DNA of 50,923 bases, from contig FMBT01000561.1 in assembly GCA_900095095.1 (NCBI GenBank), positions 1 to 50,923 on the forward strand, read 5' to 3'. The notes beneath the pieces are model-generated. The model was given only the letters and a program-made list of their open reading frames with translations, made no database searches and had not been told where the DNA came from. Origin of the DNA: Fragilariopsis cylindrus CCMP1102 (Eukaryota; Bacillariophyta; Bacillariophyceae; Bacillariales; Bacillariaceae). A program made the position numbers and the translations under genes. Positions 1 to 50,923 of the stretch are shown piece after piece; the first letter of the stretch is position 1, and each line of letters opens with the position of its first letter.

Positions 1-1400
1 GAGAGCTCGGTGTTTACTCGGGATGAAACTTGGTGCACCACTCGGATCGAGACTAGGAACGGAGCTCGGTAGAGAACTTGGTGAAAGACTGGGCTGAGAG
101 CTTGGTGGAAGACTTGGCAATAAACTAGGAACAACACTCGGTGATTGACTTGGCTTAAGACTTGGGATTGAACTAGAACTGGGCATCATACTCAGTTCTG
201 TGCTAGGGACGAAACTGGGTTCACTACTCGATTCACCACTAGGAGCAGCACTTGGTGAAAGACTTGGCCTCATAATCGGAGAGGCACTTGGGATAAAACT
301 TGGTGTAGCAATTGGATCAAGACTCGGAACAGAGCTAGGTAGAGCACTTATGGAACTGGGCATTACACTTGGTTCTAAGCTCGGGATGGAACTGGGTTTG
401 CTACTCCGATCACCACTAGGAGCAGAACTAGGATTACTACTCGGCTTGGTACTCGGAGCTGCGCTTGGGTCATTACTGGGCTGAGAACTCGGAATAGCAC
501 TCGGGGTATAACTTGGTGTGCTGCTTGGATCAAGACTAGGTACAGAGCTAGGTGGAGCACTCGGCGAAAGACTTGGCTTGAGACTTGGTATGAAACTGGG
601 CATTGCACTTGGTTCCGAGCTCGGGAAGGAACTGAGTGTGCTACTCGGATCACCACTAGGAGTAGAACTTGGATCCAAACTAGGTTCTAAACTAGGAGCA
701 CCACTCGGATCGAAACTAGACAAAACGCCAGGTCCAGTACTTGGCAATGAACTGGGCTCTGAACTAGGAAAAGAAGTAGGAGCTGAACTAGGAATGGAAC
801 TAGGTGAGCCACTTGGTTTATCACTAGGAAAGGAGCTAGGGACGTAACTCGGATTGAAACTGGGAGCTACACTTGGTTGAGGGCTTGGATCGGAACTCGG
901 AACAGAACTTGGTGAGAGACTGGGCCTCGCACTAGGCCAAGCACTTGGGATATAACTTGGTGCACCACTTGGATCGAAACTAGAGACAGCACTAGGTATA
1001 GCACTTGGTACAGAACTTGGCATTAAACTTGGATCCGAACTAGGTTCTGAACTATGAACGGAACTGGGTGAGATACTCGGATCGATACTAGGATCTGAAC
1101 TAGGAATGTTACTCGGACTGAGACTGGGAGCCGCACCCAGTTCAGAACTTTGACCGAAACTCGGGTCAGAACTCGGCGAAATACTTGGAATTGAACTGGT
1201 CATAGTACTGGGCAGCAAACTTGGTACAGTACTTGGCAATGAACTGGGCTCTAAACTAGGAAAAGAACCAGGCTCTAAACCGGGAATTAAACTGGGCGAG
1301 CCACCTTGTATATCACTAGGAAAGGAACTAGGGACGTAGCTTAAACTGAGACTGGGAGCTGCGCTCGGTTCAAGACTTTGATCGGAACTTGGAACACTAG
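1..1400. repeat. 12-bp PSxx repeat with 213-240-bp higher-order units
   Basis: The basic unit is 12 bp, one P-S-x-x per unit on the minus strand. Longer blocks recur: the segment around 360 (cattacacttggttctaagc) returns with few changes at 600, and the segment starting ggatcaagact at 315 returns at 528. This gives a higher-order unit of about 213 to 240 bp made of 18-20 short units. It indicates growth by unequal exchange of multi-unit blocks. Confidence 0.7.
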
Positions 1401-2385
1401 GTCCAGTTGTTGGTCTAGGTGTTAGTGGTAGTGGCGCTTCTGTCGGTGTGCTTCCTAGAAGCAATTTAGTCGGGCTGTCAGTAGAAGGAATAGAGCTGGG
1501 TAGAGTACTCTGTGATTGACTTGGCTTAAGACTAGGAATGAAACTGGGTTTAGCGCTTGTGCTAGTGTTAGGCGCGTTTGTTGCAGATGGTACAGAATTG
1601 GGTGCATCACTTAAGCTGGGATATGACATGGGCAACACACTCATTTCCGAGCTACTAGGGACGGAACTGGGTGCGCTACTCGGACCAAAGCTACTAGTAG
1701 GTTCGATAATTGGGACAGAACTTGGTGAAGAACTTGGTTCCGAACTCGTGGCGAAACTTGGTGTGCTACTCGGGTCAAAGCTAGGTTCGAGACTACGGAC
1801 ATAACTTGGTGATGCGCTAGGTGATGTATTAGCTGGTAATGTCGGTGTTAGTGTTCCTAGCACTACTGTCGGTGTACTTGTTTTATTTTCTATCTCTACA
1901 GGTGACTTGGATAGACTATCAGTAGGAGAATACGATGGTGATTCAGTAGAAGAATCAGTTGGTGATATCGTTGGACTATCAGTTGGTGGTCGTGTCGGCG
2001 AGTCAGTCGGAGAATCTACTGGTGAATCGGTGGGTGATATCGTTGGAATGTTAGATGATAAAACCGATGGTGGATCTGCTGTACTGCTAGAAGGACTGTC
2101 ATTAGGAGAATCGGTTAAATCAATAGGAGGAACGATTGGTGGATCATTTGATGATTTCGTTTGTGAAACCGTTGGTGAACCAGTTGGTGAGTCGGTAGGG
2201 GGATCCATTGGAGTATCAGTAGGAAAATCAGCTGGTGAATCTGTCGGTGATGTCGTATATGATTTGGTGGGTGATTTCGTAGGCAACTCTGTAGGTGAAT
2301 TAGTTGGACGTTTTGTTGCTGGACTTTTCGTTTTTTTCACCTTTTTACTTTTGGTAGGGGAATCCGTTGGACTGTCAGTAGGAAA
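1..2385 (-). CDS. PSxx/PTxx-repeat protein, 3' end beyond window
   Basis: On the minus strand one frame is open from 2385 to the left edge, about 795 codons with no stop. It codes almost only four-residue repeats: P-T-x-x (often DSPT, ESPT, KSPT) from about 2385 to 1400, then P-S-x-x from 1400 to 1. Such Pro/Ser/Thr-rich stalks are common in diatom surface or secreted proteins, usually between a membrane anchor and Cys-rich modules; no Cys module is visible here, so it would lie beyond the window. The upstream part (anchor, Lys-rich region) is listed separately because an in-frame TGA at 2386-2388, produced by a one-base loss, separates them. The longer gene at 24.3-26.9 kb has the same general plan. 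That it is coding is likely from frame preservation over 2.4 kb of repeats; its function is unknown. Confidence 0.55.
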
Positions 2386-2510
2386 TCAGCTGGTGAATCT
2401 ATGGGTGATGTCGTATATGATTTGGTGGGTGCTTTCGTAGGCAACTCAGTAGGTGAATTACTCGGATTTTTCGTAGTTGGACTTTCGGTTTTTTTCACTT
2501 TGTACGTTTA
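2219..2510. repeat. Tandem 158/159-bp duplication in the PT region
   Basis: The stretch beginning gctggtgaatctgtcggtga at 2231 is repeated from 2389 with few differences, a spacing of 158 bp. One copy has aaaa (2223-2226) where the other has aaa (2383-2385), so the true repeat would be 159 bp, 53 codons. The missing A is exactly what breaks the reading frame. Confidence 0.7.
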
Positions 2511-3243
2511 GTTTTGATTTCTTTGACTTTTTGATCTTTGACCTTTACTTTTCCCCCTGTACACCCTGTTCATCTCCTCTGCCTTTGCCGATGCTATCTC
2601 CTTCAATACTTTCACTTTTGTTGGTCGTCGAAGCATTTTCGTCTCCTTTGCCTTTCCCTTTGCCATTTCCTTTACTCTTTTTGCTTTCGTTGTCCAGAAC
2701 ACTTCTCTGAATGTTTTTTACTTTTTCGCCTTCACTTTTTCGTATCCTTTGCCTTTTCCTTTACTCTTGTCTCCTTTGTTTGTCTTGCCATTACTTTTAC
2801 CGTTACTCTTTCCGCCTCCTTTGTTCTTCGAACCATTCTTTGATCTTTTTAGTCCACGTTCTAACCTACGTCGTTGTTTGATCTTCTTTCTTATAGTTGT
2901 CGTCGGCATGACACCGCCGTCGACAGCTTTCGCTGTACTAATCCTTTTCCTAACAACTCTCGATAGGTATCTTTGGCGAACAAGATATATTCATATATGG
3001 TAGTGGCAGTGGAAAATTTTCGCGTTATTGTTGTTGTTTTTGCTTTTGTTGTAGTTGTAGTTATTGCTGCTGTTATTAATAATTCTACTAGTAGGAAGGA
3101 GGCTTGACAAATAAGAAACCGGATCCGGCAGCTACCAATGTTAATAACAATGATAGAAGTAACAACGAATTAGAATGCGATCGATGTTCTCGTTGTTCAT
3201 CATCATGGCGTTGTCGTGGATTTCTTACAGTAGCCAAGAACAT
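2386..3243 (-). pseudogene. Disrupted 5' part of the PS/PT-repeat gene
   Basis: Reading leftwards from an ATG at 3243-3241, the minus strand gives a 51-codon piece with a charged N-terminus and a hydrophobic Leu/Ala/Val segment like a type II anchor, ending at TAG 3088. From 2909 to 2510 another frame gives Lys/Gly-rich sequence (SKGKGKG type) broken by TAA at 2718-2720 and TAA at 2508-2510. The same frame then enters KTESPTTKNPSNSPTELPT, continuous in sense with the PT repeats below 2385 but offset by one base. An anchor, a Lys-rich part and then a PT stalk make a plausible gene start with at least three lesions. Introns could hide some of these; I found no convincing GT-AG pair for the Lys-rich stops. 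Either a decaying gene or an error-laden stretch. Confidence 0.4.
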
Positions 3244-3460
3244 CCTTTTCTTCCTTCGTTTTGTTTATTTACACTTGAATCTGTGTGTGAAGTTTTTTTG
3301 TGATTGTCATATATTGGTATGATAGGAGATTATCATGGTTAATTTTGGTAGCATACATACGAGATGTGTGGCCGTGATGAAATACCCTATTTTGATCATA
3401 AGTTCTTGTCGGTGGCGCGATTTTACCGGTATAATAATACATATATATTTTATTGTGCCT

Positions 3461-3590
3461 TATGAGCGGAGAATTATTCCATTCTGCTTGTGCATTTTTT
3501 TGTACGTGCAATCATGAGCGGGAGAATTATGCATTCCATTCTGCTTATGCATTTTTGTATGTTCAACATCAATTATGAGTGGAGAGTTTT
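3461..3590. repeat. Three imperfect 52-61-bp tandem copies
   Basis: Copies start at about 3462, 3514 and 3575, each with atgagcgg(g)agaatta followed by cattctgcttrtgcattttt. No long reading frame is preserved, so this is probably non-coding upstream sequence of the PS/PT gene. Confidence 0.6.
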
Positions 3591-4854
3591 TTCGTTTGCG
3601 GGAAATACCGGTTTTATATGTGTATTGAGACGATAAGTAGGTCCTGGAGTGACTCATTCATCTATCCTTAATCATGATATTGGTGTGAATGATATGTCCA
3701 GTTGCTCGATCCTATTTAGGGTTTTTTACTGGAGAACTGATTAGAGTTGAAGTTGTCGCATTCTCTCTTGATGATGAGTGAGTCGACGCGGGGCTCGAGT
3801 AAAAGTGAATAATGTTGTTTATAATATTATGATCTGACAACAGGAAAGAAAATTGGCGTCGCGATTTGCGTCGTGGTAGTCGCTTGGTCAGCCAAAATCC
3901 GTATTTGTGGCTTCACATAACCTACTTCCGGACCAAAACTGTTCAATATTAGCTCGGATAGTACAGTAGTCGTACAATTTTATCTCTCCGAAAATATCAA
4001 TCAAAAACATACGTTTAGCTTCAACAGGTCTAGTTAGGAAGGGAAATGTGTACTTCAACGGCACGTGGGAAGGTGAGCTTAGTCAATAGCCGTTGTAGTC
4101 GTAGTAGTCTTGGTTAGCTGCGTCATCGTTTAGGAATGCTCATTTTAGCATCAGTCAGGAAAAAACAAAGGATTCCAAATGCAAGTATTTGTAGTCGCGT
4201 CCTAGCAAGTGTTTTACATAATAATATTATTATACTAGTAATATATAATATATATTCCCTCTCCCCTAACGTCAGCTCGAGATTTTCAAATCTGCTAACT
4301 GACATTTTGGGACTTAGAAAATGTCACAGAACAACCGATATATCAAATGAAAATAGTCCAATGATATCTAGATGATGTAAGAGAATAATGGAGATGATAG
4401 TCACCCAGCAGCATATGAGGTGCGGTTGTTATCTAGTAATAAAACAGATTGCGTAAATCGTTTATTAATATAACAATAATATACTATAATGTAATGTTTC
4501 TTTAGCATATACTCTATAGTTTGATTTGTAGTCCTCCTCCCTTATGCGCCTCTTCTGGCGATTCGAAATTTGCAGTACCACCTTACAGAATTCCCCCCAA
4601 ATGACCAAATTACACTGAAACTGTTCATCCGTATTAAATGGATCGAGAGTTAAATATAGGCAGCAGTACAATTTTAGATTATATTGACTAAGTTGCTCCT
4701 CTTCACGAGCTACGTAGTCCCTATCAGGATTCAATTCCTCTACGATGGGTACTAAGATACAGTTTACGCAGATCTATTCATTCTTCTTCTTCTACTACTT
4801 CTTCTAACCGTTCACAAAGCGAGCCACGTATCCCCCACACGGGCTATATCTTTT
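3591..4854. other. Intergenic, no supported gene
   Basis: Only short frames occur. The longest, about 89 codons on the minus strand at 4465-4734, starts at TTG and resembles nothing I know. The stretch separates the 5' side of the PS/PT gene from the 3' side of ORC3. Confidence 0.5.
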
Positions 4855-7800
4855 TCAACACCATACCACGGCAACCTTTTCATACGTGATCACTTCATTT
4901 TGTTGCTTTCCGCGTTGTTGTTGTTTCCACGTCGTTGTGGTGGGTTTCTTCCTAGGTCGGATCAATCCACATTTACGTAAAGTCCAAACCCCTATAGCAA
5001 AATCTTCCACGGTACCACCAAATGTATTGTACCAATCATCTCGATCAACTGACAATCGTCCCTCTAATAGTTCGTATAGTTGTCGCGATCCATATGGTAA
5101 GTTATCTAATATCCTTCGTCGGAAATTAATCGGCCGTCCATCATTTATATTATTATTGTTAGGGTTGTTGTGAGTATTCCTCGTTTCTTCTTCTTCTTCT
5201 ACCAGAGGTAGTGGTGGTGGTGTCATTATCGGCATCGGCATGAGAGGATTGATTTCAATCCAACGACGGGTCCAAAATTCAACTCGTTCTAATACAAGAT
5301 GATTGATTTTTAATATTGTTTCTGTTATCCCCCTACGAATCTTCTTCTCGTTTCTAATACTACTAGTTATAGTAACTGTACTATTATTAGTACGGTTTTT
5401 TTCTTCGTCTTCTTTGTCATCGTTTTTGTTAGTATTGTTGTTGCTAGTATTCGTCGTTGTCCTCCTCAAGGCCTCAACGAATACAATCATTTGTCGTACT
5501 ATTGTAATAAGTTCATGTCGCTTTTGTTGATCAATTCCATTCATTTTTCTACTACTACTACTACTACTACTACTTCTATTACTAGGACTATTATTATTTT
5601 TGGTCGTCTTCTCCTTATCACCACCTACTATGATTCCTCTTTGCAAATATCGTCGAAGTGTCCTTTCAACATGATCTTGATCATCATCTTGATCATCGTC
5701 ATTATTCTCGTTTTCGTTTTCGTTATTGATATTCGTTTCATTAAATGTAGTAGCGGCAGTAGCAGCAGTGGTAGTAGTTTTTGCAGTAGTAGTAGTAGTA
5801 GTAGTAGCTACTGCTGCAGCTCCTGCCTCACTACTACTACTACCAATAATGATGCTGTCATCGTCGTCGTTGGTGGTGGCAGGGGGATGTGTTGTTTCCA
5901 CCATCATGGGAACGTCTTCTTCGTCTCCTTCTTCTTCTCCTTCTTCTTCTTGAGTTGTAACGTCAACTACGTCTACGTCAACGTCTACGTCTACTTCAAT
6001 TTGTTTATAAACATCTGCCAATTGTTCTAACGTCCAATTATATTGTTGTTGATATTGTTGATGTCCTGACGATGAAAATAGAACACCTACCTCATTTTCA
6101 TTTTCATTCTCATTCTCAGTTGACGTTGTTGTTCTTGTTGTTGTTGTCGATGTGGTTGTGAGTGAAAGAATATGTAAGGGTAATAATGAACATGAAATTT
6201 TCCACCAAAATTGTAAATATCCATCATGATTATTCTTATTACTTTTTTTCGACTTTGATTTTAATAAATTATAACAATATAATAATGAATTGCATTTATC
6301 ATTTAATGACATACCCTCCTGATTGTTACTACTACAAGATGATAAAAGTTTTTGTGCATTATGATAAGAACAAAACCATGCGACAAATTCTGGTTGATAT
6401 ATATTCACATTATCAGTACCAATCATATTGTATAATAATGATGATGTGGATGATAAGGATGTTGATGTTGATAATGATAAATGTTTTTGATCATCATTCT
6501 GTTGTTGTTGTTGCTGTTTCTGTTGTACTGAATTAGTTGAATTTGAGTTTGAGTTTAAGTCTGAATTTGTTTTAGAATTTGTATTTGTATTTGTATCATT
6601 TGCATTTAAGTCTAATGATGAATTTGAATTTGAATTTACTGATAATGTATTCCATACAAAGGAACCTTTATATATAAAGAAATTCGATATCAAATATAAT
6701 TTTAATTTTTGACTAAATGTTGTACATGATATGGTACCACCTAATGTATCTTGACATAAGCGTAACATAACTGCATTTGTTGCTGTTGCTGAAGAAGAGA
6801 TTGCTGAATTTGAATTTGTGGATGATGTTGTTGATGGCACTACTAATAATGGCATTGGTGTATCTTTCATTTCATTTAAAAAGTATTGACACCAAATAGC
6901 TGTACCCATATTCGTATTTGGTGATGGTACTACTGCGCATAAATTTGAATATGAGGACTGTGGAATTTGACATCGTATTGTACGTATACCAAATCTTCCA
7001 CCATTCCCATTATAGTTGGATGGATTTAATAATATATTATTGGATTGGAGTTCATATTTCGAACCAATGGAATTTAATACTATTAAACTAATAGGTATAC
7101 CATAGTTCGTTCTCCATTCGATTACTGTTTCTAATAATTGAGTTTGTACTATATTATTACTAGAAACACCACTGCTACCGTCTTGACTATGAATAACTCC
7201 TGGATCTTCTAATAATAATATTAAATTTCCATGTTGTTGTTGACTTTGACTTTTACGATTGCCATTCTGACTCTGACTCTGACCATTCTGACTCTGATTC
7301 TGCTGACGTTCCTGACGTTTGCGTTTGCGTTTGTTATTATTGGTTGAGTCGTCACCCTCATCCTCATCCATCTTCGTTTCTATTGTTGTTGTTGTTGGTC
7401 CATTATTGTTATCATTGTCGTCATACAGATATTTTAAATAGTCTAATATAAAATCTTGTATACTTTGTTGTCTTTTACTTGCTGTTCCCTTCAATGCAAT
7501 TCCTTTACGATCCACTAAATGTTCGTAATGTTTACGTTTTGATACATTATAGGAATATTTTTTTGTATAAGCAGCTGAAGAATCAACATTTGAATAATGA
7601 AATTGTTCAATATCATCATCAAACTCATCCATCTTTGGTCTAATATGTGTATTCTCAAAATGATTTATTAATGCATCCCATATTAGTTGTAACGTTTCTG
7701 TCCAACTTGATAACAATCTTGGTATATATAAACATATTGTATTATTTGAATTTGTATTACTGTTCTTGTTGTTCTCTTTATTATTTTTGTTACTTTCATT

Positions 7801-8419
7801 ACAGTCATTACTGGCACTATTCCCATTTTCATTTTCATTTCCATTATTAGAATTTTGAAAATTCAATTCATTCCATATAGTATGACAGATTTGTAATCGA
7901 TCATTCAAACAATTGGATATTAATGTCGATGATACTATAAATAGTGGTACTATTTCAAATGGATATTGTATGGACGTTGTTTTTGATTTTGATGTATTTG
8001 ACGTATTTGACGTTGACTTATTTGACTTGGGTGGTAGACCAAATAAATTTTGACAATATTCCCATTCATCGTCGTCATCGTCGTCATCCTTATCATCGTC
8101 ATCCTTATCATCGCCTTTTTTGTCTCTATCATTATCAGAAGCGTTACCAAGCCTACCGTTACCATTATCGTTACCGTCATTGTCACTACCGTCACCATGT
8201 AATGTCTTGATTATAGAATGACAGGTTGGTTGTACCAACTTTTGAAATGTTTTTTGAATCGAGAGTTCAAAATGTTGATTCCAATATCGGATTGATTCAT
8301 TCCGTAATCGTAATTCCGAGGATTTCGTCGATGTGATTATTCGTTCGTCATAGGCTTTTTTTGGACAAGATTCCTTTTTTAATAATTGACACCATGATGG
8401 TAATGCATTATTTGTCACT

Positions 8420-8450
<31 letters not shown>

Positions 8451-8481
8451 CTTGGTGGTGTTGATTATTATTATTGTTCAT
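4855..8481 (-). CDS. ORC3: Origin recognition complex subunit 3
   Basis: ORC3 is a subunit of the six-subunit complex that marks replication origins and loads MCM helicase in the nucleus; it pairs with ORC2 and does not need ATP-site residues. This 1208-residue frame starts at ATG. The N-terminal block (about 40-95, ending FQKLVQPTCHSIIKTLH) matches the helix at the start of ORC3. The central block has ICLYIPRLLSSWTETLQLIW and NLILLLEDPGVI, followed by LETVIEWRTNYGIPISLIVL, the degenerate AAA+ core. The winged-helix C-terminus has GSRQLYELLEGRLSVDRDDW, GVWTLRKCGLIRPRKK and ends in WC, like the family's typical end. Animal ORC3 is about 700 residues; the excess here is Asn, Gln, Asp, Ser and Thr runs between conserved blocks. 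No intron is needed. Confidence 0.82.
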
Positions 8482-8859
8482 ATTATTATTATGGTTGTTT
8501 TCGTCGATCGTCGTCGTTGTTTGCTACAGGTGACTTGCTCCCTCTCTCCCCTCTCTATCTCTCTATTTACTGTACTACAAATGTAATGTAATGGAGTAAT
8601 GTAGTAACTGACGTTTAGGAAGTACAGTAGCATTTATTTATTTCGTCGAAAAGACAAGACAAGACAATGATTTGTCATCGTTGTTGTTTGTGGTTGCTTG
8701 TTGTTGTTGTTGTTGTGAAAAAACGAGAAATCCACACACACAAGAATGAATGAATCTTTTGCACTACAGTATGTACGTCAACCTCTCGCTCGCAGTCATG
8801 ATGTTCAATGTGTTTTCCAGGGGTAATAAATGTTGTCTGCCTCTGGTACGTAGTGTAAG

Positions 8860-8867
8860 TATAAAAG
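8860..8867 (+). promoter_or_regulatory. TATA-box candidate for the 9.2-kb gene
   Basis: tataaaag stands about 340 bases upstream of the ATG at 9209. It would imply a 5' leader of roughly 310 bases, which includes the (aatca)n/(aaac)n stretch just before the ATG. The upstream part of this gap (8482-8850) also holds the 5' side of ORC3 and shows no other gene. Confidence 0.4.
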
Positions 8868-9208
8868 GAGATCTCAAGCGAGCCATCAGATCACAGTAGT
8901 TATAACGCGCTCACAAAGTACAGTACAACAAGTAGTACATTACGAAAAAAATTATCAAACATGTTACAGTACAGAATCGCACGACCAATTTTTTTAACCG
9001 GTTAGTCGGCAATGCGCCACTCGTTATAACGCACTAGCTACTGGTTAGCCAGCTTTGATCGAACCGGTTAACAACTATGTTGAATCCATCACACCGATAC
9101 TTTAACCAATACAACAGTCAAGAAAATGTTTTCATCTTCTCCCAGAATCAAAAATAACAGATAACAAATCAATCAAATCAATCAAATCAAACAAACAAAC
9201 AAACAAAG

Positions 9209-9872
9209 ATGAAATTATCCACCACATTACTAGCTTTATTTGCTGCTGTTATTGCAGCGTGTACCATGATGGACCAAGCCGATGCTCGCGTTGGGGGAGA
9301 TCGCGATCTCGGTTGGCATGAGAAGTATACTATATACTTTGCCAACAGTTGTAACACTGATGTCAAAGTACAGATCAACTCGGGTCACAGACTTGACCGA
9401 GAGCAAACAATCTCAGCAAATAGCTGCCAGGTGTTCCAAAGAGGTAGTCAAATTGAAGGCCCCAGTGTCACCTATACCGAATTGGGTATCGACGGAGCTA
9501 CACAGGTTGCATCTTGCCATCACTCTAACACCAACCATTGCAACTTAATGGGTATGGCTAATAACGCTTGTGTTATTCCACTCGCTGAATGTCCAGATCC
9601 TGTTTCAACTCCTACCCAACTGACTCTCCAACTCGAGCGCCAACTCATCTCCAACGAGTCCACCTTCTCCTGGAAAACAATGTGGTCGCAAATGTAACAA
9701 CCGTTATGAATGTTCAAATAAAGACGGGATGGTAGACAAAGGGTTTCCATATTGTGGTGCTGCATGCACAAATAATCGTTGTCAACCTTTCTATTTAGAA
9801 TGTAACAGTGACTCTGATTGTAATCCAAATAGTACTGTTTGTGGAGAGCAAGGATTTTGTGTTGGAAAGTAA
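9209..9872 (+). CDS. Secreted Cys-rich protein with PT linker, two frame breaks
   Basis: It starts with a clear signal peptide (MKLSTTLLALFAAVIAACTM). The N-terminal domain holds Cys in FANSCNTDVKVQIN, ANSCQVF, SCHH, HCNL, NNACVI and AECPDP. A PT-rich linker follows, then a C-terminal Cys domain: GKQCGRKCNNRYEC, FPYCGAACTNNRCQ, CNSDSDC and VCGEQGFCVGK, then TAA at 9870. The frame changes twice inside the linker (about 9615 and 9646), each equal to loss of one base; with both restored the length is 666 nt, 221 residues. The uncorrected frame ends at 9697 and loses the whole second Cys domain. The second domain resembles short EB/EGF-like disulfide modules, but I do not recognise the family. 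Probably secreted or cell-wall associated. Confidence 0.6.
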
Positions 9873-11031
9873 TCACATAAAGATCAATTAGAATAAAATT
9901 ATTAACCAGAAGGAGAGAGTTAATGCATCTTAATAGGTTCTCATAGTTTTTATAGTAGATGTACGGTACCAACTGTAATAACTTCAACCGGTGTTGTAGT
10001 ATTTTTCCACGATAGTAGCCCGTACAAACAAGATACTACCCACCCGTGCAGCATGGTGGATTTCATAGTAAATAATAATCAAAACCATCTATGATGGTTG
10101 ATTGTAAAGTTGATTATTATTGCTTCAACCTATGTTATTTTGAGTTGAAAATGGAAAGTCCAACCCAAAATCATGAAAAACTCTACTCAATACCATGGAA
10201 ATGTGGGTCTGAATTCAACAAAAAATAGTGTACTGTACTACTAGTAGCCAGCTAGCTAGCAGATAGCACTCACTGGAGGTAGGAAGCCCAGCTAACACTA
10301 CATAAAACATTTTGTTCGTACTGTATAAATAAGCCGGGGTCTGTCGAATTTGTTCCTACAATCAATGTATTGAATATTTTTCATGAAGCAAACGACGGAC
10401 GCAATTCATAAAAGATGGAACGCAATTAGTATGTACTGTGTACGTCAACCTCTCTCTCGCGAATTTGGTGGCTGTCATCTCTACGTCATCTCTGCATAAC
10501 CAAATTACAAGATACACTGTACCGGCACATGCAGCAACGACGAAAGAATTAACATATGACGCTTTTATAAAAACTATGTATTTCAGAAACTTTGCAAGGC
10601 AGGACGTGAAATTCCCAATGACAACCACATTTTTAGTCCACACCACAGAAATGAGGTGCAAATGCGCACTCACGGGCTAAGAGCACGAGCCAATGCCAAA
10701 AGGAAACTTGAAGGAAAGGGACAGCTGGCGTGCCAGTAGTCTCAAGATTTGAACTGTGAAATAAGACCAGTCTCAAGTTTTAAACGGTGAAATATTCGTG
10801 TCTCAACGAAAATTAGCGATACTTAACCAGTACAGAAGGAGCGAGAGGTGCAAACGAAAACTCCAGAAAATATTTCAAGTAAAAAGGATAGGAAATGCAG
10901 TTCGAACACGGAAAATCGAACAAAAACAGCAAAAACAACCTAAGTTCCTTCGAATGAATAACGAAAGCACACCTATCATAAAACTCAGATCGAAACAAGC
11001 AAAAGCCTTTTGGTTTAATCAAATCAACACC
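9873..11031. other. Intergenic with one nested inverted repeat
   Basis: I see no supported gene. At 10071-10121 two inverted repeats are nested: aataataatcaa (10071-10082) pairs with 10110-10121, and aaccat (10083-10088) with atggtt (10094-10099), a possible hairpin. A 22-base stretch at 10440 (gtacgtcaacctctctctcg) nearly repeats one at 8773. Confidence 0.4.
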
Positions 11032-11455
11032 ATGCCTCCGAAAAAACGCCAAGGCAGCAGCAACTGCAGGTAAAAGCGATGGTACTAATACGATGTGGCT
11101 CTTGATATATGCAAGTGAAGGTTGCAAAGGGGGTCCCCAAGAGGAAAGAGAAGAGGTTCTTTACTCAACGAAGGAGAAGGCTATTTCTGGACTTCCGATC
11201 TCATGGATAAGTTTGCAGACATTGAAATGATTGGAGGATGGGATAGAAGGATTTGGACGAGAAGAAGAGGATCCGTATCCGTATTCGCGTTTTAAATATT
11301 TCGGTGACGATATAATAAAGAAGAGCAACAAAGATGGAGGAATATTGTTATCCAACGCTCACTCACATTATGCAAAGCCCTTCCATAACAGTGAGCATAA
11401 AACGTATGCTAGTGGATCCACCAGACTCAGAGGTTGGGAGGTGATTGTTCACTGA
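11032..11455 (+). pseudogene. Possible gene remnant with several frame breaks
   Basis: From an ATG at 11032 the frame reads MPPKK and, after one base shift, AKAAATAGKSDGTNTMWLL and further to GLPISWISLQTLK. Another frame gives DKFADIEMIGGWDRRIW, and a third gives DDIIKKSNKDGGILLSNAHS and YAKPFHNSEHKTY to a TGA at 11453. The pieces read like protein and follow each other in order, but no single frame or intron set joins them. Function unknown; it may be chance. Confidence 0.25.
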
Positions 11456-12147
11456 CATTTCTAAGTGAAAAGAAGCTACTTTATGTTGTACTCATCTTTT
11501 GAAGTAAAGCACAGCTCGACTTTATTTCAGAAACAATATATTCTATGCAATATATCTTCTTACTACTGTTTTTAAACCAACGCTACTACTTTTCTATGCG
11601 ATTTTACGCAATTCATTCATTTATTTATTCTCCTGGAGAAATGGATCATTTTCTTAAGTAGTAGAATTCATATCATTTTAGTTAACAGATAGAATTATTA
11701 ATGAAGACAATCAATCATCCAATTACTGTAGCAAAAAAAATAGTTCGCAAATTCGGCTTTTAATTGTTGTTCTTGATGGAAGCCAAGACTATTAATTATT
11801 CCTTATTATTACTTTAATTATTGGTAGTAACCGCTTCAAGTAGTTACGATACGATAACAATCAATAATGCATGGCGTAACGGGCACTTTCCACAAGTAAG
11901 ACGTATTTACTATATTATGTTCGTAACTTGTTGATTCGAAGGGTAATCAATTCAGCAAAGTCAGTGGATGATATCTACTTATGATGGAATATAAGAGGTA
12001 TCACCTAGTGGTAATGAATGACAAACGAATAGGAGTAACGAATATTTTCATCAAATCGTACACTTGCTCCAATTTTGCGATCGGTTAAGATCTTCTTGTG
12101 CGAAGGCTGTGCGTGCGGTCCATTGATTTTTTAGCAATCTCTAATAG

Positions 12148-15100
12148 TCAGTAGTAAGGATAGTAACATTGATTACCTCCAGGGGTGTCACAAACCTGGC
12201 AGATATCGTCTCCCCTACAACCACTACATTTAGCAAGTTGATTCGTAGAGAATATATTGATAGACTCATTAGCAAAACATAAACCTCCCTATATATTGAT
12301 ATAAAAAACAGAACGAAGTAACGACGACAAGAAAAAGATGTACTTGTTAGATATTATATATTGCATATTAGATATTTTATATGTGGAACAACAGCAATTA
12401 ATATGATGATAAGATAGAGAAGGACAAAATACGTACAGTACTCGCAATGGCAATAATCAAGATCAATGCAATAACTGCCAAACTAACATTCAGAATGGTC
12501 CCAACAAAATGATATTGAAGATCCTTTTCTTGTGCCTTTTTCTTTTCGCGTAATATTCGTCGATCTCGCAATAGTTGATTTTGTTTTCTCTCTCCTGGTA
12601 TCGTAGGTGTTCTACCTCTACCGGAAGTACAGTACGAATGTGTGCTACTATTTGTCTCAACATTTGATTGTGTGCTTTTCGTTCTTTGTATGCTGGAGTT
12701 CCTTGACAGCGATGTCGTCAAAGCAGGCTTTCGGGTAGGCTTTTCTATCGTCTCTCGTGACTTCGTCGATTTGATAACCCGTGGAGGAGATAATGCAGTT
12801 TCAGGTATGGTAGTATTTTTCTCTTCATCGAAACTGGGTTCTGAAAAATCATCATCATCATCGTCGTCATCACCAAAACTGTGTCCAGAAAGAGAATCGC
12901 CGTCATCACCAGAATCAGAATCGCCATCGTACTGATGTCGTATTTTGGAACCAATTGGCGATTTCCTTCCGTTCATCTCCATATCGTCAGTTGAGTCTTG
13001 ACTCGAATAATACCTCGAGTTGTGACGTGAAGTTTCAAGAATCAATCGTCGACTTTTCTTAACATTTTCTAAACTTTCGTCGATTTGTTTTAATCTGTCA
13101 TTAGTTTCACGAAAAATACGAGCATTGACACGATATACTAAAAATTCAAAGAAGATAGCCAACGCTTCGATAACCCACATAGCAACCGCCTCAGCGATGC
13201 TATCGTCAAAGAACATTCCTATGGTGATGATAAATCCGATCGTTGGATTGACAATATTAAAGGGCATGCCCTTTTTAATAACGGGGATGATTTCGGCTAA
13301 AACTAGGACTATATATAGAGCCGTAACAACGCGAAACAGGATATCCCAATTTAAATCAAGGCTGGAAAACAAAACAAAAATAAGTGAGTCGTCAGTGTGG
13401 CAGTAAATTTGAGAGTTGAATTGATTGTAACAACTCACAGTATATCAAATATGGGATCATCACAACACTTAGTAGCACCCTTGTAGGTCGTAACAGCGAC
13501 CATGGCAGCAATAAAATCTAACAGCATGGCCGTCCACGTAAATAATCGAATATTTCGTTTGAGATCTGTCTCACCCTTGTGGGGTGCCAACAATCGCATG
13601 TACCTTAATGCTGATTTCCATTGTGGATCATCCTCGAAGAGATTTTCCTTGCTATCTACGGACATCTGAGAACGATTGCTCATATACGAATGATTAGAAA
13701 ATCCCAAGAAACTTCCCCTTGATAACTGCCTCTTTAAACTCGGTCTCGGTTTACTGGCTTTGTTGCTAGCTGTCTTTTCATTTTTGCTGTTGTCATTAAC
13801 GTCATTATTATCATCATTATCATCATTATCATCACTTTCATCATTATTATCATTATTATCATCATTATCATTATAACCATTATCACTACCACCGCCGACA
13901 TCAAATTTGATCGGTACTTCCTCGATCATTGAATCGTCGTCGTCGTCGTCGGTGGCGTAATGTACTTCAGCCGATCTATCAAATACGACCGAAGGACGAC
14001 GAGCCGAACAGTAGGACGAAGAATTAGTAGAATGCATAGAACTTTTGATGATCTCATCGTTGTTTCTACCACCACCACCACCACCACTATAGCCGACCGA
14101 GTAATGATTTGATGAAGTAGAAGAAGCAGAAGCTGTAGAATGGTGTGAATTTGCCGGTAAGGATTTGTTGTTTGTAAAATTATTAGTAATTGGAGGACGA
14201 TTCGGCTTTTGTTGATGATGAGAACTGGTTCGCAAAATACCTTGAGGTTTTGGTCTTTCTAATAATAGAGTTGGAGAAAGACTTCTACTACCACCACCGA
14301 TTCCTACTATCTTCTCTACTCGACGTCCTCGTCCCGGTCGTCGCTGATCGCCACCACCCCCAGTAGCATCGTCATCGTCGTCACTGTCACTGCCTCTTTC
14401 TTCGTCTCCTTTTAGATCTACGAAAAATTCTGATGATGATTTTGTTGTTTCTACCAACTCTTCCAACATTTCAACATGATCATTTGGTGTCATATCCTTA
14501 CTTCTTTTCCGTCGTAGTAAGGACAATAATAGTTGTTTCTGTTGTTGTTCTGTTGCTTGTTGTGGTTCTATATGCGAACTCTTTTCTTGTAACGATTGTG
14601 ATTGTTGTCGACGAATGAAACGAAGTGGTTGTCCTGCTGTTTTCTGTGATGCTGATGCTGATGATGCAGACTTTACCGTCTTACCTCCACCAATGGGGGC
14701 ACTCGCATTACGCTTCATACCTCTCCGAGGGGGTGGTCCACCACGAGTAGAAGAAAGCCGACCACCCCCGCCACTACCACCAATACCACCATTCCTTATC
14801 TTATTGGTGTTTGTACTACTAGTACTTGTAGAATTAGATGATCCCATCCTTTTCATTTCATTTAAATGATCCGCTGAAACACTTCGAACATTGGACATCA
14901 TTTTCTTTCTAGTTGCAAGACGAGTAGGAGGTACTAGTCGTTGTTGTTGTTTGTTTTGGTTGGTCGATGCCGATATCGATGATGACGGTGATGATAATGC
15001 AATACCACTTTTTCCTCTCATCAACCTATTATTATTATTCTTAATCTTATTCTTGTTGTTATTGTTGGTAGTATTAGTAGGAGTACTAGACGATATTGTT

Positions 15101-16887
15101 AATGATGATGACATTTCTGTTAAATAATCAGCTGAATTACTACGACGTGTGATACGACGTGGACTAAAGGATCTACTTTTTGAAAGTGATGATGATGTTG
15201 TTGTTAAACTCTGTTCGTCGTTATCGTCATCATGATCATCATGATCATCATTGTTATTGTCGACATCATCGTCGCTATCACTGATACTGACATCATCACT
15301 ATCGTCGCTATTATCAATATCGCAATCGTTACTACTAGTACGTTTCTGTTTCGGAACTGATACTTTAGTAGTACCATCAGGAAGAATTTTTAATTTACCA
15401 TTCGGATTATTAGTAGCAAATTTACTATTCTTTGTATTTTTTTTCCTTATCTTCACATTGTCATTATCATTATCATTCTCATCATAGTTTTCTTCATCAT
15501 CATCATTATCATCACCATTAAGATTCTTTTGAAAATAAGCGAATCTTACCGATGATGATAATGATGAAAAGCTCTTACTATTATTATTACTATCATTATT
15601 ATTGAGCGTTTTATTTCTTGGTCGTTTCTTTTTTTTTGGTTTACTACTAATAGACAACGAATCACCAGTTAAAATTGAAACTTCATCTGTATCATCTTTT
15701 TCATCTATTATAGATGATCCTGTTAATGTTGATGACACACTTCGTTTGATCTTTGCTCCTGGAATATGTTTTTTTCTATTCTTATAACTAGTATTCGACG
15801 ATCGTGATGATGTTTCTTCAGCAGATACAGTTCGTTGAATTTTTTTCAATGGTGTTGATACACTCCGTTGGATTTTATTTCTTCTTTTTGGTGGTGGTGG
15901 TGGATGTAAACGTAATGTTGGTGATAGGGATGCTACTGCTGCTGCTGCTGCTGCTACTACGTGCTTATGTTTTTCCTTTTTTGTACCTGTAGTAGTACCA
16001 CTACATAATGAAATTGTATCTTCAGCAGATATAGTTCGTTGAACTTTTTTTAATGGTGTTGATACACTCCGTTGAATTTTATTTCTTATTTTTGGTGGTG
16101 GTTTTGATTGTGGTGGACGTAATGTTGGTGATACGGATGCTGCTGCTGCTGCTACGTGCTTATGTTTTTCCTTTTTGGTCCCTGTAGTACCACTACTAAC
16201 GTTACTATGTTGTGAGGCTAATGATAATGCCATTGATGCTATTTTTTCCCCAGCAGATATATTTCGTTGAATTTTCTTCAATGGTGTTGATACACTTCGT
16301 TGAATTGTATTTCTACTTGTTTTTGGTGGTGGTTTTGGTGGATGTTTCTTTATTGCCATTAATGAAATTGTATCTTCAGAAGATACACTTCGTTGAATTT
16401 TATTTTGAACTTTTTTTAATGGTGTAGATACACTTCGTTTCGGTGGATGTTTCTTTATTGGTACTGGTACTGGTAATTTCATTTTCTTACCGTTACTACA
16501 AGAAATAATAGATTCTACATCATCGCTACTATTATTAGTATGATTAGTACTATCATCTATTTTCCATTTCTTAATTTTCTTTTTTATTATTCGAGGAGAT
16601 TCTGATGTTGATGTTGCTGCTACAGATGCGACTGCTGCTGCTTTCTTCTTCACTACCGGTGTTGCTGCTGCTGTTGCTGCTGCTGCTACCTCTGCTGCTG
16701 CTGCTGCTTTTGTCGTCGTCTTTTCAATTACCTGTTTCTTTTTCTTCTTTTTCTTCTTTTTACTACCAAATGTTGTCGAGGTTTCTATAGTTCCTGTTCC
16801 TGTACAAGCAGTATACATATCATCATTATCATTATCATCAGCCGCCGCCGAGGATGCTACCCTTTTAATCTTGTTTCCGGCTGCCAT
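12148..16887 (-). CDS. Multi-pass membrane protein, three exons, RSVSTP repeats
   Basis: Exon 1 is 16887-13439, exon 2 13361-12437, exon 3 12288-12148. Intron 1 (77 nt) has GTGAGT...CCAG and intron 2 (148 nt) GTACGT...TATAG; both keep frame, giving 1504 residues. The long N-terminal half is basic and low-complexity and contains four exact RSVSTP motifs (residues 151, 197, 273, 341) plus related RSVSS, RSNSA and RSVSA sites. One hydrophobic segment lies at the end of exon 1 (AMLLDFIAAMVAV), three in exon 2 (for example RVVTALYIVLVLAEIIPVI), then a charged coil, an Asp-rich linker and a last segment (VSLAVIALILIIAIAST). Exon 3 adds a Cys-rich tail (CFANE, KCSGCRGDDICQVCDTPGG). I do not recognise the family; the large cytosolic domain looks like a phospho-regulated scaffold. 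Confidence 0.72.
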
Positions 16888-17509
16888 GGTATGGTTCTTC
16901 TTCTTCTTCTTCTACCAGCTTCTGCTTAAATTTAATCGATCAAACGAACAATGAATCATATCCTCCCAATCATTTAATTTAATTTGTACTATTAAAGATC
17001 GCGACCGACGTCGTTGTCGTACTGTTCCAGTCCAGTTCAGTTCAGTTCAGGTTGTTAGTTGTTCATTTACAATTACTTCTTGGAATCGCGATTATCAAAT
17101 GGGTTCGGCGATTTAAAAGGATGGATGATTTAGTATCTGTGCGTTTTTTTTAATTTTATTATATATCTTGAATTACAAATTGAAAATGGGCAACAAAAGC
17201 AAGCAACAGATCGATCCAAGAACAAGCAACGACAAAAGGGTTCTCTTTTTCAGTGGGATGGTTCATTTTTCCCGGTGAAATTCAACGAAAAAACGTCGTG
17301 TTAGTTCAGTTGTCCTCCGGTAAAACAATCATAACAGCATGAAATGAAAATGACTAGATTAAAAACAAACATTTTTGTATAAGGGTCCTGCCTCAAAAAT
17401 TAAATTCTTTTATTGCCCCAAAGTCATTTCCCATCTCATTCCATTCATTCATCGCTTTGCATTGCCTGCAATACGACGTAATGTAAGTTACCAGTACAAA
17501 ATTTAACCT
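16888..17509. other. 5' flank of the multi-pass membrane gene
   Basis: No gene seen. It contains a cttctt run just before the ATG and gttcagttcagttcag at about 17036-17050. CpG is present at ordinary density, unlike the block that follows. Confidence 0.4.
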
Positions 17510-18580
17510 ATGCCTACTACAACTACATACAGACCAGTCACTCCAGACAATGGCAAGAACTTACTCTTTTGCAACATAACAATTAGTATAGAAGTTGCAT
17601 CCATGTATTTATTCAAGAACAACCCCACAAACTGGTGTGAAGGAACTACTGGATCATAGCCCACTAATAAGGCAGCTAGCTAGCTAACAGTTAATTTGCA
17701 CCAAATACTTAAACCAGCACAAACCAACTTGAAGCAGTAATATAATCATTGGTCAAATCATTCTCAAGGCTATAACTAACTGACTGATTGGTTGGTACAT
17801 AAAAAATGACACATGGGAGAGTTTTTCACTGTGTTGACAAATATTATGGTGGGCAGAAAAATTTCCATCAATTGGTACACACAAAATGACAAATGGATAC
17901 AAGAGTTGTCATTGCCTGCATATACACATGGAAGAGTTATCCACTGTGATTCAAGTGCAAAACCCTTGCATCATTTTGTGTTGAATACATAGACAGTGTT
18001 TTAACAGCAAGACTTCCTGTCACAAGTCCTGCCCTACTACTACACTGTATGTAGCTGCTCCTCGTAAGTAGAGTCTGTGACTTTCCTTGCCTATTCTTAG
18101 AATTTTGAGAACTCATGCACCAGCTATCTCACTCACACAATAAGAAGTTGCACTTTTTGTGCAAGCTATACTGGCAAGCAAATTTTCTGTCGCCTACTAG
18201 CCATTAAACAATAACAACAACAAATTGTAAGGGTTTGTTTGGTGGGATGAAAAACTAAATGCTATCTACCAGTATTGTTGCTGGGACAAGCAGTGTGCAA
18301 ACAATCAAAAGAGACACAATATGTGTGCTTTCTACAGATATACCAACAGTGCACTTTAAAATATACATTGGAAAGAAATAAGATTGAACACAGCAGCATG
18401 TAGAGGTGTGATATGTGTTGCTTTTTTTCTTGGTGGGATAGCATAGGTTAGGTGCTGCTGTACAAGCAAGGAAGGCATACCAATTAATGAAAACTATTGG
18501 ATAAGTAGCTAGCTAGGTTCTTCACAATAGTATATGACTATACAAGCATCTTACAAAGATATTAGTTTTGTACAATTATG
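17510..18580. other. CpG-poor non-coding block A
   Basis: By eye I count only two CpG between 17521 and 18540, though C and G are not rare and TG/CA are frequent. Coding DNA on both sides has many CpG. No reading frame is convincing. An imperfect internal repeat is visible: ttggtacataaaaaatgaca at about 17791 returns near 17872 as ttggtacacacaaaatgaca, each followed by a gagtt...cactgtg segment. Likely a decayed, once-methylated repeat or mobile element, though the type cannot be told. Confidence 0.6.
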
Positions 18581-18683
18581 AACTTTTATAGGGATACGAT
18601 TATTTATACTGTACACTGAAATCTTTTATATCGAATTTTAATTGTGAGACACGTATAATATATAGGGTCGTCAAAGTTTTTAG

Positions 18684-19541
18684 TTAAAAGAGAAAGAAGT
18701 AGACAACTCCTCCTACCAATAGTAACGATGTAGGATGATGCATGTTCCAATTATTGCTGATGGAATATGAGCTACTGCTATCTGTAGAGTCAAATATATC
18801 AGTCTCGAGGACAGAATACATTGATGTTTGGATAGCCAAAGTTTTATTGAAATTCTTGGTTGCATTAGCACCGCCAATATACGTGATTACATTATTGGTG
18901 TAACCTTCTTTGGAGTTAGCGCTAAATGGTACATATACATTACTGTCACTATAAATAAGGGGTGTATAACGGTATTTAGAATGTTCGAAATCGTCGATGT
19001 TGTCGTCGTCGGTGGTAAAGTCGTCGTCGTCGTCCGTTGAATTACATACACCATCCTTGTCTGCGATAGAATTGTTAACTTCTAAAAGAAATCCGTCAAA
19101 GTCTGTGTCATTAGCATATTGATAACAATTGTATACGGTATTGAAACCAAATGTATTCAAACCATATTCAATCGAGCATCGTTCATTGTATGGCATAAAC
19201 ACGTCTCCGTCTAAGAAACTATCCCCACAACCATACGATACACCTAAATGTTGGAACCATGAGTAATTTTCGGGATCAGGGTTATTATCGACAGAGGATA
19301 TGTACGGATTACATACTAATGCCATTTCTACATTCCTATTTCCTGTATAGATTCTGGGGCCATAGCTGAAGAAGGCCTGACAACTGATTTTATGACATTC
19401 ATTATCGTAACCACAAAATGATGCGTTTCCACACATATCTGGTTGGTCATCAGTGCAGCTGGTAGCAGTCGAAGTACCAGCAAGCAGTAGTACGGTTGCT
19501 ATAGCGATTTTCGACGTTAGAAATATAAGTTTTGTCATCAT
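18684..19541 (-). CDS. Secreted Cys-containing protein, probably GPI-anchored
   Basis: 285 residues from tandem ATGs at 19541 and 19538. The N-terminus is a signal peptide ending near STATSC. The ectodomain has paired Cys (CTDDQPDMCGNASFCGYDNEC, then KISCQAFF, LVCNPY, YGCGDSF, ERCSIEY, YNCYQY) and several N-glycosylation sequons (NAS, NYS, NDT, NNS). An acidic run (DDDDDFTTDDDNIDD) is followed by a Ser-rich stretch and a short hydrophobic C-terminus (LLLVGGVVYFFLF) without a charged tail, as in GPI-attachment signals. That places it on the cell surface. I do not recognise the family. Confidence 0.6.
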   Translation of the reverse strand: MMTKLIFLTSKIAIATVLLLAGTSTATSCTDDQPDMCGNASFCGYDNECHKISCQAFFSYGPRIYTGNRNVEMALVCNPYISSVDNNPDPENYSWFQHLGVSYGCGDSFLDGDVFMPYNERCSIEYGLNTFGFNTVYNCYQYANDTDFDGFLLEVNNSIADKDGVCNSTDDDDDFTTDDDNIDDFEHSKYRYTPLIYSDSNVYVPFSANSKEGYTNNVITYIGGANATKNFNKTLAIQTSMYSVLETDIFDSTDSSSSYSISNNWNMHHPTSLLLVGGVVYFFLF

Positions 19542-19736
19542 AGATTTATTCTTTTTCTTTGGTTTGATTTTATGATTGTATTTCTTTCAGTATCGTTTAC
19601 GTTTTTTATATGAAACTTTTCACGTGAAGCTGTAATAAAGTACAATTTTGTAACCAGTGTTATTCGTACGACAGTAATGCAGTTGTATGTTGGCACGAAT
19701 GAAATAACGCGCGTCTGAACCCTTTTCTAAGCGGCT

Positions 19737-20501
19737 ATGCTATGCAATCTCTCACAAATATTCGAACTATTATGGCGAAGGTTTCAAATTGTAGCTACCC
19801 TTCTACTATCACTTGTAGTATCATTGGTGTTGGCCACCGATTCTCACCAGCATCGAGGAATCCGAGGAGGAGGAATCGATCAAAAAAAAAAACGACTTGA
19901 AGCCAAAACAAAAACAAATGACAATCCTTCTCGCAAATTGAATTTAGTTCGGAATCAAATCAAATCAATATTCCTATTCCCGTCGTCGATGGCGGTTCCA
20001 CATACATTTCTTTCGAAATCAGTTATACGGTACAGATGTCAATAGAGGCTTTTTAATCCAAGAACAGGATCAGTAAAACAAAGCTCTCAATAAAGATAGA
20101 AAAAGTAGGAAAAATAAAAAGGACAAAGCCATCCGACTTTCTTCTAGACAACCGAGTAAAACTCCAAACAAAAATGCTCCGAATGATGACATTTCCTTAT
20201 TGCCGTCCTCTGAACCATCTGCGAGTGAAGCACTACGCAACTTCGTTACCGGTAACCCATCGTCTGATTCATTATTGGGTCGTCCTTCACATGTTCCCAA
20301 GTATTTTTTCCAGTGATGACCCATCTTTCCAGCCTTCATATCACAACGGATCATCCCTCCAACTATGAATGTAGAACTTTCATCGAATCCATCATCTTCA
20401 CAACCAACTGCGGACCCTCCTGCTGCGGGTGATGATCCTCCTGATGTGTCATCAGCACAAGTAGTAGCAGGCCCAAAGGCCAAGGCGGGTGTCGACATGT
20501 G
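19737..20501 (+). pseudogene. Possible broken Pro/Ser-rich gene with signal anchor
   Basis: From ATG 19737 the plus strand gives a hydrophobic segment (IVATLLLSLVVSLVL) and a basic stretch to TAG at about 20043. Further along, other frames give basic and Ser/Pro-rich sequence (IRLSSRQPSKTPNKNAPNDD, SSDSLLGRPSHVPKYFFQ, NPSSSQPTADPPAAGDDPP) to TGA at 20499. The composition fits the PS-rich membrane proteins elsewhere in the window, but at least three breaks are needed. The opposite strand carries one unbroken 142-codon frame over the same DNA, so at most one of the two readings is right. Confidence 0.3.
20070..20498 (-). CDS. Hypothetical 142-residue protein, alternative to the plus-strand remnant
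   Basis: It starts at ATG 20498 close to a tatttatatatc TATA-like stretch and ends at 20070. The first 100 residues are Gly/Ser/Asp-rich with four Cys (TTCADDT, AVGCEDD, MIRCDMK, GTCEGR); the last 40 form two hydrophobic segments (FGAFLFGVLLGCL, LSFLFFLLFLSLL). It resembles nothing I know. It may be only the antisense of a decayed Ser/Pro-rich gene, whose codons give open Gly/Asp/Glu-rich antisense frames. Confidence 0.3.
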   Translation of the reverse strand: MSTPALAFGPATTCADDTSGGSSPAAGGSAVGCEDDGFDESSTFIVGGMIRCDMKAGKMGHHWKKYLGTCEGRPNNESDDGLPVTKLRSASLADGSEDGNKEMSSFGAFLFGVLLGCLEESRMALSFLFFLLFLSLLRALFY

Positions 20502-20612
20502 ATATATAAATAGTAAAGTTTTTTTCGATTCGTTCTTATCTCTTTCTCTATGCTGATTCTAACTCTCTTAGCAGTTCCAGCAGTACACGCGTTGCAATGA
20601 TATCTCTGTCTT

Positions 20613-20616
<4 letters not shown>

Positions 20617-20678
<62 letters not shown>
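20617..20678. repeat. (CT)n microsatellite, interrupted
   Basis: Two long CT runs are split by ttcgcac at about 20645-20651. They lie between the doubtful locus at 20 kb and the flavoprotein gene. Confidence 0.9.
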
Positions 20679-20680
<2 letters not shown>

Positions 20681-21123
20681 GTTCCGTCTTGTTGTGCTTT
20701 TGTTTAGCTACGGGGCGAATGTGTCTTTTTTTGTGAATAGATTTTTTGCAGACGGGCGCCATACGTACCGTTTATGATTTTTATTACAGTATATTGGGGG
20801 AAGATTGATAGTAATCTAGTCGGATTTTGCACAAATCGTAACTCTGATCTCGCTCCCCCTTTACTTTATTATTACACACTTTTCGCCCATCCAAACAATC
20901 AATCACATAAAAATCAAGATCTTTAAATTTTAAATAATCTTCACATCCATCCATCATCTCAATTTTTTTAAAGGACTGACAAGACTATTCCAGCGAGGAG
21001 GGAATAGGGGGATAAAGTCAAAGATCCCTCGAGAGATCAAATCATAGCACGAACACTACTGCACTCGGTTCCATCAACAAGAAGCATCATATATCCTACA
21101 AGATAAAACATTAAAAAAAAAAA

Positions 21124-23481
21124 ATGGGATTCTCCGAGGATAAAAAAAACGACGATTATTATAATAACGATAATCGTAGTAGTGTTCGTGATGATCGTAG
21201 TACTAGTTTTGATGCACTCGTAGTCGGTGGAGGAATCATGGGTGTCTGTATTGCCCGGGATCTCGCATCATCTGGATACAAGGTAGCAATTGTCGAACGA
21301 GATGCATGTACGTGATTGATTATAATTGTATCCTATAAATGCATGTATATAGTTGTATGTTTATGGTATGTGGTATGTGTTGAGCTGAACAAATTTTTGA
21401 CGTCTATTCATTATCACACAAAGTCACTCCACCGCACTCACTCAGTCAGTCAGTCCGTTGTTTATTTCTTTTTTGTGTGTCATTCTGATAATACATATTG
21501 ATAACATTTTTATTATATATTACCTAATCTCGACCACTGTAGCCCTCGGTGGAGTGTGGATACACAATAACTATCCGGGATTGCGACTTCAGGGTGTAGG
21601 TACAGCTTGGCGATGTCTTTCTTTGGCTCCAGATTTTCATAAACAAGCAAATAACAATAATCACGATATAATACAAAATAACAATAGCAAGGACCATCAA
21701 ACTACTACTACGAAGATGAACAAAAAGATGAAAACGGAATCATCGTTTGAACCTGACTCACGATTGTTGTATTGTCCATTGGCGTCCGAAACTCTATCCT
21801 ATATCCAAAGCATGGCGGATCATCCAAATATCACCGTATTTACAAATACTTCCTATGAAGGTCTTGTGAATGTGAATAAGAAGAAGAGGGACGATAACGA
21901 CGACGACAACAACGGGCAGCAGCAGCAGCAGCAGCAGCACAGTGCAAAACTATGTTCTACAACGATTGATTCAACTCCAAATAATACAAATACTATGAAT
22001 AGTATTAAGAATATTTTCGGTGGTGGTGGCGGTGGAATAACAACAACGCAAAAAGAAGAGAACAAGAAGAAGAGAGTGGTAAAACAAGTCGTCTCTGCCC
22101 AAACCATTATTCTAGCTGTAGGATATACGACACATAATTCTGGAAAACCATGGATGCCCATTGATCGAACCGCCGTCACGAATGGTGCCACGATAATTCA
22201 TTCGGCAGAACTTTCCGGTAGTGCAGCACTACTATCATTCAATAATAATAAGAATAACAATACAGCAACAACAATAACAACCACCTCCAATAATAATCAT
22301 AATCACCAACAAAATTCAAATGCCATTGGAACAACCTACGTAGTGGGAGGACAAAAAGCAGCAGTCGAGGTACTAAAAAGCTTGAATCCTTCTACCGAAA
22401 ATAATAATAATAATAATGTACTATGGGCACTCCGTCGTCACGGAATATTTCTCAAGAGAGAGGTCATCGATGAGGCGCTTGCTGTTACAACAACCAATAC
22501 AGATACAGATGATGCTCCAACAATATCGTGGATCATGTCACGCATCGTTCGTCTCGTTCCTACATTGATCTACTTCGGTAAATTCCAGATGGCAGAAAGT
22601 ATTCTAATGGCTTTGGGAATGGGAGTTCGGGTGGGTGAGAATGCTAATGTCGATGCCGATGCAACGCCAACGAAGTGCCTTCCTTTCGTGGTGGCATTGT
22701 GCGCCAGGAGGATATCGATCACGCTCTAAAATTCAAGCAAACCATCATTACCAATGTGGGCATTAATTCAAAGGGTGCCGTCGTGTTGAAACGGAATAGG
22801 AATAATAATGGTGATGATGGCGGCAATGATGAATCATCCGATATGGTAGTAGGCCCGAATGATCGAATTATATTTTGTACTGGACAGAGAACGGGACAAA
22901 GCACAGATGATTATATGAACATGGCTGTTGACCATTCAAAAGATGGCTTGTTTGTTGCCCTGCCGTACTCTAGCCAAGCTTGTTCTGCCGCTGCATATAC
23001 GACGAAACTCGTCCTGGACTATCTCGATGGCGATAGCAATAGCAATAGCAATGGCGGTGGCGGTGATAGCCTTAGTAATAGTAATAGTAAGTCTACCAGT
23101 AACAGTACAAGTAGCGAGAACTATTCCTCGGGCAAATTTAAAGCTTCGTTGGAAGAACTTGCCTCGCACGTCCGTCAAGTCCCTAGCGGCGGCAGCGGCA
23201 ACAGCAACAACGAATGGACAAAAGTCGTTGTGATGCTTTCCGGCGTTGGGTTGCAATTTCCAAATCAAATATTGCCAAGCGTGCGAGGTGACTTGGCAAT
23301 GTCTCCTCATTGGACTTCTTCCAAGGTATTGGGCCAAAACCTTGACGCGAGAGCCACCCTGAAGGAATTTGCCAAGCCGGACTACGGGGGATTATACACA
23401 ATGGCAACAGTAGGAGTAACACTATTGGGATTTCGTTTTGCGAAGCGACGTTTCTTGGAGTTGCCGACATTCAAGAAGTGA
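21124..23481 (+). CDS. FAD/NAD(P)H monooxygenase-like oxidoreductase
   Basis: Such enzymes use FAD and NADPH to oxygenate soft nucleophiles. Exon 1 is 21124-21307, a 235-nt intron follows (GTACGT...CTGTAG), and exon 2 starts at 21543; the join gives ERDASLGGVWIHNNYPGLRL. The FAD Rossmann motif is VVGGGIMGVCIARDLASSGY. Further motifs are TIILAVGYTTHNSGKPWMPI (the ATG-like turn), TTYVVGGQKAAVEVLKSL (second nucleotide fold) and DRIIFCTGQRTG. A C-terminal hydrophobic stretch (TMATVGVTLLGF) with a basic end may anchor it. Between about 22660 and 22678 the frame shifts by one lost base (ATPTK / VPSFRGG); with it restored the protein has about 707 residues. Poly-Asn and Ser inserts lie between conserved blocks. 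Substrate unknown. Confidence 0.72.
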
Positions 23482-23759
23482 CGACGCAACACATGGACTT
23501 GGCATTGGCATTGGCATTAGCATTGACTTGACTATGATAACGGAAAGCTATAAGTATGACAACGGTCGATTTTCTAAAATATTTTCAAAAAGAAGGCAAA
23601 AGCAACAACGCATTCCTAAATATATCATAATCTTTTCAAACCGCGACTAATACACATTGCAACACTGGATAGTACACACTACTATCGTAGTATGTAAAGT
23701 TCATTGGAATAAAAATAATAATACAAATAACATAGAATTTTACATTGTAACAAAAAATA

Positions 23760-24035
23760 ATGGCAGCTGGTCCAACTAATACTGGTTTGGCATTCTTCTA
23801 TTTAGCACCGTATAGCGAATCGAGGTGGTTGCGTGATAATGACATCACATCAAGCGCCTTCTATAGAACAATGAAAAAATATCAGTCCAAGATTACGCAC
23901 CCACGAGAACCTTTGAATCGAAGCAGGGGGTGTCCGATGAAAGCCTTTGATGCAGATGATGGGGTTAAGTTTAGCGAGCAAGACTATAGTGAGCAACACA
24001 GTGGCGACGAAGTCTCACATACCCAAGGTTTTTAG
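23760..24035 (+). CDS. Hypothetical 91-residue protein
   Basis: ATG to TAG, hydrophilic except for a short LAFFYLAPYSE near the start; no signal peptide, no motif I recognise. It lies between the flavoprotein and the minus-strand Cys-module gene. It could be a small gene or a chance frame; the rest of 23482-24264 holds nothing else I can support. Confidence 0.25.
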   Translation: MAAGPTNTGLAFFYLAPYSESRWLRDNDITSSAFYRTMKKYQSKITHPREPLNRSRGCPMKAFDADDGVKFSEQDYSEQHSGDEVSHTQGF

Positions 24036-24264
24036 CGGTTTTAAGCGTGATCTAGTAACAGCGTTTCGACAACGTGGGGATATGATCAACCCCGTCGTGT
24101 TTTTTTGATCCTATATATACATACGAGCAAACGCAATATGCAACCACTATATCTATTAAATTATTCCATAATAGTATTAACACAGAATTTATATTTATAA
24201 ATTCAATTTACATATGTAGAATTCGCGTTCATTTTATCCTATTTCTCCTCATTCTTTAGTCCTA

Positions 24265-26900
24265 TTATCGGGTGGGTAATGTCAAAGCCTGTTCTGGATC
24301 ACATGTTTCTCCCCACGGTAGATCATCAGGAACCAATAGTAGTGGATTGTCTGAATAACAATTTACAAAATCCGCTTGGCATTCCCAATTTCCGTCACAT
24401 CTGCAACTTACACTGGGAGAACATGTTAGATCTTCCCAGGTGCACCCAATATAAACATAGTTATAGTCACATTCAAGGTCGTCTACGTATTCATTCCCGC
24501 ATGAACCAAGTTGGAATGTATCCGGACACTCCTTAATAAGACGATCATCATAATTCGTGGTGTCGGAACAACACTTGAAACAAGAGTCGGAAGATCGGTA
24601 GGAGGAGTGATAGAAGGTGAAGTTGAGACTATTATTTCTTGTGGTATAACTTCATTCGGATCGCATTCTTCTCCCCACGGCAATCCTTCATCTGGAGAAA
24701 TCCCCTGATCTATTTCGCAGGGCTTTATGAAATCTCCTGTACAAAACGCGCAGGGTTTTATAAAATCTCCGGTACAAAACCAATTGCCTTGTTGACAATC
24801 ACATGTAACAGATGGTAAGCACGTAAGAGCATCCCACGTACAACCATGATATATATGGCTATAGCTACACTGTAGATTTTCTTGGAACTCAGCACACTTT
24901 CCGAGTTTAAGAGATAGTGGGCATTCTGTAGAAAGAGCATCGGTCACCGATATTGTTTCTAATGAAGTAGACGGACTTAATGATGTATCGGACGGTGGAT
25001 CACTTGGACTTGTGGTAGGCGATTGAGTGGGCGATGATGTTGGTGAATCAGTAGGTGACATCGTTGGTGAATCAGAGGGTGATGTCGTAGGCGATTGAGT
25101 GGGCGACGATGTTGGTGAATCAGAGGGTGATGTCGTAGGCGAATCTGACGGTGGTGAAGATAGTCGTGATATGTCATCATATGGGTTGCATGATTCACCT
25201 AATGGTGGTAAATCAGCATGTCGTCGAAGTCCACAACTGCCGTATTTTTTCTCAACACATGACCAGATTCCATCATTCTTACCATATGGACTCTCGCATG
25301 AGCATTCTACTGTTGGACCACAGATCAAATAATTCCACGAACAGCCCATGTAGACGTAATCATATTTGCAATCTCGATTGTTGATTGAAGCACTGCATAT
25401 TGCATCAGGTTTATAATTTATCGGACACACTACGGCCTGGGTCGGGAGAGAGGATGTCGGTACGTCTTTCGAGGTTGGGGATAGACTGCTGGTTGGTCCT
25501 GTAGTAACGGTTAGTGCGGATGTTGATACACCGATTGTCGGTAAATTAGTGGAAGTAGAACTTATGGCTGCGCTTGTTGGTAAATACGCATTTGGATCGC
25601 ATTCTCCTTCTACTATTCCCGGATCTGAATCTAAACCCCAGCACGGCTGCTCGAAAATCCCATCACAGCTCCAATCTCCTCCTGGTAGACATATACATGT
25701 CACACTCGGAACACACGCGAGGACATCAAAAGTACAACCGGTGTAGATATAATTGTATCCACAATTTAGATTTTCTTCAAATCCATTACATCCTTTGCCC
25801 AGTGGGGCATTGTTCGGGCATGAATCAATAGGTACGGAGGTCGGAGTTGTACTAGGACTCAGGCTCGGGCCATCGCTGGGTACAGAACTGCTGACGGATT
25901 TTACTGACGAGATTGGAACTGCAGTAGGATTGATGAGCTTTGGTACAGCCTTACTAGATGCACCGGTCGAAATTGTCCCATCGCTAGGTATATCACTAAG
26001 GAGATTGGGGGACAAACTTGGAAAATCGGATGGCGTATTAGAAGGGCTTCCTGTAGGAACCGAGGAAGGATTATGACTTGGACCATCGCTGGGGACGTCG
26101 CTTATACTATCGTCTGGATCATCAACAGATACTTCTGTTCTGTTGGAAGGGGATGGTAACAATTGGGACGGCGACAAGATTGACGACGACGATATAGAAG
26201 GTGTTATTGCCGTTGATGATCTTCCTGGTTTTTTTCTGCTTGTAAAGTATTTCGGTAGTTGCTTGGTCTGATGTATATCGCTAACTCTTTCTGTAGCTTT
26301 TTCTGGTAGGAACATACCTCTCGAATGAAATGAAGGTAGGAATTTTTCATCTGGTAAAGAATCGCTACTGACCACAACATTATCGCTGGCAGTCAAGTCC
26401 ATATCCACCTCCACCTCCTCCAATACGATGGTGCCATCTTCCTTAATCTCATCACCGTTTTCAACAATAATACCGCTAATGACATCGTTATCGTTGTTTT
26501 CTCCTGCCTCTTCTTCTGTACGCTCTAGTTGTTGTTGATCGATTATTTCTATGATATCGTCTCTATTGACAACTGTTATACTTTCTTCCCCGTCTTCTTC
26601 CTGGTCCTGACCTTGGGTGATGTTTAGGGTTCTGTTATTGGTGTCGTATACATCAGCATAATCTATTCCTTTGCTACCACTAATAGAAAGTGAAGAGTAA
26701 TTCGTTTCAATGCTATTACTATTGTCGTTCCAATTGCTATGATGCGGAGATGACGTTGACGTAGATTCTGAAGCGGCATCACCTGCCGTATTCTTGTTCT
26801 GGAAATCAGTAATAAAAAAAGTTACAAGTACCGTCGTCACTAATACGACTACTATCGCTACTTGTAACCCTATTAATCGTTTCAAACACTCAGGACGCAT
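24265..26900 (-). CDS. Type II membrane protein with four Cys modules and PS/PT stalks
   Basis: Residues 11-30 (GLQVAIVVVLVTTVLVTFFI) are a single N-terminal membrane anchor, followed by an acidic region and a PS-rich stalk (250-355). Three Cys modules lie at about 361-434, 492-571 and 660-746, separated by SPTTSPSDSPT-type linkers. Each has the core C-x-Y-x-Y-[IV]-Y-x-G-C-[ST]-[WF]-x-x-L-x-C-x-P-[ST]-V-x-C-x-C, then W-x-C and an acidic GE-x-C-[DN]-P end. The frame then shifts near 24585 by one lost base, and the other frame supplies a complete fourth module (CDYNYVYIGCTWEDLTCSPS ... GETCDPEQ) to TAA at 24265. Restored length is 2637 nt, 878 residues. The plan suggests a cell-surface or cell-wall protein; the family is unnamed to me. 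Confidence 0.68.
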
Positions 26901-27269
26901 CGTTCGTTATTCTATTCTGTCTGAAAGTTCAATCGACTAACAAGATGGATATATCTCAAGTAAATAATCAGAGTGCACATGGAATTGTTATAGATAAAGA
27001 GATGATGTATAACATGTATAGCTGTAGTAGAACGGTATGTTAGACCAAAAATCATAAGAATATTGAGCACAAAAAGTGAGGCAAAGTACTAACGACAATC
27101 TTGAGTAACGGATTTCGTTTTTTAGTATGCCGGAACAACAAAACTACAACGACAAAAATTCGGGGTTAACAAATTTTTTAGTAATTTCAAAATTTTAAAG
27201 AAGCCCAAAAATACGGAAGAATTTTAATTTATTTGGTACAACAGCCCCGTCGCGTGCCATCTTTGAAAC
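26901..27269. other. 5' flank of the Cys-module gene
   Basis: No gene seen. CpG is normal here (cgtcgcg at about 27247), so the CpG-poor block begins just to the right. Confidence 0.4.
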
Positions 27270-28247
27270 AGTTTAAAAAAAATGATGATGTTGTACACTA
27301 CAGTACTATGTGTATTGGAGAAAATGTGAGGCATTCTGTGAGGCTGGTGATGTTGAATTATTAATATCACACTCTTGCTACTGTATTTCGAGTCACTACT
27401 TGATTATCTTTGCTATGATATATTGTAATAAAGTCCTGAAAAGACAGTGTTAATTGCTTTATTTATATCAGGTAGATTGATTACACTCTTTGAAACTAGA
27501 TTCATAAATAAGTATGAGCAACAATACAATTGATGTGAAGTAAAGGACAGGTTCATTGGCTGTGCTAGCGCTTCTGACAGATAACATGTAGATAACAGAT
27601 GTCCAGTGTGACAACAACAAAAGTCAGCATGCCATTAATACAAATAATGAAAAGCTTGCATAGTTGTTTATCTCACTGATATTCGACCCGGTCAATCATA
27701 ATGCACCCATACAATTAAATCCACCACAGGTCTCAAACCAGATTGATTCCCAACAGTTGATGAGCATGCTCTTGAGATATCCTTACTTCTTAAACTGGAA
27801 GGGAAAGGATGTTATGGATTGACAGATAAAGGTCTGATCAGAGACATGCCACAGGCTATCATATCTTTGTTACTGGTACAACTGTACATGTGTTTGCTGT
27901 TTGATAGACACTAACTTTTCAAACAGGTTCAGCCAAAAATAATACTATGTGTGTGCTATGCCAACACAAATAAATGTAATTATATTATGAGAATACCCGC
28001 CCTACAACACAGACTGCAAGTGAACAATTCATCTTTCTTTCTGGTGGTAGCATGTAACATAAGCAAGATGGAACTTCACCATCACAACAAAGAACTATTA
28101 ATGAATAAATAATGTATTCTGTGTCCTTCAGTTTAATATGAACTGTATGTTGTGTTGTTTTGTAGTCTAAATGATCTAGTTTTTATCTGAGTCTTGGGCA
28201 TAATGCTAAAATGCTATTCCATTTTTTTTTACCTAGGTGGAGGTGGG

Positions 28248-28255
28248 TATAAAAG
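28248..28255 (+). promoter_or_regulatory. TATA-box-like site inside block B
   Basis: gggtataaaagggcagcagc is a strong TATA context, but no gene follows within 2 kb. It may be the old promoter of a mobile element. Confidence 0.25.
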
Positions 28256-28589
28256 GGCAGCAGCAAAAGCTCCCAGAGAAATATTGAAGAAAGAAACCAT
28301 CAGTCAGCTCACCTCAAATGGTAAAGCTCAAACAAAGCTAGTGCCAGTATAATATATTCCCAGAAGCACTTACTGCTTTTGTAGTATTTGTATTCAGCAT
28401 GACACATAGCATAATACAGATGAGGTGCTTCAACGCAACATTACATACCATGTATTATGTCCTTGATTAATTGTATGTGCTTATATACACTTTACAAGGA
28501 GGTGAGTTCTGCTGAGAGAGCACGAACATTTCAGATATTAACGATATATATTATAGATCGCACAATTGGGGATGTATAATGATCAAACA

Positions 28590-28980
28590 GGTGGTTGAGG
28601 AATTATATTTATTTTGCTTTTGTGGTAGGTACACAAAACACAACATGATTTTTGATCAGAAATGAACACAAAACATCTCATTTGAAAGGGTTGCAGACAA
28701 CAACACCAGATGGGTTGGGTGCACTAATATCCATATAGCTGACAAGAACATTATGTGTGCCTCCTACAACTTTTCTGTTCCGGTGGTTGAGGAATTATAT
28801 TTATTTGGTTAAGGAATTATATTTATTTTGCTTTTGTGACAGGCACACAAAAACAACATGATTTTTGATCAGAAATGAACATAAAATGTCTCATTTGAAC
28901 CAGATGGGTTGGGTGCACTAAAATCCACATAGTGGACTAGAACATTGTGTTTCCCTCCTATCAGCCACGGTGGTTCATCA
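28590..28980. repeat. Direct repeat, period 214 bp
   Basis: Copy 1 runs 28590-28791 and copy 2 about 28806-28980. They share gaattatatttattttgc, the stretch atgatttttgatcagaaatg, and gatgggttgggtgcactaa. A third diverged relative may start near 29070 (ggtgcaccaaaatcc). Deletions distinguish the copies. Confidence 0.7.
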
Positions 28981-30120
28981 TCACCTGATTGTTTTATCTC
29001 ACAAATTCTCTAGTGGAGTTTGGTTATTGGATAATAAGATGAATAACTTCTACTTAGGTTCTAGAACCTGCCTGGTGCACCAAAATCCCACCCAGTAATC
29101 CATCTCATACACATAGGGGATGAACCAAGTGTTGTGATCCCTCATACTTACCTTAATCTTGCCTTCAGAACACGAACATTGCATTTTGGCCAACATGTCA
29201 TAATTCCATGCTTAAAAGTATCATTCAGAAATAGGCTGCCACAACATCAAAAAAAGGAATTGGACCATGGTCTGGACACGCAGATACCTTTCATATATAC
29301 ATATGGTCAGAACACACCAAGAATACTTGAAACATTTGCCAGATTGGTGGTGGGGTGGTGGGGAACAATAGAATAGACATAAAATGGCCCAAAATGCACA
29401 CATTACAAAAATATTTGAGATGCTACCGCACCCATACCAGGTCCCAAATAAAATAACTAGGCACCAACATAATTCATAAAGATTTAGGATTCTATCATTT
29501 TTTAGGTAACCATACATATATTTGGGGTGCCACAGGTCAACACCCACCGCTATTAAAGACACACAATTTCTCCAAGTGCCAAGTGCATTTGTAATCAAGG
29601 CCGTGATGCACCATCAATACAGACCTAGTAACCTTTAAAAATTGTATGGAGCTCAACATTATACCTATGGGTACAAGGTCCAACTATTGCTTAGGGCTCT
29701 AGGGAGGTTAGGAAGGTGTTAGGGTGTGCTAAGCTGCCAAAAGGGTCATTTAGGCCCCAAAACAGGTTTTCCCCCTTTAGCACCCACATCAGACATGGTC
29801 CTGCCCATAGCTTGCCAAGTTTATATTGCCTTTGGTGTATATGGTCAATCCCATGTACTTACTTTGGGACAATTCATCCCTTTGAATGTGTATTAGGTCT
29901 CATACCCCCCAAAATGGGCCATTTCCCCATGTCCTAGGCTGCATCACACCCTTTGCCACCTTCCAGTGTGGAGAACACATACCTAGCGCCCCAAAGTACG
30001 GTCCAGGTATCCACCCCATGCATATTAAGCTCTTATTTTACCATCTGAATGGGAGTTTATACATGCTAGGACGGGTTAGAATGCCAGAAAGTGGACTGGT
30101 ACAGGTAGCAAGTACCACAG

Positions 30121-30587
30121 GATATGATTTAGTTTTTCCGCGTTATTTCGCGCACCAAAAAACACACTTTAAGAGCATATATTGTTTGTAATTTGGTTGC
30201 ATTTGCCATGTTCTCAGGTATAATCGTGAAAAGTTAAGAAAGAAAAAGAGGAGGATAACTAAAACTTCTTACTACTTATAGCTATTGTAGGACGACTGGT
30301 CTAGACTACTCCTACTCTAGTCTAGACTACTCTATTCTATTCTATTCTATTCTAATCTAATCTGCTTCGACTCGACTCGACTTGATTCGACTATTCCATA
30401 CGAATTCTTCCACATTTCATACCGTAGCGAAGATCAATAATCATTCTACTTCTGTGTTGGTGTTGCAACGGGTAGGTAGCATGTTTTACATACAGTTGTA
30501 GCTAAATGAATCTAGTCTTTTCTATTTCTCTCTCTCTCTCGTCCTTATTATAAAATAAATATAATATTATTTGGATGGATGGATGGA
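30121..30587. other. 3' flank of the methyltransferase with pentamer repeats
   Basis: Contains tctagactact and (tctat)n, (tcgac)n arrays at 30298-30395 and a ggatggatggatgga run just beyond the stop codon. No gene seen. Confidence 0.5.
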
Positions 30588-32189
30588 TTAGGATGGATCG
30601 ATATTATAAGTAATTTTATATATCCGTATTTTTGTATTTGTATCTATTGTTACATCTTCATAATGAAAATTATATTCTTTCAATGTCTGAAATAGATTAT
30701 TTTCAACAATTTGACTACGACGTTGATAGGATAATAAAATTATTGGTGGTTCTTTTTTCTGTTGCTTATGTTCCATACAAAATGTACAACATATATAATA
30801 CAATGTTTCAACTAATGGACGTACTAATGAATCCACCCATACAACATCTGCAGCTAAGATTATATCTGGTATCCATACTATTTTATCATGATCATGATGA
30901 TCATCATCATCATTTTTGCTTTTGTTATTGATGCTATTATTAGTATTTTGTGGAAAGAATATTTTATCAGCTGTATTCCTATAATCGAACCAATCTAAAA
31001 TTTCACCACTTATACTACCACTACTACTACCACTACTCCTTTTTGATGACAAGGATGCTGTATCATCTGTTGGACTACAATTAGTATTAGTAACGTTAGT
31101 AGTAGTAACGTTAGGACTGGTAGTAGAAGTAATAGTAGTATTACTACTAATATTTTGACGTAAATTATTCATGGAATACTCTAAATCTGTGACAATAACT
31201 TTTGTGGATTGAAATGCAACAGAACATGATATACCAACAAATCCTGTACCTGAACCTAATTCTAATATATTCTTATTACGTACTATATAACAATCATTTT
31301 TACAATCATTATTTCTGTTACAATCATTATTTTCATTATTATTATCATAACATTCTAAAAATTTGGTTAATGCAATAGCACCATCCCAGATATTGGTACC
31401 AGTCCCTAATCCTGAATTACTAATTTCATTAATCTTGATTGGAGAACCATTCACAACGAAGGAACCATCCTCATCAATACTGGTACCATACGAGTATTCA
31501 CGCCATGGCAAGGCTAAATATGGTTGCGGTCGCAGATTATGCGTCGTATCATTCGTCGTCGTCGTGCTGCTGTTGTTGTTGCTGTTATCTTTATAATCAA
31601 TTGAAATCCGAAGACGACAACATTTTGATGGAATATCATGAATTGATTTCAGTAAATGGAATTTTTCTAATCTTGGATTATATAATTCAATTATCATACC
31701 TGTTGAATTTATCATTTTGATTGTTGTTGGAGATGTCGTTGTTGTTTTCGTTGTTGGAGATGTCGTTGTGACAGTCGCAATACTACTAGTACCGTCGTCG
31801 TCGTCGACGTCGTCGTCCTCATCCTTCTTCTTCTTTTCATTAGAATTATCGACATCATCCTCGTCCTCATCATCATCAGACAGTAGCAATAATAGAGGAA
31901 GATCTAAAGATTTTATCAACATTCGTTTCAAATCTATAAGGTGTTGCAGCAGTTGTTGTTGTTGTTCTTCATCTTCATCACTAGTCTTATCAGTAGTAGT
32001 CTTATCACTAGAAGCAGTAGACAATGGTGGTAATTTCAATCGAACACGACGATATCCATCATCGAATGCGAATGCGAGGAAATCATGTTCATTACTACTA
32101 CTCGTATCATTGTTGTTGACCTCAACAATAGCAAGACAACTTCTACCAACAAGAACGTCAGTGGTGTTGCTATTGCTATTGGAGGACAT
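30588..32189 (-). CDS. METTL21-type protein-lysine methyltransferase
   Basis: Members of this seven-beta-strand family transfer methyl from S-adenosylmethionine to Lys on chaperones, elongation factors and similar proteins, in cytosol or nucleus. The 533-residue frame starts at ATG. Visible motifs: IWDGAIALTKFLE (267-279), the SAM loop NILELGSGTGFVGI (307-320), the acidic strand VIVTDLEYS (331-339), DIILAADVVW (442-451, the motif-IV position), and a late PPIILLSYQRRSQ strand (481-493). The N-terminal 200 residues and the segment 345-430 are mostly Asp, Asn, Ser and Thr fillers, which makes it longer than the usual 220-300 residues. The substrate cannot be told from the sequence. Confidence 0.83.
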   Translation of the reverse strand: MSSNSNSNTTDVLVGRSCLAIVEVNNNDTSSSNEHDFLAFAFDDGYRRVRLKLPPLSTASSDKTTTDKTSDEDEEQQQQLLQHLIDLKRMLIKSLDLPLLLLLSDDDEDEDDVDNSNEKKKKDEDDDVDDDDGTSSIATVTTTSPTTKTTTTSPTTIKMINSTGMIIELYNPRLEKFHLLKSIHDIPSKCCRLRISIDYKDNSNNNSSTTTTNDTTHNLRPQPYLALPWREYSYGTSIDEDGSFVVNGSPIKINEISNSGLGTGTNIWDGAIALTKFLECYDNNNENNDCNRNNDCKNDCYIVRNKNILELGSGTGFVGISCSVAFQSTKVIVTDLEYSMNNLRQNISSNTTITSTTSPNVTTTNVTNTNCSPTDDTASLSSKRSSGSSSGSISGEILDWFDYRNTADKIFFPQNTNNSINNKSKNDDDDHHDHDKIVWIPDIILAADVVWVDSLVRPLVETLYYICCTFCMEHKQQKKEPPIILLSYQRRSQIVENNLFQTLKEYNFHYEDVTIDTNTKIRIYKITYNIDPS

Positions 32190-32299
32190 ACTGTAGCATA
32201 TAATTTATTTGCGTGTAGTGATGATGATGATGATGATGATATGCATTTCTATGGGTGATGAATATGAGGAAGAGAGTTTTCAGGATTTATTTGAAGGCG

Positions 32300-32495
32300 C
32301 ACTGTACGAAGAATTATTAAAAAAATCGAGTGAAACAGTACAAATATTTCAGTCCCCCTGCCCTCGCTCGTGCGACAAAAAAGTACTTCGATTTGAGTGG
32401 ATGCAAGAAGAAGTACTAGTACATTGGGTTCGAAGAATTATTAAAAAAATCGAATGGAATAGTGAAAATATTTCCGTCCCCCGGCCCTCTCGTAA
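32300..32495. repeat. Two direct copies about 124 bp apart
   Basis: The stretch cgaagaattattaaaaaaat occurs at 32307 and 32431, each followed by a diverged aaatatttc(a/c)gtcccc tract ending in ccctc. A TTG-started frame spans both, but codon use and content do not support a gene. Confidence 0.6.
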
Positions 32496-32732
32496 ATATA
32501 TGATCGGACTTTCTAAGTTTCCCGAGCGACCCCCCCCTCATAAATTTCTACTCGTGACTCGTGATCTCCTCTACGTAGTAGTAGTAGTAGTAATGAGTAT
32601 GGAAAGTTGCTTAGCTAGATTAGACCATGAGAGCTCCAGCAGCTAGCCAGCTACGTAAAGTTTCTGAAATTGATTATTATAATGACGTATTTATGAATGA
32701 TGTTTAATTATTATTCTCAAATTACATTCCTC

Positions 32733-33505
32733 CTACTTTATATTCATTTTCATACCGTCGTCTCCTTCGGTGGTTGTCCAACATGAATCGGTACTATCTC
32801 CTGGATCATCGTTACGACAATGTTCGTTTTCACGACAACTTGCCTTGTTATCAATATATTGTCGACCACGTGATCTGTGGTAGGTAAAGTAAGAAGATGA
32901 GATGAGAGAGAAAAGTAAGATTGTTGTGTGGGTGGGATTATTGTACTTACGGGGGAGGGGGGGGGATGATAAGAAACGAAATATTACATGCAAATTTGAC
33001 TTACCAGCAGCACATTGTAGTATTTGTTTTAGGACAAGTTCCCAACCAACAGTTTCAACTTCAACCATAGCATTATCATATAAAGCTGTTTCACATAAGT
33101 CTTTTAATCTATCCTTCCATTACTCACCAGTTGTTTCTACTGTTCCTGTTAGACGGCGTAACTCTATCGTTAAACCACCAGAACATCGTGTAGTTTCTTC
33201 TAAATTATTTTGTTCACTATATGTTTCACGAATACGACGAAATAAGTACAACCAACTGCATTCCGTCTTTCCTATATCCAATACCTTAGTATAGTCAAAG
33301 CATGTTATTACTAGTTCTCGAATTACCGGAACAGCTTCAATGTCTTGTTCTGTGTCTTCTTCCCTTTCTTCTTCTTCTTCTTCTTCTGCTTTATCTTCAT
33401 CTTCATCTTCATCTTCATCTTCCTCATCTTCATCTTCACCAACATCATCTTCATCATCATCTTCATCATCATTGTCGTCAATGTTTGTTTTCGCTTTACG
33501 ACCTT
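32733..33505 (-). pseudogene. Decayed paralogue of the 34.4-kb secreted protein
   Basis: On the minus strand one frame runs from about 33505 to TAG 32733 with a single in-frame TAA at 33120-33122. After an acidic Asp/Glu run it reads TCFDYTKVLDIGKTECSWLY, LFRRIRETY and CSGGLTIELRRLTG, matching TCFDYREAFNIG, LFSRIRDEY and CSGGLTKELMTLTG in the intact gene next door. After the stop come WKDRLKDLCETALYD (intact: WIPALEEMLKSALD) and, after about 40 unrelated residues, SRGRQYIDNKASC and DDPGDSTDSCW (intact: SRDRQYNDNNGQC, EPGDNTDLCW). The signal peptide, middle and C-terminus are missing. The two copies lie head to head. Confidence 0.7.
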
Positions 33506-33867
33506 GTTAACAATGCTGTGCGATTGTTCTTCTGTAGTTTGCGATGGAATTCTTAAAAAAACTCTAAACAATAATCTATCGTTCTTACATATCCCCAGTA
33601 ATAATCTTATCTCAACAACAAGCTGAATTGTGACGCGATTGACTGCAGAGGCACTACGCCCATGGCGCTTACAAAGACACCCTGCCAAAAACATCAGAAG
33701 ACATCTTTCTTCCGAATGCTCTATATTTTCGATTTTATAACACAAGTAGGCAACGTACTCTGCTAGCCGCATCTAACTAATCGTAGAAATTCAGTAAATG
33801 GCGGTTACATTTATCGATGTTACGTCTTGGTTCTGTTTTTATTTTTGATTGAAACTTGATACTGCAG

Positions 33868-34140
33868 TATCGATGATAATCCGCATTTTAAGCCTTTTCT
33901 CCGCTTATCACAACAAACACATATGTATTTAACGAATTTAAAAAAGATCAACCATAAAGTACTATTAATGAAGCCCATGGCTTTTCTTTAGACGTTCTCC
34001 GTTTCCATAATAATCATCATTTTCTAGCCTTTTTCCGCATCAAACACATATTATTATGTGTTTAACGAATTTTAAAAGTTCAATAATAAAGTATCAATAA
34101 TGAAGCCCATCGCTTTTTTATAGGCGTTTTTCCATATATT
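33868..34140. repeat. Tandem 132-bp duplication between divergent paralogues
   Basis: gaagcccat at 33970 returns at 34102, and the surrounding cattttaagccttttctccgc / cattttctagcctttttccgc and acacat...tttaacgaatttaa blocks match in order. It lies in the shared upstream region, so it may duplicate promoter elements. Confidence 0.6.
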
Positions 34141-34426
34141 ATGTCTTGCGTATCGTTAATGACCGAAAATTCAACACCACGTGCTGTATCTACGGTACTA
34201 CTGCTTTATGTAAAACAAAATAAACGATCGAAGAATGTACGGAGGCAAAACAACTAGCTGGCTAACGTTTTACGTGCATAGCCTCTTGCATTCTACTCAT
34301 AATTTCAATTCCAATACAAAAGCTAAAAGATTATCATCATCTTCATCATCAACAAGCAGAAATAGCTCTCTCACTCCACCGTATCGCTCAACTCAACTCA
34401 ATCAATCAATCAGTCAATACAAAATC

Positions 34427-35914
34427 ATGATGATAAAACTTACTATTGCAATCTTGGCGTTATTGGCGTGTTCACCATTCTCCGCCCTTGCAGAACCTAA
34501 TGGCACTACAGATGCACCGGTGACACCCTCCTATCACTACGATTTGTATCGTAGTCAACTTCCTACATGTTTCGACTATAGAGAAGCATTTAATATTGGC
34601 AACGATCAATTAAGCTGGCATGTTTTATTCAGCAGAATCCGTGATGAATACGAGTTACAATCGAAGGAAGATTGGGCACAAAAATGGGGTTGTAGCGGGG
34701 GTCTTACGAAGGAGCTCATGACTCTAACTGGAGTTGAAGACTCTACTGAATGGATACCGGCTCTCGAAGAAATGTTGAAAAGTGCATTAGACGGTGTATC
34801 TTCGGATCTTGTTCCAAAGGATCAACCATGGGTTGAGATTGAAGGTACTACCCTTGAAGAATTCATGGATGGGCAAGGCATCCTGAATGATGAAACTTCT
34901 AATCTTCTTAATATTCCATCTGAATTTGAACGTCGTGGAGGGTCTGATCGATACCTTTACATTGGTGAAGATGGACGTAAAAACGATTATTTGCCAACAA
35001 GCGAAGCATCGTATCAAGGTGGTGTTGCTATTATGGAATTCTACAGGAATACCTTAGATAATAAATTCTTAAAGGCACCAGTCGATGGAATGAAGTGTGA
35101 AAGCACAAATGCTGCCATGTGCTGTTGGTCTCGTGATCGCCAGTACAATGATAACAATGGTCAATGTGGTTTAGGGAACTGTGTGAACAAAGAACCTGGT
35201 GACAATACTGACTTGTGCTGGGTCGAAGAGGGTGATGAAGTCTTCGCTTACCCCAATGAAGACGATGAACGTGATTTACATTGTCATGGTGTATCTTGGT
35301 CTTCTATTGAACAAGAATATGGTGATGTGAATAACGATGCTAAGTGGAATAGCTTGTTCTACGTCTCGATGTATGATCATCTTTACAAACGTGGATATGT
35401 TGATTCCATTACCGATGCTGATGATTTCATGGGCGAACAAAGCATGTGTGGATGTGTTGAGGATATGAATCCAGTTGCACGTGCTGATTGTACTGAAGCA
35501 TACGCTACTGCGAATTACACAATGTTTCAAGATCAAGATACTGGATTATTAGTCCTCGATTACGCGCAAGATAGTTTTGAGATTAAATTTAGGTCATGTG
35601 AAGGATATAATTACGACGCTAATATTTCGCCAACGGACTACCAAGAAGCAGAACGAAAGAATAAGATTGGATTGGTTCGTAAGACGAACGATTTATCTGC
35701 ATTCATTTATAGACAATATCTTGAAGGAAAGGCAGAAGAAACGGTGATTGAAGAATACGAGAAGACTGTCGTTGGTTACAGACACCCTGAAGTCAACAAC
35801 AATGATGCTGCACGAGAGGTTGTATGCCAAGCAGCATTTGAGATAAAATTCCCTGACAAAGAATGGGCTTTAACAGTAGTAGAAGAAGATGTAGAAGGAG
35901 ACGAAGAAGCATAG
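34427..35914 (+). CDS. Secreted protein with CCWSRDRQ/HCHG motifs, unknown family
   Basis: I take the ATG at 34427 because it begins a standard signal peptide (MMIKLTIAILALLACSPFSA); an upstream in-frame ATG at 34235 would add a leader that looks like 5' UTR (caatcaatcaatcag). The 495-residue product has TCFDYREAFNIG (48-58), GCSGGLTKELMTLTG (88-102), CCWSRDRQYNDNNGQC (232-247), EPGDNTDLCW (256-265), DLHCHGVSW (283-291) and a CGCVEDM turn, then an acidic end. I recall the CCW-x-RDRQ-x-NDNNG and HCHG blocks only from uncharacterised algal secreted proteins. The paired Cys suggest a disulfide-rich exported protein. The decayed copy at 32.7-33.5 kb shows that the family duplicated locally. Confidence 0.72.
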   Translation: MMIKLTIAILALLACSPFSALAEPNGTTDAPVTPSYHYDLYRSQLPTCFDYREAFNIGNDQLSWHVLFSRIRDEYELQSKEDWAQKWGCSGGLTKELMTLTGVEDSTEWIPALEEMLKSALDGVSSDLVPKDQPWVEIEGTTLEEFMDGQGILNDETSNLLNIPSEFERRGGSDRYLYIGEDGRKNDYLPTSEASYQGGVAIMEFYRNTLDNKFLKAPVDGMKCESTNAAMCCWSRDRQYNDNNGQCGLGNCVNKEPGDNTDLCWVEEGDEVFAYPNEDDERDLHCHGVSWSSIEQEYGDVNNDAKWNSLFYVSMYDHLYKRGYVDSITDADDFMGEQSMCGCVEDMNPVARADCTEAYATANYTMFQDQDTGLLVLDYAQDSFEIKFRSCEGYNYDANISPTDYQEAERKNKIGLVRKTNDLSAFIYRQYLEGKAEETVIEEYEKTVVGYRHPEVNNNDAAREVVCQAAFEIKFPDKEWALTVVEEDVEGDEEA

Positions 35915-36740
35915 GAATCGAGAATTGAATTGGAAACATACATGTACACAAATAAAAAGGGCTAGAGAGGAAAGTATATCTAAAACAAAAGTCGTAAGCA
36001 TTGAATCAGCGATGTATAATAGCTAAACCAATACATTGAATATAAATAACTACTGCATATTTTTTAATATTATATTATAAAAATTCCTAGACCTACTAGT
36101 AGTGATAGCTTGATAGTAGCATACGCAGTTGTACATTCTTTGTACAAATATTACTATTCTATATAGAACGACGACAACATACATCAAAACCTCCCGGTTG
36201 TCGTCTTAATTGTATTAAAACTTGTGTGAATATTTACCATTGACGGGTTCATGATTTTCTCGATTGTTATACGCGTCACACACAGTCGCTATAATGTAAT
36301 CAGCTTTCTAAAGCCAGTAGTATTCCCTGTCAAATACCGCTACCCCGTACAATTCAACGAGATATCATCTCGTAGCCGAATTCGCGAAAGTCGTCCCAAT
36401 ATATATCCTCAATCAATAGCAGGTTGTCATTCGTTAGGTTATGTATACCGAGTTCCTTACTATAGCTTGTCTTTCCAATTTTTTGATTGATTCGTCAGCT
36501 TAAGGGGCAAATTGTATATTTCCATTAGATTTGAAAATTCTTCCCTTAGATTTTCAAACCGAAGCACGTGTTTGACAATTTTCTTGTTTTGGTCGACATC
36601 GTACACGTAATCGTACTGTGGAATCAAGTGTCCTCTATTTTAAGAACGCACAGGCGCGCGAATTGAATACAGTATCATAGTCATTAGTGTGATCGCTCCG
36701 ATGATTATGATTTTTGAAAAAGATCCATTTTCCACGCTAG
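35915..36740. other. Intergenic, no supported gene
   Basis: Plain AT-rich sequence between the secreted gene and the duplicated promoter module; short frames only. Confidence 0.45.
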
Positions 36741-37160
36741 ATAATAGGCAGTACAGTCTACTGTAGCCTAGTCTCGTATATGCTGGATTGACCTGCCCTA
36801 TCATACAAGTATTAGAAGAGAAAACAAAACAAACAAACGGACAAAAATGATTTCATCATCATTGTCATCATCATTCAGACCCTTCCGCTTGCTGAGACTG
36901 AGAAGGCTGACGCCGACGCCGACGTTAACGCTGGGGAGCCTACTACTACTACTACTCGTTCTGTCTTCATTCCAACACCAATCATTATTACTATTTACAA
37001 CACCATTTGCTTTCAACAGCAACAGCAACAACAACAATGGTGCTGTTATTAGGAAGAGATCAACATCAGCAATTGTTGTTGGTGGTGGTGCCACTACTAC
37101 CCGATTATCAGCAGTATCGACAACGTCGTCGTCATCGATGTCGAAATCATCATCATCCGC
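36741..37160 (+). repeat. Copy 1 of the shared promoter/presequence module (GDPD gene)
   Basis: Starts at ataataggcagtacagtcta (36741) and runs through the leader, the ATG and about 100 codons (to the Ser run near SKSSSS). It matches 40770-41137 upstream of and within the bestrophin gene, with small indels. Beyond it the two genes are unrelated. Confidence 0.8.
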
Positions 37161-38445
37161 GTCATCCTCATCCTCATCATCATTGTTGTTGTCGTCATCC
37201 TTGAGCGAAGACAAAGAAGACGACAAACATCAGCAGCAGCTGCAGCAGCAGCAAGAAGAAGAAGACAAAAAAGAAGAAACCAACGTGTTATTAGAAGAAA
37301 AAGGAACGAATAAAAATCAATTCTATTCACTTCGAAAAGTATTGGGTATTGATGATGACAACAATGATGAGATTGACAACAATGACAGCAGCAGTAGTAG
37401 TAAATTTCCAGATATTGTTGGTCATCGTGGTTGTCTATATGAGGAATTAGAAAATACAAGAGAAGGCTTTCTGAAATGTAATGAAATGGGTTGTGATAGT
37501 ATTGAGTTAGATGTATTCAAAATCTATACAAATAATAATAATAGTAATTGTAGTAGTAGTGACAATAATATTACAAGTGAAATAATTGTATTTCATGGTG
37601 GTGGAACAGATGAATCCAATCCTGGTGATTTATTCGATTATTGTGGTGTGGAAGGATCGATATTAGATTATAATTCGATGAACGATATACAAAAATTGAA
37701 ATTTAATAGTCATCATCAAGAATTTCAATGTCCAATCAATAAAATTGAAAAGGGTAGAATTCCAACACTACGACAAGTATTGTTAGATACAAAAGAATAT
37801 AATACTAAACACCGTAACTGTACAGGCAGCAGAGATAATAATAATCCAGATCATATGAAAATTATAATTGAATTAAAAGGACCGGATATCAGTATTGTTA
37901 ATGACGTTCTCAAATTAGTAGATGAATTAAATGTTACCACTATCTGTTCCTATTCCAGTTTTGATTTGAAAAAATTAAAATTATTACGAAAATTAAAACC
38001 AAATAAACAACAATACCGAACATGTGCCTTATATAATAATATTACTCCAACAGGTATAATATTAGATGACTATGAATATCAGAATCAGAATATTTTGAAT
38101 TGTTCTATGGATTGTGGTGTCACAGATATACATTTAAAATATGATACGTGCTACAAGAATTTGATTACCAAAATACACCAACAAGGATTTCATACAATGG
38201 GTTGGATGCGTGGTCCAATTGGTATGAAACATGATATTCTAAATAAATATAATGACTGCAATGACAATAACAATAATAATAATGATGATACTGGGAGTAG
38301 TAGTAGTAATAGTAGTCAATGTGAAGATGATGGTGATGGTGAAGAAAACACTAAACTGTATGAAATTTTAATACAAACTGGTGTACAATCATTATGTATA
38401 AATAAACCAAATTTATTAATTGATATGCGTAATAAAATGAATTAG
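36847..38445 (+). CDS. GDPD-family phosphodiesterase with plastid presequence
   Basis: Glycerophosphodiester phosphodiesterases hydrolyse deacylated phospholipids to glycerol-3-phosphate and an alcohol. The catalytic domain starts at about residue 187: IVGHRGCLYEELENTREGF with the HRG and ENT signatures, then CDSIELDV (metal-binding Glu/Asp), later RIPTLRQVLLDTKEYN, KIIIELKGPD, GFHTMGWMRGP and GVQSLCINKPNLL, all in family order. Where most members have His-Asp after a hydrophobic strand, this one has IIVFHGGGTDE, so the His is kept and the Asp is not. Residues 1-56 are a signal peptide ending in TTPFAFNS; an Ala-Phe junction followed by Ser/Asn and VIRKRS fits diatom plastid import. 532 residues; linker 90-185 is Ser/Gln/Glu filler. 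It ends 28 bases before the convergent gene. Confidence 0.8.
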   Translation: MISSSLSSSFRPFRLLRLRRLTPTPTLTLGSLLLLLLVLSSFQHQSLLLFTTPFAFNSNSNNNNGAVIRKRSTSAIVVGGGATTTRLSAVSTTSSSSMSKSSSSASSSSSSSLLLSSSLSEDKEDDKHQQQLQQQQEEEDKKEETNVLLEEKGTNKNQFYSLRKVLGIDDDNNDEIDNNDSSSSSKFPDIVGHRGCLYEELENTREGFLKCNEMGCDSIELDVFKIYTNNNNSNCSSSDNNITSEIIVFHGGGTDESNPGDLFDYCGVEGSILDYNSMNDIQKLKFNSHHQEFQCPINKIEKGRIPTLRQVLLDTKEYNTKHRNCTGSRDNNNPDHMKIIIELKGPDISIVNDVLKLVDELNVTTICSYSSFDLKKLKLLRKLKPNKQQYRTCALYNNITPTGIILDDYEYQNQNILNCSMDCGVTDIHLKYDTCYKNLITKIHQQGFHTMGWMRGPIGMKHDILNKYNDCNDNNNNNNDDTGSSSSNSSQCEDDGDGEENTKLYEILIQTGVQSLCINKPNLLIDMRNKMN

Positions 38446-38473
38446 TGTTGAAATACTTATAGAGGATAATAAC

Positions 38474-39913
38474 TCACAGAATCCATAATAGTAGAATAAT
38501 CAATAGTAAAATAATTACTAGGAATGGACCGAATTGTGATAAGATCGATGATGTATAAGTATCTTTACTATGAACAGTAAATGAACCTTGGAAGAAAATA
38601 AAATCTTTACCATCAACAGTAAATGAACCTTGGAAGAACATAAGGAACAATAATTCCATCGTACCCCAATCATACCGTCCTTTATATCCTATTCTGTTTA
38701 ATATTTTTGCAACATGACCATGACCTCCAATTCCATCGAAACGATCAATAGCTTCATCCCATTCTTCGGATTGTCCATTAATATCTACTGCAATATCCAC
38801 TTTTAAATATCGTACCGGAAGACCGACTCCCATACGTGAATATTGAATGCGAGGGGAATATTCAATGAGAGGATCGAAATGGCCTCGGTTATCGAAACAG
38901 CCTTCTGCATCATTTGGCTGGCCTATGCTATCACTTATACCCATATGTCCAAAAAAGGGAAGGAATGATGTTATAGGATGCAAGGGTGACCATAATATAC
39001 AACATGATAGTAAATCAATATTATTTGAATGTTGTTCTTGTTCTAGCGGTTGTAGTACTACTGCATCCGATAGTTTCATCTTTGGTGGTGATTCTATTGG
39101 CGGTTCCGATTGATGTAGGAAGGTGTGAAGTGGCTTGCTGTACCTGTATCGGCTTCCTGAAGTCCATATTGGTGGAATCCATGCATGTTGTTTGCTAAAC
39201 ATTTGGTTCATCAAGTCCTGAATGGCTACATACTTATTTTCCACATCCATGTCGTCGTCATGTAGAATGGTGAGGTATACATGGTGGTCAAACGCGTCAT
39301 ACCTTGTCATAGGCATGAACCGTTGTATATTATATGGATCATCCTTGTATAGATTGCTTCTGTAACAGCTTCCTTCAAGCCGAAACACTAGCTTTAGTGC
39401 TTCGATCTCCTCCTCTTTGATGCCATCGTATGGGATAATTGGCACTGTTCTTCTTCTCGTTGCTGATGGCGGTTCAAATTGATGTAGGAAGGTATGAAGT
39501 GGCATGTTATACCTGTATCGGCTTTCTGAAGCCCATGTTGGTGGAATCCATGCATGTTGTGTGCTAAACATTTGCTTTATCAAGTCCTGAATGGCTACAT
39601 ACTTCTTTTCCACATCCATGTCGTCGTCATGTAGGGTGGTGAGGTATACATGGTAGTCCGACGGGTCATACCTTGTCATAGGCATCATGAACCGTTGTAT
39701 ATTATATGGATCTTCCTTGTATAGATTGCTTCTGTAACTAAGTGACGGTGTGTCAATCCATGTATATGTCGTCTCTGGGTATGGTGGGTAAGGTGTGCTT
39801 CCGCCAAGCCGAAACACTCGCTTTAGTGCTTCGATCTCCTCCTCTTTGATGCCATCGTATGGGATAAACCCTGGAGGCATTTTCCTACCATCTCTTGGTG
39901 TTGACATTGGCAT
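38474..39913 (-). CDS. Tail-anchored protein with internal duplication
   Basis: I start at the ATG 39913 (MPMSTPRDGRKMPPG); the open frame extends three codons further but only to a TTG. The 479-residue product has two copies of a block of about 115-130 residues: IPYDGIKEEEIEALK, YRSNLYK(E/D)DPYNIQRFM, TLHDDDMDVE or ILHDDDMDVE, KYVAIQDL, QHAWIPP and PLHTFLHQ. A unique part follows (WSPLHPITSFLPFFGHMG, then PVRYLKVDIAVDING), next a small FFQGSFTV duplication, and finally a strongly hydrophobic C-terminus (FLVIILLLIILLLWIL), typical of a tail anchor. I do not recognise the fold. The gene sits between the two copies of the presequence module, on the opposite strand. Confidence 0.6.
   Translation of the reverse strand: MPMSTPRDGRKMPPGFIPYDGIKEEEIEALKRVFRLGGSTPYPPYPETTYTWIDTPSLSYRSNLYKEDPYNIQRFMMPMTRYDPSDYHVYLTTLHDDDMDVEKKYVAIQDLIKQMFSTQHAWIPPTWASESRYRYNMPLHTFLHQFEPPSATRRRTVPIIPYDGIKEEEIEALKLVFRLEGSCYRSNLYKDDPYNIQRFMPMTRYDAFDHHVYLTILHDDDMDVENKYVAIQDLMNQMFSKQHAWIPPIWTSGSRYRYSKPLHTFLHQSEPPIESPPKMKLSDAVVLQPLEQEQHSNNIDLLSCCILWSPLHPITSFLPFFGHMGISDSIGQPNDAEGCFDNRGHFDPLIEYSPRIQYSRMGVGLPVRYLKVDIAVDINGQSEEWDEAIDRFDGIGGHGHVAKILNRIGYKGRYDWGTMELLFLMFFQGSFTVDGKDFIFFQGSFTVHSKDTYTSSILSQFGPFLVIILLLIILLLWIL
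39100..39867. repeat. Recent tandem duplication inside the tail-anchored gene
   Basis: 39100-39438 and 39468-39867 are close copies, with differences mostly single bases; the second has about 60 extra bases coding STPYPPYPETTYTWIDTPSL. A shorter 42-bp duplication lies at about 38566-38640 (aaatgaaccttggaagaa twice). Confidence 0.85.
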
Positions 39914-40769
39914 TGTGTCCAATGTACTCTAATGCGTCCTACTTGACTTCTTATTAGTCGTTGTCTAAATATGATATCTTTTTGACAATGCCTGTCTCTA
40001 TCTCTCTTTTTTTCTTCTTCTTTCTTCTTCTCTCTCCCTCTGTTGTTGGGTCGTGTCCTTTATCGACAACTGAACTGTTATTGTGCTTACAAGAAAATTG
40101 TTGCTATTACCTTATGTTAAACGCTGCGTTAGGACTGGACATATGGTAGCAAACGAAAAGGAAGAGATTAGAGTATTCCATTCGCTTAGATATATATTGT
40201 GATATCGAAGGTGTTTGACACTTGACGCGACGCGACTACTTCCCGGGCCTGATTGAAAGTCAGATGTGGATCGTGTCTGAGCTTTCGTGTATGAATAAGT
40301 GTGATACAGAATACACGACTGAAAATTCTCAGCGTCTGTCCGTGATTAAGTCGATACGTTTCCTTTCCAGAGATATATTTCATCGGCAGTTGATCGTTCC
40401 CCCGAACACAGAGAGAAGAGTTCTTTACTACTACTTCTGAAGTACGATGTTGTGATGTTAAAAAAAGATCCATTTCCAACATTAAACATCATCCATCAGT
40501 TCCGATACACCATGGCATTATCGCTCTTTTGCCTTTCTTTTCTTCGTTCGTCAAGGTAGCAATCATACAATAATCTAACTAACTAACATAACTAACATAA
40601 CTAACTAACTTTAACCGAGGACGGTAGCATTTGTGAGTACTATTCTACGCATTACAGTACAGTACAATATCGCATTGATTGGCACGAACGAATTCAGTAC
40701 AGGTAATGTTTCTGATTACAATACCCGCTATTCAATAACAATATCATCAAAACAAGACAAGCCAAGCAA
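39914..40769. other. Intergenic, no supported gene
   Basis: Contains ctaactaactaacataac-type repeats at about 40576-40612. The short open frames present do not start convincingly. Confidence 0.45.
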
Positions 40770-41092
40770 ATAATAGGCAGTACAGTCTACTGTAGTCTAG
40801 TCTGTGTATGCTGGATTGATCTGTGCCCGTACAAGTATTATTAGAAAGAGAAAACAAACAAACAATGATTTCATCATCATTCAAAGCCTTCCGCTTATTG
40901 CTGAGTAGGCTGACACCGACGTTGACGCTGAGTCTACTACTGCTGTTTTTATCACAACAGCACTCATCGTTATTTACATTTGCTTTCAACAGCAACAGCA
41001 ACAATGTTGCCGTTATTAGGAAGAGAACAGCAGTTGGTGGTTGTGGTGCCATAACTACGCGTGCTGCTTGCACCCGATTATCAGTAGTATCA

Positions 41093-41123
<31 letters not shown>

Positions 41124-41137
41124 AATCGTCATCATCA
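40770..41137 (+). repeat. Copy 2 of the shared promoter/presequence module (bestrophin gene)
   Basis: Matches 36741-37160: ataataggcagtacagtctac, tgctggattga, tacaagtatta, agagaaaacaaac, then atgatttcatcatcatt and the coding start MISSS...LTPT...FAFNSNSNN...AVIRKR...TRLS, ending in a (cgt)n Ser run. Confidence 0.8.
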
Positions 41138-42687
41138 GACAACACTTATATAATTAATGGTGACCTACTTCTGGAAACTTTTGGTGCCGATCTTGATTTT
41201 GATTTTGAATTGGATGATTTTGTTGGTCAAGATATACTTGAAGAATTAAATTTTGATCTTGATACATCCATTACTGAACAACCTGTTATGTTTGCAGGCA
41301 CAGCAGGACAAGAAAAGCAAAATAATAGTCAAGATAGTTTTGATTTTGAACGATGGGATATACATCGTTCACCAACACGATATTTTCGTTTATTGTATGG
41401 ATTATTTGCTGGTATAACTACCAAACGTATAACACCCACTGTCATCTATATACTACTATGGAGTAGTTGTATTGATCTATATAATGCTATTGAATCTAAT
41501 TATGGTTTACCAGAAGTGGAATTACCAATCACACCATTTGAACTAGCTGGACCAGTACTGGGATTATTATTAGTATTTCGAAGTAATACAGCCTTTGAAC
41601 GATTTAATGTGGGTAGTGATGCAACATGGGAAATCACTGGACGATTTAAATCCATTATACGACAATTATTATCATTTACATCTGCACGACGAACAACAGG
41701 AGGATATTCCAAAGAAGAACGTATTGCTGCATATGAATTAGTGGATGCATGTTTTATATTACATGGTTGGATATTATGTGATTATTTAAGAAAAAGTTCA
41801 AGTTCAAATCAAAGTAGTCAGAATCAAAGTAGTCAGAATAAACAAAAAAAATACTACAGAAAGCATTAGCATTACCATCAGATATTACACAACAGTTATG
41901 GACTAGAAATGATGATTATAATAATGATGATGACAGTAACGAATCATCAAATTCAAGATCAAATCCGTCAAATTCAAATCCATCATCAAATTCAAATTCA
42001 CAATCATTACGTAATTTATTACGGAAACAACAAGAACAACAATACTATGATGATTATCATCAAAGTCCATCAGCATTAATTAATATCATAACATTAGGTA
42101 TAATGACAAGAATACCAACATTAGATCCAGAGGAGACAACATGTATAGAAGAACAATTTGTGGAAATTATATCATCGTTAGGTACATGTGAAAAATTATT
42201 AAGAACACCAATACCATTGGGATATACCAGATATTCCGTACGATTTGTGATGATATGGTTAACACTGCTTCCATTTGCATTAGTACGAACATTTGCAGAA
42301 TTTGGTACCAATACCTGGTGGGAGGGTAGATTTCAACCAGTATTAGTCATTGCAATGATATTTTTAAGTGTGGTTTTTTTAAGTATTGAAGATATATCAG
42401 TCCAAATTGAAGAACCATTCTGTATCCTGCCATTAGATTTACATCATAAATGGTTGAAACGTGATATTGTACAAATGAAACGAACATCGAAATTAGTCGA
42501 TGGTATATATAATAATAATAACGTGAATAATAATAATAAAGATAAAAAGATAACAACAACTGGTTCCACTACCAAAGAGACCAACAGTAATAAAGAACGA
42601 CGATTGCAGAAATTTGGTAATCGATTACGGTCACGGTTCACAAATACAAAAAATCATGAAAATGATAATAATGATAATCACGAGTGA
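40865..42687 (+). CDS. Bestrophin-family anion channel, plastid-targeted, one frame break
   Basis: Bestrophins are pentameric chloride/bicarbonate channels; algal plastid members sit in thylakoids and are linked to bicarbonate supply or ion balance. The ATG at 40865 begins a signal peptide ending LFTFAFNSNSN, then VIRKR, as in the phosphodiesterase gene. The channel domain starts near SPTRYFRLLYGLFAGITTKR, with ITPFELAGPVLGLLLVFRSN and TAFERF (pore helix region) and GRFKSIIRQL. The frame then breaks at an A-run (about 41839-41848); adding one base continues as KILQKALALPSDITQQLW and on to FVEIISSLGTCEKLLRTPIP, ALVRTFAEFG and SIEDISVQIEEPFCILPLDL, the family's typical C-terminal calcium-clasp/cytosolic region. 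Corrected length 1824 nt, 607 residues. Without the base the protein stops at 334. Confidence 0.78.
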
Positions 42688-42818
42688 GTCATGAGTTTTT
42701 GCTATGAAACTATAGTCTATTTTTTCTAGTAAGTAGTACAAAAAAGTTTCGTCGAACATAGTGATTTCTTTTTTCTAGGTTTTTGAATAGACGTATATGA
42801 CGTTATAACGTTTTTCTA

Positions 42819-44144
42819 CTACTCGGTGGAGAGACTACGTTTTTCCGAGAAAAGTGGACCCTCTCTAATCAAATAGAACATAGCAGTGGCATCGTACGTG
42901 CTGCCGCCAGTAGTTCTAGTATATGGTTGTGCACCAAGAATTATGGAGGTACGATAAGATCGTTCTAACACCTTGGGCCATAAGTTGAGGGGAAGGATTT
43001 TTTTACCACCATCGCTATCAGTATTGTTACTCCCTCCTTCTCCTCCTTCTCCTCCTCCTCCTCCTCCTCCTCCTCCTCCTCCTCCTCCTCCTCCTCCTCC
43101 TCCTCCTCCTCCTCCATCAACCAAAAAACGTCCACCACGATTGATTTTAGTCCAATATTCAATTTCAGAGGTCGGCCGAATAGATGATCTTTTTGTATGT
43201 CCAAGCCATTGCAATCTTTTAAAATATTTCAAAAGATATATCACCACGGAATGATCTAATGACGATGTTGTTTTGAGACTGGGAAAGCAAGGATTACCAG
43301 CCAGACAAAAAGATCTGAGTCCGGACGATGAATTTGAATCTGAATTTTTCATCTGTATTTTCGTTGCCATCTTTACTCCGATTCTTTGCAAACTCTCAAT
43401 CTTGTTTTTATGAAAATTAAGGGAGACGATATTAGGATACAATGGCAATAAGTCGAAGACAATAGTTGCTACATCAACTTCAATTATGCCACAATCTTGA
43501 ATTCGAAGCTTTCTTAAATTGTTCATTCGATTTGAAATATCAGGTTCTAACAATGCAGTAATGAAAAAATTGGTAGTATCTCTCAACAGCTTACTAAGAC
43601 GAAGATTGGTAAGTTTCGGAGCATATATTGATAACCAAGATATTATGGACGTGATTTGTGTTGCGTCCCAGATAACATGATCAATACAGAGGGTATCCAA
43701 TGCTGGCATTTCTACTTGAGGTAAATCAATTATTATTTGATCATCACAATAACATAAATCCAATCGTTTCAATGACACCACATCTACTATCTCTGGTGGA
43801 ATAAAGGAACACTTCCATAAAGATAGGTGGTTTAGACCACAAATACTTCCAATTCGTGGTGACAACCTCCATTCATCCGATGCATTGTTTAGATGACGAC
43901 CCAGATATAATTTAGTGACAGTATTATTGTGACAACTACTATCAGTAACCCAATACCATTTCTTATGACCATTTAATGCTGCGAGCGAAACTATAGACTC
44001 TCCTGTATCTGTAAAAAGATGTGCAATCGTCCTAATTTGATCGAAACTCAAAGAGAACGGAAACTTCACATCGGGATTTGAAAGATATTCTCCGACCCTT
44101 CGTCTTGAAATAATGCTGGCGTCGTTGCTATTGTTTTCTGTCAT
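42819..44144 (-). CDS. Leucine-rich-repeat protein with poly-Gly tract
   Basis: 441 residues from ATG 44144. The middle shows irregular LRRs (ICGLNHLSLWKC, VSLKRLDLCYC, MPALDTLCIDHV, APKLTNLRLSKL, NNLRKLRIQDCGI, YPNIVSLNFHKNKI, GLRSFCLAGNPCFP), the kind abundant in diatoms, usually protein-binding. A Gly run of over twenty residues near 345-368 comes from a pure (CCT)n array on the plus strand. There is no signal peptide or membrane segment, so it is probably intracellular. The end of the gene lies 131 bases from the bestrophin stop, in convergent orientation. Confidence 0.65.
   Translation of the reverse strand: MTENNSNDASIISRRRVGEYLSNPDVKFPFSLSFDQIRTIAHLFTDTGESIVSLAALNGHKKWYWVTDSSCHNNTVTKLYLGRHLNNASDEWRLSPRIGSICGLNHLSLWKCSFIPPEIVDVVSLKRLDLCYCDDQIIIDLPQVEMPALDTLCIDHVIWDATQITSIISWLSIYAPKLTNLRLSKLLRDTTNFFITALLEPDISNRMNNLRKLRIQDCGIIEVDVATIVFDLLPLYPNIVSLNFHKNKIESLQRIGVKMATKIQMKNSDSNSSSGLRSFCLAGNPCFPSLKTTSSLDHSVVIYLLKYFKRLQWLGHTKRSSIRPTSEIEYWTKINRGGRFLVDGGGGGGGGGGGGGGGGGGGGGGEGGEGGSNNTDSDGGKKILPLNLWPKVLERSYRTSIILGAQPYTRTTGGSTYDATAMFYLIREGPLFSEKRSLSTE
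43050..43115. repeat. (CCT)22 trinucleotide array coding poly-Gly
   Basis: About 22 uninterrupted triplets, flanked by imperfect ones to the left (43030-43050). Long pure arrays of this kind are usually length-variable. Confidence 0.9.
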
Positions 44145-44817
44145 CGCGTTCCAGAAATTTTACTATTCTCCCGGCTGGAACGAAATGATTGTAAGTAATA
44201 AGCTAAGAGTAGGGTGTACAAATTAATGTTGTTATTGGATGCGCAAATGAAGGATCAGTTTGTAGCAGTTGTGTTTGATCTTCCTTCCGTGCTACCGTAT
44301 GCATCGACTCTCGGACGGGAGTACCGTTCGTAGAAAATTTCACGCTACATTCTTCCGTCTCAACGGTTTTTCCACGCTGGTTTTACATCTAGAAGAAAAA
44401 AGAAAAAAACTGGAGGACTTGATCATAAAGTAGCGCGTACTTACTTCTAACAACTGCAAAGAAACACGACTAAAATACTTAACGAATACAAAGATTTTAG
44501 ATTTTCATAACTTTGGTCGCTTGAACGAAATTATGAAAGGCAGGGCCGATTTTCGTCGCGTAACATACTATTGCTAACAGTTTTAGTTTGTTTCTCGTAC
44601 AGTTTTTCGTCGCGTCAATTTTTCTTGATCACTTTTGAATCAATTGAGCACTTTTCAGCTTAAGTGTGCGACCGAACGCGAACCCTGCTGCTAATAAACT
44701 ATCACTCGTGCAAGAATTAACTCTTCCATAAAGTAAAAAATAAAAGGCAAGAAAGCAAAACAACTTCCTTTCATAAAACCAATAGAAGCAATTCTAAAAA
44801 GCACCAATATAACAATC
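44145..44817. other. Divergent intergenic region
   Basis: Lies between the LRR gene and the Lys/Gln-rich gene, so it should hold both promoters. Two ttcgtcgcgt copies (44551, 44608) stand out; no TATA is clear. Confidence 0.4.
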
Positions 44818-45297
44818 ATGAAAACAACTCCGATGTCAGAGAAGATCAGTACTAACGTTGCAGCAAAAGAACAAGAAGAACAAGAACAAAAAGAATACAA
44901 TGAAGAAGAATCGTCATGCGATGAAGCAGTGGAAACTATATCACATAATAAAAAAATCAACGGCAGCAACTTTTCCCGGAAATTAAAACGAAATATAGCA
45001 GGTATGAGCTACAAATGGGTTACGGTCGCGAAGAAGCGCAAGGAAGAAACAAAGAAACGAGACAAAAAAGAAAAAGAACGGCAACAACTTGAACATCATG
45101 AAAATGATAAATTATATCGTGAAGCAATAGCTCAACAAACTCAACATCCTCAGGCTCGAGTATCGACCAATCGCTCAAGCATATTCAGCATCGCAACAGC
45201 AACAGCAAAAATGTTTTCCTCCCCATACACTAGCACAACATCAAGCATATACCCTGTTGGTGGTGTAGTATCATTCATGTACGGTGCTTCTTCATAA
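44818..45297 (+). CDS. Charged coiled-coil protein, truncated before a Q/G/Y tail
   Basis: 159 residues from ATG 44818 to TAA 45295-45297. It has an acidic Glu/Gln-rich start (AAKEQEEQEQKEYNEEES), then SYKWVTVAKKRKEETKKRDK and a charged helix likely to form a coiled coil (KEKERQQLEHHENDKLYREA), then a Ser/Thr-rich part ending VSFMYGASS. No signal peptide. It is not a family I recognise; the basic middle could bind nucleic acid. The same frame continues past the stop into low-complexity coding-like sequence, listed separately. Confidence 0.5.
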   Translation: MKTTPMSEKISTNVAAKEQEEQEQKEYNEEESSCDEAVETISHNKKINGSNFSRKLKRNIAGMSYKWVTVAKKRKEETKKRDKKEKERQQLEHHENDKLYREAIAQQTQHPQARVSTNRSSIFSIATATAKMFSSPYTSTTSSIYPVGGVVSFMYGASS

Positions 45298-45507
45298 CAA
45301 CAACAACAAAAACAACAAAAACAACAACAACAATATGGTTGTTTCGGTGATCAGCTACAATACGGCTATGGATGACAACAACCTCAACACCAGTACGGCG
45401 GATACGGAGGAGGATATGGAGGACAAAAAGAACACCGAGCTGTTTATCTTGAAGATCGACGAAGTCGAAGTGGGGGTAGAATTAATACTTGTGCGACAAC
45501 GATATAG
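45298..45507 (+). pseudogene. Q/G/Y-rich tail beyond nonsense codons
   Basis: In frame with the preceding gene, after TAA, come QQQQKQQKQQQQQYGCFGDQ and LQYGYG, then TGA at 45373-45375, then QQPQHQYGGYGGGYGGQKEH to TAG at 45505. TAA among CAA codons and TGA before CAA-CAA are each one base from a sense codon. An overlapping frame (ATG 45334) is open too, but its codons end in G/C much more than genes nearby. Confidence 0.4.
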
Positions 45508-45679
45508 CCGAATTGCTCTAAAAATTAGTAAACGGTAATATAATTAGTAACGATGATTAATGTTAGTAATTTTTCGATTTTCAATTTTCAATTCCAATTT
45601 TCATTGTTTCGGGTAGTTAGTTGCAAGAGTACAGTAATTATTGTAGTACAGTATACTAATTATTATTATGAACTCGCTT

Positions 45680-46369
45680 TTATACTACTGTACGAAGTTG
45701 TTCATTTGAGACTTCAATGTACCAATTTTCAATTATATCCCTATTCATACACGGTGTTCGACATGCTACTTTGCAAACGCTGTCATTGATGTCATAGGCT
45801 CCCTTGAGGACAATAGTAATATCGTGATCATTGATTGCGGTACAACTATTTTTAATTAAAGTTGTAGTTGCAGCACATAATGCGTGCACCCTTGATGAGG
45901 TTTTGTAGTGCAATACCGAATTAAGCTGGGTAAAGAAAACATTACAAGAGACTAGAATAAGAGTGATGATACTCATAGTTGTAGAATTCAACCAACTATT
46001 ATTATCGGGCCACCAATAATAGGCGCTTAAAAGGATGAGATTGGCCACGATTATAAAAACACAAAATCCACGAAGAATCCATTTTGTCACGACTAGATGT
46101 TGGAGAGCGGTATCGACATCGTTACAAAAATGACTCCATGGTTGTCCTTGCCTGGTTTGGCCGTTGTTCAAGTTGAACAATAAAAATATTTCCGGTGTGG
46201 AACGATTGATTTCGTAATAGTTTTCCGTAAAGAGAACTTTTTCGGTCTTGATATTAGCAACAGCAGCAGCAGTAGTAATAGTAGTTGCAGCGGTAACAAC
46301 ATCATAAGCCTCATTAGAAATTGTAGTGTCCATTTTGTATTGATCTTGTTTACTTCCAGTAAATAGCAT
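45680..46369 (-). CDS. Hypothetical two-TM protein
   Basis: 229 residues from ATG 46369. Residues 98-118 (ILRGFCVFIIVANLILLSAY) and 131-150 (TMSIITLILVSCNVFFTQLN) form a hairpin of two membrane helices, followed by a helical VLHYKTSSRVHALCAATTTL and a Cys-containing end. The order of two close helices and then a His/Ser-containing helix recalls SLATT/DUF4231 domains, but I could not confirm it by motif. No signal peptide. Low-complexity Thr/Ala stretch at 24-40. Confidence 0.45.
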   Translation of the reverse strand: MLFTGSKQDQYKMDTTISNEAYDVVTAATTITTAAAVANIKTEKVLFTENYYEINRSTPEIFLLFNLNNGQTRQGQPWSHFCNDVDTALQHLVVTKWILRGFCVFIIVANLILLSAYYWWPDNNSWLNSTTMSIITLILVSCNVFFTQLNSVLHYKTSSRVHALCAATTTLIKNSCTAINDHDITIVLKGAYDINDSVCKVACRTPCMNRDIIENWYIEVSNEQLRTVV

Positions 46370-46489
46370 GAAGGAGGTGTATAAAGTATTATGGTAATAG
46401 TGAATTTCGATATAAAGTTTTAGATAAAGATTCTTATTGTGTGCTTTTTCATCAATATTATTTCAATTTCAACTAAATTTGTGAACGTA

Positions 46490-47739
46490 CTACAGTAGTC
46501 GGTATTTGTGGCTCTACTACAGAAGTACTCTTCGAATTTTACTAGCTAGTTACTTTGGTACTTTCTATGGTCCTATTCTATTATGTAGTTTTTGTTTTTT
46601 GGTTCATTTATTTTATTTTATTTATTTAAGGTAACAGAAAAATGAGAAATTGGCCGGAAGAAGTGGAACACGATTGAAACATAGGAATTGAAATATCCCC
46701 AAAAGAACCCCAATCAAAGAAGCCAAATAAATCAAGATTGAAAAATAGGAATTAAAGTGTCAAGAACACAATAAAGAACAATAGCATTCAATATCACGAA
46801 GTCAAAATAGAAGGGGGGAAATTTGGAAAAAATAACAACCTCTAGTTAGAATGATCATGATTTTGAAAAGTGATCAGAATAGCCAAGCAACGATGCGATG
46901 GTTGTATTCTTACAGATATTTTCAGAAAGAAGGCAACAATATTCATCGTCGTCGTCGTCATCCATCGTCATCCATTGCAATCCATCCTTATCCATCGTCA
47001 TCTATCGTCGTCCACCATTGTCCTCCATCGTCATCATTGTATAAATCTTCATTGTCCATAGAAAAGAATTACAGCTCGCGGTGGAGAGATACCGCTCACA
47101 TTTCCAGCATCTTGCAATCCATCCTTATCCATTGTCATCTATCGTTGTCCTCCATCGTCGTCATTGTATAAATCGTCACCGTCCATAGAATTACAGTTTG
47201 CGGTGAAGAGATACCGCTCACATTTCCAGCATCTTGCAACCCATCCTTATCCATTGTCATCTATCGTCGTCCTCCATCATCGTCATTGTATAAATCGTCA
47301 CCGTCCATAGAATTGCAGTTCGCGGTGAAGAGATACCGCTCACATTTCCAGCCTCTTGTAGTTTCTGAAGTATCTTCGATTTCAAAGAGAGCAAATTGAA
47401 AATTGTGAGACGATATGTGTGATGGATCGAACACATCACAAGCCTAAGATTTATGTTGGTTTTTGTCTTAAAGTAATTAATATGCCTTTTCTACAATTGA
47501 ATTCTTATGATGACACCTGATGTCACAAAAGTCCCCAATGGAACAGAGAAGCCCAATGCAGCAATCAAGGTTTCAAATTGTAGGAATTATAAGTGTATTT
47601 TGAAAATCCCCAATGGAACACTCTTTGATCGTGTAAACGATCCAATGTGTGTGTGTGGGTCGAATTTATTTTTCATCTTGTTTCTACCTTAAGTAAAAGA
47701 GTACTTCTGCAGTAGAGCCACAAATACCGACTACTATAG
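46490..47739. mobile_element. Element bounded by 43-bp inverted repeats (MITE-like)
   Basis: 46490-46532 (ctacagtagtcggtatttgt ...) and 47697-47739 (aagagtacttctgcagtaga ...) are reverse complements over 43 bp with two mismatches. About 1.16 kb lies between, with no transposase frame, but including a triplicated 122-137-bp repeat. I see no matching target-site duplication directly outside, so the ends may be inner parts of a larger element or the site copy has decayed. Probably a non-autonomous DNA transposon. Confidence 0.55.
46977..47360. repeat. Three tandem copies of a 122-137-bp unit
   Basis: Copies begin at about 46977, 47114 and 47236. Each contains ccatccttatccat, a tcgtcctcc(a) run, cattgtataaatc, a ccatagaa(tt) stretch and gcggtg(g/a)agagataccgc followed by tcacatttccagc. 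The gcggt...accgc part can form a 5-bp hairpin in each copy. Confidence 0.8.
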
Positions 47740-47791
47740 GACTTCTTCACTTGCTCCTCACTGCGTTCGTCGCAAGTGAAGAAGTACTATA
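47735..47791. repeat. 19-bp inverted repeat hairpin
   Basis: 47735-47753 (tataggacttcttcacttg) pairs with 47773-47791 with one mismatch, 13 bp of it perfect, around a 19-base loop. It overlaps the outer end of the right inverted repeat. Confidence 0.7.
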
Positions 47792-48466
47792 CGTAAGCGG
47801 TAAAATCAAACAAGGCACGACTAAATTTAGTTAGGTCCTTTGTTTATCTTGTAGTGTTTATTGAGTTTCAATTTAGATCTAACTCTGTACCTTCCATCAA
47901 GAATGGCAAATAAAAATAGATGAAATAGATGTCACAAAAGATCACAAATCACAAGATAATTCTATAAGTATGTTTACGGCAACGATAGCGGTCTATTATG
48001 CATCTAATATATGTATCGGACATTTTCTCTTGTTTTAGTGCTACCACAAACCCTATCGCGTAACTTCAGCTCAAAATGATCAAATAGCAAAATCAAATAA
48101 AAGATGATTAGTTTATTCTGATTTATGTTCTGTCCCAACTTTGGCTTGAGACACAAGTGGGGCCTTACTACATGTACTTAGTTCTATACTATCATGTAGA
48201 TATTCACTCGAACACATATACGGGGAACCAAATCGCGATGAGAAGCGATTTGGTGGACCGATTTTGATCTGTGATAAATACAGTCCAATATTCTATAACT
48301 GAGGAGTAAGAACGATGGGAACGCACGTGTGGGATATATGTTTTTAAGCATGTGATTTGATATACGTAAACGATCTATTATTGCTCATCAAAGCAAAAAG
48401 CTCTAAACCGCTTCTCGAAAAGGATGCATAGCTGGTGGCTCATCTACAAATAGCTTTTACAACACA
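47792..48466. other. Intergenic, no supported gene
   Basis: AT-rich; nothing recognised. Confidence 0.4.
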
Positions 48467-48715
48467 ATGAAGCAACTACAAAAGGAAGGAGACACTCCGA
48501 TGATATTTTCTGTTGATGATTTAATTGACGCGTTCATTTCACGCAAATCTTTTGCCCAATTTAGACTCTCTCAGTCTCGAATAAAAGAGACTTTTAAGTG
48601 TGTACAACTTAAAATTGCTGCAGAAGGGTATGTGCTGAAGTGTAGAATAACACACACACATTTAGAGGTGCACGTAGTAGCCTACAACTCAAATGCCTCC
48701 TTTGTCTTTTCTTGA
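48467..48715 (+). CDS. Hypothetical 82-residue protein
   Basis: ATG to TGA; MKQLQKEGDTPMIFSVDDLI, a soluble mixed helix/strand composition without motif. It ends 34 bases before the end of the convergent CENP-B-like gene. Could be a small gene or chance. Confidence 0.25.
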   Translation: MKQLQKEGDTPMIFSVDDLIDAFISRKSFAQFRLSQSRIKETFKCVQLKIAAEGYVLKCRITHTHLEVHVVAYNSNASFVFS

Positions 48716-48748
48716 TCTATTGATTATTGCCAGTTACTTGCATTTGGT

Positions 48749-49669
48749 CTAAATGGTTTCGCCATGTATATTTCCAATGTGTGAAGAAAGTGACGGTTGT
48801 TTCTTGCACGGTGGTTGTTTCTGTCGTCTCTTTTTCTTGTTTGGTTCATGCTGCAATCGCTCCAGTTGCATTGATTCTTCCAAACTAGAAAAGTCCGTCA
48901 GACATTCTTGCGAAAAATTGCTGGATATGATGTGGGACTTGATCACCTGCATCGCCTCTGTTACATCATCGCCTTTTTTCTTGGTTTGCCTTTTATTGAG
49001 AGTTGCATTCAGCCATCCAGTAGAGCATTTGAAATCAACAATGTTCCTCTCCTCCGCCCATTTTCTACACATTTCCTGCATGACGACCCAGGTGATGCCA
49101 CAATTATCACTTCGATGCGCCTGTGCCTGTGAGTCCAGGTAAGAAAGAAGTTGATCTTCAATTTCTGTGAATTTTCCTATTTTTTCCCTTTTCGCACTGC
49201 TATCTTGTAATGACCCATCGTCATATTTCTTCAACCACCTTCCAAATGCTTGACGTTGACTGATAGTATTGGTGAACACCTGTTCTGTTTGATCGGATCG
49301 TAAAAATTGTGAGTGACTCATTTTGACACTACCATCTACTAGTAACTCTCTGTACTTCTTGCAGGCGTGATACCACTGCCCTCTTGTGATATCGAAAGTG
49401 GTGACACTGCCTTTTCTTCTACCTCGTTTCTTAGCTGGCGGAGGAGGCTTTGCCTTTTCAATCGATTCCGATTGACTTACTCTCGGCATATTACCTGGTA
49501 CGGATTGTGCAGATTGACCGGTTGCTTCTGATGATAGACCCAACAAAAGGCCAAGAGGGTCCTCGTCATCGCTTGTTTTATCTGGACGACAGGCGATAAC
49601 ACCATCATTATTTGTATCACCAAGAAACTCACTGCACCCAAGTGGAGGAGGATGTAATGGAACACTCAT
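48749..49669 (-). CDS. CENP-B/pogo-type HTH DNA-binding protein without transposase core
   Basis: 306 residues from ATG 49669. An AT-hook-like KKRGRRKGS lies at 80-88. Residues 100-150 hold a helix-turn-helix-like block (QFLRSDQTEQVFTNTISQRQ, FGRWLKKYDDG). Residues 165-227 show the second, CENP-B-type HTH pattern: FTEIEDQLLSYLDSQAQAHR, GITWVVMQEMCRKWAEE, then DFKCSTGWLNATLNKR, the conserved F-x-x-S-x-G-W-L end. Pogo/Tigger transposases have this pair followed by a DDE domain; here only a basic Lys/Arg-rich tail follows. It is therefore either a domesticated DNA-binding protein or a truncated element. Nuclear location is inferred. Confidence 0.62.
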   Translation of the reverse strand: MSVPLHPPPLGCSEFLGDTNNDGVIACRPDKTSDDEDPLGLLLGLSSEATGQSAQSVPGNMPRVSQSESIEKAKPPPPAKKRGRRKGSVTTFDITRGQWYHACKKYRELLVDGSVKMSHSQFLRSDQTEQVFTNTISQRQAFGRWLKKYDDGSLQDSSAKREKIGKFTEIEDQLLSYLDSQAQAHRSDNCGITWVVMQEMCRKWAEERNIVDFKCSTGWLNATLNKRQTKKKGDDVTEAMQVIKSHIISSNFSQECLTDFSSLEESMQLERLQHEPNKKKRRQKQPPCKKQPSLSSHIGNIHGETI

Positions 49670-50699
49670 TGGATGATTTGCAATCGTTTCCTAGAGAGCA
49701 TTGACCAGACACCCGGTTGACACTCACACTCATGATTTTTGTCGAGATTAAGTTACTGAGTTCTGAGTTCTTTTATTTACACACGCCTGCACACAACACA
49801 TGAACTAACTCCACCCTCCTAATTTGTAATTTAGACATGCTGGCACTCCTCGCTCGCTGGACGTTACTGCTAGCTAGAGCGCGACAAATCACAACTTGGA
49901 AACGTGAAGGAAAGCTATGACGGTGAAACACCGTTGATGATAGTTCTGTACTCACACGTACTAAGCAAGACTTCGAGGAATGTAAATCATCACTCATCAC
50001 AATCAATAAAAGCGCGGAGGAGGAAGAAGATTTTTTAAAAGTGGATCCAAATCACGAAAGAATTTTTTTCGCACTAACTTACATCAAGCATCGTATGCGT
50101 TTTTTGTCTTTTAATTACTAACTCACAAGTCTAATAATTCCTAGAACTTAGCACAGCAAATTGTATTGTACTTGATTGATAGCATCCTCTGCCACTAGCT
50201 AGTGACACCGTTGAACGGAGAAGAACTTGAATTGAACGGTTCAAACTGTCACAATGATTTAGACTCAACACACTCGGTGGGAGAGAGTGAGCGAGTGAGT
50301 CTCCCGAGACATGCGTTTCTGTTGTCTTTTTAACATTGATAATATCAATTTACCTCTCGTCCGCACCCATAGTAAATCAGAGTGAGTCGCATACTACAGC
50401 CTTTAATCAATGTTTGGAACGATGCGAGACTACGTATTATTTTACCAGGTCCAGCACTGTAACACATGATAGCTAAGACAATAGACAATATTAGACTCCA
50501 CGCAACAGCATTTGAATATTTCTCTCTACCTCTCAGACCACTATGCAAACAAACAACCAAAACCCCAGCGATATCATCATGCAGTAGCTGCTATACTAGC
50601 GATGATATCGCTGCGTCGCCGATATTTTACCCAGCCCAATACATGCATCATACCATACACACCTTTTCCTTTTGTATTTCCTAGTATCATAACTTTATA
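49670..50699. other. Intergenic, no supported gene
   Basis: Divergent region upstream of the CENP-B-like gene. Short frames only. Confidence 0.4.
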
Positions 50700-50923
50700 G
50701 TTAAGGCAAAACAACAACAAGAAATACAGGTATTTAGCAAGAACGAAGAGCAACAATATAACAATGGGACGAAAGCAAAATTACGAGAAGAGAACGTAAA
50801 ATTAAAAAGAAACCACCGCTGTCGGTTGCAGCTACGGCAACTGTCTCAAAAACAGTACCACCAGCTCCAGCAGCAAATCATAGTTCCTCCGTTTCTTGAA
50901 CGATCATCAGTTTCCGAAATCAA
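50700..50923 (+). CDS. Possible exon of a coiled-coil protein, cut by right edge
   Basis: A frame open to the edge reads KAKQQQEIQVFSKNEEQQY and then KLREENVKLKRN, RLQLRQLSQKQYHQLQQQII, a Gln/Leu/Lys heptad-like composition. It follows a tttatag that could be a splice acceptor. Another frame starts with an ATG at 50764 but stops after 11 codons. Support is weak. Confidence 0.25.

Follow-up and report, generated by a model that had tools for sequence, protein, structure and literature searches.

Several nuclear genes have acquired the presequence that directs their product to an organelle by copying an existing targeting signal. In the excerpts of PMC2631504 drawn on here, rice rps11-1 took its presequence from atp2, Arabidopsis sdh3 from hsp70 and carrot rps10 from hsp22, while rice rpl27 acquired a promoter via chromosomal recombination. 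The rpl32 gene of Populus and other Malpighiales carries the transit peptide of SOD1, which is attributed to exon shuffling of a duplicated gene (PMC8018952, in excerpt), and in the diatom Thalassiosira oceanica the transit-peptide exon of nuclear PETF has a proposed source in a gene of the kind of LI818 (PMC3022921, in excerpt).

By sequence comparison, a GDPD phosphodiesterase gene and a bestrophin gene of the polar diatom Fragilariopsis cylindrus CCMP1102, 4 kb apart in a 50,923-nucleotide stretch (contig FMBT01000561.1; hereafter the window), appear to belong to this known class, in which a presequence is acquired by duplicating a targeting signal that already exists. As in rps11-1, sdh3 and rps10, the targeting N-terminus of a nuclear gene appears to have been copied onto an unrelated body; unlike those mitochondrion-derived genes, as characterized in the PMC2631504 excerpts, both bodies here look like ordinary nuclear genes, the two genes are close neighbours and upstream DNA was copied as well. 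The locus resembles rpl32/SOD1 in that a plastid presequence, here a predicted one, is common to two unrelated proteins after a duplication (PMC8018952), and rice rpl27 in the transfer of a promoter between genes, but in contrast to rpl27 the upstream DNA, leader and presequence are common as one piece (PMC2631504). For T. oceanica PETF, also a diatom case, the targeting exon and promoter are proposed in the part of PMC3022921 used here to have been gained as a module by rearrangement; its donor is a candidate and its module a separate exon, whereas at the present locus the two copies can be seen together with their limits and in both haplotypes. No description of this locus was found among the titles and abstract openings listed from the open-licence PMC literature.

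Both genes occur in the same order on a second contig, C642, which represents a diverged haplotype colinear, with gaps, to 24178–50891 of the window. The GDPD gene (36847–38445, forward strand) is an uninterrupted open reading frame of 532 residues, the body being taken from about 37399. It scores barely above the Pfam cut-off of 23.6 bits for GDPD (PF03009; 28.2 bits in the window and 25.7 bits in the C642 allele) and aligns weakly with 1o1z (E 0.007) and 4oec (E 0.017). The body reads GHRG(C)...ENT...IELDV and thereby contains the HRG/ENT/ExD motif of the family, which we take to be catalytic; one scan of a prokaryote contig collection (genome_contigs) gave no relative. Between the GDPD and bestrophin genes lies an RTE1-like gene (38474–39913, reverse strand; Pfam RTE1 50.2 bits), convergent with the former and divergent from the latter. 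It is outside the shared module. The bestrophin gene starts with an open stretch of 334 residues (40865–41869, forward strand), is interrupted near 41850 at a run of eight A (41844–41851) and continues in another frame (42103–42687, forward strand; 194 residues from its first ATG), with Bestrophin_2 Pfam scores of 60.6 and 75.6 bits in the two frames. The C642 allele is open throughout (625 residues), scores 141.6 bits for PF25539 against a cut-off of 27 and matches a solved bestrophin (7ek1) with an E value of 9e-18.

A whole-genome DNA search aligned 36741–37156 with 40770–41136 at 69% identity counting gaps (E 2e-48). The homology spans upstream DNA, 5′ leader, start codon and about 90–100 codons, in agreement with the initial annotation; it opens with 97% identity over 34 nt (36741–36774 and 40770–40803) and includes 28 nt at 100% (37004–37031 and 40977–41004). 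The shared coding part occupies 36847–37156 in the GDPD gene, where it comprises a predicted signal peptide, the site FA↓FNSN (the arrow marks the candidate cleavage point; F at 37012), a transit-like part and the start of a Ser run, and 40865–41136 in the bestrophin gene (F of the same site at 40985), both on the forward strand. Ser and Asn triplet runs are frequent in the open reading frames of the window, and the resemblance might in principle be a chance likeness of low-complexity Ser/Asn codons, or an artefact of assembly. However, non-coding DNA alone scores 117 between the two window genes over −108 to −1 (mean of 500 shuffles 15.9, maximum 26) and 319 between positions −345 to −1 of the C642 GDPD allele and the window bestrophin upstream region (mean of 500 shuffles 21.5, maximum 35). 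These values are 40 and 97 standard deviations above the shuffles and rule out chance low complexity; with the same arrangement on two diverged contigs arguing against an artefact, the probability of either explanation is negligible. The homology stops within the Ser run, at about 37156 and 41136, and is restricted to the 5′ part of the genes, ending ahead of the mature domains. No homology was detected in the 300 bp that follow (score 23, equalled by 24 of 300 mononucleotide shuffles), which, with the Pfam assignments to GDPD and Bestrophin_2, bears out the earlier description of the downstream bodies as unrelated.

Within the window, the proximal upstream DNA and leader that the GDPD gene shares cover 36741–36846 (forward strand) and align with 40770–40864 (z score 40 for the non-coding part), the part of the bestrophin upstream region that is common with this GDPD allele. 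Comparison with C642 reveals a longer duplicated unit, extending upstream to about −590 and thus beyond 36741/40770. In comparison with the C642 GDPD allele, the shared stretch ahead of the bestrophin start codon, leader included, reaches its full extent at 40520–40864 (forward strand; z score 97), with 74% identity over 40520–40777 and 75%, with gaps, over the longer match 40520–41136. Two distal blocks, also on the forward strand, precede this: 40369–40396 (96% to C642 GDPD −593 to −567) and 40447–40475 (100% over 29 nt to −549 to −521). Compared with C642, the window GDPD allele is without approximately 404 bp of the duplicated upstream DNA. A remnant of the distal region at 36705–36737 (forward strand; −142 to −110 in the window, corresponding to C642 GDPD −546 to −514 at 88%) directly abuts the deletion junction, homology resuming at −108/−109, and overlaps repeat D16 (36705–36735 and 40450–40480, 81%). 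The sharp start at 36741 is therefore the edge of this deletion, and because of the loss only 106 bp adjoining the ATG are common to both genes in the window haplotype, so that one promoter serving both would be a tentative reading there. The proposal of capture by segmental duplication stands insofar as a unit of upstream DNA, leader and presequence was duplicated between unrelated bodies, but its start at 36741/40770 was placed too short upstream. The shared upstream DNA may co-regulate the two genes. Its most conserved block (TACARTCTACTGTWG), considered as a genome-wide regulatory motif, was not enriched (seven matches versus three for the reversed control), and four of the seven lie within copies of the module.

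Searches of the organism's own genome, in which the best candidates were scored and simple repeats skipped, led with the DNA of either segment to the same four places, two in the window and two on C642. The strong copies of 36741–37160, for which the initial annotation suggested a genome search, thus number four among the candidates scored, the window's own two included, and a dispersed, many-copy repeat is not supported. A protein search with the presequence gave the same four copies and two weak matches (E 0.004 and E 0.07). Separately, a 47-bp upstream piece is matched at 87% in two other places, on C88 and on C184 (E 7e-7).

Among 308 ungapped columns of the four copies, 37 split by gene, none by haplotype, one crosswise and two otherwise; the duplication is therefore older than the split of the alleles, and we infer a single event. 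Gene conversion within haplotypes is ruled out by the absence of haplotype-split columns. Divergence is about 16–19% between paralogues and about 4–8% between alleles (haplotype mean 5.9%), from which the duplication would be roughly two to five times older than the allele split; this relative age is rough, since dS between alleles rises to 0.21 over the second part of the bestrophin body and there equals the lower of the values between paralogues. Gap-free non-coding mismatch (5.5–11% between paralogues, about 4% between alleles) was left out of the estimate because gaps absorb differences.

Sequence comparison also indicates that both copies have since diverged under coding constraint. In the four-copy gap lists, all 23 coding gap runs have a length that is a multiple of three, versus two of 17 internal upstream runs; dN/dS is 0.32–0.48 between paralogues, and 0.51 (GDPD) and 0.26 (bestrophin) between alleles. 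The seam falls at in-frame TCN (Ser) codons in all four copies, and a single open frame crosses it in each, in contrast to the exon shuffling described for rpl32/SOD1 (PMC8018952, in excerpt), which would place the seam at an intron. We suggest that the downstream join was made in, or at the end of, this Ser triplet tract, which could have provided microhomology, kept the frame and set the seam in a tolerant linker. A join of this kind would need no intron or splice site, and the tract would thus have served as an in-frame joining point for the capture.

The shared N-terminus is likely to be a plastid-targeting presequence. In diatom bipartite (ASAFAP) signals, according to the excerpt of PMC4329603, position +1 behind the signal peptide cleavage site is occupied by F (or W, Y, L). 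FAFNSN is retained in all four copies, each of which has a hydrophobic core (KD 2.5–3.0 over 11 residues) ahead of the FA↓F site; the 20 residues after the site contain three K/R, no D/E and a modest two to five S/T in every copy, giving the few acidic residues and net positive charge of a transit part, for which a high content of hydroxylated residues is also expected. Among 14 light-harvesting (LHC) presequences scored, F occupies +1 in 12 and L in two, a count that is descriptive rather than an independent test because the sites were chosen by pattern. These 14 come from 18 stretches taken out of 104 matches and include L071 with its start missing; no N-terminus was obtained for L070, L075 and L083, and L084 (SAAA↓FAP) is outside the scored set. 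A secretory/ER, periplastidic or mitochondrial signal is an alternative that we regard as unlikely. It would accommodate the Arg/Ser-rich start ahead of the core, Pro at −3 in the GDPD site (TPFA↓F) and a core-to-site distance of 11–16 residues, all atypical beside the LHC presequences of this genome and the last two less than ideal for signal peptidase; every copy contains, besides, one or two further candidate sites that carry S or A at −1 and F or L at +1. Against it stand the F at +1 with its basic, acid-free sequel, the retention of FAFNSN and the behaviour of secretory controls: all four ice-binding proteins scored (of nine loci taken) are without a candidate site, and the secretory-looking window ORF at 9209 has a single candidate, G↓W, with two acidic residues behind it. 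The plastid assignment of the initial annotation is thus compatible with site, charge and composition, tempered by the additional candidate sites.

We consider it fairly probable that one local duplication copied the 5′ end from one gene to the other, the bestrophin gene being the likelier donor, and sent the GDPD to the plastid. The copied unit would have measured roughly 0.9 kb, comprising about 590 bp of upstream DNA, leader, ATG and about 100 codons. Both bodies would thereby begin with the same elements: a basic n-region, then a hydrophobic core, FA↓FNSN with F at +1 and a basic acid-free stretch, arranged as in the bipartite plastid signals of diatoms. After the haplotypes split, the window GDPD copy would have lost its 404 bp or so of distal upstream DNA. 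The bestrophin gene is the likelier donor because bestrophins of two other diatoms are plastid proteins, PtBST1–4 and TpBST1–2 having thylakoid or pyrenoid locations (PMC11142338, in excerpt). The same duplication in reverse, with GDPD as donor and bestrophin as recipient, appears somewhat unlikely. In its favour, the four-copy comparison gives no root for the duplication, and the window bestrophin is remote from the further bestrophins encoded in this genome (27–45% identity in matched stretches). Besides the location of the other diatom bestrophins, however, a similar N-terminal design is seen in another bestrophin of this genome (L018; hydrophobic N-terminus with MCLA↓FNTM), and a hydrophobic N-terminus is absent from the three other GDPD genes found, in first-ATG readings made without intron modelling. 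The six-frame PF03009 search of the genome missed the window's own GDPD, and further divergent GDPDs may therefore exist. A body swap, in which duplication of an entire gene, front end included, was followed by replacement of one copy's body, predicts an identical shared 5′ segment; it requires more steps, finds no support in the 300 bp beyond the Ser run, where residual homology is absent, and is improbable.

The gain of an organelle address by nuclear genes is often inferred from old events, and front-end copying is a known route to such an address; at this locus the copy and its limits, both haplotypes and a neighbouring donor candidate are still visible. Under the preferred reading of a bestrophin-to-GDPD duplication, we tentatively propose that an intron-free plug-in of promoter, leader and bipartite signal, joined through Ser triplets, moved a GDPD to the plastid in one diatom lineage. 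The capture would be young, with one living haplotype already without most of the borrowed promoter, and may offer a natural, allele-by-allele test of promoter capture. Public RNA-seq data covering six conditions exist for haplotype-resolved expression in this species (E-MTAB-5024; PMC5634323, in excerpt), and the effect of the shared promoter and of its partial loss is therefore directly measurable.

A DNA search of the organism's own genome (67.9 Mb in 818 contigs, including C336, the window's contig) aligned window 36741-37160 with 40770-41136 (69% identity with gaps, E = 2e-48). This genome, very probably that of Fragilariopsis cylindrus, contains at 100% identity a 251-residue stretch of 6a8k, a solved ice-binding protein of that species. 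These segments cover the 5' ends of a GDPD gene (36847..38445, plus strand) and a bestrophin gene (from 40865, plus strand), and the alignment runs through upstream DNA into the coding part, in agreement with the initial annotation. The similarity extends beyond low-complexity Ser/Asn codons, the trivial explanation that the annotation had raised: upstream non-coding DNA alone is far above chance, with a z score over shuffles of 40 for -108..-1 (counted from each ATG) and of 86-97 for -345..-1 when the second GDPD allele is the partner. That allele lies on another contig, C642. Among the best candidates scored, the search for further copies proposed at the outset gave four places, identical for either DNA segment, two each on C336 and C642; the presequence as a protein query found the same four and two weak matches (E = 0.004 and 0.07).

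C642 matches window 24178-50891 colinearly apart from gaps, differs from it by a mean of 5.9% in substitutions over 22,089 aligned bases and carries GDPD, RTE1-like and bestrophin genes in the same order, and we therefore read it as the other haplotype. It looks like one of the highly diverged haplotypes described for F. cylindrus in PMC5634323. About 2.8 kb of the window (45490-48323), possibly haplotype-specific DNA, has no listed C642 match, and window 28591-28960 matches several successive copies in steps of about 190 bp on the C642 reverse strand (4246-5215), so that repeat number seems to differ. The RTE1-like gene (38474-39913, minus strand) has an N-terminal extension with a sub-threshold MRP-S32 match (25.8 bits, cut-off 29.2) and internal repeats (39098-39316 and 39467-39685, 91%), laid out differently in C642. 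Its reading frame lies tail to tail with that of GDPD (38445-38474; 28 bp apart in the window, overlapping by 4 bp on C642) and head to head with that of bestrophin, about 950 bp away. A long CTC/CCT triplet run at 43032-43110 encodes poly-Gly in a minus-strand frame (42819-44144).

In all four copies coding homology can be traced up to a Lys within a Ser run, after which the sequences diverge; the seam codons are TCG AAA TCR TCA TCA in three copies and TCG AAA GCG TCA TCA in the C642 bestrophin, and the frame is uninterrupted across the seam in 4/4. The bodies are unrelated, as first annotated: one is a GDPD, which scores 28.2 bits against a cut-off of 23.6 and carries the motif GHRG...ENT...IELDV, the other a bestrophin, and no relatedness was detected over 300 bp past the seam (score reached by 24 of 300 shuffles). 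The window bestrophin frame is broken at a run of eight A within 41837-41860, whereas the C642 allele stays open for 625 residues. The break probably reflects either a homopolymer error in long reads or a mutation of very recent date, since 132 codons compared downstream show one non-synonymous against 16 synonymous differences.

Homology between the window bestrophin and the C642 GDPD allele starts at 40520 (-345), and indels separate it from blocks farther upstream at 40447-40475 (29/29 nt) and 40369-40396 (96%). In the window GDPD allele the C642 block -546..-514 directly adjoins position -109, with about 404 bp absent; the seeming module start, 36741, thus marks the edge of this deletion. 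Originally the unit comprised about 590 bp of upstream and about 300 bp of coding DNA.

The duplication predates the haplotype split, because the 308 ungapped columns of the four copies, taken from -108 through RLSxVS, include 37 that separate the genes and none that separates the haplotypes, with one cross and two other splits; homogenisation since then was not seen in these columns. Singletons number 12 and 9 in the window and C642 GDPD copies and 4 and 7 in the respective bestrophin copies. Paralogues differ by about 16-19%, GDPD alleles by about 7-8% and bestrophin alleles by 4-5%, in broad agreement with synonymous divergence in the presequence (0.21-0.32 between paralogues; 0.118 and 0.070 between alleles), but the age ratio is rough, since synonymous divergence between alleles reaches 0.21 in the later part of the bestrophin body. 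Gap runs, tallied by eye from alignment gap lists and not independent events, as shared gaps count once per sequence, are multiples of three in 23/23 cases in coding columns versus 2/17 internal runs upstream. Each of the six presequence pairs has a dN/dS below 1 (0.26-0.51, few sites).

The N-terminus begins with basic residues in every copy and continues through a hydrophobic core to FA↓FNSN, which reads FNSNN in the C642 bestrophin; the 20 residues behind this site include three K/R and lack D/E. Although each contains one or two further candidate sites (S/A↓F/L), FA↓FNSN was chosen for its conservation in 4/4 copies and the basic stretch behind it. PMC4329603 names as plastid-signal hallmarks Phe at +1, a net positive charge and a scarcity of acidic residues. 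Sites of the expected SA↓FAP-like type occur in the genome's LHC proteins, one of which reads ATA↓FTTNSNNN and another AFA↓FTLKGGNSNSN. Two features count against the predicted signal: the GDPD copies have Pro at -3, and 11-16 residues separate core and site.

Copying would rather probably have run from bestrophin to GDPD, because the N-terminus of another bestrophin gene, L018, is also hydrophobic and contains MCLA↓FNTM, the three other GDPD genes found in the genome have no hydrophobic N-terminus (as first-ATG readings without intron modelling) and PMC11142338 places P. tricornutum and T. pseudonana bestrophins in the plastid. The six-frame PF03009 search missed the window's own GDPD, and further divergent GDPDs may exist.

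There are precedents for a targeting presequence being copied from one nuclear gene to another, unrelated one (PMC2631504, PMC8018952, PMC3022921 and PMC3017844). What is noteworthy here is that upstream DNA and presequence are shared in one piece, that a serine triplet tract serves as the seam, with no intron, and that the event is young enough for the haplotypes to retain different amounts of the shared upstream DNA.
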